DNA from: Pelagerythrobacter rhizovicinus
Lineage (GTDB): Bacteria; Pseudomonadota; Alphaproteobacteria; Sphingomonadales; Sphingomonadaceae
DNA length: 64,000 nt
Assembly: GCF_004135625.1 (NCBI RefSeq)
Contig: NZ_SDPV01000002.1
Span: 434,001-498,000 of the forward strand
Direction: 5' to 3'
A program made the translations under genes and the position numbers. Positions 1-64,000 of this stretch are shown here, piece by piece. The notes beneath the pieces are model-generated. The model saw only the letters and a program-made list of their open reading frames with translations, did no database searches and was not told the DNA's origin. Position 1 is the first letter of the stretch. The number at the start of each line of letters is the position of its first letter.

Positions 1-405
1 CCCAGTTCTGCCGATGGTTGGACGGCCCAGTTTGTCGGGCTTCCCACTTTCACCGAAGAAGCTGCGCTCGGCGAGCAATCCACCCTGCGAGTTTCCTATG
101 GCGACACGTTCTTCACGTTGAGTGAAGCGCGATTGCAGGCAATCGCTGATCGCGCCAGCGCAAGGGTGAGAGAGGCAGAACTTGAGCAGAGGAGAGCCGA
201 GCGCGAAGCGTACCGCAACTCGGCCGCTGGCCGCGCGGAGGCACTGAGGCAACGACAGGCAATGGCCGACAAGCAAAAGGCTTGCGAGGCGAATGGCGGG
301 ACGTGGGGAGTTCGCTTCGACGACAGCGCGATCATGGGCGTCGATGCCCAAGACGTAGATGGATTTCTGTGGATGATGCAAGGTTGCTATTTCTTGGGCC
401 GTTAG
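1..405 (+). CDS. Hypothetical protein, C-terminal part (cut by left window edge)
   Basis: The frame is open from base 1 and stops at 405, so the true start lies outside the window; a TTG at 118 is in frame but need not be the start. The visible part has a glutamate/arginine/alanine-rich stretch (about residues 45-95) that should form a charged helix or coiled coil. A Cys/Gly/Trp-containing tail (KACEANGGTWGV) and a second cysteine near the end (MMQGCYF) follow. No family is recognised. It precedes the HNH nuclease gene in the same orientation. Confidence 0.5.
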   Translation, partial: PSSADGWTAQFVGLPTFTEEAALGEQSTLRVSYGDTFFTLSEARLQAIADRASARVREAELEQRRAEREAYRNSAAGRAEALRQRQAMADKQKACEANGGTWGVRFDDSAIMGVDAQDVDGFLWMMQGCYFLGR

Positions 406-647
406 CCTCGAACGACCACCGTTTCGCGTAGCTTTCTAGGTTGGCGCGACGACAATCCCGCTTTCGGAGGCCATATCTTGAAGAGGGCGGGAAGAGGCAA
501 TCCACTGGTAGCAGCGGAGGCACCGAACCAGATTTTTCTCTTTGCGCGCTTATGCCGGCGCTTGACACCCTTAATAACAAGCGCCGCGAGCCGCAACGGT
601 ATGCGGTTTCGCTTGCGAAAACCGGCGTTTCACGCTCGACACGCCGA

Positions 648-1757
648 ATGGACCATACATTTCTCATCGCTGGCGACGACGGCTTACTTCTGAGAGCTCG
701 GGTGGATATCGACGGCAGTGACCTTGTCCTTCACAGCCGCAGCGGACTCAAGGCCGATGGACGCAATCCGGACTATCGTCCCGCGCTCGAGGCAATCCTG
801 AAGCGCCTCGCCGCGCGCCGCGCAGCATTCAAGGCCTTTCTCGACAGCCGCCCGTTCGCACATTTACCACTGGCAGATCGGATCATAGGCAACAGCTCCA
901 ATTTTCCCAGCGATCCAGCGGAACTATTCAGAGCCATCCTTCGCGCAATGAATGCCAACTCCTCGAGCAATGGATCATACCGTCGCTTGCGCATCCAAGT
1001 CGAGGGCCTTTCGGGCGTCGCGCTGCTTCTTGCCGTTCGCGGAACGCCCGAACTTCGGCCAAAGCCTGTCCGGCCACGGCACGATCGTTTCGGCCCGAAA
1101 GAGGTGCAAGGCATCGGGCCCGATCACGTGCGCAAAGCCGCCGCGCGTATGCTTGCGGGCGACCGTGCCCCGAATTTCGCTCCGTCGACGGATTACGACG
1201 TGATCGTCGAAGCTGGGCGCCGCCTGGCGCCCAAGGCGCTCTATGGCCTCGCGGCGGAAGAGGGACTGGCTCTTGAGGCTTTCCCGACGCACTTCGCCGC
1301 CGGTTTCGGGAAGCCTTGCTTCACCGCGATTGAGGAGGCTGGCTACTCGATCGTGCCGAAGATTGAGGGTGAAGACGATCCGGACAGTCCCGATGCGGAC
1401 CGAGCCCAGGACTCGGTTCTCAACGACGATGAAGAGCGCAGCTGGGCCGAAGGTGACATGCGCATCGTCTCACATCTGCGCAACGAACGCCGTCGCAATT
1501 CCGCCGTGGCTCGCGAGAAGCGCAAGGCGGTGAAAGCCGCGAACGGCGGTCGCCTCGTATGCGAGGCCGAGGGCTGCGCCATCGACTGGTACGAAGTCTA
1601 CCCCGACGGCATCGCGGATGCGGTATTTGAGATCCACCATACGACGCCACTTCATCAAACGGCGGAGGAGGGCACAGTTACGACGCTTGCCGACGTCGTG
1701 TGTCTCTGCGCCAGCTGCCACCGGGCCGAACACCGACGACTTGCTTCGGCAAACTAG
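648..1757 (+). CDS. HNH endonuclease domain protein
   Basis: A 369-aa protein with a C-terminal HNH nuclease module (about the last 60 residues): Cys-x4-Cys (VCEAEGC), the His-His core EIHHTTPL, and a closing CASCHRAEH that would complete the zinc site and ββα-metal fold. The layout resembles McrA-like or predicted restriction endonucleases. The N-terminal ~250 residues (start MDHTFLIAGDDG) match no domain I recognise and may sense DNA or another target. The ATG at 648 is chosen; the frame is open back to a TTG at 441, but that extension is arginine-rich and low in information. As first complete gene of a defence-rich island, a DNA-cleaving immune role is inferred, not shown. Confidence 0.7.
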   Translation: MDHTFLIAGDDGLLLRARVDIDGSDLVLHSRSGLKADGRNPDYRPALEAILKRLAARRAAFKAFLDSRPFAHLPLADRIIGNSSNFPSDPAELFRAILRAMNANSSSNGSYRRLRIQVEGLSGVALLLAVRGTPELRPKPVRPRHDRFGPKEVQGIGPDHVRKAAARMLAGDRAPNFAPSTDYDVIVEAGRRLAPKALYGLAAEEGLALEAFPTHFAAGFGKPCFTAIEEAGYSIVPKIEGEDDPDSPDADRAQDSVLNDDEERSWAEGDMRIVSHLRNERRRNSAVAREKRKAVKAANGGRLVCEAEGCAIDWYEVYPDGIADAVFEIHHTTPLHQTAEEGTVTTLADVVCLCASCHRAEHRRLASAN

Positions 1758-2059
1758 CAGCGGAAGTAGACGGGCGTCCCGGATATTGGCCGGAGGTGGG
1801 CCGCTTGCAGCTTGACCGCTTTCAGCGAAAGCTGGTGGAGTGCGAACGTGTACTTTTGAGCTGCACCCTTCGCCGGGGTCGGCAAAACGCACGCGCACGC
1901 TAGCCTCGTCTAGATGTTAGATCCCGCGCCTGATCTTGCGAGATTTGTTTCCCCCACCAGGGGCGGCGTACCACGACTAGAAAGGTTCGCCGATGTCGAC
2001 GTTCGCGCTGCTGGACGCTAAGTCAATGTTGTCGCACAAAGCACACAACGGGAGGCTTA
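1758..2059. other. Intergenic gap, no supported gene
   Basis: About 300 bp between the HNH gene and the GHKL ATPase gene. Short frames here overlap the HNH gene or lack a ribosome-binding site. A GGGAGG Shine-Dalgarno at 2050-2055 belongs to the next gene. No clear terminator hairpin or promoter stands out by eye. Confidence 0.5.
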
Positions 2060-3196
2060 GTGCGAATCACAGCTCAATCTACAATCGCCGCCAGCGAGCG
2101 CGCGTTGACAAGCCTCTCTCAGGCACCTGCGGGCGAGCCGCTACGACTGCCGAGCAATATCCGCCACCTTGCTGGCGGTGCGGAAGCCGCCCTGACTCAG
2201 GTAATCATAAGCTGGGCTCAGCAGAATCCAGACGCACTGCTCGAGACATTCATTGAGTCACCTGAACAGATCGGCGGTTTCGTGCGACGCCTTCCTGGGC
2301 TGGTCGCAGGGCTGTGCGCAAAAAAGGCAACCGGCCACGGGCAAACGGGCTCGATAGCGACAGCGCTCCACGGCGCCGCACTCGCGCGCCTTGATCAACT
2401 ACAGAGCGAGCGGCCCAAGCGAGGCTATCGCGGCGCATCGGCGGAGATCGTATGCGCCGATCACCTTGGGCGGGATACACCGTACTTGCTCTATCTACCC
2501 GGCGCGCTTGGTGGCTCAGGCCTGCGCCCGCGTGAGAATTTCCGAGATTTGGCAAGCTGGCTTCTGCGAGGCGCGATCCGCGGCAGCTACCGCGACCATG
2601 TGCCAGCGGACGCCGCCGATGCCATTGGGGCGATGCTATTCGAGATCTTCAAGAATACTGAGGATCACGCGCTCACCGATATCGCAGGCGACCTGCTTGA
2701 TGTGTCGATCCGAGCCATTAAGACCAACCATCACGCCATGGCGCCAGATCAACTCGCGCGGATCGTGGGCGAGTATGCACCACTCGCCCGCTACTGCGAT
2801 GCGCTGACGGTGCCTCAAGGCGCAGTCTTCACCCACTTGTTCGAACTGTCCGTGCTCGATTCTGGGCCCGGCTTCGCAGCGACCTGGACTGGCTCCGCTC
2901 TTCCGGATCTCTCGCTCGAGGATGAAGACAATGCGGTTCGGGCCTGCTTCGGGAAGGGCAGCGCGAAAGGCCAGAGTCGGTTCGGCGAAGGGCTTCCCCA
3001 TGTGCTGCGCTTGCTCCGCCGGCAAAAAGGGTTCTTGCGACTTCGAACTGGTCGTCTGTCCTTCTTTATCGACTTTTCGGACGAGGAGCATGCGGCCGAT
3101 GGCGCACTGCGCCGTTATGAGCAGGCCGGCCTCGCCGCGCTCGCGCCGGTCGCGGGCAGTCTCATGACGATACTCATTCCGATGCAGCGGGCATGA
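2060..3196 (+). CDS. GHKL-fold ATPase (MORC/Hsp90/histidine-kinase-type ATP-binding domain)
   Basis: A 378-aa protein starting at GTG 2060, four bases after a GGAGG Shine-Dalgarno. Bergerat-fold signatures occur in order: an N-box with E195, N199 and D202-H203 (LFEIFKNTEDH); a G1 box D267-x-G-x-G (LDSGPGF); and a G2/lid segment RFGEGLPHV (about 307-315) after a Gly/Lys/Ser-rich loop. The N-terminal ~180 residues are helical and unassigned. No transmembrane, dimerisation-phosphotransfer or receiver domain is seen, so it is not an ordinary sensor kinase. The stop overlaps the next start (ATGA), so the two products are probably made in a fixed ratio and work together. A role as ATP-driven sensor or conformational switch of a two-gene system is inference. 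Confidence 0.7.
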   Translation: MRITAQSTIAASERALTSLSQAPAGEPLRLPSNIRHLAGGAEAALTQVIISWAQQNPDALLETFIESPEQIGGFVRRLPGLVAGLCAKKATGHGQTGSIATALHGAALARLDQLQSERPKRGYRGASAEIVCADHLGRDTPYLLYLPGALGGSGLRPRENFRDLASWLLRGAIRGSYRDHVPADAADAIGAMLFEIFKNTEDHALTDIAGDLLDVSIRAIKTNHHAMAPDQLARIVGEYAPLARYCDALTVPQGAVFTHLFELSVLDSGPGFAATWTGSALPDLSLEDEDNAVRACFGKGSAKGQSRFGEGLPHVLRLLRRQKGFLRLRTGRLSFFIDFSDEEHAADGALRRYEQAGLAALAPVAGSLMTILIPMQRA

Positions 3197-5388
3197 TGAA
3201 CTCGATCTTTCCGTTCCGCTTCGAAATCGCCCGCAAGGCGTGGTCCCACGATGTATTGCTCGTGTTCGTGGCGACTCCAGCACTTGATCCCGAGGCCTTC
3301 GCCACGGTGATCGAACGTGAGGTGGAACAGAACCTGGTACCCGACGAGGTTGTGCTGCTCGTGCGCGATCCTGCGTTTTATGCTACCCAACAGGCGCTGG
3401 GCGAAGATTCGCAGAATGTCGCCACAATCGCGCGGCTTGCCGGACGGGCGACCGTGACGTTGATCGGTTATGACTGCGCGGGCGCCGAAGCGCGGCGCAC
3501 ACACGTCACCGGCCCGGCTTCCAAGCGCAGGGTGAAGCTAGCCGACTTCAAGCGGCGCGCGATCACCAGCATCTTCAACGCCCGCCACGGTTTCGTCGAA
3601 TCCACGGCGACGTATCATTTTGAGAACCCGTCCGGTCGCCACACAGAGCGCTTCATCCGGCTCTCCAACATTCTTGCACGTGGCGCCGAAATAGCATTCA
3701 TCGGATTTTGCACGCTCCCTTACGTCGCCAGCCGCGCAACGACCGCCTATCTCGACACGCCGTCGCTCTACGCAGTGGTGGCGGCGATCAACGAGCAACG
3801 GTCATCTTTTGCAGGGTCGGTCCCGATCCTTGCGGACAACTTCTCATCCTATGCTGGCGCTCGCGATTACCGTTTTACTCGTCTCGCGGACTCGCTTGTG
3901 CTGATATCGGCATCTTCGAGCGGCTCACTTGCGTCGCACCTTATCGCCGAGCACGGGTTTGCCCCGGCCCAAGTCACGCATCTACTGTTCCTCGGCACCG
4001 ATCGCAGCGGCTCGAACATCGTTTGCGACCTGCGCAAGGATGCGCGCCAGAATGAAGAGGGCGTCGCGACGCCCCCCTCGGTTGAAGGCCCGGACGGCTG
4101 CAGGATGTGCAGAACAGGCTCACACGCGATCAAGTTGCACGGCGATCAGTTCGAGTTTGCCGGACCGCAGCAGGAATCGCTGCTCATCGCTAAGAGCGAT
4201 GCCCCGGCCGGGCTGGGTGGGCTGATGGAGCGGTTCGCGGGGGGCGGACTGTTCACCGTTGGTCTTGGCAAGTCGGTCGGCCGGCAGCCACGGCAGTTCA
4301 ACGTCGAGCCGATTGCCCTGCTTGCTCATACGGAATTCCAGCAGCGGCTCGACTATGTCTCACGTCGATCGCTCCCGGCGAGCTTGCGGCATGTGATTGC
4401 GGTAGACGAGGCATCGGTGCCATTCGCGCAGAAAATCGCGGACGCGGTCTCGCCTGCGACGGTCGTCGTGCCGCGTGGTGATCTGGAAACGATCCCTGCC
4501 TCAACCGAGACGGCGATCGCGATCGCCGCCGTCGTGATCGAGAGCGGCCGGAGCTTGCTCGATATCAGCAGGGACCTGCGCACGATCGCGCCGAAGGCTC
4601 CTTTGCTGTACCTAGCTGGATTCTCCAAAACCACGGCCGAGCCGCGTCGCGAAGCTCTTGAGCGCACCCTCGTTCAGACCGTTAATCCCTATCCCTATCA
4701 GATGATCGAAGTAGAGCGGATGACGCTTCCGCTTTCCAGTGAGCATAATCCCTGGGCCGAGGAGCTCAGGTTGCTGATCGATCCGGATGTTGAAAGGCTC
4801 ATCCCATTTCGGATCGCCCCTGTGGTACACGCGCGCGTCGCGCGGTTGCGCAGGACGTCCCAAGCGCTCGACACTGACCTGTTCTTGGCAAACAGCGGCA
4901 CTCGAAAGCTGTCGCTTCAGCCCGGGTTCGTATTCTGGCCCGACGGAGTACCTACGCGCGCGCACAGCCAGGCTGATGTCTATTTCACCGTTGCCTCAGT
5001 GCTGCAACGGCTTCGCGCCAACGCCCATCGGACGCAAAAGTCGGCGTTAAAGAGCAACTGGTTCCAACAGACTGTATTGGCTCCGGAAAATTTCGGTCGG
5101 TTCAACGACGACATCATCCAGGCGAGCATTCTTCGCGCCGCCCATCCCTATGAGATGAACTTGGTGGACGCGCCGACTGACAGCCGGGAGCTAGGACGTC
5201 TTATCCGCCGCATCATCCTCGCTGCAGGCACGGAACGCGGCGGCGCGGCGGCGGAATTCTTGCTCGCGCTGGCGACCAGTCGGTTGCGTCTGCGGCGCAC
5301 CGATCTGGAGGTGGCGCTTTCCGCCGAACCGAGTTCAGTGCCGATGGTTGAGTTCTTGCGAAAGGTTTGCGCAACGCGGTTGCTCTGA
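3193..5388 (+). CDS. Large unknown protein with phosphoribosyltransferase-like segments, partner of the GHKL ATPase
   Basis: A 731-aa protein whose ATG (3193) overlaps the stop of the ATPase gene. Several stretches recall type I phosphoribosyltransferases. Residues ~142-161 (HFENPSGRHTERFIRL) look like the hood/substrate segment of orotate-PRTase-like enzymes. Residues ~233-247 (DSLVLISASSSGSLA) and ~447-462 (VVIESGRSLLDISRDL) look like PRPP-loop regions, but without the canonical acidic pair before the loop, so activity may be lost or altered. Two Cys pairs (CDLRKD and CRMCRTG, ~278-307) might bind metal. No signal peptide or TM segment is seen. Two tandem PRTase-like domains is my reading; it needs a structure prediction. 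Function unknown. Confidence 0.55.
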   Translation: MMNSIFPFRFEIARKAWSHDVLLVFVATPALDPEAFATVIEREVEQNLVPDEVVLLVRDPAFYATQQALGEDSQNVATIARLAGRATVTLIGYDCAGAEARRTHVTGPASKRRVKLADFKRRAITSIFNARHGFVESTATYHFENPSGRHTERFIRLSNILARGAEIAFIGFCTLPYVASRATTAYLDTPSLYAVVAAINEQRSSFAGSVPILADNFSSYAGARDYRFTRLADSLVLISASSSGSLASHLIAEHGFAPAQVTHLLFLGTDRSGSNIVCDLRKDARQNEEGVATPPSVEGPDGCRMCRTGSHAIKLHGDQFEFAGPQQESLLIAKSDAPAGLGGLMERFAGGGLFTVGLGKSVGRQPRQFNVEPIALLAHTEFQQRLDYVSRRSLPASLRHVIAVDEASVPFAQKIADAVSPATVVVPRGDLETIPASTETAIAIAAVVIESGRSLLDISRDLRTIAPKAPLLYLAGFSKTTAEPRREALERTLVQTVNPYPYQMIEVERMTLPLSSEHNPWAEELRLLIDPDVERLIPFRIAPVVHARVARLRRTSQALDTDLFLANSGTRKLSLQPGFVFWPDGVPTRAHSQADVYFTVASVLQRLRANAHRTQKSALKSNWFQQTVLAPENFGRFNDDIIQASILRAAHPYEMNLVDAPTDSRELGRLIRRIILAAGTERGGAAAEFLLALATSRLRLRRTDLEVALSAEPSSVPMVEFLRKVCATRLL

Positions 5389-5564
5389 CTTGCTTGACGC
5401 TGCGGATCAGTGAACTGCAGCTGTTGGGCTGGGCTGTAGGGAGGCTAGATTGCAACAATTGGGATGCAAAGCACGCATCAGCTGAATTGCAAAAGCCAGA
5501 GATTGCTTTGCCGGCAGCTCGAAAGGGAGCGTTTCTGACACAGTTGCCGCTCCTCGGATCGTTT

Positions 5565-5629
5565 TGTACGAAATATGGATCAACGCTTTTCGATACATTA
5601 ATTTGTTTCGTGACACGCTTTCGACACGA
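5565..5629. promoter_or_regulatory. Candidate resolvase res/operator site
   Basis: Directly upstream of the serine resolvase gene are imperfect inverted repeats: TGTACGAAA (5565-5573) facing TTTTCGATACA (5587-5597), and TCGTG (5608-5612) facing CACGA (5625-5629). Tn3-type resolvases bind paired inverted sub-sites located just upstream of their own gene. Position and symmetry fit, but the match is loose and made by eye. Confidence 0.25.
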
Positions 5630-5640
5630 GGAGAGAAGTT

Positions 5641-6222
5641 ATGTCGCGAACATTTGCATATTGCCGCGTCAGCACCAACGAACAGACGACCGAAAATCAG
5701 CTAGCCGAGATCGAAGCGGCTGGCTTCCGCGTGGAACCGCGTAGAGCAATCTGCGAGACTATTTCGGGCTCGGTCCCCGCCCTGCAGCGCAGCGGGTTCA
5801 AGAAGCTAGTCGACAAACTCGATTGGGATGATGTCCTGATCGTCACGAAGCTCGATCGTCTCGGGCGCAACGCAATCGATGTCCGCACCACCGTCGAACT
5901 GCTGGCATCACAAAATGTTCGCGTACATTGCCTTGCGCTTGGTGGAGTTGATCTCACGAGTGCTGCGGGAAAAATGACGATGTCGGTGATCAACGCGGTC
6001 GCCGAATTCGAACGTGACCTTCTCGTTGAACGAACCCAAGCTGGCTTGCGGCGTGCAAAGGCTGAGGGACAGAAATTAGGGCGACCTCGTGCCATGACGG
6101 ACGAGCAGGAGCAGGAGGCAATTTCTTTGCGACAGGCGGGTGCTTCACTGGCATCCGTCGCAGCGAAGATGGGTGTCAGTCGCTCTGCCATTCAACGTGC
6201 GGAGCAGCGCGCGAACCGATGA
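5641..6222 (+). CDS. Serine resolvase/invertase family recombinase
   Basis: A 193-aa protein of the small serine recombinase family (Tn3 resolvase/Hin/Gin), of typical length. The catalytic serine is S11 in YCRVSTNEQ. The conserved LDRLGRN arginine motif, AEFERDLLVERT and the E-helix region follow, then GRPRAM and a C-terminal helix-turn-helix (about 150-190, ASVAAKMGVSRSAIQRA). An AGGAGAG Shine-Dalgarno sits at 5629-5635. It probably resolves or inverts DNA at a nearby site. No matching transposase is in the window, so it is either a leftover of a Tn3-like unit or a domesticated resolvase that shuffles the island. Confidence 0.9.
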   Translation: MSRTFAYCRVSTNEQTTENQLAEIEAAGFRVEPRRAICETISGSVPALQRSGFKKLVDKLDWDDVLIVTKLDRLGRNAIDVRTTVELLASQNVRVHCLALGGVDLTSAAGKMTMSVINAVAEFERDLLVERTQAGLRRAKAEGQKLGRPRAMTDEQEQEAISLRQAGASLASVAAKMGVSRSAIQRAEQRANR

Positions 6223-6506
6223 CGGCTTTGCGCCCTCATCTCAGTCGTTCGATGACTTATCCGACGACCCTGAAAGCGGATGTCGATCGGATAGGGCCTG
6301 AACATCTCGGACTTCGCGACTTCCTGGAATCAGAGGCCGGACGGCGGTTAGCTGCCGTCCGGCCAGTCGATGCCCTTGCCCACAACGCGCCGCAAACGTC
6401 TCGTTCGGTAAATCTAACCATGACACTGAAAATCCGCCGCTTATTCTGTCAGAGAGCGTCTCTCAAGCTCCTGAAACTTCCGCAGATGCCGGATTGCTGC
6501 CAATGA
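6219..6506 (+). CDS. Doubtful small ORF overlapping the resolvase stop
   Basis: A 95-codon frame whose ATG overlaps the resolvase stop (ATGA), the only argument for it. The product (MTALRPHLSRSMTYPTTLK...) has no recognisable motif and an odd composition near its end (Cys/Leu/Lys). The rest of the 395-bp gap up to 6617 holds no other supported gene. It may be non-coding DNA left by an old insertion. Confidence 0.2.
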   Translation: MTALRPHLSRSMTYPTTLKADVDRIGPEHLGLRDFLESEAGRRLAAVRPVDALAHNAPQTSRSVNLTMTLKIRRLFCQRASLKLLKLPQMPDCCQ

Positions 6507-6617
6507 GAGAGTGTTCCCGAGTGACAGGATATTGCCTGAACGGTGTTTGCCTCGAATGCGAAGATTCCTCAATTTCCTACTTGCTCAGTCAAGACAAAAT
6601 GGTGGATTCGTAAGGGC

Positions 6618-7331
6618 ATGGATGCTTTCTACTTCTTGAAGAGCAGAACCCAGTTTATCCGCTTCTTCTATGCGGAAGGCGCGAAAGGGTTCGCCGACGT
6701 CAAGCACCGGATCGAGAACGAGCTGCCGCCGTTCGACGATCGGCCCTACAGTGAGGATTCCGACCCGCCCTATTTGTCGGAATGGATGGACGCGGAAACC
6801 GCTCGGGAGGTGCTGGGCATCGCCTGCATCTCAATGCTTTCCGACAGCCTCAAGCTATATTTCAGGATGCTGGAAGAGCGGGTCATCCGATTTTCCTTCG
6901 AAAATCGGAAGGCAGCCTTTCGAGACGGCTTCGTCCCCGCCTATTTCGCGGCGCTGGGCGAGATCCTTGACACCGATTGGAGCGATTGCCCAGTTGATCG
7001 CAACCTGATTGAACAGGTTGTTTTGGCCCGCAATCGCGGCCAGCACGGTGAAGACATTACCTCCTTCGACGTGCGGTACGACAAGGCGATGCTCGAGAAG
7101 CATCCTAGGCCATTCTTCATCGGCGACGATGAGATGTCGGTTCTCACGTCGGAGGAAGGTTCGCTGGCTTCGTTGCTCATGCCGACCCTCAAGGTGAGCG
7201 CCGACCGCCTGGCGAAAGCTCTCGATGAGGTCGATGTGCTTGCCGAATGGATCGAGGCTCGCATCGAGCGCGCCCGCGATTGGCACCTGAGCCGTCGCCC
7301 GGCGCAAGCGGCCGCTTCCCGGGCCGAATAG
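6618..7331 (+). CDS. HEPN-like protein, partner of the downstream nuclease-STAND protein
   Basis: A 237-aa, largely helical protein. Near residue 138 is VVLARNRGQHGEDI, giving an R138-x4-H143 motif of the kind that marks HEPN ribonuclease or nucleotide-binding domains. Preceding helices (SDSLKLYFRMLEERV) fit a HEPN bundle. The ATG at 6618 (MDAFYFLKSRTQF) is preferred; the frame opens from a GTG at 6543, but that extension looks non-coding. It ends 20 bp before the next gene start on the same strand, so the two are likely co-transcribed. A HEPN toxin or regulator beside a STAND-type protein suggests a two-component immune module. The HEPN call rests on a short motif. Confidence 0.5.
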   Translation: MDAFYFLKSRTQFIRFFYAEGAKGFADVKHRIENELPPFDDRPYSEDSDPPYLSEWMDAETAREVLGIACISMLSDSLKLYFRMLEERVIRFSFENRKAAFRDGFVPAYFAALGEILDTDWSDCPVDRNLIEQVVLARNRGQHGEDITSFDVRYDKAMLEKHPRPFFIGDDEMSVLTSEEGSLASLLMPTLKVSADRLAKALDEVDVLAEWIEARIERARDWHLSRRPAQAAASRAE

Positions 7332-7351
7332 CTCCGAGCTGGCCGCGCGCG

Positions 7352-10300
7352 ATGGAATTCACCGCCCTCCAGATTCTACCGCCCAAGGACTGGGGCCGGT
7401 TCGAGGATATGTGCCGCGGCCTGTTCGCGGCGGTATGGGGCGATCCCTACGCGCAGAAAAACGGTCGGACGGGCCAGCCCCAGCATGGCGTTGACGTCTG
7501 GGGACGGGCAGGCGGTCCCCATGCCGGTACGCACTGCGTCCAGTGCAAAGGCAAGGATGCGAACTATGGCGGGACGGTCACGATCGCCGAGTTCGACACC
7601 GAACTCGCCAAGGCTGAGCATTTCCAGCCAGAGCCTGCCTATTGGATCCTTGCCACCACGGCGCCGAACGATGGAGTCCTGCAAAAGCACGCCAGGGTTC
7701 GTTCGGCGGAACGCGAAGCGCAGGGCACCTTTCCGGTCAATGTGCTCGGCTGGGAAACCCTGGTCGCCCTGATGGGCGAACACCCCAAGGTGATCGAGCA
7801 ATTCTATCCCGAGCACGGTAGCCATATGCAGGAGCTGCTCGCCGCCGTGCGTGCGCTACCTCGCCGCGACGAGTTGATCGGCAGGTTCGAGCAGTTCGCC
7901 GTTGCGGCGAACCCGACTTCCACGGACGCGAATGGGATCTGGCAGCCGGTCCGCTTCGATCAGGCCCGCGGTTTGGGTCCGGCGCTGCTCGGCCGGGCGC
8001 TCGGCGCGGCCGACGCCATGGAATGCCCGCGATTGCCCGAAGCTGCCGATCTCATCCGGGAGCTGACGGCAAGCTACTCGGCGAGGCTTGCAGGCGTGCC
8101 GGGCGCGGGAAAGTCGGTTTGCGCGTTGCAGGCAGCCGAGACCCTAGCCGGCAAGGGTTATCGCGTTCTGCGGCTGGCCGACTCAGGAATCGCACGGATC
8201 GAGCTGACCGACGACGATCTGCCGACCGTTCACCTCATCGATGACGCCCATCTCGCCTCGACTCATGAGCTCGCGCTTGCCGAGCAAAGCGCGAGAGCGA
8301 CCAAGCTCCTTCTGTCGACCTTCACGAGCGTTGACGGCGCCGGCACCCGGCCCGGCACGATCCATCTCGATGCCAAGCGCGCGGTCCGGGTGATCGCCGA
8401 CGAGTTGCGCGCCCGGCGCGACGAGACCCTGGCGGCGGTTCGCACGATCGATGATCGGATCGGCGACGGGCTTGGCGAAGAGAGCATCGACTGGCGGCTC
8501 GATGCCGCAGCCCAATCCGACTTCCCGTGGCAATTCTGCTTCGTGCTGAGCGGCGGATGGCACCGAGTACGGTCGATCGTCGCGTCCGCCCGTGCGGCCG
8601 ACGCAGACATCGTGCTGGGAGCCGTAGCGATCCGCCAACTCGCGTCGCGCGATGCGCGGGCCAACGCCAGCGACCTCGCACCCTTGCTCGCGGCCGCGCA
8701 GGTTGCGCCGGAAGCGGCGGAGCGCGCTATCGCCTGGCTCCTCGAACAACGCCTCGTCCTCGCCGCCAACGACCTGCGCTGCCCGCACCAGCGCTTCTCT
8801 GCAGAAGTTTTCGACCCAATCCTGACCGATCAAGACAAGGACGGGCGTCAACAGGTCGTCGCGATGATGGGCCATGCGCTGGCCGATCCGAAGATGCCCC
8901 TCGCAGGGCTCGCCAGCCTCCTAACCCAATTCCGGATGAGCCGGCGCGACATCATCTGGACCCCTCTGATCCGGCGGGACTTGCTCGAGCCCTTTCTCGA
9001 TCGATGCTGGAGCGCTCAGTCGCCGACCGATATCGCTGCTGCGGCATACGCGCTGCGCGAGATCGACATTTACATCGACGATTATTTCGAGCGCCCCACC
9101 AAGGCTCAGGTCGAGACGGTCGCCCGCTGGTTCAGCACGCCGATGCCCGAGGCGGCGTACCGAGTTGGGGCTTACATCAACGGCACCTATCGTAACCGGC
9201 GCTTCGGCCGCTCGATCATCCGCGCTTCAAACCCAGAGGCGATCGCGGAGGCCTTGAACCAAGCCATGGAACCAGCGTCGGCGGATTTTGCCTGCGAGAT
9301 CGCAAAAATGGTGTCGCAGTCCTTCAGCGCGCTGACGCCCGAATGGATCGCCCGCTACCTCGCCCGCGTCGACCGTGCGAAGGCCCTGGCGCTTGTAGCC
9401 GATTGGCCGGCTTCGAGCCCGCTTTATCACGCCGGATGGTTCTGTGCGCAGTTCACCTATCTGGATCGCGAGTTCGGATTCGATTGCGTCGAGACACTGG
9501 CGCCGGCGATCGCCGAACGGATGCGGGCCGACCCGATCGGCGCCTTCGGGCAGCTGGAGGACGTCTTCGAAGCAAGCCTTCGCGTCTTCGATCCCCTGGG
9601 AGCCTACAAGGGCAAATGGGCGCCGACCGCGCGGTCGCGGGCGATCGCCAGCCAATTGTGCTCGGCATGGGAGCCGAAGGCGCTCGCAGGCGAGCTCTCG
9701 CGCGTCACGGCGCGCAGATTTCAGAGCGCAGCGGGATTGTTAAACGTCCTGCGCAAGTCGCTTCCGGGCGCATATGAGGAAACCGTCTCCGCGCTCGACT
9801 GGGATGCAATCGAAGCGGCCGTCGGCGACGGCTGGGCAAAGCTACCGCACAATGCCGACCACTTCCTCGCGCAATGCCATGCGAGCCGAGCCGGACGGAA
9901 GGAAGTCGCCCGCCTGATCGAGAAGCACATCGAGGAAATTGACAAGCTCGACGCACGGTTCGCCTTTATGGCGCCCAAGGCGGCATTTCGTCAGATTGAA
10001 CGCGGCGCGCGGATCGTCCTGTCCGGCCGATGGCAGCTAGGCGCTGGTGTTCTCGCCGAGTTTTACAGGCGTCGGCCGGAGTTGGTGCAGGCGCTGCTCG
10101 GCAACCATCCCGCGTTGCTGGCGGCGGCACTCTCGAAGGAAAGCCCGAGCTTCTTCGACGACGCCTTGCCGTTCCTGCGCGTGTGCCGACAGGTTGCGCC
10201 GGAAGCCTTCGAGAATATCCTCGGTCAGATCGACCCAGAGATTGCGGAGAAGGGGTGGCGAAACGCCCTGCTTGGCCGGAATGGGAAGCACAAGGCGCGC

Positions 10301-10453
10301 AATGCCTCTGGCCGCTCCGCCATCGCGTGGCTCGTCCACGTCACTCAGGACCGGCCCGATCCGCTCGGCGATCTCGCCCGGCGCTTGCTTGCGGAGCTGC
10401 CCAAGGAGACGAAGATAAGCCCGAAAAAGCTCGAGCCGTTTTCCGACCTATAG
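7352..10453 (+). CDS. Restriction-endonuclease/P-loop NTPase fusion (STAND-like, Avs-type architecture)
   Basis: A 1033-aa protein in three parts. Residues ~1-150 form a restriction-endonuclease-like fold: GQPQHGVDVWG with D48, then VQCKGKD with Q64-x-K66, a PD-(D/E)XK variant with Gln in place of Glu. Residues ~240-400 are a P-loop NTPase with Walker A GVPGAGKS (248-255) and Walker B VHLIDDAH (293-300). The remaining ~600 residues are helical and repeat-like without TM segments, as in the sensor halves of STAND/AVAST proteins. The start is MEFTALQILPPKDW at 7352, in frame but downstream of a longer opening at 7247. By analogy, target binding to the C-terminal half would trigger oligomerisation and DNA cutting; the trigger is unknown. 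Confidence 0.75.
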   Translation: MEFTALQILPPKDWGRFEDMCRGLFAAVWGDPYAQKNGRTGQPQHGVDVWGRAGGPHAGTHCVQCKGKDANYGGTVTIAEFDTELAKAEHFQPEPAYWILATTAPNDGVLQKHARVRSAEREAQGTFPVNVLGWETLVALMGEHPKVIEQFYPEHGSHMQELLAAVRALPRRDELIGRFEQFAVAANPTSTDANGIWQPVRFDQARGLGPALLGRALGAADAMECPRLPEAADLIRELTASYSARLAGVPGAGKSVCALQAAETLAGKGYRVLRLADSGIARIELTDDDLPTVHLIDDAHLASTHELALAEQSARATKLLLSTFTSVDGAGTRPGTIHLDAKRAVRVIADELRARRDETLAAVRTIDDRIGDGLGEESIDWRLDAAAQSDFPWQFCFVLSGGWHRVRSIVASARAADADIVLGAVAIRQLASRDARANASDLAPLLAAAQVAPEAAERAIAWLLEQRLVLAANDLRCPHQRFSAEVFDPILTDQDKDGRQQVVAMMGHALADPKMPLAGLASLLTQFRMSRRDIIWTPLIRRDLLEPFLDRCWSAQSPTDIAAAAYALREIDIYIDDYFERPTKAQVETVARWFSTPMPEAAYRVGAYINGTYRNRRFGRSIIRASNPEAIAEALNQAMEPASADFACEIAKMVSQSFSALTPEWIARYLARVDRAKALALVADWPASSPLYHAGWFCAQFTYLDREFGFDCVETLAPAIAERMRADPIGAFGQLEDVFEASLRVFDPLGAYKGKWAPTARSRAIASQLCSAWEPKALAGELSRVTARRFQSAAGLLNVLRKSLPGAYEETVSALDWDAIEAAVGDGWAKLPHNADHFLAQCHASRAGRKEVARLIEKHIEEIDKLDARFAFMAPKAAFRQIERGARIVLSGRWQLGAGVLAEFYRRRPELVQALLGNHPALLAAALSKESPSFFDDALPFLRVCRQVAPEAFENILGQIDPEIAEKGWRNALLGRNGKHKARNASGRSAIAWLVHVTQDRPDPLGDLARRLLAELPKETKISPKKLEPFSDL

Positions 10454-10607
10454 GTCGCCGGCATCAGTCGGAGATTTTCCACGGACATGGGGATACCAAC
10501 GGTGGTTGTTCTCGCTTTGTGTCGCCTGCGCCGCTATGATCGCGCCATGGCCCACCGACTCCTTTCGATCCTGGGAGGCTGCTGTCGTCCACCGCGCGAG
10601 GGCGCGC

Positions 10608-11537
10608 ATGAATAATGCACTGATGGCGCTCGCGCCGACCCCGTCGACCTGGTTGCAATGGCGTTACGTGGAGCAGCGATTTCGAGGTTTCATCGAGAAC
10701 CTCGCGGTGACAGATGCCCAACTTCAGGATGGCTTGCGCAAGCAGGCCGGTGTTCGCGCCACCCTCAATCGCTGGTACTACGGCCATAATGACGAGGCCG
10801 CCAATTCGCTGCTGACGGGCTCTTGGGGCAAGTACTTGCGGGTTCGTCCGCCGAGGGACGTGGACGTGATGTTCGCCCTGCCTTGGGAGGTCTATAGGCG
10901 CTTCGAAGCGCGTGCAGGCAACCGGCAATCGCAGCTGCTGCAGGAGGTGCGCAGCGTGCTCGCCCAGACCTATCCGCAGAGCGAGATGCGCGGCGACGGC
11001 CAAGTGGTGGTCGTGCGGTTCGCGACGATGCCAGTCGAGATCATTCCGGCTTTCGCGCTCGACAACGGCCAATATCTCATCTGTGACACCAATGACGGTG
11101 GCTCTTACCGGCTGACCGACCCGATCGCCGAGATCGCCTCGCTTGACCAGTCGGACGAAGCGACTGCTGGTGCGACCCGCCGCCTGATTCGGATGGCCAA
11201 GCAGTGGCAGCGACACTGCTCGGTGCCGATCAAGTCCTTCATGCTGGAGCGGATGGCGGTCGAGTTTCTCCGCACCTGGCCTTACTCGCACGACTATTAC
11301 TATCACGACTGGATGGTGCGGGACTTCTTCGCCTTCCTCGTCGAGAATGCCGGCCGTTCGGCCGTGATGCCCGGGACCGGGTTATGGGTCACTTCCGGTG
11401 TCGCCTGGGCGTCGAAGGCGCGCGCGGCCCTCACGAGCGCGCGCAGAGCCTGTGAGTGGGAGCAGGCCAGCCTCGACTTTCTGGCCGCAGGGGAATGGAA
11501 ATCGCTGTTCGGATCGGCGATTGGTTCGACGCTGTGA
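10608..11537 (+). CDS. CD-NTase / SMODS-family nucleotidyltransferase (CBASS signal synthase)
   Basis: About 309 aa. The nucleotidyltransferase core shows GSWGK (71-75) followed by PPRDVDVMF with D84 and D86 as metal ligands. A third acidic position is in MPVEIIPAF (E144). This is the pattern of cGAS/DncV-like enzymes that make cyclic or linear oligonucleotide second messengers upon phage infection. The start at ATG 10608 is preferred over upstream ATG 10536 and TTG 10506 because a GAGGGCG Shine-Dalgarno lies just before it and the protein then begins near the conserved fold. Its 3' end overlaps the next gene by 43 bp, and that gene encodes a SLATT membrane effector, which supports a CBASS role. 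Product nucleotide cannot be told. Confidence 0.85.
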   Translation: MNNALMALAPTPSTWLQWRYVEQRFRGFIENLAVTDAQLQDGLRKQAGVRATLNRWYYGHNDEAANSLLTGSWGKYLRVRPPRDVDVMFALPWEVYRRFEARAGNRQSQLLQEVRSVLAQTYPQSEMRGDGQVVVVRFATMPVEIIPAFALDNGQYLICDTNDGGSYRLTDPIAEIASLDQSDEATAGATRRLIRMAKQWQRHCSVPIKSFMLERMAVEFLRTWPYSHDYYYHDWMVRDFFAFLVENAGRSAVMPGTGLWVTSGVAWASKARAALTSARRACEWEQASLDFLAAGEWKSLFGSAIGSTL

Positions 11538-12094
11538 GCGCTTCCGCCGGACATAGAGCTAGGGCCGACAGGGCGGCGATGCTCGCCGAAGCCCGCAAGC
11601 TCGCGGTCGACGTACTCTATTCGGAGAAGGGGCATTTCGCGGCGGCCAGTGCCTGGCGCAGGCGCAACTACTGGCTCGGCATCCCGGCGGCGCTGATCGG
11701 GGCTGCCGCCGGTGCAACGATCCTTGCCAGCGCCGACCCGGTCGTCTCGGGCATCCTCGCGCTGGCGGGCGCGGCGATCACAGCGCTAATGACGTTTCTC
11801 AATCCCTCTGAACGCGCCGCCCAGCATCAGCGCGCGGGCGTCGCCTATGCCCAGCTGCGCCGCAAGGTTCGTCAGTTCGCGCAGATCGACATGGCGGGGA
11901 TGGAAAGCGCCGCGCTTCGCGCCACGCTGACCGCGCTCACCGAAGAGGTCGGTTCGACCCAGGGCGAGGCGCTGGCGATCCCGTCAGCGGCCTATCGCGC
12001 GGCGATGAAGTCGATCGAGAGTGGCTCGGCCGACTATACCGATCAGGAGTTGGATGCAGCGACGGGCCGCGTCGGTGCGCAGTCGTCCACATAG
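11495..12094 (+). CDS. SLATT-domain two-transmembrane effector (SMODS-associated)
   Basis: A 199-aa protein with the SLATT layout: an N-terminal helix ending in a charged YSEKGHFAAASAWRRRNYW, two closely spaced hydrophobic segments (WLGIPAALIGAAAGATI and VSGILALAGAAITALMTFL), then a long helical cytoplasmic region rich in Ala/Gln/Arg (QHQRAGVAYAQLRRKVRQF). SLATT proteins are predicted pore-forming effectors linked to CD-NTase genes; activation is thought to damage the inner membrane and abort infection. The ATG at 11495 (MEIAVRIGDWFD) sits behind CAGGGGA and lies 43 bp inside the CD-NTase gene, so translation is coupled. No Cap2/Cap3-like accessory genes are present, so this would be a minimal two-gene CBASS. 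Confidence 0.85.
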   Translation: MEIAVRIGDWFDAVSASAGHRARADRAAMLAEARKLAVDVLYSEKGHFAAASAWRRRNYWLGIPAALIGAAAGATILASADPVVSGILALAGAAITALMTFLNPSERAAQHQRAGVAYAQLRRKVRQFAQIDMAGMESAALRATLTALTEEVGSTQGEALAIPSAAYRAAMKSIESGSADYTDQELDAATGRVGAQSST

Positions 12095-12127
12095 CGCAGC
12101 TAGCACCGGGCCGACCGATTGTCCGTT

Positions 12128-13882
12128 TCAACGGTCGAGCAACGCTTCAGCCTGTGTGTTCATGTGCGAGAATGCGGCAATGACCCCGTCGAACACGTGA
12201 TCGAGCGCCTTTCCGAAACCTTGGTTCACGGAGGCGATGTCGAAACTCAAGCTCTCCAGCTGCGCCAGCGTTTCGCCTGCGTTGTGAGCGTCGCCAATCC
12301 GAAGTTCGTTGTTGATGAAGAGTGGTGCGAGCGCGGCGTTTCGTCGCGTCAGATCGTCTGGATCGGTGCCCGCTCCGAAGGAATCGAGATCTTCCCCGTC
12401 GCCGTTGAGACGTTCGAGGACGTTGGTGAGGGCTTGAAGCAGCTTGAGGCTGCCAAGATCCTTGATGTCTGCCCGAGTATGTCCAGCTCGCACCAAGAGA
12501 TTACGCAGAAAGGCGTTTGGGATTTTTTGCCAGATTTCATGGATGCTCTTGCACCGAGAAAGGAACGCCTGCTCTGTCATTTCCAGGGGTGCGACTTGGG
12601 CCAACCGAACCAATTCTGGATAATGGAGCCAGCCGTTCGCGTTGATTTCGGTACGTGAGAGGCCGACGATATCGACGGGCTCGCGGTCATCTCCGAAGCT
12701 CTGTCCGATCGCGCCGAACGCCTCTCCAAACCTAAGCAGCTCGGACGCAAGCCGGCCCGTCTTCCCAGCGATGTGCTCCTCGCTTGGATCGAATTCGGCG
12801 ACCTTCTCAGGCGTCAAGACATGCGCGTGCGCATGAAGGATTTCACGATCCGGCTTAGGCTTGTAGAGCTCGCGCAAAGGTACTCTGACCATGTTCCGCC
12901 CGAGCCGAACGCAGTCGGTGAAACTCCATTGCCCGAGATACGAGGGACTGCAGTACCAGGCTTGTCCGACCTTCGCGGGGATGGTGTCGAAAAAGCCGCT
13001 TTGCTCGTAGCGCTCTAGAAATTGGTCGTTGAGATGAACGGGCGTCGTCGCGGTCAGCGCATCAGCTCGCGCGTGCGTCATAGCTCCATCCACGCCCGGC
13101 CAGACCAGCCCTTCCGCGGTGGGTTCTGGGCACAGCGTTGGTTCGACAGCGTGCACAATTGCCCAGACCTGGATGAGCAAGCGTTCCTCGTATTCGCGAA
13201 TGTCGAGGTCGTACCAACTGCCCTCGGGGTTCAGGACGATGTGCGTTTCCCCCTGCATCAAATCGCGAATTTGGACGCAGTCGGGAAGCAGCGTCTGGTA
13301 GAAGAACAGTCGGACTCCGTATGCTCCGCGCATCCACAGATACCGGCGCAGATACGCGTTGGACATGGACCAGTTCACATTGCGCTTGGACGTGTAGTGG
13401 TATTCGGTCGAGACCTCGCCCTCGGCGACGCCGAACTCGGGCAATGACAGGTCGTCGTAGACCAGTTTTTGCGCATCGCCGCCGAGCACACGCGGAGTGA
13501 GACCAAGAGCGATCCACACCTTCTCTGCTAAATGGTAGGCAAAAAAGGATCCGCCCCCCTGTGACGCGACAATGTAGTCGAGACCGGAAACAGACGGCTG
13601 GAACTCCCTGATCTCTCCGAATTCGTGCACGTCGGGCTGCGAGAAATAGACCACGCCATGTCCCGTTTCGCCATATTTCGAGAGGTCGCCCGGCCCTTGA
13701 TCTGATGCAAGCGCCATGATCATGTGAACGTGCTCGCGGCCGGGGCCGTACGGATCGACCTCGAAGCGTGTCGTCACATCGACCCGGAGATCACTTTCCG
13801 TTCCCACGGGACTCAGCAACCCGAAGAGGCGTGGAGGCAGGAGTTCGGCAGGTATCGGAAATTCGTCGAGGTAATTGGTCAT
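12128..13882 (-). CDS. Unknown 584-aa protein paired with large nuclease-like protein
   Basis: No family recognised. The start MTNYLDEFPIPAELLP at 13882 is preferred, 44 bp after the upstream gene's stop; the frame also opens from a TTG at 13945 inside that gene. The N-terminal ~330 residues contain many Trp/Tyr/His positions (WSMSNAYLRRYLWMRGAYG, HAHAHVLTPE near 370-380) and look like a folded globular domain. The C-terminal ~150 residues are helical (IHEIWQKIPNAFLRNLLVRA). There is no signal peptide, TM segment or P-loop. It follows the 1253-aa nuclease-like gene on the same strand and is the last gene of that operon. A partner or sensor role is inferred only from this pairing. It converges on the SLATT gene with a 33-bp gap. 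Confidence 0.6.
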   Translation of the reverse strand: MTNYLDEFPIPAELLPPRLFGLLSPVGTESDLRVDVTTRFEVDPYGPGREHVHMIMALASDQGPGDLSKYGETGHGVVYFSQPDVHEFGEIREFQPSVSGLDYIVASQGGGSFFAYHLAEKVWIALGLTPRVLGGDAQKLVYDDLSLPEFGVAEGEVSTEYHYTSKRNVNWSMSNAYLRRYLWMRGAYGVRLFFYQTLLPDCVQIRDLMQGETHIVLNPEGSWYDLDIREYEERLLIQVWAIVHAVEPTLCPEPTAEGLVWPGVDGAMTHARADALTATTPVHLNDQFLERYEQSGFFDTIPAKVGQAWYCSPSYLGQWSFTDCVRLGRNMVRVPLRELYKPKPDREILHAHAHVLTPEKVAEFDPSEEHIAGKTGRLASELLRFGEAFGAIGQSFGDDREPVDIVGLSRTEINANGWLHYPELVRLAQVAPLEMTEQAFLSRCKSIHEIWQKIPNAFLRNLLVRAGHTRADIKDLGSLKLLQALTNVLERLNGDGEDLDSFGAGTDPDDLTRRNAALAPLFINNELRIGDAHNAGETLAQLESLSFDIASVNQGFGKALDHVFDGVIAAFSHMNTQAEALLDR

Positions 13883-13926
13883 CTCATTCGACTTTCGGAG
13901 ATTTGCATGCGGCTGTTCGTCCTTCG

Positions 13927-16900
13927 CTACATGCGCGGCGCCCAATCCAGACCATTGAGGTCGCCGAGCATGACGAAGCGTGCATCGGTGGAAGGATGGC
14001 TGGGTACGAAAGCCATCGGTTGCGGACTCTCGAACACGACTAACCCATGCACGGCCGGTGGCTCTTCCAAGTCGTATCGTTGTGCAAGATCAATCCGGTG
14101 TGCGCGCACATATTCGACCCGGTCGAGGTGCTTGCGCAGCTTATCGCGCCGGCCACGCGAATCTGTCTGCCCGCGATATTCGGAAAGGCGACTGCTGGTT
14201 TCGCCCAGCGTGCGGCAGAACCGAATGTCCTTGGCTTCTATCACCCAAGCGTGGTGGCCGTCCGCACTGAGCGCGAGCACGTCGATATCGCCCAACCTCT
14301 TTACCGCGTCGGTTCCCTTGTGGTGCAGCGCATCGGTTACCTTGGTCGATGGGAAAGATGTTAGGCCCAGCGCTCGAATGTGCTCAGCGACACGCTGGTT
14401 GAAGTCGAGACCCATTTTCTCGGCCGCTGCGCCGACGAAGACGCGCATTGCGGGGCTCGTCCAGAACTTGCCTTGCAAGGTTCCTTGCATCGCGCCGGCG
14501 AGATTGTGGAGCGCGGAACGTTCCATCAAGGGCGGCGACACCAGCAGCAACGAATCCTCGTCAGCATCGAGCGCGACGATCGGCCGGGCGATCAACGAGA
14601 AATGGCGGTCAAAGCGACTGACGTCGAAATCAGAAGCACCCAGCCCCGAGGGAAGGGTCTTCCAGCCGCGCCGGGCCGGCAGCGTGAGCCGGTCGATTGC
14701 AGCGGCGGGGTCGATGTCTTCGTAGCCGGGGAGCGCGGCGATTGCGCCGACGAGTTCCGATCGTCGCAGGCGGGGCGCCGCGGTTTTTGCCGCTACCGCG
14801 AGTTCCGCGCAGGCGCCGCTCAGCGCCGTGAAGGCATCGAATGGAATACCGTATTCTGCGACAACGGCGGCTTCAAAGGCACGATCGAGCGGGCCCTGCT
14901 CGGCTGCACGATCGAAATGCGAGCGGTATGCGCGGTCCGCGTCCTGGCGTGCCTCCGAATGCCGCGCATGGACGCTCGGCACGAGCGCCGAGCGCGTGAA
15001 GGCATGATCGTAAAGGATGTCGCCAGTCGGGCTGATCTGTAGCTCGGGCTCGATGAACCCCGCCCGGATCGGAGGAATCAGCTCAGCTGTTTGGAAGAGG
15101 AGCAGTGCTTGCGCGAGCAACTCGTCCACGTCCGCTTGACCGATCGGTCGTCCGCTTGAAAGCGGCGCCTCGGACGCGGCCATTTCCACCACGATCGATG
15201 CCCCGCGGATTACTCCATTGATCTCGCTGCGGCGGCTGAGGCTGCGTTCGAAGTCCTTCTCCGCACCATGAATGGCGCGCAGCGCGCGGGCCGATAGCGT
15301 CCAGGACTGATCCTCGGCCAAGGCGGAGACCAGTCGCGACAGCGCCAGCTCTACAAGCGCCGTGCGGTCATATTCGGCGATCGTCTCCAGCAGCCGTTCG
15401 GTAAGTGCACCATGTTGTGCCATCAGGAACACGAAGCAGTCGTCTGCGCCTTCAATTCGCGGGCCCGCCGAGCGCGGACGTGAAAGGAAGGTCGAGCCGC
15501 AGCGGACGAGCGCCGATGCCGATTCGGGCACTTCCTCGAACGTGGAGATCAGGCCATGTGCCTTGAGCAGCATGAGCGGGCGATCGGCGGCGAACGAATG
15601 GCGCCAGCGGATGTCGTCGGAACCAACCACCTCCTGCATCAGCGCATACAAGTCGGCGCGGTCGACCCGGCCGCCCGCCAGCGCGCTCACGATAGAAAGG
15701 AGCGCCGAGGCAAGGGACAGTTCGGCGTGGTTGTCGGCGCGGTGCAGCCCATGCTGCCAGGCGGGGCCGAGGTCGAGCCGCGCTGTGCGGACATCCCGGT
15801 CCAGCGTGATGGAGATCGCAGCATCGATCGCGACGTTGTCGACCGGGCGTTTCAGGCGATCAGGGGGCCACTCGATAGCGAGCGTGATCAGGACCGGATC
15901 CTGGTCCAGGTCCGGATAGGCTGTGTCGAAGGCCGGTAACCCGACCTCGAGCCAGTGAATTGCCGCTCTCCAAGTCTCATGCGTGTCGAACGCCCGGTCG
16001 CTGCCGGAGTCGGGCACGATCTGCAGCCACACGGGGCGCCGGCCCACCACCAGGCCGAGCATTTCGCCGCGGCCGAGGCCGGTCGTGGAAACGAACGACG
16101 GCTTGTCCGCGTCGAAGAAATCTCCGCGATCGAACCGGGACACGATTTCGAAACGTCCGTCTGGGAGCGGCATTGCGTTACGGTTATGGCGCCGCGCCGC
16201 ATCGCCTCGGACTTCCAACAGCAAGTCGGTTGGGTAGTGGAAAGAAGCCGGTGGCTGGAAACCGACCTCATGCTCGGGGATCAGCGTCCGCCGGGTCTCG
16301 CGCCACAACGCAAACAGGTTGAGCCAGCCATTGGTGTGTTCGATCCGAAAACCTTGGGCTTCGACCAGGCGGAGCTGCTTGCTCAAACGCCACAGGTCCA
16401 TCGGCTTGCCACCTCCGCGGCCGGCGAGGCAAATTGTCGCGGCATCCTCCGGCTCAAGCGCGATCACATCCCAGTCTGGCTCGTCGCTCAATGGCAACGA
16501 GAGACTGCCTGCGCGTCCCCATCCTCCGACGAGCACGATCGACAACCCTTCACGGAAGTCCGGTCGCTTGCGCATCTGCTCCTGCACAAACGCGATCGAG
16601 CGGCTGACTACATTCTCCAGCGACTGGGAGTCCTCGATCACACCGAACCTCGCAGGCGGAACCCCCTCGAAGCCGTCGACGATTTGGAGAAGGTGGATTG
16701 GCCTGCCGACCGAGCTGGCCCAGATCGTCTGACGAACCGGGTGCCCTCCGATCTTCTGGGTCGGCAAGTCCCACATCCGTGCAAAGCCGGCGATACTGAT
16801 GCGCTCGCTTTGTGTGTTCAGCAGCAGGAAGCAAAGGCGGTCGGCTTCGCCATGGGCCACCGCTTCCTCGATGAGGTGCGCACGCGCTGCGATCGAAAGA

Positions 16901-17688
16901 TTGTGCGGGGCGACGACCAGAATGCCCTCGGCGAATGCCATCAGTGGCAGACGCTCGAGCTCGCTGTCTCCGGGCTCCGCATCGCGAATGTTTGTGCCCG
17001 TGGTGCTGCCGAGAATGAAAGGGGCGAGATCACATTCGCTCACGTCCAGGCGGGCCAGGTCGGTCCAGCTGACCAAACAACGCTTTGCAATCCGCGCAAG
17101 ATTACGTTTCCTGGGCAAATCAAGCTTAGCCGAGGACTCGTCTTCGGCAGTAACGCGGTCCGTCAAGCCGGCGCGATCAGCGAGCAAGTCCGAGAGCGCC
17201 AGCAGTGCGTAAGCGCGATCGAAGGCCTCCGAGCTCCAAGGTGATGGTGGCAGATGGCCGAAGGCCTCGAACACGTCCTCGGTGAACGCAGCCGCCTTTT
17301 CCCAGACGCCTTGGAAAAGCCGGTACGGGCCACGCCGTGTCGCAGCGATGGTAACGAAAAAATCCTCGGGCGGATCCTCTAGCTGGTTGATTCCGCAGTC
17401 GACCAGATCGCGGTTGAGTAGCCGATAGAGCTTGTCCCGTGTTGGCCGGACGTCGCCCTGTGCACAGGTGAGAACGAGCCGCATTGCCATGTCCAGGCGC
17501 ACTGAGTTGGAACCGAACGAGGGATCCGTTTGCAGCCCGGCGAGCATCGCAGCTGTCTCTATTGGCTCGAGGAGCGACAGCCGCCGCTCCAAGCCGGCGA
17601 CCGCGTCGAATGTGCTAGCGGGTCTCAGTGAGGCGGGCGTTGCCGCGAACAGCGCTTCCCAGGCATCAGCATCCAATCGATCGGTCAT
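13927..17688 (-). CDS. Very large unknown protein with C-terminal PD-(D/E)XK nuclease signature
   Basis: A 1253-aa protein starting at ATG 17688. Near the C-terminus is GDIDVLALS followed 15 residues later by WVIEAKD: D1136 ... E1151-A-K1153, the core of PD-(D/E)XK nucleases, with a downstream SRLSEYRGQ helix as in NERD- or Mrr-like nucleases. The first ~1100 residues are unassigned; I see no Walker A, DEAD box or methyltransferase motif. They contain several possible α/β segments (GLSIVLVGGWGRAGS, GDFFDADKPSF). The stop lies 44 bp before the 584-aa gene on the same strand. A large sensor fused to a nuclease, next to CBASS and a type III-like system, suggests a defence effector, but the family is new to me. 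Confidence 0.6.
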   Translation of the reverse strand: MTDRLDADAWEALFAATPASLRPASTFDAVAGLERRLSLLEPIETAAMLAGLQTDPSFGSNSVRLDMAMRLVLTCAQGDVRPTRDKLYRLLNRDLVDCGINQLEDPPEDFFVTIAATRRGPYRLFQGVWEKAAAFTEDVFEAFGHLPPSPWSSEAFDRAYALLALSDLLADRAGLTDRVTAEDESSAKLDLPRKRNLARIAKRCLVSWTDLARLDVSECDLAPFILGSTTGTNIRDAEPGDSELERLPLMAFAEGILVVAPHNLSIAARAHLIEEAVAHGEADRLCFLLLNTQSERISIAGFARMWDLPTQKIGGHPVRQTIWASSVGRPIHLLQIVDGFEGVPPARFGVIEDSQSLENVVSRSIAFVQEQMRKRPDFREGLSIVLVGGWGRAGSLSLPLSDEPDWDVIALEPEDAATICLAGRGGGKPMDLWRLSKQLRLVEAQGFRIEHTNGWLNLFALWRETRRTLIPEHEVGFQPPASFHYPTDLLLEVRGDAARRHNRNAMPLPDGRFEIVSRFDRGDFFDADKPSFVSTTGLGRGEMLGLVVGRRPVWLQIVPDSGSDRAFDTHETWRAAIHWLEVGLPAFDTAYPDLDQDPVLITLAIEWPPDRLKRPVDNVAIDAAISITLDRDVRTARLDLGPAWQHGLHRADNHAELSLASALLSIVSALAGGRVDRADLYALMQEVVGSDDIRWRHSFAADRPLMLLKAHGLISTFEEVPESASALVRCGSTFLSRPRSAGPRIEGADDCFVFLMAQHGALTERLLETIAEYDRTALVELALSRLVSALAEDQSWTLSARALRAIHGAEKDFERSLSRRSEINGVIRGASIVVEMAASEAPLSSGRPIGQADVDELLAQALLLFQTAELIPPIRAGFIEPELQISPTGDILYDHAFTRSALVPSVHARHSEARQDADRAYRSHFDRAAEQGPLDRAFEAAVVAEYGIPFDAFTALSGACAELAVAAKTAAPRLRRSELVGAIAALPGYEDIDPAAAIDRLTLPARRGWKTLPSGLGASDFDVSRFDRHFSLIARPIVALDADEDSLLLVSPPLMERSALHNLAGAMQGTLQGKFWTSPAMRVFVGAAAEKMGLDFNQRVAEHIRALGLTSFPSTKVTDALHHKGTDAVKRLGDIDVLALSADGHHAWVIEAKDIRFCRTLGETSSRLSEYRGQTDSRGRRDKLRKHLDRVEYVRAHRIDLAQRYDLEEPPAVHGLVVFESPQPMAFVPSHPSTDARFVMLGDLNGLDWAPRM

Positions 17689-17912
17689 GCCTATCCACTA
17701 TGTTGCCGATCTGTTCCGGCGGCAAGGGCCACGACCATTTAACCCCCAACGGGGCCCCGCGCGCCTGTGCCGCGCAGAGCAGCCTTCACGCCGGTCGATG
17801 CCGCGGGAAGGTGATGATCATGCGATCCTGAGACGCATTTCACCAAACGGCGGTCCGCTTTTCGCGCCGTCGGTCCCGAAGCGGACTGTCGGCAAACGGC
17901 CCATTTTCAGTC
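17689..17912. other. Intergenic region between the type III-like cluster and the 1253-aa gene
   Basis: About 220 bp separating two minus-strand gene groups. It should hold the promoter of the 1253-aa/584-aa operon or the end of the mod-res transcript. No convincing hairpin with a T-run or -35/-10 pair was found by eye. Confidence 0.4.
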
Positions 17913-18707
17913 TCAAAATAATCGGTTCAGCAGATTCGGTTCGCTCACCTTCAATCTGTCGAGCATGCTGTTCACATAGAACATATCCGGCGTCGCCACG
18001 GCAGGCAGGACGATCACGCCATAATCAGGATCTGCCTTGTCCAATGTGAAGACGACCAGCCCCACACCGTGGATGCTGCACAGCGATTTCAGCCGATTCA
18101 TGTCGTCGCTGCTCGTGGTGCGCGGGACGACGATGTAGCTCTTGTGCGAGAACAGCCTGTAGGCAACTGCCTGTCCGAAGGCGACGACTGGCTGGCTCGG
18201 CGTCGCCTTGATCTCGGCGGTGACGATCTGCGGCTCGAACTTGAACATGTCTTGGGCACGGGGCTTTAGCACGCCCATCACATCCGGTGTGCCCCACTTT
18301 CCGCCGAGACTGCTGCCGCCCAGTTCGCCCGCGATCGTGACTTCGTCGTTCTCCTCCAGCCAGTCCGCAAAGCTGGCATAGAAATCCTGCTCCGCCAACG
18401 TTCCCTGCACGGCGCCGTCCTTCACGGGCACGACGGGCGCGGTCGCAGCGGCTGCGTCAGCGGCAATCGCCTCCGCCGCGTCCTCGTCTACAAACTTAGA
18501 CAGCTGATAGGTGCCGCGGGCGACCTTCACGATATCGTCCGAGCTCTGGAACAGCACTTGGATGGCACCGTGGATGCTGTTGGGCGGCGTATCCGGTGCC
18601 TCGGAGTGGATCAGCTTGAGGATCTCTCCCCAGCGGATCCCGCCAGTATGCTCTTGCAGTATCTCGCGAGCACGCGCCTGGATCTGCTTTCGATTCAACT
18701 TGTCCAT
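17913..18707 (-). CDS. HARE-HTH winged-helix nuclease, third gene of the type III-like cluster
   Basis: A 264-aa protein. Residues 1-72 form a HARE-HTH/HB1-type winged helix (ARAREILQEHTGGIRWGEIL ... VARGTYQLS), a domain known from restriction enzymes, RNA polymerase delta subunit and ASXL proteins. After an Ala-rich linker (~76-96) comes a restriction-endonuclease-like domain with GTPDVMGVL (D142) and VTAEIKATP (E165-x-K167), then a conserved AFGQAVAYRLFSHKSYIVVP helix-strand unit. It starts 9 bp after the res stop on the same strand, so it is probably the third cistron. It could be an accessory nuclease of the restriction complex or a separate modification-dependent nuclease. Confidence 0.7.
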   Translation of the reverse strand: MDKLNRKQIQARAREILQEHTGGIRWGEILKLIHSEAPDTPPNSIHGAIQVLFQSSDDIVKVARGTYQLSKFVDEDAAEAIAADAAAATAPVVPVKDGAVQGTLAEQDFYASFADWLEENDEVTIAGELGGSSLGGKWGTPDVMGVLKPRAQDMFKFEPQIVTAEIKATPSQPVVAFGQAVAYRLFSHKSYIVVPRTTSSDDMNRLKSLCSIHGVGLVVFTLDKADPDYGVIVLPAVATPDMFYVNSMLDRLKVSEPNLLNRLF

Positions 18708-18716
18708 TTCAGCCCC

Positions 18717-21305
18717 TCAACCAATCGCCGCATCGATCTGCCGCGCCACGCCGCCGCCGCGATCGAGTTCCGCCCAGAGGAATATGACCTTGCCGTCGCT
18801 TACTTCCTGCAGCCGCGCGCCGATGTTCTTCTTCTCGCGGCTATCCGCGTTGTCGGTCCGGTCCGCACCCTTGTATTCGACGATCAGCTTGCGGCCGTCC
18901 TGCAGCTGCGCCACGAAATCCGGGTAGAACAGGTCAGACGAGGTCGGCAGCGAATAGGACCAGGTGGTGCGGTCCACGTTCCGCACCCAGAATTGGATCG
19001 CTTCGTGATCATCGATCTGGACGGCGGCCATCCATTCCTCGCCGCCGTGCTTCAAGTCGCCGACCTGCGCGAACAGGTGCTTTCGCGGCCGCCATGGACC
19101 GGCGTAGGGCGTGCGCGGGTCATAGCCCGCCTTCGAGAAGCTGAACCCATTCTCGCCGAGCGCCAGAACGGGTGCGATGTCGGTCATCAGCAACTGCACA
19201 CCGCGCGCACCGGCCTCGCGTCGTAGCTGGGTTACTCGCGCGATGATCGCCCTGCGCAACGCGAACTTCCCGCGAACCAACTGCGGCAGCGGGATACGCT
19301 CCGCGACGCCTTCGACCACGCGACGGCAATATTCGAGGAAGATCGGCTGGGCGACATCGCGCTGGCGCGTCGTGCGGTCGAGGAAACGCGATAACGCCGC
19401 CACGTCCCAGTCGGTCGCGTCGTCCAGCGCCAGTTCGGCAGCCGCGTCAATGCGGCTGTAGACAACCTGATCGCCTTCCACGTCCATCTCGAACGTGTCT
19501 GGCCGCTCGGTCAGCGCGAAGCCCGGGAGACTGGTGTCGACCTGGCTCAGATCCCATCCGCCAACGTCGACCAGCGTTTCGGGGAAGACGATCTCCAGCT
19601 GCCCGTCGCGCTCGATCGCGAGACGCGGCAGAGTCAGCACCTGTCCCTGCTCGGCGAGGGACAGCGTCTCGGCGCGCCGCGCAATGAACGCCTCTACCGC
19701 CGTGATCGGTGTCGTCTCCGGCGTGGCAACGGCGGCGGCGACGTCGCGCAGCACATCGTCAGGCGCATCGGTGTCGAACGTAATCGCGACGCCGCCGTCG
19801 CCGCCATCGGCAATCCGGGTCGCGGCGACCATCTCGGGCGTCCACGCGCTCTGGTCGGGACGTTCCTGAACGCGCAGCACCGGCAATTCAGGCCGGGTGA
19901 ACAACGGCTGGTCATCGCGCCACTCAAAGGTATCGGGCTGCTCGACGATGGCTTCCAATGCCGTGCGCTCATCGAAGCCCATATGGATCAGTCGGTCCTT
20001 CAGCCCCTCCGCCGCCTCGAAGAAGTTCTTCTCCGACACATGCGCATAGGCGCGGTTCAGCTCCTCGGATGAGCGGCGCGTCGCGAACGGCATGCGCAAC
20101 ACCCGGCCCAGCAGCTGCTCTACAGCGCCGCCACTGCGGATGCTGGCGAGCGAGCAGAAGACGTAGGCGAAGGAGCAATCCCAGCCTTCCTTCAGCGCGT
20201 CGACGGTGATGACGTGCTCGATCTTGCAAGCGGGGTCGAACAGGTCGATGCCGTCGAGCTCGCGCTGGTTGCCTGTCGCGACCGCGATCCGGTCTTCGGG
20301 AATGCGGCAATCTTCGATCAGATGGCGCTTCACCACGTCGACCGTCGCCTCCGCGCCTTCGCGGGCGGGCTGCGCCTGATAGAGCGCGATTGGGCGGATG
20401 CCGCCGCCGTCCTTCTCGGCGATACCTTCCAGCCATGCGCGGTTGTCGACCGCATGGGCAATCGCCTGCTGCCAACTGGTATGCTGTGACAGGTGGATCG
20501 GGAGCTTGATCATATCCGCGGCCTTAAGTTCAGCGGCGGTGGCCGAGACGATGACGTTGGAGCGCACCGGCGTCGCCGTGAACTCGACCACAGCGGCAGG
20601 TGCCAGACGCCCGAAGGTCTCGCCAGACAGCGTCGATGTGAAGTTGTGCGCCTCGTCCACGATCACCAGCGGGCGGTGCAGCTTCATCAGGTTCGCAAAG
20701 CTTGCGATCGGCTTACCCCGCCTGGCGCCATCCTCATGCCGAGCAACGTGGGCTCCGGCCGGCAGCGACGCAAAATGCGGCTCCAGCTCTTCGTCATCCA
20801 AATATACATTACGGTCCTCGGCGTTGCGCACGCGGAATGCCTGCACGGTCGACACGATCACCGTCGCGGCATCGGCCATGTCCTGCGGGCGCAGCTGGCG
20901 CCGCTCATCGATGCCGTAGACGCGCACCGCACCGCCGAACGTCGCCTCCAGCGCCTGACGATAGGGATGGCCTACCTTCTTGAGCGCGCCCAACGTCTGT
21001 TCGGCTATGGTGGTCGACGTGACCAGCCACAGCACCACCGGGAAGCGTCGGTTCAGGTAGGTGTCGCGCGCCACGCCGATCGCATGGCTCGCGAGCAATG
21101 TCTTGCCGCCGCCCGTCGGCAGGCGCAGACAGCAATACGGCACGTCCGGTAGCCCGGCGAGCGGGCGATAGGCCGCGCCGTAGGCGCCCGGCTCGCCGAC
21201 CGCGCATGCGGCAGCATAGGCCCGTGCGTGATCGCGGATCGCCGCTTGGTCGAGGAAGGTGCGCAGCGCATCGAGCGCCCGGTGCTGATAGTCCTTCAGT
21301 TCCAT
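18717..21305 (-). CDS. res: Type III restriction endonuclease Res-like helicase/nuclease subunit
   Basis: An 862-aa superfamily 2 helicase-nuclease. Motif I PTGGGKT is at 63-69 and motif II DEAH at 217-220 (VIVDEAHNF). Motif III is FTATPVRSN, and motif VI lies in GGAVEQLLGRVLRMPF. The last ~70 residues hold a PD-(D/E)XK nuclease, DFVAQLQDG ... VEYKGAD (D796, E810-x-K812). It would translocate on DNA and cut after collision or signalling, in complex with the Mod protein. Its ATG overlaps the mod stop by one base (TGATG), so the genes are coupled. Length is close to the usual ~900-1000 aa of Res proteins. Confidence 0.88.
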   Translation of the reverse strand: MELKDYQHRALDALRTFLDQAAIRDHARAYAAACAVGEPGAYGAAYRPLAGLPDVPYCCLRLPTGGGKTLLASHAIGVARDTYLNRRFPVVLWLVTSTTIAEQTLGALKKVGHPYRQALEATFGGAVRVYGIDERRQLRPQDMADAATVIVSTVQAFRVRNAEDRNVYLDDEELEPHFASLPAGAHVARHEDGARRGKPIASFANLMKLHRPLVIVDEAHNFTSTLSGETFGRLAPAAVVEFTATPVRSNVIVSATAAELKAADMIKLPIHLSQHTSWQQAIAHAVDNRAWLEGIAEKDGGGIRPIALYQAQPAREGAEATVDVVKRHLIEDCRIPEDRIAVATGNQRELDGIDLFDPACKIEHVITVDALKEGWDCSFAYVFCSLASIRSGGAVEQLLGRVLRMPFATRRSSEELNRAYAHVSEKNFFEAAEGLKDRLIHMGFDERTALEAIVEQPDTFEWRDDQPLFTRPELPVLRVQERPDQSAWTPEMVAATRIADGGDGGVAITFDTDAPDDVLRDVAAAVATPETTPITAVEAFIARRAETLSLAEQGQVLTLPRLAIERDGQLEIVFPETLVDVGGWDLSQVDTSLPGFALTERPDTFEMDVEGDQVVYSRIDAAAELALDDATDWDVAALSRFLDRTTRQRDVAQPIFLEYCRRVVEGVAERIPLPQLVRGKFALRRAIIARVTQLRREAGARGVQLLMTDIAPVLALGENGFSFSKAGYDPRTPYAGPWRPRKHLFAQVGDLKHGGEEWMAAVQIDDHEAIQFWVRNVDRTTWSYSLPTSSDLFYPDFVAQLQDGRKLIVEYKGADRTDNADSREKKNIGARLQEVSDGKVIFLWAELDRGGGVARQIDAAIG

Positions 21306-22930
21306 CAGCGCGCCCTCACGTCATAGGGCGTCTGCTTGAATGTCACGCCCGCCTCCGCCAACCGCGCCGCGCCCAGCTTGCTCCATTCGCCATAGACCGT
21401 AATCGGCCCGTGCCAGCCGCTCTCCTCGCGCAGCCGGGCGAGCAGCGCAGCGGTTAGCACGTTTCCGCCACTGACCGAGCGGTCGCCAAGGATGCCGTTG
21501 TAGAGCAAGGCATAGGCAATCCCGTCATGCACCCCCAGCACCGGCGTGTCGGCCGTCCCGATGAAGGGCGTGCCCGTCTCGCTGAACCAAACATGCGCGG
21601 CCAGCGTCCGGAAGGCGATACCATCAGCGATGTGCCCCTCGGAATCGAACACGGCTGCGCCGAGCCGATAGAAGCGATAGCCGCCACCGCCGGCCCAGCC
21701 GACCGCTTCGGAAACTCCGCCCTGTTCGCCCGCGATCACCTTGTCGAGCCGCGGCTTGCAGTGGGTTACGGCATGCTCGCCCATCTCGATACCGATCCAG
21801 CGCCGCCCCATCTTGTGGGCGACCGCCGCTGTCGTGCCGGAGCCGAGGAAGCTGTCGAGCACCAAATCTCCACGAACTGAAAATAATTCTAAGATGCGTC
21901 TAATAAGTGCTTCGGGCTTTTTGCCCTTTGGAAACCTGACATCGCCTTCATTGTGTATATTGTTTGATAGCAGATCGTCCCAAATATTCGAAAGCGCCTC
22001 CCCCGTGGTATATCTTCCATCAATCATGCGAAGCTTACTACTATAGAATAGCCACCTTTGGCCTCCACGGAGAACAATAGGAAGTTTATCATCCCTTTTT
22101 ATCAAGAACGTATCGGAGGGATTCCTCTCGGACAGTTCAATTATTTCTTGAGTTTCTTTCGCAACTTGGCTGGTATCAGGTCGCACAGGTTGCACAACGC
22201 GATCGGCGTGGTCCAACACGAAACGCTCGATCTTTGATTCGAATCCTTGGCCGAGCACCTTTTTCGCTTCACCAAGAGTTCGAAAGTCAAAGTGTTTGCA
22301 GAAAGCCTTATTAACTGTTATCAAACGCCAGTCTTGCATATCTTCATCGAAATTTTCAATGAACGAACTGTAGCGTTTATCCCTTGGTCTGGCTGCATAA
22401 GACCTTCCAGGCTTCCATTCATTCTTATTTTTAGCATATATGACAATATAGTTGGCCGTTGTAACTAATCCTGGATTGATAGTTTTATGGCCTTTCGGGG
22501 CAGATTGCTTGAATGTGACGAAGTATGTCCTATTTTTTCGCCCCATTATCTCGTCAAGGATCACCGTTGCATACGCAATCTCGTTAGCATCCAAATGAAC
22601 GATGAGAGTTCCATCGTCAGCTAAAAATTCTCGAAGAAGAGCGAGGCGTGGATACATTAATCCAAGCCAAACTGAATGCTCTAGATTATCATCATAATTT
22701 TCAAAGGCCTCCCCCGTATTAAAGGGAGGATCAATATAAATACATTTCACCGCTCCCTTGTAATAGGGAAGCAGCGCCTTCAGTGCGTCGAGGTTGTCGC
22801 CCTGAATAAGCATGTTACCGGTCGCGGCGTCGCCCCCGTCGAGCGATGGCACCGTTTCCAACAGCCGATACGGCACGTCCGCCGCCGCGCGCACATCTTC
22901 ACCGCGCGTCATCCAATCCAGTATCGGCAC
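21305..22930 (-). CDS. mod: Type III-like adenine-specific DNA methyltransferase (Mod)
   Basis: A 541-aa beta-class N6-adenine/N4-cytosine methyltransferase. The catalytic DPPF (67-70, in CIYIDPPFNTGEAF) comes before the SAM-binding DSFLGSGTT (359-367), the order typical of Mod proteins. The ~280 residues between them contain the target-recognition region. That middle part (roughly 21880-22740) is strikingly AT-rich: hand counts of three 60-base lines give 21-25 G+C, against 41 of 60 in a line of the adjoining res gene. This points to replacement of the recognition module by recombination. It is the first gene of the cluster. Methylation protects host DNA and directs Res. Confidence 0.88.
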   Translation of the reverse strand: MPILDWMTRGEDVRAAADVPYRLLETVPSLDGGDAATGNMLIQGDNLDALKALLPYYKGAVKCIYIDPPFNTGEAFENYDDNLEHSVWLGLMYPRLALLREFLADDGTLIVHLDANEIAYATVILDEIMGRKNRTYFVTFKQSAPKGHKTINPGLVTTANYIVIYAKNKNEWKPGRSYAARPRDKRYSSFIENFDEDMQDWRLITVNKAFCKHFDFRTLGEAKKVLGQGFESKIERFVLDHADRVVQPVRPDTSQVAKETQEIIELSERNPSDTFLIKRDDKLPIVLRGGQRWLFYSSKLRMIDGRYTTGEALSNIWDDLLSNNIHNEGDVRFPKGKKPEALIRRILELFSVRGDLVLDSFLGSGTTAAVAHKMGRRWIGIEMGEHAVTHCKPRLDKVIAGEQGGVSEAVGWAGGGGYRFYRLGAAVFDSEGHIADGIAFRTLAAHVWFSETGTPFIGTADTPVLGVHDGIAYALLYNGILGDRSVSGGNVLTAALLARLREESGWHGPITVYGEWSKLGAARLAEAGVTFKQTPYDVRAR

Positions 22931-23832
22931 TCAGCCCCCAACGACACAATGACTTGTCCCTAGCTGTAGCCGCACCATGGCTGAACCGACAAGCCTCCAG
23001 GCACGCTGGGTGATAGCTCGGATGAACCAAGGTCCGTTAGCTCTGCTTGCGGCTCCGGGGGCAGCCAGTCTGAGAACGGCCTAAGAGCGGACGCCCCCAT
23101 CGTGGATTTGCTCGGGGATCTTCGACTCAGGCGTGCTCTTCTCCGAATAGCGGTACGTACCGAGTGCGCATTCCTCGGCTGTAGGATGGCGCATCATCTC
23201 GCGCCGCAATTTTGGCGAACACGCGATGGACGATGATCTCTACCGCCTGCTCTCAAGCGAACTTGTCCGCGAACACCTCGCGGAGCGCGCAGCGTGGTGC
23301 GGTTGCCACCGCAATGTGGATCATTGCCTCGACTTCGTCGTCGCTGGCCCGGATCATATCCATGCGCTTATGAGAACAAAGAAGGAGCATTTCCGCAATC
23401 AGGATTCTTCCGCTGGCCGTTTACACCAACTCGAGAACCCGTCGATCCGACTTTTAACCTCAGCATAGAAAGAGTGACCATGAGACTCTCGACGTCAATG
23501 GAACTGGTAGCTAGGTGGTGCGCAGCTCTCGGAGCGAACATCCATCTGCAGATCGTAAACGTAAAATTACGTGACCCGGTACACTGCTAGAAATTTCCGA
23601 GCGTAGATGCCAATTCCGATATCTCCGGGCGGACATGTGCTAGACCAGACCCCTACCCGTTTGAAAAAACGCTTAGGCAAGGATCGCCAGATGAACGTAT
23701 CTAGCTGCGCCCGATGTGTAGACGATACGGCTTAGGGCTATGGTGTAGTGACCTTAACATAGCGCCGTGTCGCACCCCCCAAATTTTTCCCGTTTGTTGC
23801 AGTGGTTTTTTCGAAGTTACCGCCGACAGTTT
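22931..23832. other. 900-bp stretch without a supported gene
   Basis: Between mod and the HUH-Rep-like gene. Two plus-strand frames (23226-23468 and 23294-23590) overlap each other, have no good ribosome-binding site and no recognisable motif. Minus-strand frames break every 40-70 codons. The promoter of the mod-res-HARE operon should lie near 22940-23000. Some of this may be decayed coding DNA or an insertion scar. Confidence 0.45.
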
Positions 23833-24804
23833 TCATGTGCGCTGGTCGGCGCGCGTGATGATGCGACATGGGTGGAATTGCTTGTTGCCGCAGGTATCCC
23901 GAATGCGGTTCCAATGCGACTGAGCTTCGTCTGGGGTTGGCGCAGGTGAAGCACCCGTCCGTGGTGCAATCTCCCGCCTAACGGCTGCCCGAACCTTCTC
24001 CGCTATCGCACGCCCGGAGCCGATCGAGAAAATTATGTCACCCACTTCGCAATGGGAGAATACCTCAACCAGCCGCGCGACACTACCGCGAGCGTGTGCC
24101 ACGTCCTGAAGCCGATACCCATCTCCGTTCCGAGGGATCGGGTTCTTCGCAAAGGCGGGCCGCTTCAGCATATACTGCCCGAGCCACGTCAGGTCATCTA
24201 CGGTCTGTCCAACGTTCTTTATAACGACACTCCTCGCGCCCAGCGAATTGGTCAGCGCGCGGCGATCCCGCATCTCCGCTTCTATTTCGGTGACCTTCAG
24301 GTGATTACCGGGCGCGCGAGTTCCGATGAAGTGAATATGCGAGACCAAGCGTCGGCCGGGTTCGCCGACCATATTCTTCCAAATGTCGGTCTCGATTACT
24401 CCGAAACCCTCGAGGCCGCTCCGACGTAGGTGTCCGTTAGCGATCGCCTTCAATGACAACAAATCGATGTCCGGCGCTCTCTCCCAGCTTACCCCCGCAT
24501 CCCATGCCAGGGTGCACCAAAGCCATTGCCGATCCGGCTCTTGCAGATAGGCGTCGGACAGGGCGTCAATTAATTCGAACTGGGCTGCGCGGTGCACCCA
24601 TTTATTACTCAATAGCGCACGGTCCGACAGCCTACGGTGGACGATCTTTGACAGGAATTTGAGGTCGTCGCTCTCCATCGCCCACCGTGCGATGTCCGTA
24701 CGGTAGGCCTCGTCAAACAGCGCGATCTTCCGCTCGGCCTCTGCCTGCGCAGCAGCAATGCTCGGCGCGGCGAAAATTTCGGAAAGGGTGTTCACAGGGG
24801 GCAC
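23833..24804 (-). CDS. HUH endonuclease-like replication (Rep) protein
   Basis: A 323-aa protein with three motifs in the order of HUH replication initiators: a motif-1-like WLWCTLAWDAG, the metal-binding His-x-His in VSHIHFIGTR, and Tyr-x-x-Lys in GQYMLKRPAF, which would carry the catalytic tyrosine. Such proteins nick one DNA strand at an origin and stay bound to the 5' end. It is the last gene of a minus-strand set with an AlpA-like regulator, an arrangement seen in integrated plasmid-like or satellite elements. The C-terminal tail (TGASPAPTPDEAQSHW) is low complexity. Family assignment rests on motif spacing only. Confidence 0.5.
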   Translation of the reverse strand: MPPVNTLSEIFAAPSIAAAQAEAERKIALFDEAYRTDIARWAMESDDLKFLSKIVHRRLSDRALLSNKWVHRAAQFELIDALSDAYLQEPDRQWLWCTLAWDAGVSWERAPDIDLLSLKAIANGHLRRSGLEGFGVIETDIWKNMVGEPGRRLVSHIHFIGTRAPGNHLKVTEIEAEMRDRRALTNSLGARSVVIKNVGQTVDDLTWLGQYMLKRPAFAKNPIPRNGDGYRLQDVAHARGSVARLVEVFSHCEVGDIIFSIGSGRAIAEKVRAAVRREIAPRTGASPAPTPDEAQSHWNRIRDTCGNKQFHPCRIITRADQRT

Positions 24805-24907
24805 TCCTTGCGCGTTGCCCTCCGGTTGCGCGAGGCGACCGGAGGGCCATTGGCGGTCTCGTTGTTGAAAAAAAATTGATCGACAAGGAGTCCTGTCCGT
24901 TGCTCCG

Positions 24908-25837
24908 TCAGCGGAGCTTTATCTCCGGAACAGAAAGGTGGTGCAGCTCCAGCCGCCGCAGCTCGCCGAACCAGAAGTGTGGGACGAGATCGCGATGAAC
25001 GAGCGCGGGAGTGCCCTTGCATCTTTCCTTGAGTAGATACTCGAGCCGACCGTGGACGCCGTCCACGATCGATTTGCCCGCTCCGAAGCCGATAAGCATC
25101 TTCTTCACGGGTAGTTGTGACCTGCACATAAGCGTTACGAGCGCGCGCTCAGCTTGCTTGCTACCCTTCGCAAACCGTTTGTCCTTGTCCTCGAAGGGAT
25201 CGCCGATCGGCAAGTGGGCCAACGGCGGGTAAAATATCGAAGCTAGCGCTGCTTTCACCGCCGCCCCGTCATTCAAGTTGAAGGTGACGGAAGCAGCATG
25301 ATCCACGCCATCAGTGGCAGCAGGGCTTCGCCTGCGCCGGACTGGCCTGCTCGGGGGAGGATTGCCACTATAAAGGACGACGGTGTCCATGGCGATCATG
25401 TCGGCCCCGGTATCGGGATGAGGCACCGGACAAAACCGCACACTTGCAATGCCGTCGTAGCCAGCCGATCCATACTTCGCCGGGACTTTTCGCGCGTCTG
25501 CAATCGAAAAGTCCGGGTCGGCAAATGGGCGGATAGCGATGCGGCTAACCTGAAACTTCAAGTCAGCGCCCTCTTTCACCATCGAGCGTTCAATGCTCGC
25601 AAGTCCGACCTTGGCACCTTCCTTAAAAAGGTCCCTGTATGACGCGAGCACATCGTCGACGGGCCGACCTACTCCCATTAGCGCATCGTATCGATCCATC
25701 AGGGGCGGATCATCGGCCGCCTCTACGAATTGCAGGAGACGTTCTGCTATAGGCTTCGTTGACGAGGTGCGGCTCTTCTTATCGGACCTGGACGCCTTCG
25801 CGCCAAGCTTCGTGGATTTGGTTTTCTTCGTGTTCAT
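24908..25837 (-). CDS. Hypothetical protein with lysine-rich N-terminus
   Basis: A 309-aa protein of unknown function. The first ~28 residues are Lys/Ser/Thr-rich (MNTKKTKSTKLGAKASRSDK), suggesting a disordered nucleic-acid-contacting tail. The remainder is globular with a segment around residues 95-165 rich in Pro/Asp/Gly, an Arg-rich loop (RPVRRRRSPAA) and a conserved-looking C-terminal half (KKMLIGFGAGKSIVDGV; a glycine-rich loop but not a proper Walker A). It lies between the AlpA-like regulator and the Rep-like gene on one strand, so it is probably part of the same mobile-element operon. Confidence 0.5.
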   Translation of the reverse strand: MNTKKTKSTKLGAKASRSDKKSRTSSTKPIAERLLQFVEAADDPPLMDRYDALMGVGRPVDDVLASYRDLFKEGAKVGLASIERSMVKEGADLKFQVSRIAIRPFADPDFSIADARKVPAKYGSAGYDGIASVRFCPVPHPDTGADMIAMDTVVLYSGNPPPSRPVRRRRSPAATDGVDHAASVTFNLNDGAAVKAALASIFYPPLAHLPIGDPFEDKDKRFAKGSKQAERALVTLMCRSQLPVKKMLIGFGAGKSIVDGVHGRLEYLLKERCKGTPALVHRDLVPHFWFGELRRLELHHLSVPEIKLR

Positions 25838-26058
25838 CTTAATATCCTCAAGGCGCGCGAATTCGTCGGCAGATCCTCTGACCGCCGTTCTGCACGCTCG
25901 TTCTCTGCAGAAATCTCTCGAATGTTTTTGCGGGTGCCTGGCCGGACTTTACGGGCACTAACCCCGTGGTGGACCGTCCCTCTGCCGCTGATTGGATGGC
26001 CTAGAAAGGTTGGCTCGAAAGAAGAAGCCGACCACCGATCTCAGACTGGGCCTGGCGA

Positions 26059-26262
26059 TCACCTTCCGTCCCAATCGCGCATTGGGGGCAAGCTAGCCTT
26101 ATCGAGCAGGTCGCCGAGCCACGCTAATTGGTTGGGGGTAAGCCGCGGAGGATCAACGGCAACGAGTTGACCCAGGAAACGTCCGCTTTTTGTCGTCAAG
26201 CGGGTGCCACTGTTGAGCACTGCCAATGCGGCTTTGCGCGGGCTCTTGAACCGGCGGCTCAT
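26059..26262 (-). CDS. Small hypothetical protein coupled to the AlpA-like regulator
   Basis: A 67-aa basic protein (MSRRFKSPRKAALAVLNSGT ...). Its ATG overlaps the stop of the upstream HTH gene (ATGA), which argues for a real, co-translated gene. The N-terminal RRFKSPRKAA is strongly basic; the C-terminal LTPNQLAWLGDLLDKA is a likely amphipathic helix. No family is recognised. It may assist excision or replication of the element. Confidence 0.5.
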   Translation of the reverse strand: MSRRFKSPRKAALAVLNSGTRLTTKSGRFLGQLVAVDPPRLTPNQLAWLGDLLDKASLPPMRDWDGR

Positions 26263-26504
26263 TCGGCGCTCCGAGTGCCGGTCCGCTCCGAGGTATTATC
26301 CCGAAGACTGGAACGCTCGAAAGCTTCGATATCTGCAATAGAATAGCGAACTGCCGATCCGAACTTAGCAAACTTCGGGCCTCCACCAGCGTATCGACAT
26401 TTCTGCAGATATTTGGCGCTCATGTTGAGACGTTCGGCAGTTTGCGCCTCCGTAAGCCACTCGGCACCTGATCCGATTTTCTCGATCGTTCTGTCGTTTG
26501 TCAT
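26259..26504 (-). CDS. AlpA/excisionase-like helix-turn-helix regulator
   Basis: An 81-aa MerR/AlpA-type DNA-binding protein: WLTEAQTAERLNMSAKYLQK is the helix-turn-helix, and GPKFAKFGSAVRYSIADIEA the β-wing with the usual VRY-x(3)-D/E-IE ending. Proteins like this act as excisionases or as activators of integrase/replication genes in prophages, satellites and integrative islands. It is first in the minus-strand set leading to the Rep-like gene and is divergent from the 180-aa gene. A regulated intergenic region of about 90 bp lies between them. Confidence 0.75.
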   Translation of the reverse strand: MTNDRTIEKIGSGAEWLTEAQTAERLNMSAKYLQKCRYAGGGPKFAKFGSAVRYSIADIEAFERSSLRDNTSERTGTRSAE

Positions 26505-26560
26505 GCCTGCAACCTAGCTCGCCGACGGCGAAAGTATTTTCTTGAACTAGGCCCACGGAG

Positions 26561-26583
26561 GTGTCATGCTTTTTGCATGACAC
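26561..26583. promoter_or_regulatory. Perfect 9-bp inverted repeat, candidate operator
   Basis: GTGTCATGC (26561-26569), five T residues, GCATGACAC (26575-26583): a perfect palindrome in the divergent promoter region between the AlpA-like gene and the 180-aa gene. It lies immediately before the GAGG Shine-Dalgarno of the latter, so a protein bound here would block its transcription or translation start. It could also form an mRNA hairpin next to the Shine-Dalgarno. Confidence 0.5.
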
Positions 26584-26595
26584 GAGGATTGTGTG

Positions 26596-27135
26596 ATGAC
26601 TGAGCGACCTATTTACCAGCGACGGTTTGGGGGTCGCTCGTCGGCCCTCACGAAGAGAGAGGTCGAGCAAATTTTGACGGAAATTTGGAGAGAACATGAT
26701 CGGCGCCGAACCAGCTCATTCGCAGAGGGCCATCGATTCGGAATGTCTAAAAATGAAGACGCTAAAAATTTCCTTCGGCGAGAAATTTACGCGCTGGGAA
26801 GAAACCTACATGACTACAAACCCAGTTGGGAATTGGCCGAGTTGATCAATAGGATACGAGCAACGAGGAGTACAAAAACAGAAAGTATCCGAGATCGCAC
26901 GTTTCACCTACTTCTTATGGGTTTATACGAGGAGGATAGCGTTATTTCTCGACAAGAAAGGTGGTCGATCGCCAGAGAACTCGAATACGCCATGAGGCAT
27001 GAAATTCCGCCGCAACTTCTCTGTGGCTTCATCTATCAAAGCGGTGGCCGCAAAGAACTGAACCGAAAGCTTAAGGCAGGATATGTCGAGCCTGGTTTCC
27101 CCTTGTTCGCAAGCCGCCCACCCGCCAATAATTGA
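26596..27135 (+). CDS. Hypothetical protein at the island edge
   Basis: A 179-aa protein, ATG 26596 behind GAGG (26584-26587); a GTG at 26593 is also in frame. It is rich in Arg/Glu/Lys with helical segments (TKREVEQILTEIWREHDRR; SWELAELINRIRATRS) and no membrane segment. Base composition is clearly lower in G+C than the core genes to its right, typical of acquired DNA. No family is recognised. It is the last island gene before tRNA-Lys, transcribed toward it. Confidence 0.5.
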   Translation: MTERPIYQRRFGGRSSALTKREVEQILTEIWREHDRRRTSSFAEGHRFGMSKNEDAKNFLRREIYALGRNLHDYKPSWELAELINRIRATRSTKTESIRDRTFHLLLMGLYEEDSVISRQERWSIARELEYAMRHEIPPQLLCGFIYQSGGRKELNRKLKAGYVEPGFPLFASRPPANN

Positions 27136-27270
27136 CGTCGGTCTAGGCATAGGAGGTCGACGCCTGCCATCAGAACCCCCAAACGCGGAAAAATTAAGCG
27201 CAGCGTGGTAGTTAGGTGGTTGCTAAGTTTTGCTGAGACGAAACCCGAATAACCTAACACCTTGAAAACT

Positions 27271-27346
27271 TGGTGAGCCCTGCTGGGTTCGAACCAGCGA
27301 CCTACTGATTAAAAGTCAGTTGCTCTACCGACTGAGCTAAGGGCCC
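27271..27346 (-). tRNA. tRNA-Lys (anticodon TTT)
   Basis: 76-nt tRNA on the minus strand. The 5' acceptor strand GGGCCCT pairs with AGGGCTC before the discriminator A and an encoded CCA (27271-27273). The anticodon loop CTTTTAA gives TTT, and the T-arm GGTTCGAACC is intact. Islands often integrate into the 3' end of tRNA genes; here the accessory DNA lies on the 3' side. Confidence 0.97.
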
Positions 27347-27372
27347 ACGTTGCGCTTCGGCGCCGAGGGGGT

Positions 27373-27849
27373 TCACCTAGGCAGGGGGCGCGGGCGGGTC
27401 AAGCGGGCATGGAGATGGCGCGGCGTCAGCCCGGTTGCCGGGTCGCGCCAGCGCGGCGCGATTGCGGCGGCCGGCGCGAGGACGAAAGTGCGGCGGCGGA
27501 ATTCGGGGTGGGGGATCGTCAGCCGCTCGGTGCGGTGGCTGCCCCCGCTCCACAACACGAGATCGAGATCGAGCACGCGGGCACGCCAGCGCCGGCCGCG
27601 GCGGCGGCGGCCGAAGGCGTGCTCGATTCGCTGGAGCGCGGAGAGCATCTCCTCGGGCGGCAGCGCGCTCTCGATCACCGCGGCGGCATTGGCGTAGCGC
27701 CGGTTCGAGGGGCCGAGCGGCGCCGTGTCGAACATGGCGGAGCGTGCGACGATCCAGGCACCCGCCGCTTCCAGCTCGCCGAGCGCCGCGGCGATCACCC
27801 GGCGCGGCGGCCCGTATCGCGGATGGCGGACGTTCGAGCCGAGCGCCAC
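27373..27849 (-). CDS. folK: 2-amino-4-hydroxy-6-hydroxymethyldihydropteridine diphosphokinase
   Basis: A 158-aa HPPK, the folate-pathway enzyme that transfers pyrophosphate from ATP to hydroxymethyl-dihydropterin. Signature parts: ALGSNVRHP at the N-terminus, RYANAAAVIES, the RWRARVLDLDLV catalytic loop with the LDLDLV metal-binding aspartates, and IPHPEFRRRTFVLAPA. The GTG at 27849 makes the protein begin inside the first strand; the frame continues upstream (...AHRYLVALGSN), so the true start may be a few codons earlier near the stop of the preceding amidase gene. Confidence 0.93.
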   Translation of the reverse strand: MALGSNVRHPRYGPPRRVIAAALGELEAAGAWIVARSAMFDTAPLGPSNRRYANAAAVIESALPPEEMLSALQRIEHAFGRRRRGRRWRARVLDLDLVLWSGGSHRTERLTIPHPEFRRRTFVLAPAAAIAPRWRDPATGLTPRHLHARLTRPRPLPR

Positions 27850-27866
27850 CAGATAGCGATGCGCGG

Positions 27867-28718
<852 letters not shown>

Positions 28719-28787
28719 GCCCGCGCGATTACCGGCGCAGGCCCGCAGAGTCCATTCGGACCGGGCCTAATCTCGGCCTAGGTCGAA

Positions 28788-29609
28788 TCAGCGCTTGCGG
28801 AAAAGCAGCGTCATCCGGTCGCTTTCGCCGAGCGCCTTGAGCTCCTCCCGCTTGGTGGCCAGCGTGGGTGGCATTTCCCATACGCCTTCGGGGTGATCGG
28901 CAGTGTCGTTAGGATTGGCGTTGATCTCGCTCGCGGCGACCAGCTCGAAGCCGAACGCCTCTACAAACCGGACGACATCCTCCTGCCGCAGATAGCCCTT
29001 GCTACCGTCGGCGTAGTCGGCCGGCGCATCGGCTTTCGCGCGATGCTGAACAATCCCGAGCATTCCACCGGGCTTGAGCAGCGCGCGCATTTCCTTCAGC
29101 TCGCTGTCGGCGATGTTCCAGCGCATCATGTTGTGCAGCATGCGGATCACGAGCACGCGGTCAAAGGTGCCTTTCTCCGCGTCGCCAACGTTCTCGAGGG
29201 TGAAACCGGCGAAGCTCGTCGCCGGCTTGCCGGTCCACTCGGCGGCCTTCGCGGGAAACGCCGCCGCGCCCTCGCGGATGCCGGCCTGCCTCTCCGCATC
29301 GAAGGGCCCCGACTCGGGGGAGAAATAGAGCCCGACGAGCTTGCCCTCGTCACCGAGGTAATTGCCGAGCACGCGCGAGTACCACCCGCCGCCCGGCGCA
29401 TATTCGCCGACCTTCATGTCCGGCGCGATGCGGAAGAAGGCGATCGTTTCCGCAGGATGGCGGAATTCGTCGCGTGCGCGATCGGCGTCGCGATTCGGAT
29501 CGGCGACCGCTGCCTCGAGCGCGGCGCTATCCACGCTCTCCTGCGCGAGCGCGGGAGCAGAGAGGGCGAAAGCGGCAAACGGAACTGCGGCGGCGAACAG
29601 GAAACGCAT
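28788..29609 (-). CDS. Secreted class I SAM-dependent methyltransferase-like protein
   Basis: A 273-aa protein with a clear signal peptide (cleavage after ALAQ, about residue 23), unusual for a SAM-dependent enzyme. The fold is suggested by VGEYAPGGGWYSRVLGNYLG (motif I region) and LVIRMLHNMMRW and MLGIVQHRAKAD further on. It matches the predicted methyltransferase group often annotated in sphingomonads as COG4798-like. Because SAM is scarce outside the cytoplasm, the protein may have another role. Divergent from msrA with a ~100-bp shared upstream region. Confidence 0.7.
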   Translation of the reverse strand: MRFLFAAAVPFAAFALSAPALAQESVDSAALEAAVADPNRDADRARDEFRHPAETIAFFRIAPDMKVGEYAPGGGWYSRVLGNYLGDEGKLVGLYFSPESGPFDAERQAGIREGAAAFPAKAAEWTGKPATSFAGFTLENVGDAEKGTFDRVLVIRMLHNMMRWNIADSELKEMRALLKPGGMLGIVQHRAKADAPADYADGSKGYLRQEDVVRFVEAFGFELVAASEINANPNDTADHPEGVWEMPPTLATKREELKALGESDRMTLLFRKR

Positions 29610-29710
29610 CGGATTCTCTCCCCGATTGAACCGCGCGCAGTCTTACGACCGGGCGGAGCGATGACAAGTCCGCATACGCTGCCTATCTCCCCGGACGAAG
29701 GAGAATTTCG

Positions 29711-30247
29711 ATGGCGAGCAGCGAACAGGCGATTGTTGCCGGCGGGTGTTTCTGGTGCACCGAGGCGGTGTTCCGCGACGTGATCGGCGTGAACGAGGTC
29801 GAGAGCGGCTATACCGGCGGCACGGTGCCGAACCCCACTTACAAGCAGGTTTGCAGCGGCGACACCGGTCACGCCGAAGCGATCCGGGTGACCTACGACC
29901 CGGACGTCATCACCCTGCCCGAAATCTACGACGTGTTCCTGGGCACCCACGATCCGACGCAGTTGAACCGCCAGGGCAACGACGTCGGCACCCAGTACCG
30001 CAGCGCGATCTTCCCGCTCGATGATGCCCAGCGTGCCGAGGCGGAGGCGGCGATCGCACGCTGGAACGCCGAACACGACGGCGAAGCGGTCACCACCATC
30101 GAGGGTCCTTCCGAATGGTATCCGGCCGAGGATTACCACCAGGAATACTGGGAAGGCGAAGGCCAGCGGAACCCCTACTGCCTCGCGACGATCCCGCCCA
30201 AGCTGATGAAGCTGCGGAAGAGCTTTCAGGACAAGGTGAAGGCCTGA
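29711..30247 (+). CDS. msrA: Peptide methionine (S)-S-oxide reductase
   Basis: A 178-aa MsrA, which repairs methionine-S-sulfoxide in proteins. The catalytic cysteine is C13 in GGCFWCTEAVF; VESGYTGG, SGDTGHAEAIRVTYDP and the DPTQLNRQGNDVGTQYRSAI block are all present. The GAAGGAG Shine-Dalgarno is at 29697-29703. No MsrB domain is fused; a separate msrB lies 15 kb away. Short form lacking a C-terminal Cys-rich tail. Confidence 0.95.
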   Translation: MASSEQAIVAGGCFWCTEAVFRDVIGVNEVESGYTGGTVPNPTYKQVCSGDTGHAEAIRVTYDPDVITLPEIYDVFLGTHDPTQLNRQGNDVGTQYRSAIFPLDDAQRAEAEAAIARWNAEHDGEAVTTIEGPSEWYPAEDYHQEYWEGEGQRNPYCLATIPPKLMKLRKSFQDKVKA

Positions 30248-30372
30248 GGGTCCTGGCCCTGGACCGCCGGGCTTGCCCGCCGCGCCGCGGCGCGGCATAG
30301 CGCCCGGCATGAAGGCGGCAGACTGTACCATCTGCATCGTGTTCCCGCGTCGCTGACGCCAGGAACGACAGC

Positions 30373-30392
30373 GGGGAGCCCTGCGGCTCCCC
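30373..30392. terminator. Hairpin between msrA and the acetyltransferase gene
   Basis: GGGGAGCC, CTGC loop, GGCTCCCC: a perfect 8-bp stem, without a following T-run. It may weakly terminate msrA transcription or be an isolated palindromic element. Confidence 0.3.
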
Positions 30393-30455
30393 GGCGCACC
30401 CTCGTATTATCTCGAGAAGTCCGGCGTTCGCGCCGGCGATGCAGCAGGTACTTTC

Positions 30456-31088
30456 ATGACCAATTTCTTCGAAAGCCCCTTCCGGGGCATCACGCTCGAC
30501 AGGCAGGTGACCCAGCCGAACATCCGCGTCGGGCGGTACAGCTACTATTCCGGCTACTACCACGGCCACAGCTTCGACGATTGCGCGCGCTTCATCCTGC
30601 CCGATGACGATGCGGACAAGCTGATCGTCGGCAGTTTCTGCTCGATCGGCACGGGCGCCGCCTTCATCATGGCGGGCAACCAGGGCCATCGGAACGACTG
30701 GATCAGCACCTTCCCGTTCTTCTGGATGCCCGAGGTGCCGGCGTTCGAAGGCGCACGGAACGGCTTTCTGCCCGCCGGCGACACGGTGATCGGCAACGAC
30801 GTCTGGATCGGTTCCGAGGCGATCGTGATGCCGGGCGTGACGATTGGCGATGGCGCGGTCATCGGCACGCGTGCGCTCGTCGCCCGCGACGTGGAGCCCT
30901 ACACGATCGTCGGCGGCAATCCGGCCAAACCAATCCGCAAGCGGTTCGACGAGAGGCAGATCGCGATGCTGCTCGAGATGCAGTGGTGGAATTGGCCGGA
31001 GGACCGGCTGCACGGCGCCATGCCGCTGCTCACGAGCGCGGATGTCGAGGGGCTCTACCGCTACTGGAACGAGACCCGGGGCGGCTGA
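30456..31088 (+). CDS. CatB-type (xenobiotic) hexapeptide acetyltransferase
   Basis: A 210-aa left-handed β-helix acetyltransferase of the type B chloramphenicol/xenobiotic acetyltransferase family. The N-terminal [19 protein letters not shown], the catalytic His region [16 protein letters not shown] (H78) and hexapeptide repeats [19 protein letters not shown] ... [16 protein letters not shown] are all present. Length is typical. It would acetylate a hydroxyl-bearing small molecule using acetyl-CoA; whether it confers resistance cannot be told from sequence. Confidence 0.88.
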
Positions 31089-31118
31089 TCGAACGGGGCG
31101 GGCGGCCTCGGCTGCGGA

Positions 31119-32351
31119 TCAGGCGCGGAAACGTGCGATGAAGAATCCGTCGAGGCCGCCCGCTTCGGCCAACATGCCGGGGTCGGTACGGACCCAGCCC
31201 TCCGGCGCCGGCGAGATGTCGGCAGGCAGTTCCTCGGCCCGGATGGGCAGCGGCTCGAGATCCACTTTGCCGAGCTGCTCCTCGCCCTCCTCGCGTTCGA
31301 GCGAACAGCTGGCGTAGACCAGGACGCCGCCGGGCTTGAGCCATTCTGCGGCGCGGGCGAGCAATGCGGTCTGGAGCTCGGCCATTTCGGCGATCTGGCG
31401 CGGGCCGATGCGGTGGAGCACGTCGGGGTGGCGCCGCGCGGTGCCGGTGGCGGTACAGGGCGCGTCGAGCAGGATCGCATCGAAGCGGTGCTTCGGCTCC
31501 CAAGTCAGAGCATCGGCGCGAACGACGCCTGCCTTCAGCCCGGTGCGCTTCAGGTTGTCCTTCAGCAGATCGAGCCGCCGCTTCGACACATCGAGCGCGG
31601 TTACCTGCCACCCGGCGGCGGCGAGCTGGAGCGTCTTGCCACCCGGCGCGGCGCAGAGATCGAGCACGTGTCTCCCCTCTCCGCCGCCCAGCAGGCGCGC
31701 CGGCAGCGAGGCCGCAAGATCCTGCACCCACCAGCCGCCGCCTGCGAAGCCGGGCAGTTGCTCGACGGGCGTGCCGCGCGGCAGACGGACGTGGCCGGAC
31801 GCGAGCGATTCGCCGCCGAGCTGGACGGCGAGACTGGTCGCTTCGCCCGGATCGCGCAGCGCCAGATCGAGCGGCGGCGGATCGGCCAGCCCGGCGGCTA
31901 TCCGCGCCGCTGCCTCTCCCCACCGCGTGCGAGCGGCTTCGGGCAGCGTCGGCACTTCCGGCAAGGCCGCATTCTGCTTGGCGAGCGTCGAGAATACGCC
32001 GTGCGCCAGTCGCCGCGGGCCGACGCCGAGGAGCGGCAGCGCAGTCGCGATCACCGCATGCGGCGGGGTGCCGAGGCGAAGCCACTGCGCCAACATCAGC
32101 CGCAGCACGGCGCGCGGCTTGGCGTCGTCGGGCAAACGTTTGTTCGTGGCGCTATCGATCAGCGCGTCGAAATCGACCAGCCAGCGCAGCGCCTCGCTTG
32201 CGATGGCGACCGCGAGAGCCCGGTCCGGCGCGGCGCGCACAGAACGCAGCGCGGCGCCTTCCGCCTGCTCGAGCGTCTCGCCCCGGCGCAGGACCGCGTC
32301 GAGCATATGCAGCGCGGCGCGGCGCGCGGGCAGTCCGGGAATTTCAGCCAT
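31119..32351 (-). CDS. rsmB: 16S rRNA (cytosine-967-C5)-methyltransferase-like RsmB
   Basis: A 410-aa protein: an N-terminal NusB-like helical domain (~1-130) followed by a NOL1/NOP2/Sun m5C RNA methyltransferase domain. SAM-binding VLDLCAAPGGKTLQLA, DAPCTATGTARRHPD with the first conserved Cys, and YASCSLEREEGEEQL with the catalytic Cys are all intact. It methylates rRNA in the cytoplasm. Divergent from the small SdhAF4-like gene. Confidence 0.92.
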   Translation of the reverse strand: MAEIPGLPARRAALHMLDAVLRRGETLEQAEGAALRSVRAAPDRALAVAIASEALRWLVDFDALIDSATNKRLPDDAKPRAVLRLMLAQWLRLGTPPHAVIATALPLLGVGPRRLAHGVFSTLAKQNAALPEVPTLPEAARTRWGEAAARIAAGLADPPPLDLALRDPGEATSLAVQLGGESLASGHVRLPRGTPVEQLPGFAGGGWWVQDLAASLPARLLGGGEGRHVLDLCAAPGGKTLQLAAAGWQVTALDVSKRRLDLLKDNLKRTGLKAGVVRADALTWEPKHRFDAILLDAPCTATGTARRHPDVLHRIGPRQIAEMAELQTALLARAAEWLKPGGVLVYASCSLEREEGEEQLGKVDLEPLPIRAEELPADISPAPEGWVRTDPGMLAEAGGLDGFFIARFRA

Positions 32352-32405
32352 CGCCGCGCCCTAGACGCCCTTGCGCCGGCCCGCCAGTGCGCGCATCTTG
32401 CGGTC

Positions 32406-32564
32406 ATGCCCAAACGCGCAACCAAACGGCCCGAGACGTTCGAGAAGCCCGCCCACTGGAGCGATGCGCCGCCGCCCAAGCCCGAGGCGGGCAAGCAGGA
32501 CGAGGAACTCAGCCCAACCCGCTACGGCGACTGGGTGAAGAACGGCATCGCGATCGACTTCTAA
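32406..32564 (+). CDS. SdhAF4-type (DUF1674) small protein
   Basis: A 52-aa protein starting MPKRATKRPETFEKPAHW and ending with the diagnostic PTRYGDWVKNGIAIDF, the C-terminal signature of the SdhAF4/DUF1674 family. In eukaryotes this family assists assembly of flavinated succinate dehydrogenase subunit A; alphaproteobacterial members are presumed to act similarly. Stop is TAA at 32562-32564. Confidence 0.85.
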   Translation: MPKRATKRPETFEKPAHWSDAPPPKPEAGKQDEELSPTRYGDWVKNGIAIDF

Positions 32565-32570
32565 CTGGCA

Positions 32571-32854
32571 CGAGCCCCCCGAAGGCGGGGGCCTCAAGCC
32601 GCTTGGGAAAGATCCTCCCCATCGACTTGCGATAGGGAGGTGGGCGACGCCGCAGGCGTCGGTCGGAGGGGCGAAGTGGCGCAAGGCCCCTCCACCCCGA
32701 GCCGCTTGCGCGTCTCGCGGTCCCCCTCCCCAACGCAAGTCGTTGGGGAGGATTGGAGCGAAACGACATGGGTGGTCCGTGCTGTCGCCGAGCCTCCCAT
32801 CGCTTACCAAGCGCCAGTGGCATGAGGTCCCCGCCTTCGCGGGGACACGGGCTC
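32571..32854. repeat. Composite intergenic repeat: element A interrupted by element B
   Basis: The left arm of element A (GAGCCCCCCGAAGGCGGGGGCCTC, hairpin, 32572-32595) and the right arm (GTGGCATGAGGTCCCCGCC..., 32817-32854) are separated by element B at 32611-32755. B is a nested palindrome: GATCCTCCCC ... GGGAGGTGG ... GGAGGGGC ... CCCCTCCACC ... GGTCCCCCTCCC ... GGGGAGGAT. Intact copies of A at 45110-45186 and 51837-51914 have only ~30 bp between the arms, so here B has split A. The right arm abuts the P450 stop codon. Confidence 0.7.
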
Positions 32855-34253
32855 ACAGCGGCTTGAACGTCACCTTCAGACCGTCCTTGGGCCGGGGGAT
32901 CGGCCAGGGCTGCCACTGCGGCTCGTAGCCATGCTCGATCGCGATCTCGTAGCGGGTGAGGAGCTGCGCCATCAGGATCTTCACCTGCATGTAGGCGAAG
33001 TGGAGCCCGAGGCACATGTGCGCCCCGCCGCCGAACGGGATCCAGGCGTACTTGTGCCGTTCCTTGACCGCTTCGGGCGTGAAGCGCATCGGATCGAAGC
33101 GGGCGGGATCGGGCCAGTATTCTTCCATGCGGTGGACGAACTGCGCGTTGATGCCGACCGGCGCGCCGGCGGGGATGCGATAGCCGCCGAACTCGAACTC
33201 GCGCAGCGCGCGGCGCGGCGTCGAGGGGACCGGCGGGATCATCCGCAGCGCTTCCTTGAACGCCATCTCGGTCAGCTCCAGCTTGCCGAGATCGTCGTAG
33301 CCGATGTCTCCGCTGCCGCCGGTCACCGCGGTGATCTCGGCCCGCAGCCGCTCCTGCCACTCAGGATGCTTCGCCAGCAGCCAGACGAGCGTCGTCGCAG
33401 ACGAGGTGATCGTGTCGTGCGCCGCCATCATCAGGAAGTTCATGTGGTCGACGACTTCGTCGACCGGCAGCATCGAGCCGTCCTCCCGCGTGGCGGTGGC
33501 GAACTGGCTGAACATGTCCTGCCCGCCGCCCTCGGCGCGGCGCCGATGGGTTTCCTTGGTGAAATAGTCGACCAGGAATTCGCGCCCCTTCACGCCCTTG
33601 CGCATCAGCGTGAAGGGCAGCGGCCTGCGGATCGGCGCGACCGAGGCCTGGACCATGTAGACGAAGGCCTCGTTGATCCGGTCCGCTTCCGGTCCCCATG
33701 GGATGCCGATGAAGCTGTCCGCCGCGAGGTCGAGCGTAAGCTGCTTGATCGCGGGGTAAAACTGCATCGGCGCGCCGCCCCAGCCCTTCACCGCCTGCGC
33801 GATCCCGCGATTGAGGCTGCCGGCATAGTGCCGCATCGGTCCCGGCTTGAACGCGATCGACAGAGCGCGGCGATCGGCACGGTGATGGTCGAAGTCCATC
33901 AGCATCAGCCCGCGCGGGAACAGCTGGTCGAGGATCGGCCCCCAGCCCTGTTCGGACGAGAACAGCTTCTCCCGGTCGAACAGCACCAGCTCGTTGGCAT
34001 CCGCCCCCACGAGCGCGATGTTCCAGCCGCCGAAGGCCCTGCTCTTGTAGACCCGGCCATACGTCTCGACCATGCGCCGGGTGAAGGCGTGCGGATCGGC
34101 GAGCATGCGGAAGGTGTTGCCGACGACCGGCCATCCACCCTCGCCGGGAATGTGCGCGACGTCGGCGTCGGTCAGCACGTTCTCGCGCCAGTGGCGCGGC
34201 GCGGCCTCGGCCGGGGCATGGGCGGAAAGCGCGGGTTCGGCAAGCGTGGCCAT
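32853..34253 (-). CDS. Cytochrome P450
   Basis: A 466-aa soluble bacterial P450. The haem-binding loop is FGGGAHMCLGLHFAYMQVK, the I-helix oxygen-activation region MMAAHDTITSSATT, and the K-helix ExxR is EALR. Starts at ATG 34253 behind an AGGAGGT Shine-Dalgarno (34262-34268). No ferredoxin or ferredoxin reductase gene adjoins, so electrons must come from partners elsewhere. The upstream 22-bp palindrome suggests control by a TetR-type regulator. Substrate unknown; fatty acids, sterols or terpenoids are possible for this type. Confidence 0.93.
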   Translation of the reverse strand: MATLAEPALSAHAPAEAAPRHWRENVLTDADVAHIPGEGGWPVVGNTFRMLADPHAFTRRMVETYGRVYKSRAFGGWNIALVGADANELVLFDREKLFSSEQGWGPILDQLFPRGLMLMDFDHHRADRRALSIAFKPGPMRHYAGSLNRGIAQAVKGWGGAPMQFYPAIKQLTLDLAADSFIGIPWGPEADRINEAFVYMVQASVAPIRRPLPFTLMRKGVKGREFLVDYFTKETHRRRAEGGGQDMFSQFATATREDGSMLPVDEVVDHMNFLMMAAHDTITSSATTLVWLLAKHPEWQERLRAEITAVTGGSGDIGYDDLGKLELTEMAFKEALRMIPPVPSTPRRALREFEFGGYRIPAGAPVGINAQFVHRMEEYWPDPARFDPMRFTPEAVKERHKYAWIPFGGGAHMCLGLHFAYMQVKILMAQLLTRYEIAIEHGYEPQWQPWPIPRPKDGLKVTFKPL

Positions 34254-34267
34254 GGCAACGGACCTCC

Positions 34268-34289
34268 TTACTTACCGCAGTGTAAGTAA
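34268..34289. promoter_or_regulatory. Perfect 8-bp inverted repeat upstream of the P450 gene (TetR-type operator)
   Basis: TTACTTAC, 6-bp spacer CGCAGT, GTAAGTAA: a perfect palindrome ending one base into the P450 Shine-Dalgarno and just 14 bp before its start codon. The TTAC...GTAA ends and 22-bp size are typical of TetR-family operators. No TetR gene is adjacent; the regulator would be encoded elsewhere. Confidence 0.6.
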
Positions 34290-34298
34290 TCCGCGCGG

Positions 34299-35321
34299 TT
34301 AAATCCAGCCCGCAAGTTCGCGGCGCACCAGCGCCTCCAGCATGTCCATCCCCGGCTCGCGCGCGTTGAGGCAGGCCAGCGCCGCGAACCGCTCACCGCC
34401 CGCGCCGAGGAATTGATCGCGGCCCTGGATCGCCAGCTCCTCCAGCGTTTCGAGGCAGTCGGCGGAGAAGCCCGGTGCGGCCACGACGAGCCGCTTGGTG
34501 CCCTTGTGTGCCTCTGCGATCAGCGTCCTGTCGGTCGCGGGTTCGAGCCATTTCGCCCGGCCAAAACGGCTTTGGAACGTGGTATTTATCCGTAAATCCG
34601 TCCGCCCGAGCGCTTCCTCCAGCAGCCGTGCCGTCTTGCGGCAATGGCAATGATAGGGATCGCCCAGGTGGAGCGTCCGCTCGGGCATGCCGTGGAAGCT
34701 CAGCAGCAGAACCTCCGGGGCGAAGTCCAGCGCATCGAGCTGCGCGCCCACGTCGCGGGCGAGCGCGTCGATGTAGAGCGGATCGTCGTGGTACGGCGGC
34801 AGCGTGCGCAACGCCGGTTGCCAACGCATTTTCCGCAGCTTGTCCGCAGCTTTGTCCACAACCGTCGCGGTCGTCGCGGCGCAGTATTGCGGATAGAGCG
34901 GCGCCAGCAGAATCCGCTCGCAGCCTTCGTCCATCAGGCCCTGAAGCTCGTCACCGATCGCCGGGCGGCCGTAGCGCATGGCCCACCGGACCCGCACCGC
35001 GTCGCCGAGCCGCTCCTGCAGGCTCGCCGCTTGTTCCGCGGTGATCGCCGCGAGCGGCGAGCCGGCCTCGGTCCAGACCTGGCGATAGGCGTGCGCGCTC
35101 TTCTTCGGCCGCGTGGTGAGCACGAGGCCGCGCAGGATCGGTTGCCACGCGAGCCGCGGAATTTCGACCACGCGCGGGTCGGACAGGAACTCGGCGAGGT
35201 AGCGCTTCACCGACGCCGCGTCCGGCGCGTCGGGCGTGCCGAGATTGACGAGCAGAACGCCCACGCGCCCGCTCCTCACCCTTGGGTGATCGCGTGGGAC
35301 GTTCTGTTCCTGCCAGGTCAT
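34299..35321 (-). CDS. hemH: Ferrochelatase
   Basis: A 340-aa ferrochelatase inserting Fe2+ into protoporphyrin IX, the last step of haem synthesis. Hallmarks are GVLLVNLGTPDAPDAASVKR at the start of the fold, LSFHGMPERTL with the catalytic His, DPYHCHCRKTARLL, and TTFQSRFGRAKWLEP. The ATG at 35321 overlaps the stop of the IorB-like gene (ATGA); the frame stays open far upstream but only as a shadow of that gene. A haem enzyme (P450) follows on the same strand across a short gap. Confidence 0.95.
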   Translation of the reverse strand: MTWQEQNVPRDHPRVRSGRVGVLLVNLGTPDAPDAASVKRYLAEFLSDPRVVEIPRLAWQPILRGLVLTTRPKKSAHAYRQVWTEAGSPLAAITAEQAASLQERLGDAVRVRWAMRYGRPAIGDELQGLMDEGCERILLAPLYPQYCAATTATVVDKAADKLRKMRWQPALRTLPPYHDDPLYIDALARDVGAQLDALDFAPEVLLLSFHGMPERTLHLGDPYHCHCRKTARLLEEALGRTDLRINTTFQSRFGRAKWLEPATDRTLIAEAHKGTKRLVVAAPGFSADCLETLEELAIQGRDQFLGAGGERFAALACLNAREPGMDMLEALVRRELAGWI

Positions 35322-37603
35322 AGACCCCCCGATAGCAGCGGCAGGCGGCGCAGGCGAAGCCCGGTTGCCGAATGAAGCGCGTTGGCGATCGCCGGTGCGG
35401 CAACAGCCACGCCGAGCTCGCCCGGATCGAACGGCTCCGCCTCGCTCGCAACGAAGTCCACCTCGATCTCCGGCACGTCGGCCAGCAGCGGCAGGTTCAG
35501 GTCGGCGAGCCGGCCCTGGACCGGCAGCCCCTGCCGGTATTCGACCGCCGCGCCGAGCGCCTGCGCCATGCCGAAGACCAGCCCGCCCTCGATCTGCTGG
35601 CGCGCGATGCCGATATTGACGATCCGCCCGATGTCGACCGCCGCGGCAAGGCGCGTTACCCGCACACCGCCCTCGTCCTGGCGCGCCGTAGCGATACAGG
35701 CGATCCGCCCCCCCGTCTCGGCCTCGCCCATCCGGTGGCAAGCCAGGCCCTTCCCGCTCTGGTCCAATCCGCCATCCCACTCGGCGAGCCGCGCGACGCG
35801 CTGGAGGCATTCGACCATGCGCGCGTCGTCGCCCAGCATTCCCACCCGATACGACAGCGGTTCGCGCCCGTTCCGCGCGGCCAGCTCGTCCAGGAAGCAC
35901 TCGATGAAGAATGCCGTGTAGCCGTGCGAATTGGCGCGCATCCGGCCGCTGGGCATTCCCGTCGTGACCGGAATGTGCTCGACCGTGGCGTTGGGGATCG
36001 CATAGGGCGGCAGTGCGCCTGCCGTCACCATGTGGTCGATCTCCCCGGCGCTGTTCCGTATCGCGGCCCAGCTCGTCTCGTTGTCGAACAGGCGGCGGCC
36101 GAACTCGCGTGCTGCCGGTTGCATGGCGAGCCGCACCCTGAGCGCCGTTACCTCCCCATTTCCGCCGGGGCGGACCCTGGCAGAGACGATCGCGGAAACC
36201 GGGGCACGAGGCCGCCCGGCCAGCTGCTCCTCCCACCGCGACCAGACGAGTTGGACGGGGCGGCCATGTTTCTCGCCGACCTCGCGCGCGATCAGCGCCG
36301 CCTCGATCGCGTGGTCATGTTCGAGCCGTCGATCGAAGCTGCCGCCTGCCGCCATGGGATAGAGAATCACGTCGGATATCGAGAGCCCGAGCGCCTCTGC
36401 GGCCGCGCCGCGTGCCCGTTCGGGTGCCTGGCTCGCGATCCACAGCTCAAGGCGGCCATCGGCAAAGCGTGCGGTCGCGCTCGCGGTCTCGAGCGTTGCG
36501 TGCGTGCCCGGCGCGACATCGTAGCGCAGAGCCAGATCGGGCGCCTCGGCCCACTCGGCACCGTCCCCGCGTAGCGCGACCGCTTCTCCGGTCCCCCGCC
36601 GGATTGCGTCATCGAGCGTCGCCTCGATCTCTCCCGATTCGATCGGCGCGGTGACACGGAAACGCGGGCGCATGGCTTCCACGGCGCGATCGGCCGCCCA
36701 CCAGTTGGTCGCGACCGCGGCGAGCCAGCGCTTGCCTTCCACCACCTGCACCAGTTCGGCGATAGGCGCGGCACGGCGCGGCTCGAAATGCGACAGCTTG
36801 GCCTCCGCCACCGGCCCATGCCTGATCGCCGCATAGACCATGCCGGGCAGCCGCACGTCTCCGGCAAAGAGGAAGCTGCCATCGACCTTTGCCGGCAAGT
36901 CGAGCCGCGGATAGGAGGTCGCCGCATCCGCCTCGCCCGCGATCGGTGTCTCGGAAGCGGGAAGCGGGCGCAGGGGCGGCGGATCGGGAGGCGCAAGCTC
37001 CGCGGCTTCCTCCGCAAGTTCCGCGAAACGCAACCGTTTCTCACCGTGGCGCACGAGGCCGTCAGCGGCCTCGCACTCTTCCCAGGCAACGCCCCACCGG
37101 TCGGCCGCTGCCATGCACAGCACCGCGCGTGCCGAAGCCGCAGCCTCCCGGCAGGGGCGCTCGTAGGCCGCAAGCGTCGTGCCCTCGGCGGTCGCGGCGA
37201 AACGCGCCTCCTGCGCGTAGCGCTTCGCCAGCAGATCGTCCGGCTCGCCCGCCAGCCCGGGGGCGAGGGGCATCCACAGCGGAGCCCACCGGGCGGCCAG
37301 CGGCACATTGGCGTAGGCACCGCTCGGCGGTGCGGGCTCGACGGCAATCTGCCGCCAGTCCGCACCGAGCTCGACCGCAACCACCTGCGGCAGGATCGTC
37401 GTCACGCCCTGTCCCATTTCGAGCTGCGGCACGGCAACGGTGACGACACCGTCCCGCGCGATCTTGAGCCAGGCGCCGAATGCGTATTCGCCGCGCCCCG
37501 GCGGGAGGGGATCGGGAAAGGTGCGCGGGCGCAGCGCCCAGGCGACGAGCAGCCCCCCGCCGACCGCGGCACCTACAAGGATTCCGCGGCGGCTGACTTG
37601 CAT
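35318..37603 (-). CDS. Molybdopterin-binding aldehyde/isoquinoline oxidoreductase large subunit (IorB-like)
   Basis: A 761-aa xanthine-oxidase-family molybdoprotein of the isoquinoline 1-oxidoreductase beta type. It begins with a twin-arginine-like signal/anchor (SRRGILVGAAVGGGLLVAW). Cofactor and active-site segments include LEMGQGVTTILPQVVAVELG, AAGGSFDRRLEHD, GMPSGRMRANSHGYTAFF and a C-terminal GELGVAVAAPAIANAL with the catalytic Glu. ATG 37603 is one base after the mrp stop; the frame extends to 37834 only as overlap with mrp. The usual [2Fe-2S] partner (IorA) is not adjacent, which is odd. Substrate unknown. Confidence 0.88.
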   Translation of the reverse strand: MQVSRRGILVGAAVGGGLLVAWALRPRTFPDPLPPGRGEYAFGAWLKIARDGVVTVAVPQLEMGQGVTTILPQVVAVELGADWRQIAVEPAPPSGAYANVPLAARWAPLWMPLAPGLAGEPDDLLAKRYAQEARFAATAEGTTLAAYERPCREAAASARAVLCMAAADRWGVAWEECEAADGLVRHGEKRLRFAELAEEAAELAPPDPPPLRPLPASETPIAGEADAATSYPRLDLPAKVDGSFLFAGDVRLPGMVYAAIRHGPVAEAKLSHFEPRRAAPIAELVQVVEGKRWLAAVATNWWAADRAVEAMRPRFRVTAPIESGEIEATLDDAIRRGTGEAVALRGDGAEWAEAPDLALRYDVAPGTHATLETASATARFADGRLELWIASQAPERARGAAAEALGLSISDVILYPMAAGGSFDRRLEHDHAIEAALIAREVGEKHGRPVQLVWSRWEEQLAGRPRAPVSAIVSARVRPGGNGEVTALRVRLAMQPAAREFGRRLFDNETSWAAIRNSAGEIDHMVTAGALPPYAIPNATVEHIPVTTGMPSGRMRANSHGYTAFFIECFLDELAARNGREPLSYRVGMLGDDARMVECLQRVARLAEWDGGLDQSGKGLACHRMGEAETGGRIACIATARQDEGGVRVTRLAAAVDIGRIVNIGIARQQIEGGLVFGMAQALGAAVEYRQGLPVQGRLADLNLPLLADVPEIEVDFVASEAEPFDPGELGVAVAAPAIANALHSATGLRLRRLPLLSGGL

Positions 37604-37604
37604 C

Positions 37605-38570
37605 TCAGGTGTCCGCCCCGTCGAGCCAGCGGACGAGCCTGTCCCCGATCGCGCGGAACGCCTCTCCATGCGCGTCATCACCGGCGGCAGGCGGCGTTCC
37701 CGTGTCGCTTGCCTCGCGAATCCCGAGGGCGAGCGGAATGCGCCCGAGGAAGGGCACGCCCTTTTCCGCCGCCGTGGCTTCGCCCCCGCCGGCCCCGAAC
37801 GGATCGCTGATTTCTCCGCAGTGGGGGCAGGCATAGCCGGCCATGTTCTCGACCAGACCGACGACCGGCACGCCCCCCGCCTCGAACATCTGCATCGCCC
37901 GTGTCGCGTCGATAAGCGCGAGGTCCTGCGGGGTGGACACGATCACCGCCCCCGCCGGCTTGAAACGCTGGAGCATGGTCAGCTGCACGTCTCCGGTTCC
38001 GGGCGGCAAATCGACCAGCAGCAGTTCGGTATCGCCCCATTGCGCGTCGATGAGCTGGCCCAGCGCACGCCCCGCCATCGGGCCGCGCCAGGCGATCGCG
38101 CGGCCGGGCTCGACCAGATGCCCCATCGAGAGCACGCGAACCCCCCACCGGCTTTCGACCGGCACCAACTTGTCGTTCTCCGCCACCGGGCGCTCGCCCT
38201 CGTTCGCGAGCAGCTTCGGCTGCGAGGGACCGTAGATGTCCGCGTCGACGATCCCTACCTTCCGCCCGGCTCTGGCGAGAGCGACCGCGAGGTTCGTCGT
38301 CAGCGTCGACTTGCCGACGCCGCCCTTGCCCGACCCGATCGCAATGATCCGGCGTGCCGGCCGGTCGGCCATCATCGCAACCCGAACCTCCGCCACGCCC
38401 TCCGTTCGGCCGAGCGTGTCTTTCACCGCTGCCTCGATATCGCTGCGGCCCTGCGCGTCGAGACCGGACGCATCGAGGATTGCAGTGACCCTGCCTTCGG
38501 CAATGCGCAGCGATCGCACCCGCGCGGCAATTGCGGCGGGCAGGCGGGCTTTCAACTCCTCATCGGTCAT
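37605..38570 (-). CDS. mrp: Mrp/NBP35-family iron-sulfur carrier P-loop ATPase
   Basis: A 321-aa ApbC/Mrp protein that carries Fe-S clusters to apoproteins. An N-terminal MIP18/DUF59-like domain (MTDEELKARLPAA ..., ~1-80) is followed by the deviant Walker A IGSGKGGVGKSTLTTNLA, VGIVDADIYGPSQPKLL, DLPPGTGDVQLTMLQ and the cluster-binding CPHC. The start at 38570 is chosen over 38630 because it begins the conserved domain. Encoded just before a molybdo-enzyme and ferrochelatase, both in metal/cofactor metabolism. Confidence 0.93.
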   Translation of the reverse strand: MTDEELKARLPAAIAARVRSLRIAEGRVTAILDASGLDAQGRSDIEAAVKDTLGRTEGVAEVRVAMMADRPARRIIAIGSGKGGVGKSTLTTNLAVALARAGRKVGIVDADIYGPSQPKLLANEGERPVAENDKLVPVESRWGVRVLSMGHLVEPGRAIAWRGPMAGRALGQLIDAQWGDTELLLVDLPPGTGDVQLTMLQRFKPAGAVIVSTPQDLALIDATRAMQMFEAGGVPVVGLVENMAGYACPHCGEISDPFGAGGGEATAAEKGVPFLGRIPLALGIREASDTGTPPAAGDDAHGEAFRAIGDRLVRWLDGADT

Positions 38571-38644
38571 CGCGCGCGTCACTAGCACCAAAATCGGCGG
38601 CGCAACCCCTGTTTTTCCCGCGATCGCCACCTATAAAGGCTGCC

Positions 38645-39793
38645 ATGAACATCTTGGGCGGTTTTCAGAAACGCATAGCGCTGGCGATGGCCGGCAAGAG
38701 CCCGTGGGGCGGCAAACCGGGGGGAAGCGGCGGCAAGGACGGCGAGACGCCGGACGAGACGCCGGCCGAGGATTCGCCGCGCGGCCCACGCAATCCCTGG
38801 CTTCCCGGCGGCGGAGGCGACGAGCCGCGCCGATCGGCCAATATCGAGGATATCTTCAAGCATCGCGGCCCCGAAGGCCCGCGCCGTGGCGGCGGCGGAC
38901 CCCGCTTTCGCCTTCCCGAGGGGCCCGGCGGACGCAGCTGGTTCCCGCTGGCGATCGCCGCGATCGCCGCGATCTGGCTGTTCGTCACCAGCATTCACCA
39001 GGTCGCCCCGCGCGAACAGGGAATCGTGACCTGGCTCGGCGGCAAATACTCGCACACGCTCTCGCCAGGCCTCAACTTCACGTTCCCCTGGCCGATCCAG
39101 GTGGTGGAAATCGAGAACGTCAGCCAGATCCGTTCGGAAAGCATCCCCGGCACTGACGAGGAAAAGCTGATTCTCACCGGCGACCAGAACCTGGTCGACC
39201 TCTCTTACCTGATCCGTTGGAACATCAAGGACCTGAAGCAATTCAGGTTCCAGCTCGCCGATCCGGAGGAGACGATCCGCGAAGTGGCGGAGGCTGCGAT
39301 GCGCGCCTCGGTTGCAGAGCAGGAACTCGACAGCGTCCTGTCGGGCGCCGGTCGCGCAGAGATCGAGGAACGCGTGCGCACCCGCATGCAGACGATTCTG
39401 GACGCCTATCGCGCAGGCGTCGCCGTGCAGGGCATCGAGATCGAGAAGACCGATCCCCCGGTCGAGGTGGTCGAGGCGTTCAAGGACGTTTCGGCTGCCC
39501 AGCAGGATGCGGAAACCGCCGTCAACAGCGCGCGCGCCTATGCCCAGCGCGTGCTTGCGCGGGCGCAAGGCGACGCGGCGGCGTTCGACCAGATCTACGA
39601 AGAGTATCGCCTGGCGCCCCAAGTCACCCGCCAGCGGCTCTATTACGAAACGATGGAAAGCGTGCTGAGCCAGACCGACAAGACCATAATCGAAGCAGAA
39701 GGTGTCACCCCGTACCTTCCACTGCCCGAGGTGCAGCGCCGCTCGCGAGCATCGACTCCGCCCCCGGCGGTAACCACCCCGGAGGGACAGTGA
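38645..39793 (+). CDS. hflK: FtsH protease modulator HflK
   Basis: A 382-aa SPFH/stomatin-family membrane protein. A long Gly/Pro-rich cytoplasmic start (WGGKPGGSGGKDGETPDET...) precedes one TM helix (WFPLAIAAIAAIWLFVTSI, ~103-121) and the periplasmic SPFH domain (VAPREQGIVTWLGGKYSHTL; PGLNFTFPWPIQVVEIE). A coiled-coil region around ~270-330 follows. It forms a complex with HflC that cages FtsH and limits membrane-protein proteolysis. One base separates it from hflC. Start ATG 38645 chosen; the frame opens earlier without supporting features. Confidence 0.94.
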   Translation: MNILGGFQKRIALAMAGKSPWGGKPGGSGGKDGETPDETPAEDSPRGPRNPWLPGGGGDEPRRSANIEDIFKHRGPEGPRRGGGGPRFRLPEGPGGRSWFPLAIAAIAAIWLFVTSIHQVAPREQGIVTWLGGKYSHTLSPGLNFTFPWPIQVVEIENVSQIRSESIPGTDEEKLILTGDQNLVDLSYLIRWNIKDLKQFRFQLADPEETIREVAEAAMRASVAEQELDSVLSGAGRAEIEERVRTRMQTILDAYRAGVAVQGIEIEKTDPPVEVVEAFKDVSAAQQDAETAVNSARAYAQRVLARAQGDAAAFDQIYEEYRLAPQVTRQRLYYETMESVLSQTDKTIIEAEGVTPYLPLPEVQRRSRASTPPPAVTTPEGQ

Positions 39794-39794
39794 C

Positions 39795-40640
39795 ATGACC
39801 CGCATCTGGCAGGACCATAAAGGCAGCGTCATTGCGCTCGGCATCGCGCTCCTCGCGCTGCTTTCGAGCATCGCCATCGTGCCCGAGACGCATCAGGCGG
39901 TCATCATTCAGGGCGGCCGGCCGGACCGCGTCGCCAACCAGTTCCAGCCCGACGCACCCTATGGTCAGACCGGCGCGGGCATCGTGCTACGCATCCCGGG
40001 CTATGAACGCGTGCAGATGATCGACAAGCGCGTGCTGGATCTCGACATGGAGCGGCAGCAGGTGCTTTCGAGCGACCAGCAGCGGCTGCAGGTCGACGCC
40101 TATGCCCGCTTCCGCATCATCGACCCCGTGCTGATGGTCGAGAACGCGGGTTCGGAAGAGATCCTGCGGACGCAGTTGTCGCCGATTCTCACCTCGGTGC
40201 TGCGGCAGGAACTCGGACGACGGCCCTTCGCCTCTCTGCTGACGGCGGAGCGCGGGACGGCGATGGCGGCGATCCGCGACGCACTCGACCGCGAGGCACG
40301 CAGCTACGGGGCGCAGGTGATCGACGTGCGGATCAAGCGCGCCGACCTGCCCGACGGCGCCCCGCTCGCAGCCGCCTTCACGCGCATGCGAACCGATCGC
40401 GAGGAGGAAGCGGCGACGATCCGCGCGCAGGGACAGAAGAACGCGCAGATCATTCGCGCCGAGGCCGAAGCCGACGCCGCATCCACTTATGCGGCGGCTT
40501 ACGGCAAGGACCCGGAGTTCTACGACTTCTACCGGGCGATGGAGAGCTACCGCCGTACGTTCGAACAAGGCGGAGGCGAAAGCACGATGATCCTTTCGCC
40601 GGACAATGAGTACCTGCGCCAGTTCCGGGGACAGCGCTGA
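39795..40640 (+). CDS. hflC: FtsH protease modulator HflC
   Basis: A 281-aa SPFH-domain partner of HflK. An N-terminal TM helix (VIALGIALLALLSSIAIVP) is followed by VPETHQAVIIQGGRPDRV, the SPFH core (GIVLRIPGYERVQMIDKRVL), the conserved VIDVRIKRADLPDG and a coiled-coil ending. Starts one base after the hflK stop, so it is in the same transcript. The Do-protease gene follows 121 bp later, giving a membrane/envelope protein quality-control cluster. Confidence 0.94.
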   Translation: MTRIWQDHKGSVIALGIALLALLSSIAIVPETHQAVIIQGGRPDRVANQFQPDAPYGQTGAGIVLRIPGYERVQMIDKRVLDLDMERQQVLSSDQQRLQVDAYARFRIIDPVLMVENAGSEEILRTQLSPILTSVLRQELGRRPFASLLTAERGTAMAAIRDALDREARSYGAQVIDVRIKRADLPDGAPLAAAFTRMRTDREEEAATIRAQGQKNAQIIRAEAEADAASTYAAAYGKDPEFYDFYRAMESYRRTFEQGGGESTMILSPDNEYLRQFRGQR

Positions 40641-40761
40641 CGCGCGGATATTCAAGTCGGGTTCAGGGCACGATGCCATCTATCCGGCACCGGGACTGAG
40701 CCGCCCCTGCGTGGGTATTGAGACTGACGATTACGAGAGGAAGCATAAGGAAGTGACGCCC

Positions 40762-42282
40762 GTGAAATACGCCTATGGCCTGACTTCGGCGCTCCTTGTC
40801 GGCGGCGCAGCGATCTCGCTCGCCACCGGGCATCCTGCGGGAGCCCAGGTTGCACAGAACGACGACAGCCGCATCGCTGGCGCGGTGCCGCGCGCCGGCG
40901 CGCCCGAAAGCTTCGCCGAGCTCACCGCCCAGCTTCAGCCCGCGGTGGTCAACATCTCGACCAAGCAGCGGATCGAAGTGCAGAGCATGAACCCGTTCGC
41001 CGGCACGCCGTTCGAGGGGCTGTTCGGCCGACGCGGCGGCCAGCAGCAGCCGCAGTATCGCGAGGGGCAGTCGCTCGGTTCGGGGTTCATCGTTTCGGCC
41101 GACGGCTACGTGGTGACGAACAACCACGTCATCAGCCCGCCCGGACGTGGTGCAACGGTGGAAGAAATCACCGTGACCATGCCCGACGGCACCGAGTATC
41201 CGGCGGAGCTGGTCGGGGCGGATGCCGCCTCTGACCTCGCAGTCCTCAAGATCAACCGCGACGAGCCGTTCCCGTTCGTCGAGTTCGGCGATTCGCGGCA
41301 AACCCGCGCAGGCGATTGGGTGATCGCGATCGGCAACCCGTTCGGCCTCGGCGGCACGGTCACCTCCGGCATCGTGTCTTCGGTGCTGCGCACCGCCGGC
41401 AGCGGACCCTACGACCGCTATATCCAGACCGATGCGAGCATAAACCGCGGAAACTCGGGCGGTCCGCTGTTCGACATGCGCGGCAACGTCATCGGCATCA
41501 ATAACGCCATCCTGTCGCCGACCGGCGGCAGCGTGGGCATCGGCTTCGCGATCCCGGCCGAGATTGCCGCCCCGATCGTCGATCAGCTCCGCGAGGGCGA
41601 GGAGATCGAGCGCGGCTATCTCGGAGTGCGGATCCAGCAGGTGACCGACGATCTGGCCGACTCGCTCGGCCTGGATCGCAGCCGCGGCGAGTTCGTGCAG
41701 TCGGTCGAGCCGGGCGCAGCTGCCGACGAGGCCGGCATTCGCGCTGGCGATGTCGTCGTCAAGGTGAACGGACAGGACGTGACGCCCGATCAGACGCTCT
41801 CGTTCCTGGTCGCGAATATCGCCCCGGGTACACGGGTGCCGATCGAGCTCTATCGCGACGGTGAGCGGCGGCGCGTGAACGTGACCGTCGGGAAGCGCCC
41901 CAGCGAAGAAGAACTCGCCCAGCAGCAGATGTTCGATCCCGATGCACAGCCGGAAGTTCCGCAAGGAACCGAAGGCGGGGTGATCGGGGAGAGCCTCGGC
42001 CTTCAGGTGATGGAACTCACGCCGTCGATCAGGCGCCAGCTCGGCGTGTCGGCGGACACCGCCGGCGTGATCGTCGCGGCGGTCGATCCGAATGCGGATG
42101 CGGCCCGCAAGGGCCTGCAGCGCGGCGATATCCTGCTGAGCGCCAACTACAACGACGTCGCCTCCGTGGCGGATCTGGAGCAGGCCGTGCGCGAGACGCA
42201 GGAAAGCGGGCGCCAGGCCGTCCTCCTGCGGGTCCAGCGGCGCGGTCAGCCGGCAATCTACGTGCCGATCCGGCTCCGCTGA
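40762..42282 (+). CDS. degP: Periplasmic Do-family serine protease (DegP/DegQ/MucD-like)
   Basis: A 506-aa HtrA protease. GTG 40762 (nine bases after AAGGAA) gives a clean signal peptide (KYAYGLTSALLVGGAAISLA ... AGAQ); GTG 40753 is also possible. The catalytic triad is His in TNNHVIS, Asp in SDLAVLKI and Ser in INRGNSGGPLF. Two PDZ domains follow (ERGYLGVRIQQVTDDLAD... and LGLQVMELTPSIRRQLGVSAD...), with QNDDSR and Pro/Arg-rich linkers. It degrades misfolded periplasmic proteins. Ends at a strong terminator. Confidence 0.94.
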   Translation: MKYAYGLTSALLVGGAAISLATGHPAGAQVAQNDDSRIAGAVPRAGAPESFAELTAQLQPAVVNISTKQRIEVQSMNPFAGTPFEGLFGRRGGQQQPQYREGQSLGSGFIVSADGYVVTNNHVISPPGRGATVEEITVTMPDGTEYPAELVGADAASDLAVLKINRDEPFPFVEFGDSRQTRAGDWVIAIGNPFGLGGTVTSGIVSSVLRTAGSGPYDRYIQTDASINRGNSGGPLFDMRGNVIGINNAILSPTGGSVGIGFAIPAEIAAPIVDQLREGEEIERGYLGVRIQQVTDDLADSLGLDRSRGEFVQSVEPGAAADEAGIRAGDVVVKVNGQDVTPDQTLSFLVANIAPGTRVPIELYRDGERRRVNVTVGKRPSEEELAQQQMFDPDAQPEVPQGTEGGVIGESLGLQVMELTPSIRRQLGVSADTAGVIVAAVDPNADAARKGLQRGDILLSANYNDVASVADLEQAVRETQESGRQAVLLRVQRRGQPAIYVPIRLR

Positions 42283-42309
42283 TCGGCCCCTCGCACGCGT
42301 AAACAGAGA

Positions 42310-42341
42310 AGGGCCCTCTTTCGGGAGGGCCCTTTTCTTTT
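42310..42341. terminator. Rho-independent terminator, bidirectional
   Basis: AGGGCCCTC (42310-42318), loop TTTCGG, GAGGGCCCT (42325-42333), then a T-rich run TTTTCTTTT. A perfect 9-bp GC-rich stem. It sits between the convergent Do-protease and PBP1A genes and can serve both, though the A-run on the minus side is short. Confidence 0.9.
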
Positions 42342-42420
42342 GCGCCCCACACCGCCGGCGCTATCGCGTGGCGGTGCGGGTCGCAGGAGGCGCGCTGCGA
42401 GAGACCCGGGGGCCAGGGCC

Positions 42421-44592
42421 CTAGTCAGTGCCGCCGACGCCGGGCTGCGGGCTGGCCATTGGCGGACGGGGCTGAAGGCGGATCGGCGGCGGGGATGCGC
42501 GGCTCTGGGGCTCGGCACGACCGGTCGCGCGATCGAGGAACTCATCGCTTGCCGCCTGGCCTGGATCGCCGCCGTCGCCCGCCGCTTCCGGCGGCTGGCG
42601 CGGGCGGTCTGCCGGCGGCACTTCACCCTCGATCGGGAACGGGAACTCGCCGGGCTCGTCCGGGCTGCCCGGCTCGATCAGGTTCCCCTGCTCGTCGATG
42701 TAGTAATAGTCGTCCGGCTCGCCGTAGTAGTATTCGTCGTCCGGCTCCAGCTGCCATTCGGGAAGCTGCACTTCGGTGTCGAACTGCTCGACCGGGCGGT
42801 CCTTCACCGCATATCGCATGTAGGCCGAGAACGCCTGCGCCGGAGCCCGCCCGCCCTGCAGTCCAGGCACCGCATCGGCATCGTCGCGGCCCATCCACAC
42901 GCCGGTGGTGATCCCGCTGGAGAAGCCGAGGAACCAGCCGTCCTTGTTCGAGTTCGTGGTGCCGGTCTTGCCCGCGACGGGCCGCCCGATCTGCGCAGCG
43001 CGGCCGGTGCCCGTGTTGACCGTGGTCTGCAACAGATCGGTGATCCCGGCGGTGACGTAATCAGGCACCAGCGTTGTCGAGCGTGGCGGCTCGTGCTGGT
43101 AGAGCGACTCGCCATCCGCCGTCGTCACCTTGACGATGCCGTAGGGCTCGACCGAAGTCCCCTCCGCGGAAATCGCTGCAAAGGCCCGGGTCATGTCGAT
43201 CACACGCACTTCCGAGCTGCCGAGCACCATTGCCGGGTAAGTCGAAATCGGGGTCGTGATGCCGAAGCGCTTGGCCATCGAAGCGACCGTGCCGAAACCC
43301 ACCTCGTTCCCGAGCTGTGCCGCGACGGTGTTCTTCGAATAGGCGAAAGCCGCGCGCAGATCGATCTCGCCGGCATAGGTTCCGCCCGAGTTCCGCGGGC
43401 TCCACCCATCGATGGTCACCGGCGCATCGACCACGCGGTCGTCGGGTGTGTAGCCTGCCTCGAGCGCCGCGAGGTAGACAAACAGCTTCCATGCCGAACC
43501 GGGCTGGCGCAGCGCGTTCACCGCACGGTTGTAGTTGGTCGCGACGTAGTCGGTTCCGCCGACCATCGCGAGGATCGCGCCGTCGCGATCGAGGCTGACA
43601 AGCGCCCCTTGCGCGCCGCTCGGCGTGTTCGATTTTATCGCCGCGGTCGCCGCACGCTGCATGCCGACGTCGATCGTGGTCCACACCTCGATCGGCTCGA
43701 ACGTTTCAGGCAGCAGAAGGTCGAGCTGCGGAAGCACCCAGTCGGTGAAATAGCGTACCGAGTTCTGGCCGCGCTCCTCCTTGAGATTCACGGCGGAGGG
43801 GTCGACGTTTGCCTCGCTCGGCGAAATGCGCCCCTGCTCGCGCATGAGCCGCAGCACGACGTTCGCGCGCCCGACCGCGGCCTCCACATCGGCAGTGGGG
43901 GAATAGCGGCTCGGCGCTTTCACCAGCCCGGCGATGATCGCCGCTTCGGCCGTCGATAGCTCGGTCGCCGGGTGGCTGAAGAACTTTCGGCTCGCGCTGT
44001 CGACGCCGTAGGCGCCGCCGCCGAAGTAGACCTTGTTGAGATAGAGTTCGAGGATCTGCTCTTTCGAGAACTTGCTTTCCAGCGCGAATGCCAGAACCGC
44101 CTCGCGCAGCTTGCGATCGAGCGACCGGTTGGAGTTCAGGAAGATATTGCGCGCGAGCTGCTGGGTAATCGTGGAGGTCGCGGAGATGCGTCCGTCGCCC
44201 GTCATCGCCACCCACAGAGCCCGCGCCAGACCGTAGGGGTCGACCCCGAAATGCGAGTAGTAGCGCCGGTCTTCGACCGAGATCATCGCATCCTTCATCA
44301 CCTGCGGGATCTCGGAACTGTCGAGCCATTCGCCGTAGCTGGGCCCGAGTTCGACAATCTCGGATCCGTCGCGCGCGCGCACGACGATCGTCTGCGCATT
44401 CTGCGTCGCCTTGAGTTCGGCATAGCTCGGTAGCGAGCGCGCCGCGAAGGCCACGGCGAGACCGAGGAACAGCGCCCCCAAGAGGGCCAGGGCCCCGCCC
44501 CAGATCACCAGCCGGCGCGCCCACAGCCGCCAGCCGCTCGCTTCCCCGCCGGTCGACTTTACCGCTTTCCGCCGGCTCCCCCGCTTCGCCAT
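42421..44592 (-). CDS. Class A penicillin-binding protein (PBP1A-type transglycosylase/transpeptidase)
   Basis: A 723-aa bifunctional peptidoglycan synthase. One N-terminal TM helix (~27-50) precedes a GT51 glycosyltransferase domain with VEDRRYYSHFGVDPYGLARA and STITQQLARNIFLN. The transpeptidase domain carries PGSAWK (S-x-x-K), SKNT (S-x-N) and AGKTGTTNSNKDGW (KTG). The C-terminal tail is acidic and Pro/Asp/Tyr-rich (DDEYYYGEPDDYYYIDEQ), a feature of many sphingomonad PBPs. Basic N-terminus MAKRGSRRKAVK. Converges with the Do protease. Confidence 0.95.
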   Translation of the reverse strand: MAKRGSRRKAVKSTGGEASGWRLWARRLVIWGGALALLGALFLGLAVAFAARSLPSYAELKATQNAQTIVVRARDGSEIVELGPSYGEWLDSSEIPQVMKDAMISVEDRRYYSHFGVDPYGLARALWVAMTGDGRISATSTITQQLARNIFLNSNRSLDRKLREAVLAFALESKFSKEQILELYLNKVYFGGGAYGVDSASRKFFSHPATELSTAEAAIIAGLVKAPSRYSPTADVEAAVGRANVVLRLMREQGRISPSEANVDPSAVNLKEERGQNSVRYFTDWVLPQLDLLLPETFEPIEVWTTIDVGMQRAATAAIKSNTPSGAQGALVSLDRDGAILAMVGGTDYVATNYNRAVNALRQPGSAWKLFVYLAALEAGYTPDDRVVDAPVTIDGWSPRNSGGTYAGEIDLRAAFAYSKNTVAAQLGNEVGFGTVASMAKRFGITTPISTYPAMVLGSSEVRVIDMTRAFAAISAEGTSVEPYGIVKVTTADGESLYQHEPPRSTTLVPDYVTAGITDLLQTTVNTGTGRAAQIGRPVAGKTGTTNSNKDGWFLGFSSGITTGVWMGRDDADAVPGLQGGRAPAQAFSAYMRYAVKDRPVEQFDTEVQLPEWQLEPDDEYYYGEPDDYYYIDEQGNLIEPGSPDEPGEFPFPIEGEVPPADRPRQPPEAAGDGGDPGQAASDEFLDRATGRAEPQSRASPPPIRLQPRPPMASPQPGVGGTD

Positions 44593-44688
44593 CAGTATTC
44601 GCTTACCTCGTTGCGGACCGCAGCCCGATTACCCGTCGCGTGCCCGATGCATAGGGGAGTTGTAACCCGGCGTGAACGGGCGGCAGGA

Positions 44689-45087
44689 TTAATCCTCGGG
44701 CCGGAAATCCAGTGCGGCGCTATTGATGCAATAGCGCAGTCCCTCGGGGCCCGGACCGTCGGGAAAGACATGCCCCAGGTGCCCCGCGCACTTCGAGCAG
44801 ACGACCTCCGTCCGCACCATGCCGTGCGAGGTGTCGCGATGCTCCTCGACCACGTCGCCTTCGGCCGGCGCGGTGAAGCTCGGCCAGCCCGAGCCGCTGT
44901 CGTACTTGGCGGCGCTGTCGAACAGGAGCTGCCCGCAGGCGGCGCAGCGGTACTCGCCGGCTTGCTTGTTCTTCTCGTACTTGCCGGTGAAGGCGCGCTC
45001 GGTCCCGCCTTCGCGCAGTACGTGGTATTGCTCGGGCGTCAGGCGTTCGCGCCATTCGGCATCGGAAAGCTGGATCTTGTCGGGCAT
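44689..45087 (-). CDS. msrB: Peptide methionine (R)-S-oxide reductase
   Basis: A 132-aa zinc-type MsrB that reduces methionine-R-sulfoxide. Two CxxC zinc sites are present ([11 protein letters not shown] and [14 protein letters not shown]). [10 protein letters not shown] and the catalytic-Cys segment [11 protein letters not shown] complete the family pattern. Full usual length. Complements the distant msrA in the same window. Confidence 0.95.
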
Positions 45088-45109
45088 CGCGAATCTCCAA
45101 TCCTGGTGC

Positions 45110-45186
45110 GAGCCCCGGCGAAGGCCGGGGCCTCAGGCAATCAATGTAATACCAGTGGCCTGAGGTCCCCGTCTTCACGGGGACTC
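45110..45186. repeat. Palindromic repeat element A, intact copy
   Basis: Two hairpins, GAGCCCCGGC-gaag-GCCGGGGCCTC and GGTCCCCGTC-ttc-ACGGGGACTC, flank a spacer whose ends are themselves inverted (CCTCAGGC ... GCCTGAGG). The same architecture recurs at 51837-51914 and, interrupted, at 32571-32854. Lies between msrB and the GST gene. Confidence 0.7.
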
Positions 45187-45195
45187 ATCGCAAAA

Positions 45196-45867
45196 TCAAA
45201 CGTCCAGTTCGGCGTAGTGGCGCGGCGGCTGGATCACCTCCATCCGCTCCGACAGCAGCGGGCGGAACGAAGGGCGGCTCTTGAACACCGAATACCATCC
45301 GCGCGTCTGCTCGTGCCCGGTCCAGTCGATTCCACCGAGGTAGTCGGCGACCGAGATCTGCGCCGCGGCGGCAAGATCGGCCAGGCTCATCGTCGCGCCC
45401 GCAAGCCAGGTACGGTTGTCGATCAGCCAGTCGATGTAGTCGAGGTGCCCGTGAGCCAGCTTCATCGCCTCGCGCAGGATCCGCGAGTCGGGGGGCTGGC
45501 GCAGGACGAGGCGTTTCTTCATCCGCTCGTGCAGCAGCGGCATGGTGACGTCACCGAAGAAATTTTCGTCGAACAGCGCCACCAGCCGGCGGATTTCCGC
45601 CCGGTTGGCAGCCGTGCCGTTGATCATCGGCGCCTTGTCGACCGTCTCCTCGAAATACTCGCAGATCGCGCGGCTGTCGGACAGGGCCAGGCGCCGTTCC
45701 GGATCGTAGAGCACCGGGGTCCGCCCGGCCGGGTTGAGCGCCCAGAACTCGTCGCTCGCGTCCCACGGGTTCTCGCGCCACAGCTCGTAGCCGACGCCTT
45801 TCTCGCTGAGGAGCAGGCGGACCTTGCGACTGAACGGACAGAGGGGGAACTGATAGAGGCGCCACAT
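45196..45867 (-). CDS. Glutathione S-transferase family protein
   Basis: A 223-aa GST-fold protein. The thioredoxin-like N-terminal domain begins YQFPLCPFSRKVRLLLSEKG with a Cys-Pro-x-Ser active-site pattern (C9), the conserved cis-Pro/ESxAI-like region is LSDSRAICEYFEE, and a helical C-terminal domain follows (GAEMSLAD-like segment GATMSLADLAAAAQISVADY). Substrate unknown; the Cys/Ser-type site suggests thiol-transfer or dehalogenase-like chemistry rather than simple conjugation. Confidence 0.9.
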   Translation of the reverse strand: MWRLYQFPLCPFSRKVRLLLSEKGVGYELWRENPWDASDEFWALNPAGRTPVLYDPERRLALSDSRAICEYFEETVDKAPMINGTAANRAEIRRLVALFDENFFGDVTMPLLHERMKKRLVLRQPPDSRILREAMKLAHGHLDYIDWLIDNRTWLAGATMSLADLAAAAQISVADYLGGIDWTGHEQTRGWYSVFKSRPSFRPLLSERMEVIQPPRHYAELDV

Positions 45868-45950
45868 ATGCGCCCCTGCTCATGCCGCAAGCGCGCGGGG
45901 CCGTCTACAGTGCCAGGAGAGGCAAAACAGGGTTTTACGCAGGCGCTGCG

Positions 45951-46427
45951 TCAGCGGGGACTGCGGGTCGCCTGATCGATGCCGAATTCCAGCCGCTCAG
46001 CCATTTCGCGGAGCGCCGGGCGCATCGCTTCCAGGCTGTCGGTCATCGACGCCATAGCACCCATAGCGCGCGGCAGATCGCGGGCGACGCGGGCGGGCAC
46101 GTCACTCGCCTCGGGCCGCATCTTGCGCAGTGTCAGATCGGGATCCACGCTGCCGGGATCGCGGCCGGCAATTTCGGCCATCGGCTCGACGATCGGCGCC
46201 AGCGGCATGTCGAGCAGGATTTCACCCAGGACCGCGACGGTGCTGGCAAGCTCGTTCTGCACCGCGGGGTCGGCGAGCCGCTGCGACAGGGGCTCCTCGT
46301 ATTCGGCCTCGGGCGCGTAGAGCGGAGCGTCGTGTAGCTCGAAATCGGGCAGCGGCGCGGGTTCGGAGGCGCTGGCGGCCGCCGGAAACGCGAGCGCAGC
46401 GGCCGCGCAAAGAGCGAGAATACGCAT
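45951..46427 (-). CDS. Small secreted hypothetical protein
   Basis: A 158-aa protein with a clear signal peptide (MRILALCAAAALAFPAAASA). The mature part is acidic then helical (PDFELHDAPLYAPEAEYEEP ... ALREMAERLEFGIDQATR). No enzyme motif. Start ATG 46427 is chosen because it gives the signal peptide; the frame opens at 46484. Followed upstream by a second small secreted protein gene on the same strand. Function unknown. Confidence 0.65.
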   Translation of the reverse strand: MRILALCAAAALAFPAAASASEPAPLPDFELHDAPLYAPEAEYEEPLSQRLADPAVQNELASTVAVLGEILLDMPLAPIVEPMAEIAGRDPGSVDPDLTLRKMRPEASDVPARVARDLPRAMGAMASMTDSLEAMRPALREMAERLEFGIDQATRSPR

Positions 46428-46494
46428 GGTCGTTCTCCGATTCGTTCGCGGGCGAAGGGTGTCCCAGAGTGCCTGACCGGGCACTGAACGGCCC

Positions 46495-46863
46495 TTACAG
46501 CCCCGAAGCGTCGAGCAGCAGCATGCAGGGCGGCATGGCCCGATCGAGCGCCCCTTCCTCGCGCAGCGATTCGACTTCCGCGCCGAGGAGCCCGGCGACC
46601 GCGTCGCGGCTCAGGCCGGTCTCGTCCATGATCCGCGCGGAGGTGCGGACGAAGAATTCGCGCCCTCGCTCGCCGATGGCCGGGTAAGCGGTCATCGCCG
46701 CATCGCCGCGGGCCTGCCCTTCGGCGACCAAAGCGAAGGCGACCGAGCAGCGCAGGGCGGTGCGCTGCTCGATGGTGAGATTCAGCTTCGGCGGCTCCTG
46801 CGCCTGCGCGGTCGATGCGAGCGAGGCCAGCGCCAGCACGACGGTGGTGAGAAAGCGGGTCAT
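46495..46863 (-). CDS. Small secreted hypothetical protein with two cysteines
   Basis: A 122-aa protein: signal peptide MTRFLTTVVLALASLASTAQA, then a mature helical domain with two cysteines (ALRCSVAFAL and MPPCMLLLDA) that could form a disulfide in the periplasm. No recognised family; similar small proteins are common in sphingomonad genomes. It and the 158-aa secreted protein are 67 bp apart and probably co-expressed. Divergent from the aldehyde dehydrogenase gene. Confidence 0.65.
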   Translation of the reverse strand: MTRFLTTVVLALASLASTAQAQEPPKLNLTIEQRTALRCSVAFALVAEGQARGDAAMTAYPAIGERGREFFVRTSARIMDETGLSRDAVAGLLGAEVESLREEGALDRAMPPCMLLLDASGL

Positions 46864-46972
46864 GACCGCGCCCTATACGAGGCAAGATGAACGATTGCCT
46901 AGGCCGGCACGGTTGACGCGCCTCGCGCGCGCGGCCATCCCCCGCGCAAACGCGACTAGAGGAGCTGCAGCC

Positions 46973-48406
46973 ATGGCCGATTACCCTTCCCTCCACCTCC
47001 TGATCGGCGGCGAACAGGTGACCGGCGGCGGGCGCGAAACCGAAGAGGTGATCGATCCGGCCACCGGCGAGACGATCGGCACTCTGCCCCGCGCAAGCAC
47101 CGAGGATCTCGACCGCGCGCTCGACGGCGCAAAGCGGGGCTTTCGCACGTGGCGCGATACGCCGGCGGATAAGCGCGCCGCGATCCTGACCAAGGCCGCT
47201 GGGCTGCTCAAGGAGCGGGTCAGCCAGATCGCGCCCGCGATCACGCGCGAGCAGGGCAAGCCGGTCAAGGACGCGATGGGCGAAGTGATCTATTCGGCCA
47301 TGCTGCTCGAGTTCTACGCCGGCGAGATCAAGCGCATCTACGGCCGTACGCTGGTGCGTCCCACGGGCCAGCGGGTCGAAGTCCAGTACCATCCGATCGG
47401 CCCGGTTGCGGGCTTCGCCGCGTGGAACTTCCCGATGATCAACGTCGTGCGCAAGATCGGCGGCGCGCTTGCGGCCGGCTGCTCGGTGATCGTCAAGCCG
47501 TCGGAAGAAACCCCGGCGGGCGGCATCGCGCTGGTCCAGGCGCTGCTCGACGCGGGCGTGCCGGGCGATGCGGTGCAGTGCGTGTTCGGCGTGCCCGATA
47601 CGGTCAGCCGCCACCTGCTCGGCTCGCCCATTATCCGCAAAGTGACCTTCACCGGCTCGACCGCAGTCGGCAAGCACCTCGCCCGCCTCGCCGCGGATGA
47701 CCTCAAGGTCGCGACGATGGAACTCGGCGGCCACGGCCCGGTGCTGGTGTTCAACGACAGCGACGTCGACAAGGTGCTCGATACCATGGTCGCGGCCAAG
47801 TACCGCAACGCGGGCCAGGTCTGCGTCAGCCCGACGCGTTTCCTGATCGAGGAGGACGTGTTCGAGCGCTTCCGCGACGGCTTCGTCGAGCGCGCCAGGA
47901 CGGTGAAGGTCGGCAGCGGCTTCGAGGAGGACACGCAGATGGGCCCGATGGCCAATGCGCGCGGCCCCGATTCGCTGGCGAAGCTGATCGGCAACGCGAA
48001 GGACAAGGGCGCGAACCTGCTCACCGGGGGCGAGCGGATCGGCAACCGCGGCTTCTTCCACGAGCCCACCGTGCTTTCCGAAGTGCCGGTCGACGCCGAC
48101 ATCATGAACAACGAGCCGTTCGGCCCGGTTGCGCTGCTCAACCCGATGAAGGACGAGGACAGCATGATCGAGGAGGCGAACCGCCTGCCCTACGGCCTTG
48201 CCGCCTACGCCTGGACCCAGGACCCGGCGCGCCGCAGCCGCCTCGCCGCCGAGATCGAGACCGGCATGCTGGCGATCAACGGCGCCAACGTGTCGGGAGT
48301 CGACGCGCCGTTCGGCGGCGTGAAGTGGTCGGGCTACGGCAGCGAGGATGGGCGCGAGGGGGTCATGGCATGCATGGTGCCCAAGACCGTGCACGAGGCG
48401 GACTGA
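46973..48406 (+). CDS. NAD(P)-dependent aldehyde dehydrogenase (succinate-semialdehyde type)
   Basis: A 477-aa aldehyde dehydrogenase. The catalytic Cys is in NAGQVCVSPTRF, the general-base Glu in MELGGHGPVLV, the cofactor loop in FTGSTAVGKHLA, and KPSEETPAGG and NNEPFGPVALLNP are conserved. The FVER/ CVSP pattern fits the succinate/α-ketoglutarate-semialdehyde group; exact substrate is not certain. Starts MADYPSLHLLIGGEQ at 46973, behind GAGGAGC. Confidence 0.92.
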   Translation: MADYPSLHLLIGGEQVTGGGRETEEVIDPATGETIGTLPRASTEDLDRALDGAKRGFRTWRDTPADKRAAILTKAAGLLKERVSQIAPAITREQGKPVKDAMGEVIYSAMLLEFYAGEIKRIYGRTLVRPTGQRVEVQYHPIGPVAGFAAWNFPMINVVRKIGGALAAGCSVIVKPSEETPAGGIALVQALLDAGVPGDAVQCVFGVPDTVSRHLLGSPIIRKVTFTGSTAVGKHLARLAADDLKVATMELGGHGPVLVFNDSDVDKVLDTMVAAKYRNAGQVCVSPTRFLIEEDVFERFRDGFVERARTVKVGSGFEEDTQMGPMANARGPDSLAKLIGNAKDKGANLLTGGERIGNRGFFHEPTVLSEVPVDADIMNNEPFGPVALLNPMKDEDSMIEEANRLPYGLAAYAWTQDPARRSRLAAEIETGMLAINGANVSGVDAPFGGVKWSGYGSEDGREGVMACMVPKTVHEAD

Positions 48407-48733
48407 CCCCAGCTTTCTAACCTATATGGTTATTTTCCTTGACATCATGGCGCCATTAGGTTAGGTGATCAGAATGACCATAGCGCGATTCGCCAATTGG
48501 TAATCAAAGCCGGGTTGGTCAGCTGAAGCCGAAAGTTCGACGCATCATCCCCGTCATGCTGAACTCGTTTCAGCACCCATCGTGCCTCCGGAACCGACTG
48601 CACGAAAGGACGAATGGGCCCTGAAACAAGTTCAGGGTGACGGCTCTGCAAGGTATGAACTTCGTTTCCGTCATACTAGGACCCGGACCCGATAACAACC
48701 AATCCCCCCTAAGATGTTTACAGGAGTGCCCCG
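48407..48733. other. Intergenic region with palindromes, before adhC
   Basis: Contains an inverted repeat CTAACCTA (48418-48425) / TAGGTTAG (48457-48464) around a TTGACA (48439-48444) that could be a -35 box, a short palindrome ATGGCGCCAT (48447-48456), and repeat element C (48551-48643). No gene. Confidence 0.5.
48551..48643. repeat. Palindromic repeat element C
   Basis: Arm 1, CCGTCATGCTGAACTCGTTT (48551-48570) and onward to CAGCACCCAT; arm 2 (48613-48643) is its imperfect inverse, ATGGGCCCTGAAACAAGTTC then AGGGTGACGG. A widespread style of intergenic palindrome in alphaproteobacteria. Could fold as a long hairpin if transcribed. Confidence 0.6.
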
Positions 48734-49846
<1,113 letters not shown>

Positions 49847-49901
49847 CCGGCATTTCGCGCCCGATAAAGGTGGCGAATCGAAACTGAGTGGAGGGCACGG
49901 A

Positions 49902-50282
49902 ATGTTCAGTCACATGATGGTCGGATCGAACGATCTCGACCGGTCCAAGACGTTCTATGATGCGACGTTCAAGGCGTTCGGCGGCAGAGAAGGGATCGTC
50001 GATCCCAAAGGCCGCCTCGTCTACAGGCACAACGGCGCCACATTCCTCGTGACGACACCGATCGACGGTCAGCCGGCAACACATGGCAACGGCTGCACCG
50101 TCGGTTTCGCCATGACGCCGGAGCAGGCCGATGCCTGGCACAAGGCGGGTGTCGAGAACGGCGGCACCGCAATCGAAGACCCGCCGGGCGTGCGCGAAAA
50201 CTACGGTCTGAAGCTCTATCTCGCTTACCTGCGCGATCCCGACGGCAACAAGCTCTGCGCGCTCCACCGGATGGAATCCTGA
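49902..50282 (+). CDS. VOC/glyoxalase-family protein
   Basis: A 126-aa single-domain vicinal-oxygen-chelate protein (MFSHMMVGSNDLDRSKTFYD ... AYLRDPDGNKLCALHR). The typical βαβββ core and RDPDGN turn are visible. Lies between adhC and fghA with 55-bp and short gaps, suggesting a role in the same aldehyde/glutathione chemistry, perhaps hemithioacetal handling. No direct evidence for the reaction. Confidence 0.85.
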   Translation: MFSHMMVGSNDLDRSKTFYDATFKAFGGREGIVDPKGRLVYRHNGATFLVTTPIDGQPATHGNGCTVGFAMTPEQADAWHKAGVENGGTAIEDPPGVRENYGLKLYLAYLRDPDGNKLCALHRMES

Positions 50283-50290
50283 CGCGCGCC

Positions 50291-50791
50291 ATGCGCGGCG
50301 AAGCGGGATTGCTGGCGGACCTGGCGTCGCTCGCGATCCCCCATTCGCTGCACGAGCATCCGGCGGTCTTCACCGTCGCCGAAAGCCGCGCGCTCGACCG
50401 CGACATTCCGGGCGAGCACACCAAGAACCTGTTCCTGAAGGACACCGCCGGTGCGTTCTGGCTGGCGACCGTGCCGGCCGAGGCGCGGGTCGACCTCAAG
50501 GCGCTGCCGCAGGCGATCGGCTGCAAGCGGGTGAGCTTCGCAAAAGCGGAGGATATGCAGCGTCTGCTCGGCATAGCACCGGGCTCGGTCACTCCGCTCG
50601 CCATGATCAACGCCGAACCGGGCAGCGTGACCGCGGTGCTCGACGCAAGGCTGGCCGAAGCGGAGCGGATCAACGTCCACCCGCTGCGCAACACCGCGAC
50701 CGTGGGGCTGGCGGGCGCCGACGTCCTCCGGCTGCTCCGGCGCTGGGGGCACGCTCCGCTGGTGGCCGAGGTTCCGACGGTCCAGGCCTGA
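50291..50791 (+). CDS. YbaK/ProX-type aminoacyl-tRNA deacylase
   Basis: A 166-aa prolyl-tRNA editing domain protein. Recognised by HEHPAVFTVAESRALD, GEHTKNLFLKDTAG, the conserved K in KRVSFAKAEDMQRLLGIAPG and SVTPLAMINAE. It removes mischarged amino acids (for example Ala or Cys from tRNA-Pro). Starts 8 bp after the VOC gene stop, so likely in the same transcript. The stop codon overlaps the first two bases of repeat B2. Confidence 0.9.
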   Translation: MRGEAGLLADLASLAIPHSLHEHPAVFTVAESRALDRDIPGEHTKNLFLKDTAGAFWLATVPAEARVDLKALPQAIGCKRVSFAKAEDMQRLLGIAPGSVTPLAMINAEPGSVTAVLDARLAEAERINVHPLRNTATVGLAGADVLRLLRRWGHAPLVAEVPTVQA

Positions 50792-50948
50792 TCCTCCCCA
50801 TTTTTGCGAAGCCAAATGGGGAGGTGGCAGCGCGCCGCGCTGACGGAGGGGCTAAAGGCACGCCGCTGACGCAGCGCAATACCCCTCCACCGCGCGCGGC
50901 GCCCGCGGTCCCCCTCCCATTTGCACTTCGTGAAAAGGGGGAGGATCG
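50790..50948. repeat. Palindromic repeat element B, stand-alone copy
   Basis: Nested palindrome GATCCTCCCC ... GGGAGGTGG ... GGAGGGGC ... CCCCTCCACC ... GCGGTCCCCCTCCC ... GGGGAGGAT, the same blocks in the same order as 32611-32755. Fills the gap between the YbaK-like gene and fghA. Confidence 0.7.
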
Positions 50949-50986
50949 GCTTCGACACGCGCGCGGCGAACGGATAGGGAGGGCGG

Positions 50987-51829
50987 ATGAAACTCGAGAC
51001 CATCAGCACCAATCGCAGCCACGGCGGCACGCAGGGCGTCTATTCTCACCAGTCGGCGGAGACCGGGACCGGGATGACCTTCTCGGTCTTCGTGCCCGAG
51101 CATGCCGACGGCGCGAAGCTGCCCGTGCTCTGGTATCTCTCGGGCCTGACTTGCACCCACGCCAACGTCACCGAGAAAGGCGAATACCGCGCGGCCTGCG
51201 CCGAGCACGGCGTGATCTTCGTCGCCCCCGACACCAGCCCACGCGGCGACGACGTGCCCGATGCCGAGGGCGAATACGATTTCGGCAAGGGCGCCGGCTT
51301 CTATGTCGATGCGACCGAGCAGCCCTGGGCGGCGCACTACCGCATGCGCAGCTATGTCGAGCGCGAACTGCCCGAAGTGATCGCGGCGAATTTCCCGGCG
51401 GACATGGCGCGTCAGTCGATCACCGGCCATTCGATGGGCGGCCACGGTGCGCTGACCATCGGCCTGCGCAATCCGGAGCGCTTCCGCTCGATCAGCGCCT
51501 TCTCCCCGATCGTCGCGCCGAGCGAGGTGCCGTGGGGCGAAAAGGCCCTCGGCCGCTATCTCGGAGCCGACCGCGCATCATGGCGCGAGTACGACGCGGT
51601 CGCCCTGATCGAAAGCGGCGCGCGCCACGACCACATCCTCGTCGATCAGGGCACCGCCGACGACTTCCTGGTCGAACAGCTCCGCACCCACCGCTTGGCC
51701 GAAGCCTGCGAAGCCGCCGGCCTCGACGCCACGATCCGCCTCCAAGCCGGCTACGACCATTCCTACTACTTCATCTCGACCTTCATGGCCGAGCACGTCG
51801 GGTGGCATGCGGAGAAGTTACGCTCCTGA
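50987..51829 (+). CDS. fghA: S-formylglutathione hydrolase
   Basis: A 280-aa esterase-D-type α/β hydrolase that splits S-formylglutathione to formate and glutathione, the second step of the formaldehyde pathway begun by adhC. Nucleophile Ser in TGHSMGGHGAL, Asp in LVDQGTADDFL, His in AGYDHSYYFIST. N-terminal HGGTQGVYSHQSAETG and the conserved GLTCTHANVTEKG are family hallmarks. Confidence 0.95.
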   Translation: MKLETISTNRSHGGTQGVYSHQSAETGTGMTFSVFVPEHADGAKLPVLWYLSGLTCTHANVTEKGEYRAACAEHGVIFVAPDTSPRGDDVPDAEGEYDFGKGAGFYVDATEQPWAAHYRMRSYVERELPEVIAANFPADMARQSITGHSMGGHGALTIGLRNPERFRSISAFSPIVAPSEVPWGEKALGRYLGADRASWREYDAVALIESGARHDHILVDQGTADDFLVEQLRTHRLAEACEAAGLDATIRLQAGYDHSYYFISTFMAEHVGWHAEKLRS

Positions 51830-51836
51830 GAGCCGT

Positions 51837-51914
51837 GAGTCCCCGCGCAGGCGGGGACCTCGGGCCATCGGGCGGAACGCCAGCGGCCTGAGGCCCCCGC
51901 CTGCGCGGGGGCTC
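51837..51914. repeat. Palindromic repeat element A, intact copy
   Basis: GAGTCCCCGC-gcag-GCGGGGACCTC and GGCCTGAGGCCCCCGC-ctgc-GCGGGGGCTC with an inverted spacer edge (CCTCGGGCC ... GGCCTGAGG). Sits between the convergent fghA and metW genes, where it could also act as a terminator-like structure. Confidence 0.7.
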
Positions 51915-51922
51915 GCAGCAAA

Positions 51923-52525
51923 CTACCCCCGCCGCACCTCGAACAGCGCGTATTCGGCGCGCCAGTTGGCGCCGGCGGCGCCGATCTCGCGGTCGCGGGT
52001 GAAGAACCAGCGGTTCTCGATGGCGATGCCGAGGTCGCGCGCCAGTTCTTCGAAATCGCGCACGGTCATGTGGTGGATGTTCTCGGTCTCGTACCAGGTC
52101 ACCGGCAAGTGGCGCGTCACCGGCATGCGGCCGCGGCTCAGCAGGGCCCAGCGCATGCGCCAGTAGGCGAAGTTGGGGAAGCTGACGAAAGCGCGGCGGC
52201 CGACCCGCAGCAGCTCGGCCAGCATCCGGTCGGGCCGCGCGGCGGTCTGCAGCGTCTGGCTGAGGATCGCCACGTCGAACGCGCCGTCGGGGTAGAACGC
52301 GAGGTCGCGGTCGGCGTCCCCCTGCACCACGCTGAGGCCGCGCGCGACGCAGCGTTCGACCAGCGCGCCGTCGATCTCGATCCCGCGCGCGTCGACTTGC
52401 TTGCCGTCGCGCAGGGCCGCCATCAGCGCGCCGTCGCCGCAGCCGATGTCGAGCACGCGCACGCCGGCGGGCACGTGGCGCGCAATCACTGCGAGATCCG
52501 AACGCAAGGTTGACGCGTCAACCAT
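51923..52525 (-). CDS. metW: Methionine biosynthesis protein MetW
   Basis: A 200-aa SAM-dependent-methyltransferase-fold protein: [17 protein letters not shown] (motif I), [19 protein letters not shown] and [15 protein letters not shown] are MetW signatures. MetW pairs with MetX; its start overlaps the metX stop by 8 bp. Studies of the pair show that MetW enables homoserine acetylation by MetX in many proteobacteria. Confidence 0.95.
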
Positions 52526-53624
52526 CGAGGAAGCCTTTCACCACGCGGTCGAGCGCCGGCACGTCGAGCAGGAAGCTGTCGTGCCCGAACGGTGCCGAGA
52601 GTTCGACGAAGCTGACCGGCGCGCCCGCCGCGTTGAGCGCATGCACCACGTGGCGGCTCTCGGCGGTGGGATAGAGCCAGTCGGTGTCGAAGCTGACGAG
52701 GCAAAAGCGCGCGCCCTTGCCCATGGCGTGCCCGGCGAAGGCGTCGGCCAGCTTGCCGCCGTGTTCCTCCGCGATGTCGAGGTAGTCCATCGCGCGGGTG
52801 ATATAGAGGTAGGAATTGGCATCGAACCGCCGCGTGAAGCCGCTGCCCTGATAGCGCAGGTAGCTCTCGACCTGGAAATCGGCGTCGAAGCCGAAGCTCT
52901 TCGCATCGCGGTCCTGCAGGCGGCGGCCGAACTTCTCGGTCAGGCCCGCTTCCGAGAGGTAGGTGATGTGCGCCGCCATGCGCGCGACCGCGAGGCCGGC
53001 GTCGGGCGCGCTGCCGTGGCCGTAGTAGTCGCCGTCGCGCCAGTTGGGATCGGCCATGATCGCCTGCCGTCCCACTTCGTGAAACGCGATGTTCTGCGCC
53101 GAATGCCGCGCCGTCGTCGCAATCGCGAGCACGCGCTCGGCGCGGTCGGGGAAGTTGGCGGCGAGGCTCAGCGTCTGCATCCCGCCCATCGATCCGCCGA
53201 CGACCGCGTGCAGCCGCTCGATCCCAAGCCCGTCGAGCAGGGCGACGAGCCCGCGCACCATGTCGCGGATGGTGATGACCGGGAAGCGCATCGCCCAAGG
53301 GCGCCTGTCGGGCGCCGCGCTGGCCGGGCCGGTCGAGCCCATGCAGCTGCCGATCACATTGGCGCAGATCACGTGGTAGCGGCTCGTGTCGATCGGCTTG
53401 CCGGGGCCGACCATCCGCTCCCACCAGCCGGGCTTGCCGGTCACCGGGTGCGGGCTCGCGAGGTACTGGTCGCCGGTGAGCGCGTGGCAGACGAGGATCG
53501 CGTTGGACTTGTCCGCCGCCAGCTCGCCGTAGGTCTCGTAGGCGATCGCCGCGCCCTCGAGCGCCTGCCCGCCATCGAGCGGCAGGGGGTGAGGGAGACG
53601 GAAGACTTGTGAGGAGGCGTTCAA
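52518..53624 (-). CDS. metX: Homoserine O-acetyltransferase
   Basis: A 368-aa α/β hydrolase-fold acyltransferase making O-acetylhomoserine from homoserine and acetyl-CoA (or O-succinyl in some). The nucleophile Ser is in [10 protein letters not shown], Asp and His in [10 protein letters not shown] and FGHDSFLLD. Conserved [10 protein letters not shown] and [12 protein letters not shown]. The translational overlap with metW is typical. Upstream lies repeat D and the divergent hisC. Confidence 0.95.
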
Positions 53625-53651
53625 ACCGGACCTTGGAACAGCAAAAAGAAC

Positions 53652-53746
53652 GGTGCTTCGATCCTTCGGCAGGCTCAGGATCTAGCACGAACGAGTTGGT
53701 GAACGTCACCCTCTAACCGTTCGCCCTGAGCTTGTCGAAGGGCCGT
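53652..53746. repeat. Palindromic repeat element D between divergent metX and hisC
   Basis: CTTCGATCCTTCGGCAGGCT (from 53657) and onward to CAGGA (53680), facing CCGTTCGCCCTGAGCTTGTC (from 53718) and onward to GAAGGGCC; the arms are imperfect inverted copies of each other. A common intergenic palindrome style in sphingomonads. It occupies the shared promoter region. Confidence 0.6.
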
Positions 53747-53794
53747 TTTTTCTTTCTCGCGAACTCAACGAGGTTGTCCTATCGCGCGTTCAAC

Positions 53795-54895
53795 ATGAGC
53801 GCCAGCCCCACCCCCAAGCCCTGGATCGAGGGCATTCACGCCTACGTGCCGGGCAAGGCCCGCTCTGCCGACGGGCGCGAGCTGGTCAAGCTCTCGGCCA
53901 ACGAGAACCCGCTGGGCACGAGCCCGGCAACGCTGGCCGCGCTGACACAGGCCGCGCCGCCAGCGCGCTACCCCGACCCGGACGCGAGTGCGCTGCGCCA
54001 AGGCATCGGCGCGCTGCACGGGATCAATCCCGCGCGCATTGTCTGCGGCACCGGTTCGGACGAACTGCTCAATCTCGCCACGCAAGGCTATGCCGGGCCC
54101 GGCGACGAGGTGCTGTTCACCCGCTACAGCTTCGCCGTCTACGACATTGCCGCCCGCCGCTGCGGCGCAGTGCCGGTCGAAGCGCCGGATGCCGACTACG
54201 GGGCCGATGTCGATGCCCTGCTCGCCGCAGTGACCGAGCGGACGCGCGTGGTCTTCCTCGCCAACCCGAACAATCCCACGGGAAGCTTCCTACCGGCCGG
54301 CGAGGTCGCCCGGCTCCATGCGCGACTGCCGCGCGACGTGCTGTTCGTGCTCGATCAGGCCTATGCCGAATACCTCGCGCCCGAGGACGACGACTGCGGC
54401 CTCGCGCTCGCGGGCCGGCACGACAACGTGCTCGTCACGCGCACGTTCTCCAAGATCTACGGCCTTGCCGGAGAGCGGATCGGCTGGGCGACCGGGGCGC
54501 CGGGGATCGTCGATACCCTCAACCGCATCCGCGGCCCCTTCAACGTCACCAACCACGGCCAGGCGGCGGCGCTCGCCGCGCTCGGCGATCAAGAGTTCGT
54601 CCGTCGCTCGCGCGAGCACAACACCGCCGAACTGGTGCGATTCTCGGATGCGATCGGCGCGCTGGGCAACCACGGGCTGCGTGCTCTGCCGAGCAAGGGC
54701 AACTTCGTGCTCGTGCTGTTCGAAGGCGCTCTCGGCGCCGCCGCAGCGCTCGACGGGCTGGCCGAGGCCGGCTTCGCGGTGCGCCACCTTCCCGGCCAGG
54801 GGCTCCCGCAGGCGCTGCGGATAACCATCGGCACGCGCGAGCAGATGGATGCCGTTGCGCAACGTCTGCGCGCCTTGGCGGAGGCGGCGCGGTGA
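53795..54895 (+). CDS. hisC: Histidinol-phosphate/aromatic aminotransferase
   Basis: A 366-aa PLP-dependent class I/II aminotransferase. [16 protein letters not shown], the PLP-stacking [13 protein letters not shown], and Schiff-base Lys in [16 protein letters not shown] are HisC hallmarks. Here it is coupled to a prephenate dehydrogenase gene through a GTGA overlap, so it probably serves tyrosine/phenylalanine synthesis as well as, or instead of, histidine. ATG 53795 ([16 protein letters not shown]) is preferred over the upstream opening at 53732. Confidence 0.93.
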
Positions 54896-55797
54896 GCATC
54901 GAGCGCGTCGCGATCATCGGCCTCGGCCTGCTCGGCGGGTCGGTCGGGCTTGCCATTGCCGAGCATTTGCCGGACGTGAGGACTACCGCATACGACGCCG
55001 ACCCGGCCGTACGCCGCCGCGCAGCCGAACGAGGACTCGCCGGGACCGTCTGCGAAACGGCCGGCGAGGCCGTGACCGGCGCCGATCTCGTTCTCTTCTG
55101 CGTGCCCGTAGGTGCGATGGCGCAGGCGGCCGCCATGATTGCCGGCCATCTGTCCGGCGATGCGATCGTCAGCGACGTCGGTTCTTCGAAGCAATCGGTG
55201 ATGGAGGCGCTTCGCGAGGCACTGCCCGGCCGCACCGTCATTCCCGCGCATCCGGTGGCGGGTACCGAGCAGAGCGGCCCCGACGCCGGCTTCGCCAGCC
55301 TGTTCCGGCAGCGCTGGTGCATTCTCACTCCGCCGAGCAACGTCGATCCCGCCGCAATCGCGGAGCTGACCCGCTTCTGGGAGGCGCTCGGCGCGAAAGT
55401 CGAGATCATGGACGCCGCGCATCACGATCTCGTGCTCGCCGTCACCAGCCACATTCCGCACCTGATCGCCTACACCATCGTCGGCACCGCCTCCGATCTC
55501 GAGGAGGTCACGCGCAGCGAGGTCATCAAGTATTCGGCCGGCGGCTTCCGCGACTTCACCCGCATCGCCGCGAGCGATCCGACCATGTGGCGCGACGTGT
55601 TCCTCTCCAACCGCGACGCGGTTCTGGAGATGCTCGGCCGCTTCAACGAAGACCTCACGGCGCTCCAGCGCGCGATCCGGCGGGGAGACGGGGAGGCGCT
55701 GTTCGACCTCTTCACCCGCACGCGCGACATACGCCGCTCGATCGTCGAGCAGGGCCAGGACGATGCGCGGCCCGATTTCGGCCGCAAGGATCACTAA
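54892..55797 (+). CDS. tyrC: Prephenate/arogenate dehydrogenase
   Basis: A 301-aa TyrA-type dehydrogenase. The Rossmann [15 protein letters not shown] begins right after the GTG start; [15 protein letters not shown], the catalytic His region [15 protein letters not shown] and [15 protein letters not shown] follow. It oxidises prephenate or arogenate toward tyrosine. The C-terminus is short, without an ACT domain, so no feedback domain is fused. Its stop overlaps the stop of the convergent acyltransferase gene. Confidence 0.92.
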
Positions 55798-56480
55798 GTC
55801 GGGTTGAGCGCATTGATCGCTTCCAGCACCTGCCGCTCGATCTCGGGGCGCGGCAAGCCCGGAGGGATCGGCTCGGCGAAGCGATAGGTCACCGTGCCGG
55901 GGCGCTTGAGCCGGCGGTGGTAGAGCGGCCCGCTGTCGATCGCCACCGGCACCACAGGCAGTCCGAGCAGCTTGTAGAGCCCCGCAAATCCCGCTTGGAG
56001 CTGGTGCCGCTCCCCATGCGGCACGCGGGTACCTTCGGGAAAGATCACCAGTGGCCGGCCTTGCGCGGAATAGGTCCGCGCCGAGGAGATCATGGCGCGC
56101 AGGGCCCGCGCCCCCTCATCGCGGGCGACCGGAACGCAGCCGTAGGCGCGCGCCGCGCGGCCCCAGCCGGGGATACGGAACAGCTCGCGCTTGGCGAACG
56201 GCACTGGCTGATCGAACAGGCAGGGCGCGTCGATCGCCTCGAAGAAGCTTTCGTGCCGGATGGCATAGAGCGCGGGACCTGCAACCGGCGCTCCTTCGAC
56301 GCGCACGGCGATGCCCAGAAAAACGCGTGCGCAGAGCCGGTGGAAACAACACCAACCGTCCACGACCCGGCCGAGAACCCGCGTTCCCAGCGGAATCGAG
56401 GCAACCGCGGCGAGCACGTAGCCCGCACTCCCAAGATAGAACACGACATAGAACGCGAGGTTACGGAGAAGAAGCGTCAC
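55794..56480 (-). CDS. plsC: 1-acyl-sn-glycerol-3-phosphate acyltransferase
   Basis: A 228-aa membrane-associated PlsC-like acyltransferase for phosphatidic acid synthesis. N-terminal hydrophobic segment (NLAFYVVFYLGSAGYVLAAV), then HESFFEAIDAP as the H-x4-D/E catalytic motif (E in the last position), VAIDSGP and the FPEGTRVPHG phosphate-binding motif. GTG 56480 starts six bases after the ydcF stop, so it closes the ftsE-ftsX-ydcF operon. Confidence 0.92.
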   Translation of the reverse strand: MTLLLRNLAFYVVFYLGSAGYVLAAVASIPLGTRVLGRVVDGWCCFHRLCARVFLGIAVRVEGAPVAGPALYAIRHESFFEAIDAPCLFDQPVPFAKRELFRIPGWGRAARAYGCVPVARDEGARALRAMISSARTYSAQGRPLVIFPEGTRVPHGERHQLQAGFAGLYKLLGLPVVPVAIDSGPLYHRRLKRPGTVTYRFAEPIPPGLPRPEIERQVLEAINALNPT

Positions 56481-56486
56481 CTGCCG

Positions 56487-57011
56487 CTACCCCAAGCGGC
56501 TAACAACGCTGACGAGCAGCTTGTGGTATTCGAGGAAAAGGTCACCCAGCGAGGGGTGCGAAGGTACGGCGTCCCACACCACCGTGACGCCGTCGGGCAG
56601 AGTGCGTGCCAGCTCGCCGGCGGCGCGGCGCATGTGCCAGTCCGTCGTGACGAGGCGGAGCGATCCGATGTCATGCATTTCGACCCACTGGGCGGTTTCC
56701 GACGCGTTGCTACGCGTGTCGACAGCCGCGAAGCCGAGCGAGACGCAGCACGCCATCACGTCCGCGGGCACGCCGAACTGCGCGGCGAACTCCGCCTGTC
56801 TGACTTCCGGATCGACGCCGGTCACGAGCATCATCCCGGCCTGCCGTTCGCGGAGCACCTCCAGCCCTCGCTCGATCCGCCCCGCGCTGCCGGTCGGGAC
56901 GATCACCGCATCGGTACGCACATTTTCGGCTGGTCCGGGCAGCGCAATCGCAAACCACAGAAAGCCCAGGGCCCAGAGGATCGCCAACGCGGACAGGATG
57001 CGGCCGATCAC
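56487..57011 (-). CDS. YdcF/ElyC-like DUF218 membrane-anchored protein
   Basis: A 174-aa DUF218 protein. Its GTG (57011) overlaps the ftsX stop as GTGA. An N-terminal TM helix (IGRILSALAILWALGFLWFAI) is followed by DAVIVPTGSAGRIERGLEVL, DTRSNASETAQWV and LRLVTTDWHMRRAAGELA, the family core. DUF218 proteins such as ElyC/SanA affect envelope integrity; coupling to ftsEX suggests a role in cell-wall or division. Exact function unknown. Confidence 0.88.
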   Translation of the reverse strand: MIGRILSALAILWALGFLWFAIALPGPAENVRTDAVIVPTGSAGRIERGLEVLRERQAGMMLVTGVDPEVRQAEFAAQFGVPADVMACCVSLGFAAVDTRSNASETAQWVEMHDIGSLRLVTTDWHMRRAAGELARTLPDGVTVVWDAVPSHPSLGDLFLEYHKLLVSVVSRLG

Positions 57012-57936
57012 AGCATTCTCCTCACGGCGGCGAGCACCGTCAGCCGCGCGGTAATCACTGCGATGGCGACACCGGCGACAGGGATTGCCGCGAGAGTCAG
57101 CCAGTCGGGCAGGGTCAATCCGCCCCCAGCCACCATACCCGAGGCGAGCGCTGCGAACTGGCGGCCGAGCACTACCACTCCCGCAATGCCGATCGCCAGG
57201 CCCACTGCACCGCCTAGCGCCGCATCGTAGCCAACCGAGCGTTGAAAGATGCGGGCGATCTGCCCGTCTGTGCCGCCGAGAAGGTGGACGATTTCGATCG
57301 TGTTGCGGTTGCTGCCGAGCGCGGAACGCGCTGCAAGCCAGACGGCCGCCGCGCTGGTCAGCGCCAGCAGCACGACCAGCGCGATCGCCAGCCACTGGAG
57401 CGAGGTGATCGCGCCGAACACTGGCTGCAGCCAACCCGATTGCGCGTCGACGCGCGCGTCGGGCGCGACGTCGAGCAGTCGCGTCTGAAGCCGGTCGATC
57501 GCGGCACGGTCGGCAGCGCCGCGCAGGCGAACGTCGATCAGGGCCGGGACGGGTACGGTCGCATCGGCCGAGCCCACGCCGAGCCACGGCTCGAGCAAGG
57601 CATCGAGTTCGGCTTCCGGCACGCGGCGGTAGCTCGCGACCGCGGGGTCGGCAGCAAGCGCCGTTTCGACCGCGCGTGCCTGCTCCTCGCGCGCGGCGGG
57701 AAACGCCTCGATCACCTGCACCGTCGCGCCGCCCGACAGCTCGGCGCGCGCGGCCTCGACCATGTTCTGCAGGGCGAGTCCGCCCGCGGCCGCGACCACC
57801 GTCAGCGCGACCATGATCGCTATCACCCACGGCATCGGCCCGGCGAGCCGTGCCTGTGGCACCAGCCGCGCGGCACGGTCGCCGCCAAACGGGGAGAGGC
57901 CGCGCACGACAGCACGATTGAGCGCAGACGTGCGTG

Positions 57937-57940
<4 letters not shown>
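57008..57940 (-). CDS. ftsX: Cell division protein FtsX (permease of FtsEX)
   Basis: A 310-aa membrane subunit of the FtsEX complex. First TM MPWVIAIMVALTVVAAAGGLAL is near residue 34; a periplasmic domain (~60-160) is followed by three TM segments (ALVVLLALTSAAAVWLA; ALGGAVGLAIGIAGVVVLG; LAAIPVAGVAIAVITARL) and the IEIVHLLGGTDGQIARIFQ coupling helix. It transmits ATPase signals to septal peptidoglycan hydrolases. Start overlaps the ftsE stop (ATGA). Confidence 0.93.
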
Positions 57941-58671
<731 letters not shown>

Positions 58672-58826
58672 AGACGGGGAGCCGTCCGCAGTGTCGGAAG
58701 ATCGCAACTCGGCATGTGCGCGCGGCTATAGCGGCGCTTCGATGTGGAAAAAAGCCGCTCGCTCACTCCCCCGTCGCGGGCAAGTCTTGTTGGGTTTCAC
58801 GCCCCGCCGTAAGGATGGCGGTTACG

Positions 58827-59672
58827 ATGATCATCGCCTGCCCCGCCTGCTCGACCCGCTACGTCGTGCCAGACAGCGCTATCGGAGTCGACGGGCGCAC
58901 GGTGCGGTGCGCGAAGTGCAGGCATAGCTGGTTTCAGGAGGGGACGGGAGCAGGAGCGGACGAGAGCGAGCCTCCACATGCTTCGCCGCCGCCGCCCGAA
59001 CCGCCCCGGCCCGCTCCGCCTCCTGTGGCCCCCGCGGCCCCTTCTTCGCCGCCTGCAACAACCGAACCGCCGATCGCGCGGCCCGAAGCGCACGATCCGC
59101 CGGAAGACGCAGCTCCGCCCCCGCCGCCGGCGCCGGGCTTCGACGAACCACCTCCCGTGGCCGAAACTGCCGCGGCTGCGCCGCAGCCCGACCAGCCCGA
59201 GGACGATTATTCTCCATTCTCGGCTGAGCCGCCGTTCCGGCCGCGGCGCAACCCGCTGAGGATATGGACCGCCGCCGCGGCGGTCTTCGCGGTGCTGGCG
59301 CTCGGCACGATCGGAGCAGTCAGCTACTGGGGCCTGCCGGACTGGGTTCCCGTCAGCCGTCCGGTCTTTGCCATGCAGCAGCCGGACCTCGTTCTGGAAT
59401 TTCCACCCGAGCAGCAGGATCGGCGCACCCTGCCCAATGGCACCGAATTCTTCGGCGCTAGCGGCACAATCACCAACGTGGGGCGGGAGACGCACACCAT
59501 ACCCTCGATCCTGATCGTCATGCGGGATGCGCGCGACCGGATCGTCTACAGCTGGGAAGTCGCCCCGCCCAAAGCGCAACTCGCCCCGGGCGAGAGCGTG
59601 ACGATCAACGAGGCGGTGACCGACGTTCCGAAATCCGCCAAATTCGCGGAAATCGGCTGGAAGCCGGACTGA
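58827..59672 (+). CDS. MJ0042-type zinc-ribbon membrane protein with DUF3426-like C-terminus
   Basis: A 281-aa protein. The N-terminal MIIACPACSTRYVVPDSAIG ... VRCAKCRHSW is an MJ0042 zinc ribbon with two CxxC pairs. A long Pro/Ala-rich cytoplasmic region (~45-130), one TM helix (IWTAAAAVFAVLALGTIGAV) and a periplasmic DUF3426-like β domain (GTEFFGASGTITNVGRETHT) follow. Next to ftsEX in many alphaproteobacteria. Function unknown; envelope stress or division is possible. ATG 58827 is chosen; ATG 58815 adds four residues. Confidence 0.85.
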   Translation: MIIACPACSTRYVVPDSAIGVDGRTVRCAKCRHSWFQEGTGAGADESEPPHASPPPPEPPRPAPPPVAPAAPSSPPATTEPPIARPEAHDPPEDAAPPPPPAPGFDEPPPVAETAAAAPQPDQPEDDYSPFSAEPPFRPRRNPLRIWTAAAAVFAVLALGTIGAVSYWGLPDWVPVSRPVFAMQQPDLVLEFPPEQQDRRTLPNGTEFFGASGTITNVGRETHTIPSILIVMRDARDRIVYSWEVAPPKAQLAPGESVTINEAVTDVPKSAKFAEIGWKPD

Positions 59673-59782
59673 ATCCACAGCAGCCGCAAGACCCGTGCTC
59701 AAACCGCTTGCGGAGGGGCGCGCCTGTTGCTAGGGGCGCCCGCCTACCCCCCGAGGGCGTCCGTCGCCCTTTCTGGCTGAGT

Positions 59783-59869
59783 GCGGTCGTGGCGGAACTG
59801 GTAGACGCGCAACGTTGAGGTCGTTGTGGGCGAAAGCCCGTGGAAGTTCGAGTCTTCTCGACCGCACCA
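59783..59869 (+). tRNA. tRNA-Leu (anticodon GAG)
   Basis: 87-nt class II tRNA. GCGGTCG pairs with CGACCGC; discriminator A and an encoded CCA follow. The anticodon loop GTTGAGGT gives GAG; a long variable arm is present and the T-arm GTTCGAGTC is intact. Recombinase and pseudogene remains lie downstream. Confidence 0.96.
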
Positions 59870-60057
59870 AACAGTCCTGAGTAGTCCTGGAAAATCGTAC
59901 CGGCCACGGAGCGCCCGCCCGAAGTAGCGTAGCTCTGCGGCCTTTCCGTATATGAATTCGAGGAACTGCAGCGGGAGAGTTGGCGGGGTGAGGCGGATTT
60001 TACACGGATTCACCGGGGCATCTCAGCTCCGGAAATTGTGACTGCAGTTGGATCGGT

Positions 60058-60345
60058 TCAGGCGAAGCCAAGTTCGCGACACTGCTCCGTCCAGGACAGC
60101 GGCAACGGCCTGCTCATCAGCTGCTTTGCTGTGAGATGCTCCGGCTGCCTACCTTCGACAATCACCGTGACGATATCCGGCGCTAGGCAGGACAAAGCAA
60201 CGGGTTTGCCAAGTCTTGTCCTGGATCGCCCAGGCTCGTTGGCAATACTTGCAATCCATCGCTCCGGGCTCGCGAGCACCAGTTGTCTCACCTTGTGAGC
60301 CTCGGCGACGAGTGCGACGAGCTTCTCGTTAGTTGGGCGGCGGAG
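60058..60345 (-). pseudogene. C-terminal fragment of a site-specific recombinase
   Basis: The minus-strand frame (open from about 60345; ATG-like start only at 60291) encodes VALSCLAPDIVTVIVEGRQP ... LTAKQLMS ... PLSWTEQCRELGF, the characteristic end of large serine site-specific recombinases (LAPDIV-x(5)-GRQP-x(2)-LTA ... W-x-EQ-x(2)-LGF). A full protein would be ~500-600 aa; only the last ~95 residues are here, so it is a remnant. It lies 190 bp from tRNA-Leu. Confidence 0.65.
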
Positions 60346-60540
60346 GTGTCTGGGTGCCGGACGTCGTTCTGGGTTTCGGTCGCGAAGAGCTTTTGGCCGC
60401 GGTGCAGAGGCATGTACTCGCCAACGCCGTCGGACTGACGGCTGGGCGCGGCCGATCTAGACGGACAAGGCAAATCGGGGAACGATTGCTCGGCGATCCT
60501 CTTGGTTGAGTATCACGCAAAAGCCAACCGGAGCGCCGCA

Positions 60541-61560
60541 ATGAAACTCAAGCCACTCAATGAGCAAACAATCGTCATAACCGGCGGATCGTCGGGTATC
60601 GGGCTCGCGACCGCAAAGATGGCCGCCGAGAAGGGCGCCAATGTGGTGATCATTGCTCGCAACGAAGATGGCCTTGAAGAAGCCAGTCGGCAGATCCGGG
60701 ATGAAGGCGGAAAGTGCGACTATGTCTGCGCGGACGTGGGCTCGCGAGAGGATGTTCGGACTGCGGTACAGACGGTGATCGGGCGGCACGGCGGCTTTGA
60801 CACCTGGATCAGCAATGCTGGCGTCGGCGTCTATGCAAAGCTTGAAGAACTGGATGACGACGATCATCGCCGGCTGCTCGATACGAACTATTGGGGAGTG
60901 GTCCATTGCGCCACGGAGGCACTCCCGCACCTTAAAGAACACGGTGGCGCGCTGATCACCACCGGCTCGATATCCTCCCAGATGCCGGCTCCTGTACTAT
61001 CCTCCTATACGGCCAGCAAATACGCGGTGAAGGGCTACATCGATTCCCTTCGTCTCGAGTTGATGCACGAAGAGGCGCCCGTCTCGATCACGTTGATCCA
61101 GCCGAGCGGCATCAACACTCCATTTGGCAAACACTCACTTAATCGAATGAGTGGACGGTCCGTGGTACCGCCACCGGTCTACTCACCGCAGCTCGTGGCT
61201 CGCGCGATGTGCCACGCTGCCGAGCGGCCGACCCGAGATATGATCGTCGGCGGCTCCGGGCGCGCCATGACCTTGCTCGCCACCATCATGCCTAACATCT
61301 CGGATCGGATCTTCTCAGCAGCGTTCTTCAAGACGGCGTTCGACAAGGACAAGCAGAAGCGCTCCGAAGAAGGAGGATTTCACCATGGTGGAAGCGAGGG
61401 TGAGGTCTTCGGCGACCAGACCAAAGGCATGCGTCGCACGAGTATGTATTCGGCTTTGCGCAGACACCCTGCTGCAACCGGTTTGGGCATCATGACGCTG
61501 GTCGCGGGAGCAGCGGGGCTGATGCTGGGACGCGGTTCGTCCATCATACGGCGGAGTTAG
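60541..61560 (+). CDS. Short-chain dehydrogenase/reductase with C-terminal extension
   Basis: A 339-aa SDR oxidoreductase. Cofactor motif TGGSSGIGLATAKMAA (TGxxxGxG), NAGVG, catalytic Ser in TTGSISSQM and Y-x3-K in SYTASKYAVKGY. The extra ~90 C-terminal residues contain a hydrophobic segment (TGLGIMTLVAGAAGLMLGRG) that may tether it to the membrane. Start ATG 60541 is preferred. Substrate unknown. Intact in an otherwise decayed stretch. Confidence 0.9.
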   Translation: MKLKPLNEQTIVITGGSSGIGLATAKMAAEKGANVVIIARNEDGLEEASRQIRDEGGKCDYVCADVGSREDVRTAVQTVIGRHGGFDTWISNAGVGVYAKLEELDDDDHRRLLDTNYWGVVHCATEALPHLKEHGGALITTGSISSQMPAPVLSSYTASKYAVKGYIDSLRLELMHEEAPVSITLIQPSGINTPFGKHSLNRMSGRSVVPPPVYSPQLVARAMCHAAERPTRDMIVGGSGRAMTLLATIMPNISDRIFSAAFFKTAFDKDKQKRSEEGGFHHGGSEGEVFGDQTKGMRRTSMYSALRRHPAATGLGIMTLVAGAAGLMLGRGSSIIRRS

Positions 61561-61616
61561 GAGAACCCTCCGGGTTCGCTCAGGTGAAGCACCCGGGGGT
61601 GGGGTGTCTCACATGA

Positions 61617-62187
61617 TCAGCGACCCTCCGCGCGCATAAGCCGCATCCTCCCCGGCAGAGCGAGCGCGACGGATGCAGCAACCTCATCGATGCATCCGAT
61701 GCAGCATTGCCGACCGCGCAATGGTCGATCGATACCAGGCTCGCCGCCGTTGGAACCGCCCTGTTCGAGCGCGGCAGTGACGCGGCGCAGGATCAGCGCG
61801 CGCATCACCCGTTCACCGAGTTCGGTTTCAGTTATCAGGAGCGCCCGCAAGCGATGCGATTGCAATAGCCTCAACAGCCGTCAGCGCGAGGGCATTGATC
61901 AGGAAGGGACGGCCCGAGAGCTGGGCAAGCTCGCCCATCATGTCGCCGCGTTCGTGCGTGATGATATGTGCGTCGTTGCCGGCGCGATCGTGCCGTCTAA
62001 CCTCGAGCCTACCAGAAAGGACAAGCAGGAGGCCTAGCCCGACCTCCCCGGCCTAGGCTACCATCTCGCCGCGACCGTAGCTGCGCGGTTCCCCGAACCT
62101 GGAGAGACGAGCAATCTCCTCGTCGTTGAAACGGGGAAATATCTGCGGCCTGCGCGCAGTGGCGAGATCCTCGTCAGTGTTGCCCAT
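61617..62187 (-). pseudogene. Decayed cyclic-nucleotide-binding domain of an FAD-dependent (thioredoxin-reductase-like) oxidoreductase
   Basis: Reading the minus strand from ATG 62187 gives MGNTDEDLATARRPQIFPRF ... GRGEMVA, then TAG at 62053-62055, then the same frame continues LLLVLSGRLEVRRHDRAG ... HERGDMMGELAQLSGRP, a typical cyclic-nucleotide-binding fold. Near 61855-61865 the frame shifts and continues as HRLRALLITETELGERVM then RALILRRV, which is how the next segment of intact FAD-dependent homologues reads. It then diverges and the FAD domain is missing. One in-frame stop plus a frameshift plus truncation make this a pseudogene. Confidence 0.7.
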
Positions 62188-62243
62188 GACTCTTCCTTGC
62201 GCCGGCCGGGCGCCTCGACGCCTGGCCCACGGTCGTCGGCAGA

Positions 62244-63143
62244 TCAGGATGGAGCACGCGTCTCAATGATTTGCAGATGCTCCTCCGACACTGTCGCTGA
62301 GGTTACTTCCAAAGTGTCCGTGATAAATGCGAGGAGGTCCCGGTTGATGATGTCGGCGTGAGTAGTCGCCATACCGTGGGGAAGCGCCGGATAGACTTTC
62401 AGCGTGCCCTTCTTCAGCAGCGTGATCCCCAGCAGGGCGGAATCCGCGATTGGCACGATCTGGTCGTCGTCTCCGTGCATCAGCAGCACCGGCACATCGA
62501 TCGCTTTCAGATCTTCCGTGAAATCCGTTTCCGAAAAGGCCTTGATGCAATCGTATTGGGCCTTGATTCCGCCCATCATGCCCTGGCGCCACCAGTTGCG
62601 GATGATGCCCTCTGACGGCCGCGCGCCTTCACGGTTGAAGCCGTAGAAGGGGCCCGATGCAACATCGAGGAAGATCTGCGCGCGATTGGCGGCGGTGGCG
62701 GCGCGGTAGCCGTCAAACACCTCAAGCGGAGTGCCGCCGGGATTACTCTCGGACTTGACCATTACCGGCGGAACGGCGCCGATGAGGACCGCCTTCGCCA
62801 CGCGCCCGGGCTCTGCGCGCGCAACATAGTGCGCGACTTCCCCGCCGCCCGTAGAGTGGCCCACGTGGATGGCGTTCCGGAGGTCCAAAGCGCCGACGAG
62901 TTCCGCCACATCGGCGGCGTAGGTGTCCATCTCGTTACCGGTGTCGGTCTGGCTCGAGCGTCCATGTCCCCGCCGGTCGTGGGCGATAACGCGGTAGCCG
63001 TGGCCCAGAAAGAATATCAGCTGGTTGTCCCAATCGTCCGCGCTCAGCGGCCAGCCATGATGGAAGACAATCGGCTGGGCGTCCTTCGGTCCCCAATCCT
63101 TGTAGAAGATCTGAGTACCGTCCCTGGTCGTGATAAAGCTCAT
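62244..63143 (-). CDS. Alpha/beta hydrolase (non-haem chloroperoxidase-like)
   Basis: A 299-aa hydrolase of the cofactor-free haloperoxidase/esterase group. Nucleophile Ser in [11 protein letters not shown], acid in [10 protein letters not shown], His in [10 protein letters not shown]-terminal [18 protein letters not shown] and oxyanion [11 protein letters not shown] are typical. Start ATG 63143 chosen; the frame continues upstream to 63482 without domain content. Catalyses ester or peracid chemistry; natural substrate unknown. Confidence 0.92.
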
Positions 63144-63343
63144 GTGAACCCTCCCGCGGAAGGGACCGGCCGACAGGACCGGCGCCGGTGTCTCGAAGGA
63201 ACCGATCGGCGGCGAATACAGGAACGTCACACGCTTCGGAGTCGGTCGTGACGACCTCCCGACATTACCATCTTCCGCGTTGCGGTTCGATGACGATCTT
63301 TGAGTAGCCGTCCGGCCAATCAGCCCACCGCAAGTCGGATCGG

Positions 63344-63889
63344 TTAACCCCCGGGGACCTCCTGTGACGCGACAATGTCGCTCCGCTCTGCCGGTACGCG
63401 TCGCCACAACTCGTCGAAAGCGATGCTGTCGAAGAACGCATGCGCACGGACGATCTGTCCATCCGTCATTTCCAGTATCCATACATAGGTATTGGAATAG
63501 GGCCGATCATCGCTGGCCGTGCCGGCTGCGTCGAAGAACGCGACGACGGTGTCGTCTTCCGCGTACAGCTTCCGAACCTTCGGCACGAGACGCGATTTCA
63601 TGCGCGCATTGAACGGCCTGATGACCTCCTCGATGAACGCATCCTTGGTCGGATATGTCTTGGCAGCAAGCGAGTTGCCGGTGATCGTCCAACTCGCGTC
63701 GCTGGCGAGCAGGTCGTAGGGGCTGCCAGAGCCGGTCCGCCAAGCCTCGAAGCTCTGCGCGACCAGTTCGCGGTTTCGTTCCTCATCGTGGGCGCCCGTC
63801 TGTGCGGCCGTGCCTTGGGCGATCACCATCAGGATTGCTCCGACGAAAGCACGGCAGGATGCTGCCCACCGGAAGGGATGATCTGCCAT
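63344..63889 (-). CDS. Secreted SnoaL/NTF2-like ketosteroid-isomerase-fold protein
   Basis: A 181-aa protein with signal peptide ([19 protein letters not shown], cleavage near residue 30) and an NTF2-like cone fold: [55 protein letters not shown]. Such domains bind or isomerise small hydrophobic ligands; active-site residues cannot be assigned. Its 5' end overlaps the stop of the next upstream gene by 61 bp. Confidence 0.8.
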
Positions 63890-64000
63890 TCGGTTTCTCC
63901 CTCTGTCTGCGCCGATCTCGCGGCCTCAACCGCTGCTGCGGCAACCTGGAAGTCTTGGGAGACGCTTCCACCCGACACCCCTATCGCGCCCAGAAAAATG
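63829..64000 (-). CDS. GlcG/HbpS-like protein, C-terminal end (cut by right window edge)
   Basis: The minus-strand frame entering from the right edge reads FLGAIGVSGGSVSQDFQVAA ... and stops at TGA 63829-63831. GAIGVSGG followed by the QD...A helix is the end of GlcG/HbpS-type haem-binding or cofactor-assisting proteins. The remaining N-terminal part is outside the window. It runs 61 bp into the NTF2-like gene in another frame. Confidence 0.6.
   Translation of the reverse strand, partial: IFLGAIGVSGGSVSQDFQVAAAAVEAARSAQTEGETEWQIIPSGGQHPAVLSSEQS

Follow-up and report, generated by a model that had tools for sequence, protein, structure and literature searches.

Two neighboring genes in a bacterial defense region, encoding a divergent Upx relative and a putative HEPN-like RNase, are probably independent cassettes

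Two large minus-strand genes lie side by side at 12128-17688 of the window, and the question that they raise is whether they form one defense system. By the window we mean the whole 64,000-nucleotide stretch that was analyzed (G000:C2:434001-498000); its defense region is part of a 3.0-Mb genome. An earlier note on this DNA had read the pair as a single unit, a sensor-nuclease system of a kind that it could not name, located between CBASS and a type III-like system. Both open reading frames proved to be real, and the location was as described: a CBASS cyclase gene and a SLATT 2TM gene lie on one side, pointing towards the minus-strand genes, and a type III restriction-modification pair lies on the other. 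In transcription order, all on the minus strand, the genes encode the type III methyltransferase (21305-22930), the type III Res protein (18717-21305), a 264-aa protein (17913-18707), a 1253-aa Upx-related protein (13927-17688, ATG start), and a 584-aa putative HEPN-like RNase (12128-13882). The first three are closely spaced, with a 1-nt overlap and a 9-nt gap, and 224 nt separate the 264-aa gene from the start of the 1253-aa gene. The last frame (12128-13945, minus strand) could start at a TTG, giving 605 aa, or at the ATG at 13882, giving 584 aa. We use the shorter form, because homologues align from that methionine and the stretch of similar DNA in the two nearest relatives starts at 13883-13885.

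The 1253-aa protein was compared with family profiles. Residues 31-1230 matched positions 38-1252 of the 1271-position PADLOC Upx model PDLC02221 (E 3.1e-119), and residues 29-1228 matched positions 18-1223 of the 1240-position NCBIfam model NF042954 (487.8 bits), so that the match to Upx is full-length and collinear in both libraries. The score lies under the NF042954 equivalog cut-off of 1900 bits, and for this reason we call the protein Upx-related and not a Upx equivalog. All six other full-length relatives scanned, a set that left out L018, also matched NF042954 at 463-864 bits, below 1900 in every case. A Salmonella Upx fragment, taken as the reference point for the named family, scored 1483 bits over model positions 412-1240. 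These profile matches identify the 1253-aa protein as a divergent relative of Upx, an already described phage-defense family. The earlier statement that neither protein belonged to a recognized family therefore fails for the 1253-aa protein, which PADLOC and NCBIfam both place with Upx, and holds for the 584-aa protein in Pfam, PADLOC, NCBIfam, and, above noise, PHROGs. Given the Upx relationship, the idea of an unnameable kind of defense unit is not supported.

The C-terminal PD-(D/E)XK region of the 1253-aa protein covers about residues 1090-1253 (13927-14421, minus strand; borders drawn by eye). The earlier note had placed a nuclease core of the form D1136 ... E1151-A-K1153 at this end of the protein, and the residues were found where it put them: D1136 at 14281-14283, E1151 at 14236-14238, and K1153 at 14230-14232, all on the minus strand, with A1152 confirmed between the last two. 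It had also named the triad in homologues as a check. D1136, E1151, and K1153 were invariant in 8/8 full-length rows, the window included, and in 5/5 C-terminal rows, among them the Salmonella Upx fragment and a Sinorhizobium protein, the two alignments having three rows in common. The triad was thus present in every relative aligned, and the core remains credible. These results support the assignment of the 1253-aa protein as a predicted defense-type protein with a C-terminal PD-(D/E)XK core.

Upx was reportedly first described by Gao et al. in 2020. The accessible part of a study of P. aeruginosa lists Upx among nucleic-acid-degrading systems (PMC10855318), and the accessible part of another reports that, in PAGI-1 genomes, Upx is encoded almost only in one hotspot (PMC12629846). 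The 1253-aa protein shares with Upx the full-length collinear match, the size, the C-terminal D-ExK motif, and neighbors that differ between loci; it differs in its score of 488 bits against 1900 and in the second gene located 44 nt downstream in the window. Among the ORFs selected from the loci compared, the only neighbors common to Upx loci were an integrase (L015 and L018), a 27% similar methyltransferase (L013 and L015), and the 584-aa gene (window and L002). Since the system to which the nuclease half of the locus is distantly related had already been listed, this half broadens Upx within Alphaproteobacteria and adds no new kind.

Whether the 584-aa protein works with the Upx-like protein is a separate matter. 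The two proteins could assemble into a single sensor-nuclease complex, and the pair would then be a Upx variant with two genes in Erythrobacter-like bacteria. The genes lie on the same strand, and the stop codon of the first is separated by 44 nt (13883-13926) from the ATG start of the 584-aa gene; they are for that reason probably co-transcribed. No terminator-like site was found in the gap, the sole one being inside the 584-aa gene, and the sole promoter-like site lies upstream of the Upx-like gene, with terminator and promoter counts at or below the means of shuffled sequence. One-strand adjacency inside a defense island is, however, weak evidence for a shared system, and the occurrence of the genes elsewhere speaks against a complex. 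In an order-wide search, 2 of 396 genomes had the 584-aa protein and 8 had the Upx-like protein (in G104 as a fragment), and the window's own genome was the only one listed for both.

The earlier note had proposed a conserved-neighborhood check for the pair, and its outcome went against the pairing. Flanks of up to 10 kb, down to none at contig ends, were compared by tblastn (E 1e-5). A Upx gene was found beside the 584-aa gene in one of 21 other records (L002, L012, L021-L026, L028-L037, L048, L054, and L055, with L022 a broken copy), and the 584-aa gene in the flanks of one of the seven other full-length Upx loci (L002 and L013-L018). The single case was L002 both times, leaving 20/21 records and 6/7 loci in whose flanks the other gene was not found. 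When three genomes carrying the 584-aa gene were searched as a whole for Upx, the genome of L002, the positive control, gave one match and G163 and G733 gave none. The reverse search for a 584-aa relative, run without a positive control, gave 0/6 in Upx carriers.

L002 likewise has both genes near each other, about 1 kb apart. There the two run towards each other and flank a DUF5677 gene (L002:10798-11664, minus strand). Between the window and L002, the 584-aa proteins are 80% identical and the Upx proteins 41%, although the two proteins may simply differ in evolutionary rate. DNA similarity of the window to its nearest relatives covers 12118-13885 (L002) and 12145-13883 (L012), which is the 584-aa ORF to within about 20 bases, and ends at the 44-nt gap in both; L002 shares one further piece, of 154 bases, within the Upx gene. 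Because Upx lies about 1 kb from the 584-aa gene in L002, one of that gene's two closest relatives, some local linkage of the two genes within a shared island is likely. Since the genes occur separately at almost all of the other loci examined, we consider the complex improbable. Contrary to the proposal of the earlier note, the 584-aa gene is probably not a partner of the Upx-like gene, and the apparent two-gene unit is probably an accident of neighborhood within a defense island.

The distribution of the 584-aa gene gives it a setting of its own. A scan of viral contigs revealed full-length relatives with 36-55% identity at 10 loci, and a second scan revealed three further contigs (L048, L054, and L055). 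In the viral loci the gene is often oriented opposite to its neighbors. Ten hand-chosen neighbors from eight of these loci were scanned against PHROGs, and all 10 matched phage families: minor tail, major head, ssDNA annealing, integrase (two), DNA polymerase, DNA methyltransferase, endolysin (two), and large terminase. An annotated phage collection gave no match to the 584-aa protein. The gene was also found on plasmids of Paraburkholderia, Sphingomonas, Rhizobium, and Novosphingobium, and on a Burkholderia glumae plasmid (L022) as a copy broken into several frames. Prophage-like contigs and plasmids carry it with no Upx nearby. In L002, transfer genes lie near it, as judged by reading of the ORFs. 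An uncultured Erythrobacter carries an 80% identical protein, which suggests that it is near kin of the window's organism. Comparison of the 584-aa genes of the window and L002 gave dN 0.12 and dS 2.5, the latter near saturation, indicating purifying selection. The best reading is that the 584-aa gene is an independent mobile cassette, largely phage-borne.

The 584-aa protein matched no family in Pfam, NCBIfam, or PADLOC, and nothing above noise in PHROGs (E 0.034). The family is thus unlisted in the libraries searched, and appears undescribed in a literature search made mostly outside subscription journals. The absence of a recognizable domain, as the earlier note had it, was borne out by profile search, whereas structure prediction and alignment gave a different picture. 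AlphaFold2 predicted a beta-rich N-terminal region (about residues 1-369; 12776-13882, minus strand), in which several stretches have pLDDT below 50, and which may be a putative sensor or regulatory part. It is followed by an all-helical C-terminal domain (residues 370-584; 12128-12775, minus strand); a model of residues 358-584 was all-helical, with pLDDT 90.0 and pTM 0.87. The HEPN motif is Rx4-6H; an upstream Ex3[KR] is common and a polar residue after the R is typical, and neither is universal. In the helical domain, R528 (12299-12301, minus strand) and H533 (12284-12286, minus strand) form an R-x4-H motif, which was invariant in 20/20 distinct intact aligned sequences, the window included, across rows whose identity to the protein of the window is 23-80%. 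When the invariant R and H were placed at random, such spacing arose in 2.6% of trials, in a test made after the motif had been seen. Ex3[KR] was present upstream in 17/20 sequences and missing in L023, L024, and L025, and the residue after the R is not generally polar (I in 12, N in 6, and Q in 2 of the 20). Eight rows gave no HEPN profile match at E <= 1 in Pfam, PADLOC, or NCBIfam, and structure searches with the 584-aa protein gave no clear structural match. An invariant Rx4H within a C-terminal domain that is confidently modeled as all-helical suggests a HEPN-type RNase.

The 584-aa protein might instead be a mobile-element gene product with a role outside defense, in lysogeny, transfer, or anti-defense, its C-terminal domain being a non-HEPN helix bundle or catalytically dead. 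Its setting in phages, plasmids, and integrative elements would suit such a role, as would the lack of a HEPN profile or clear structural match. Against this stand R-x4-H in 20/20 and Ex3[KR] in 17/20 sequences that are 23-80% identical, a pattern hard to explain without catalysis, and the defense-type neighbors of the gene. The latter are TIR (L024), SLFN_AlbA_2 (L012 and L032), and, in the window, CBASS and restriction-modification genes. In Rhizobium, TIR and RES genes adjoin the 584-aa gene, and the SLFN_AlbA_2 genes (L012:11526-12668 and L032:2645-3796) directly adjoin it on different sides; SLFN_AlbA_2 is perhaps a recurrent neighbor. We regard a non-defense role as unlikely, if a serious alternative.

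Taken together, we favor, with a probability of roughly two in three, the reading that the locus holds two independent single-gene defense cassettes side by side, a divergent Upx and a 584-aa HEPN-like putative RNase. Gene anatomy, the relationship to Upx, conservation of both catalytic-type motifs, separate occurrence, and the phage context of the 584-aa gene were observed; HEPN membership, RNase activity, the defense role, and what either protein senses we infer. The Upx-like protein would act as a stand-alone protein, whose long N-terminal part may recognize infection and whose C-terminal PD-(D/E)XK domain would cut nucleic acid separately from the 584-aa protein. The 584-aa protein would be stand-alone cargo of prophages, plasmids, and integrative elements. 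By analogy with Tha, its beta-rich N-terminal part of about 370 residues may sense something of an incoming phage; the C-terminal helical domain would then act as a metal-independent HEPN-type RNase through R528 and H533, cleaving RNA and stopping growth. The lysogen or host would thereby be protected against a second phage, as with Tha, a prophage-encoded HEPN protein.

According to the accessible part of its description, Tha of S. aureus prophages is a HEPN protein with R-x4-H that an incoming phage triggers through its tail proteins, and its H270A mutant lost protection (PMC11087260). To judge by that partial description, the 584-aa protein resembles Tha in being carried by prophages and in having a HEPN-type R-x4-H at the C-terminal end, preceded by a part with no known domain. 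It appears to differ from Tha-1, given there as 301 aa and in a non-contiguous operon with its inhibitor, in that the family is about 585 aa long and has a large beta-rich N-terminal part (PMC11087260). ApeA, or HEPN_Apea, is described in the accessible text as mostly beta in its N-terminal part, with the HEPN at the C-terminal end (PMC3710099), and to that extent the 584-aa protein, with a beta-rich N-terminal part and a C-terminal HEPN-like domain, is similar. The HEPN_Apea profile PF18739 had matches in 7/147 genomes of the same order; none of eight rows of the 584-aa family matched it, and a profile comparison gave an hhalign probability of 0.4%. We see an even chance that the 584-aa family constitutes a class of large HEPN-type RNases that is undescribed, stands alone, and senses phages through a beta-rich N-terminal part of its own, carried as cargo of tailed prophages, plasmids, and integrative elements in Proteobacteria at least. 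If so, it would be a counterpart of Tha and ApeA that is missing from the family libraries searched. The 584-aa half of the locus is the more useful one, being conserved, phage-carried, absent from the searched libraries, and provided with two candidate catalytic residues.

Other genes of the region were also inspected. The 264-aa protein (17913-18707, minus strand), encoded 9 nt downstream of the type III Res gene, has an N-terminus that resembles a winged helix with a score below cut-off, and inspection by eye suggests a possible second PD-(D/E)XK core; it matched no family over cut-off in Pfam or NCBIfam. At 7247-10453 (plus strand), a 1068-aa protein gave a weak nSTAND3/AAA match, a sub-threshold Mrr-like match at its N-terminus, and no PADLOC match; judged from these sequence matches, it is possibly an Avs-like STAND nuclease adjoining the CBASS genes. 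A 438-aa protein at 441-1757 (plus strand) ends in an HNH endonuclease domain (PF01844). A tRNA-Lys gene (27271-27346, minus strand) lies on the right-hand side of the defense region and is a possible insertion site of the island.
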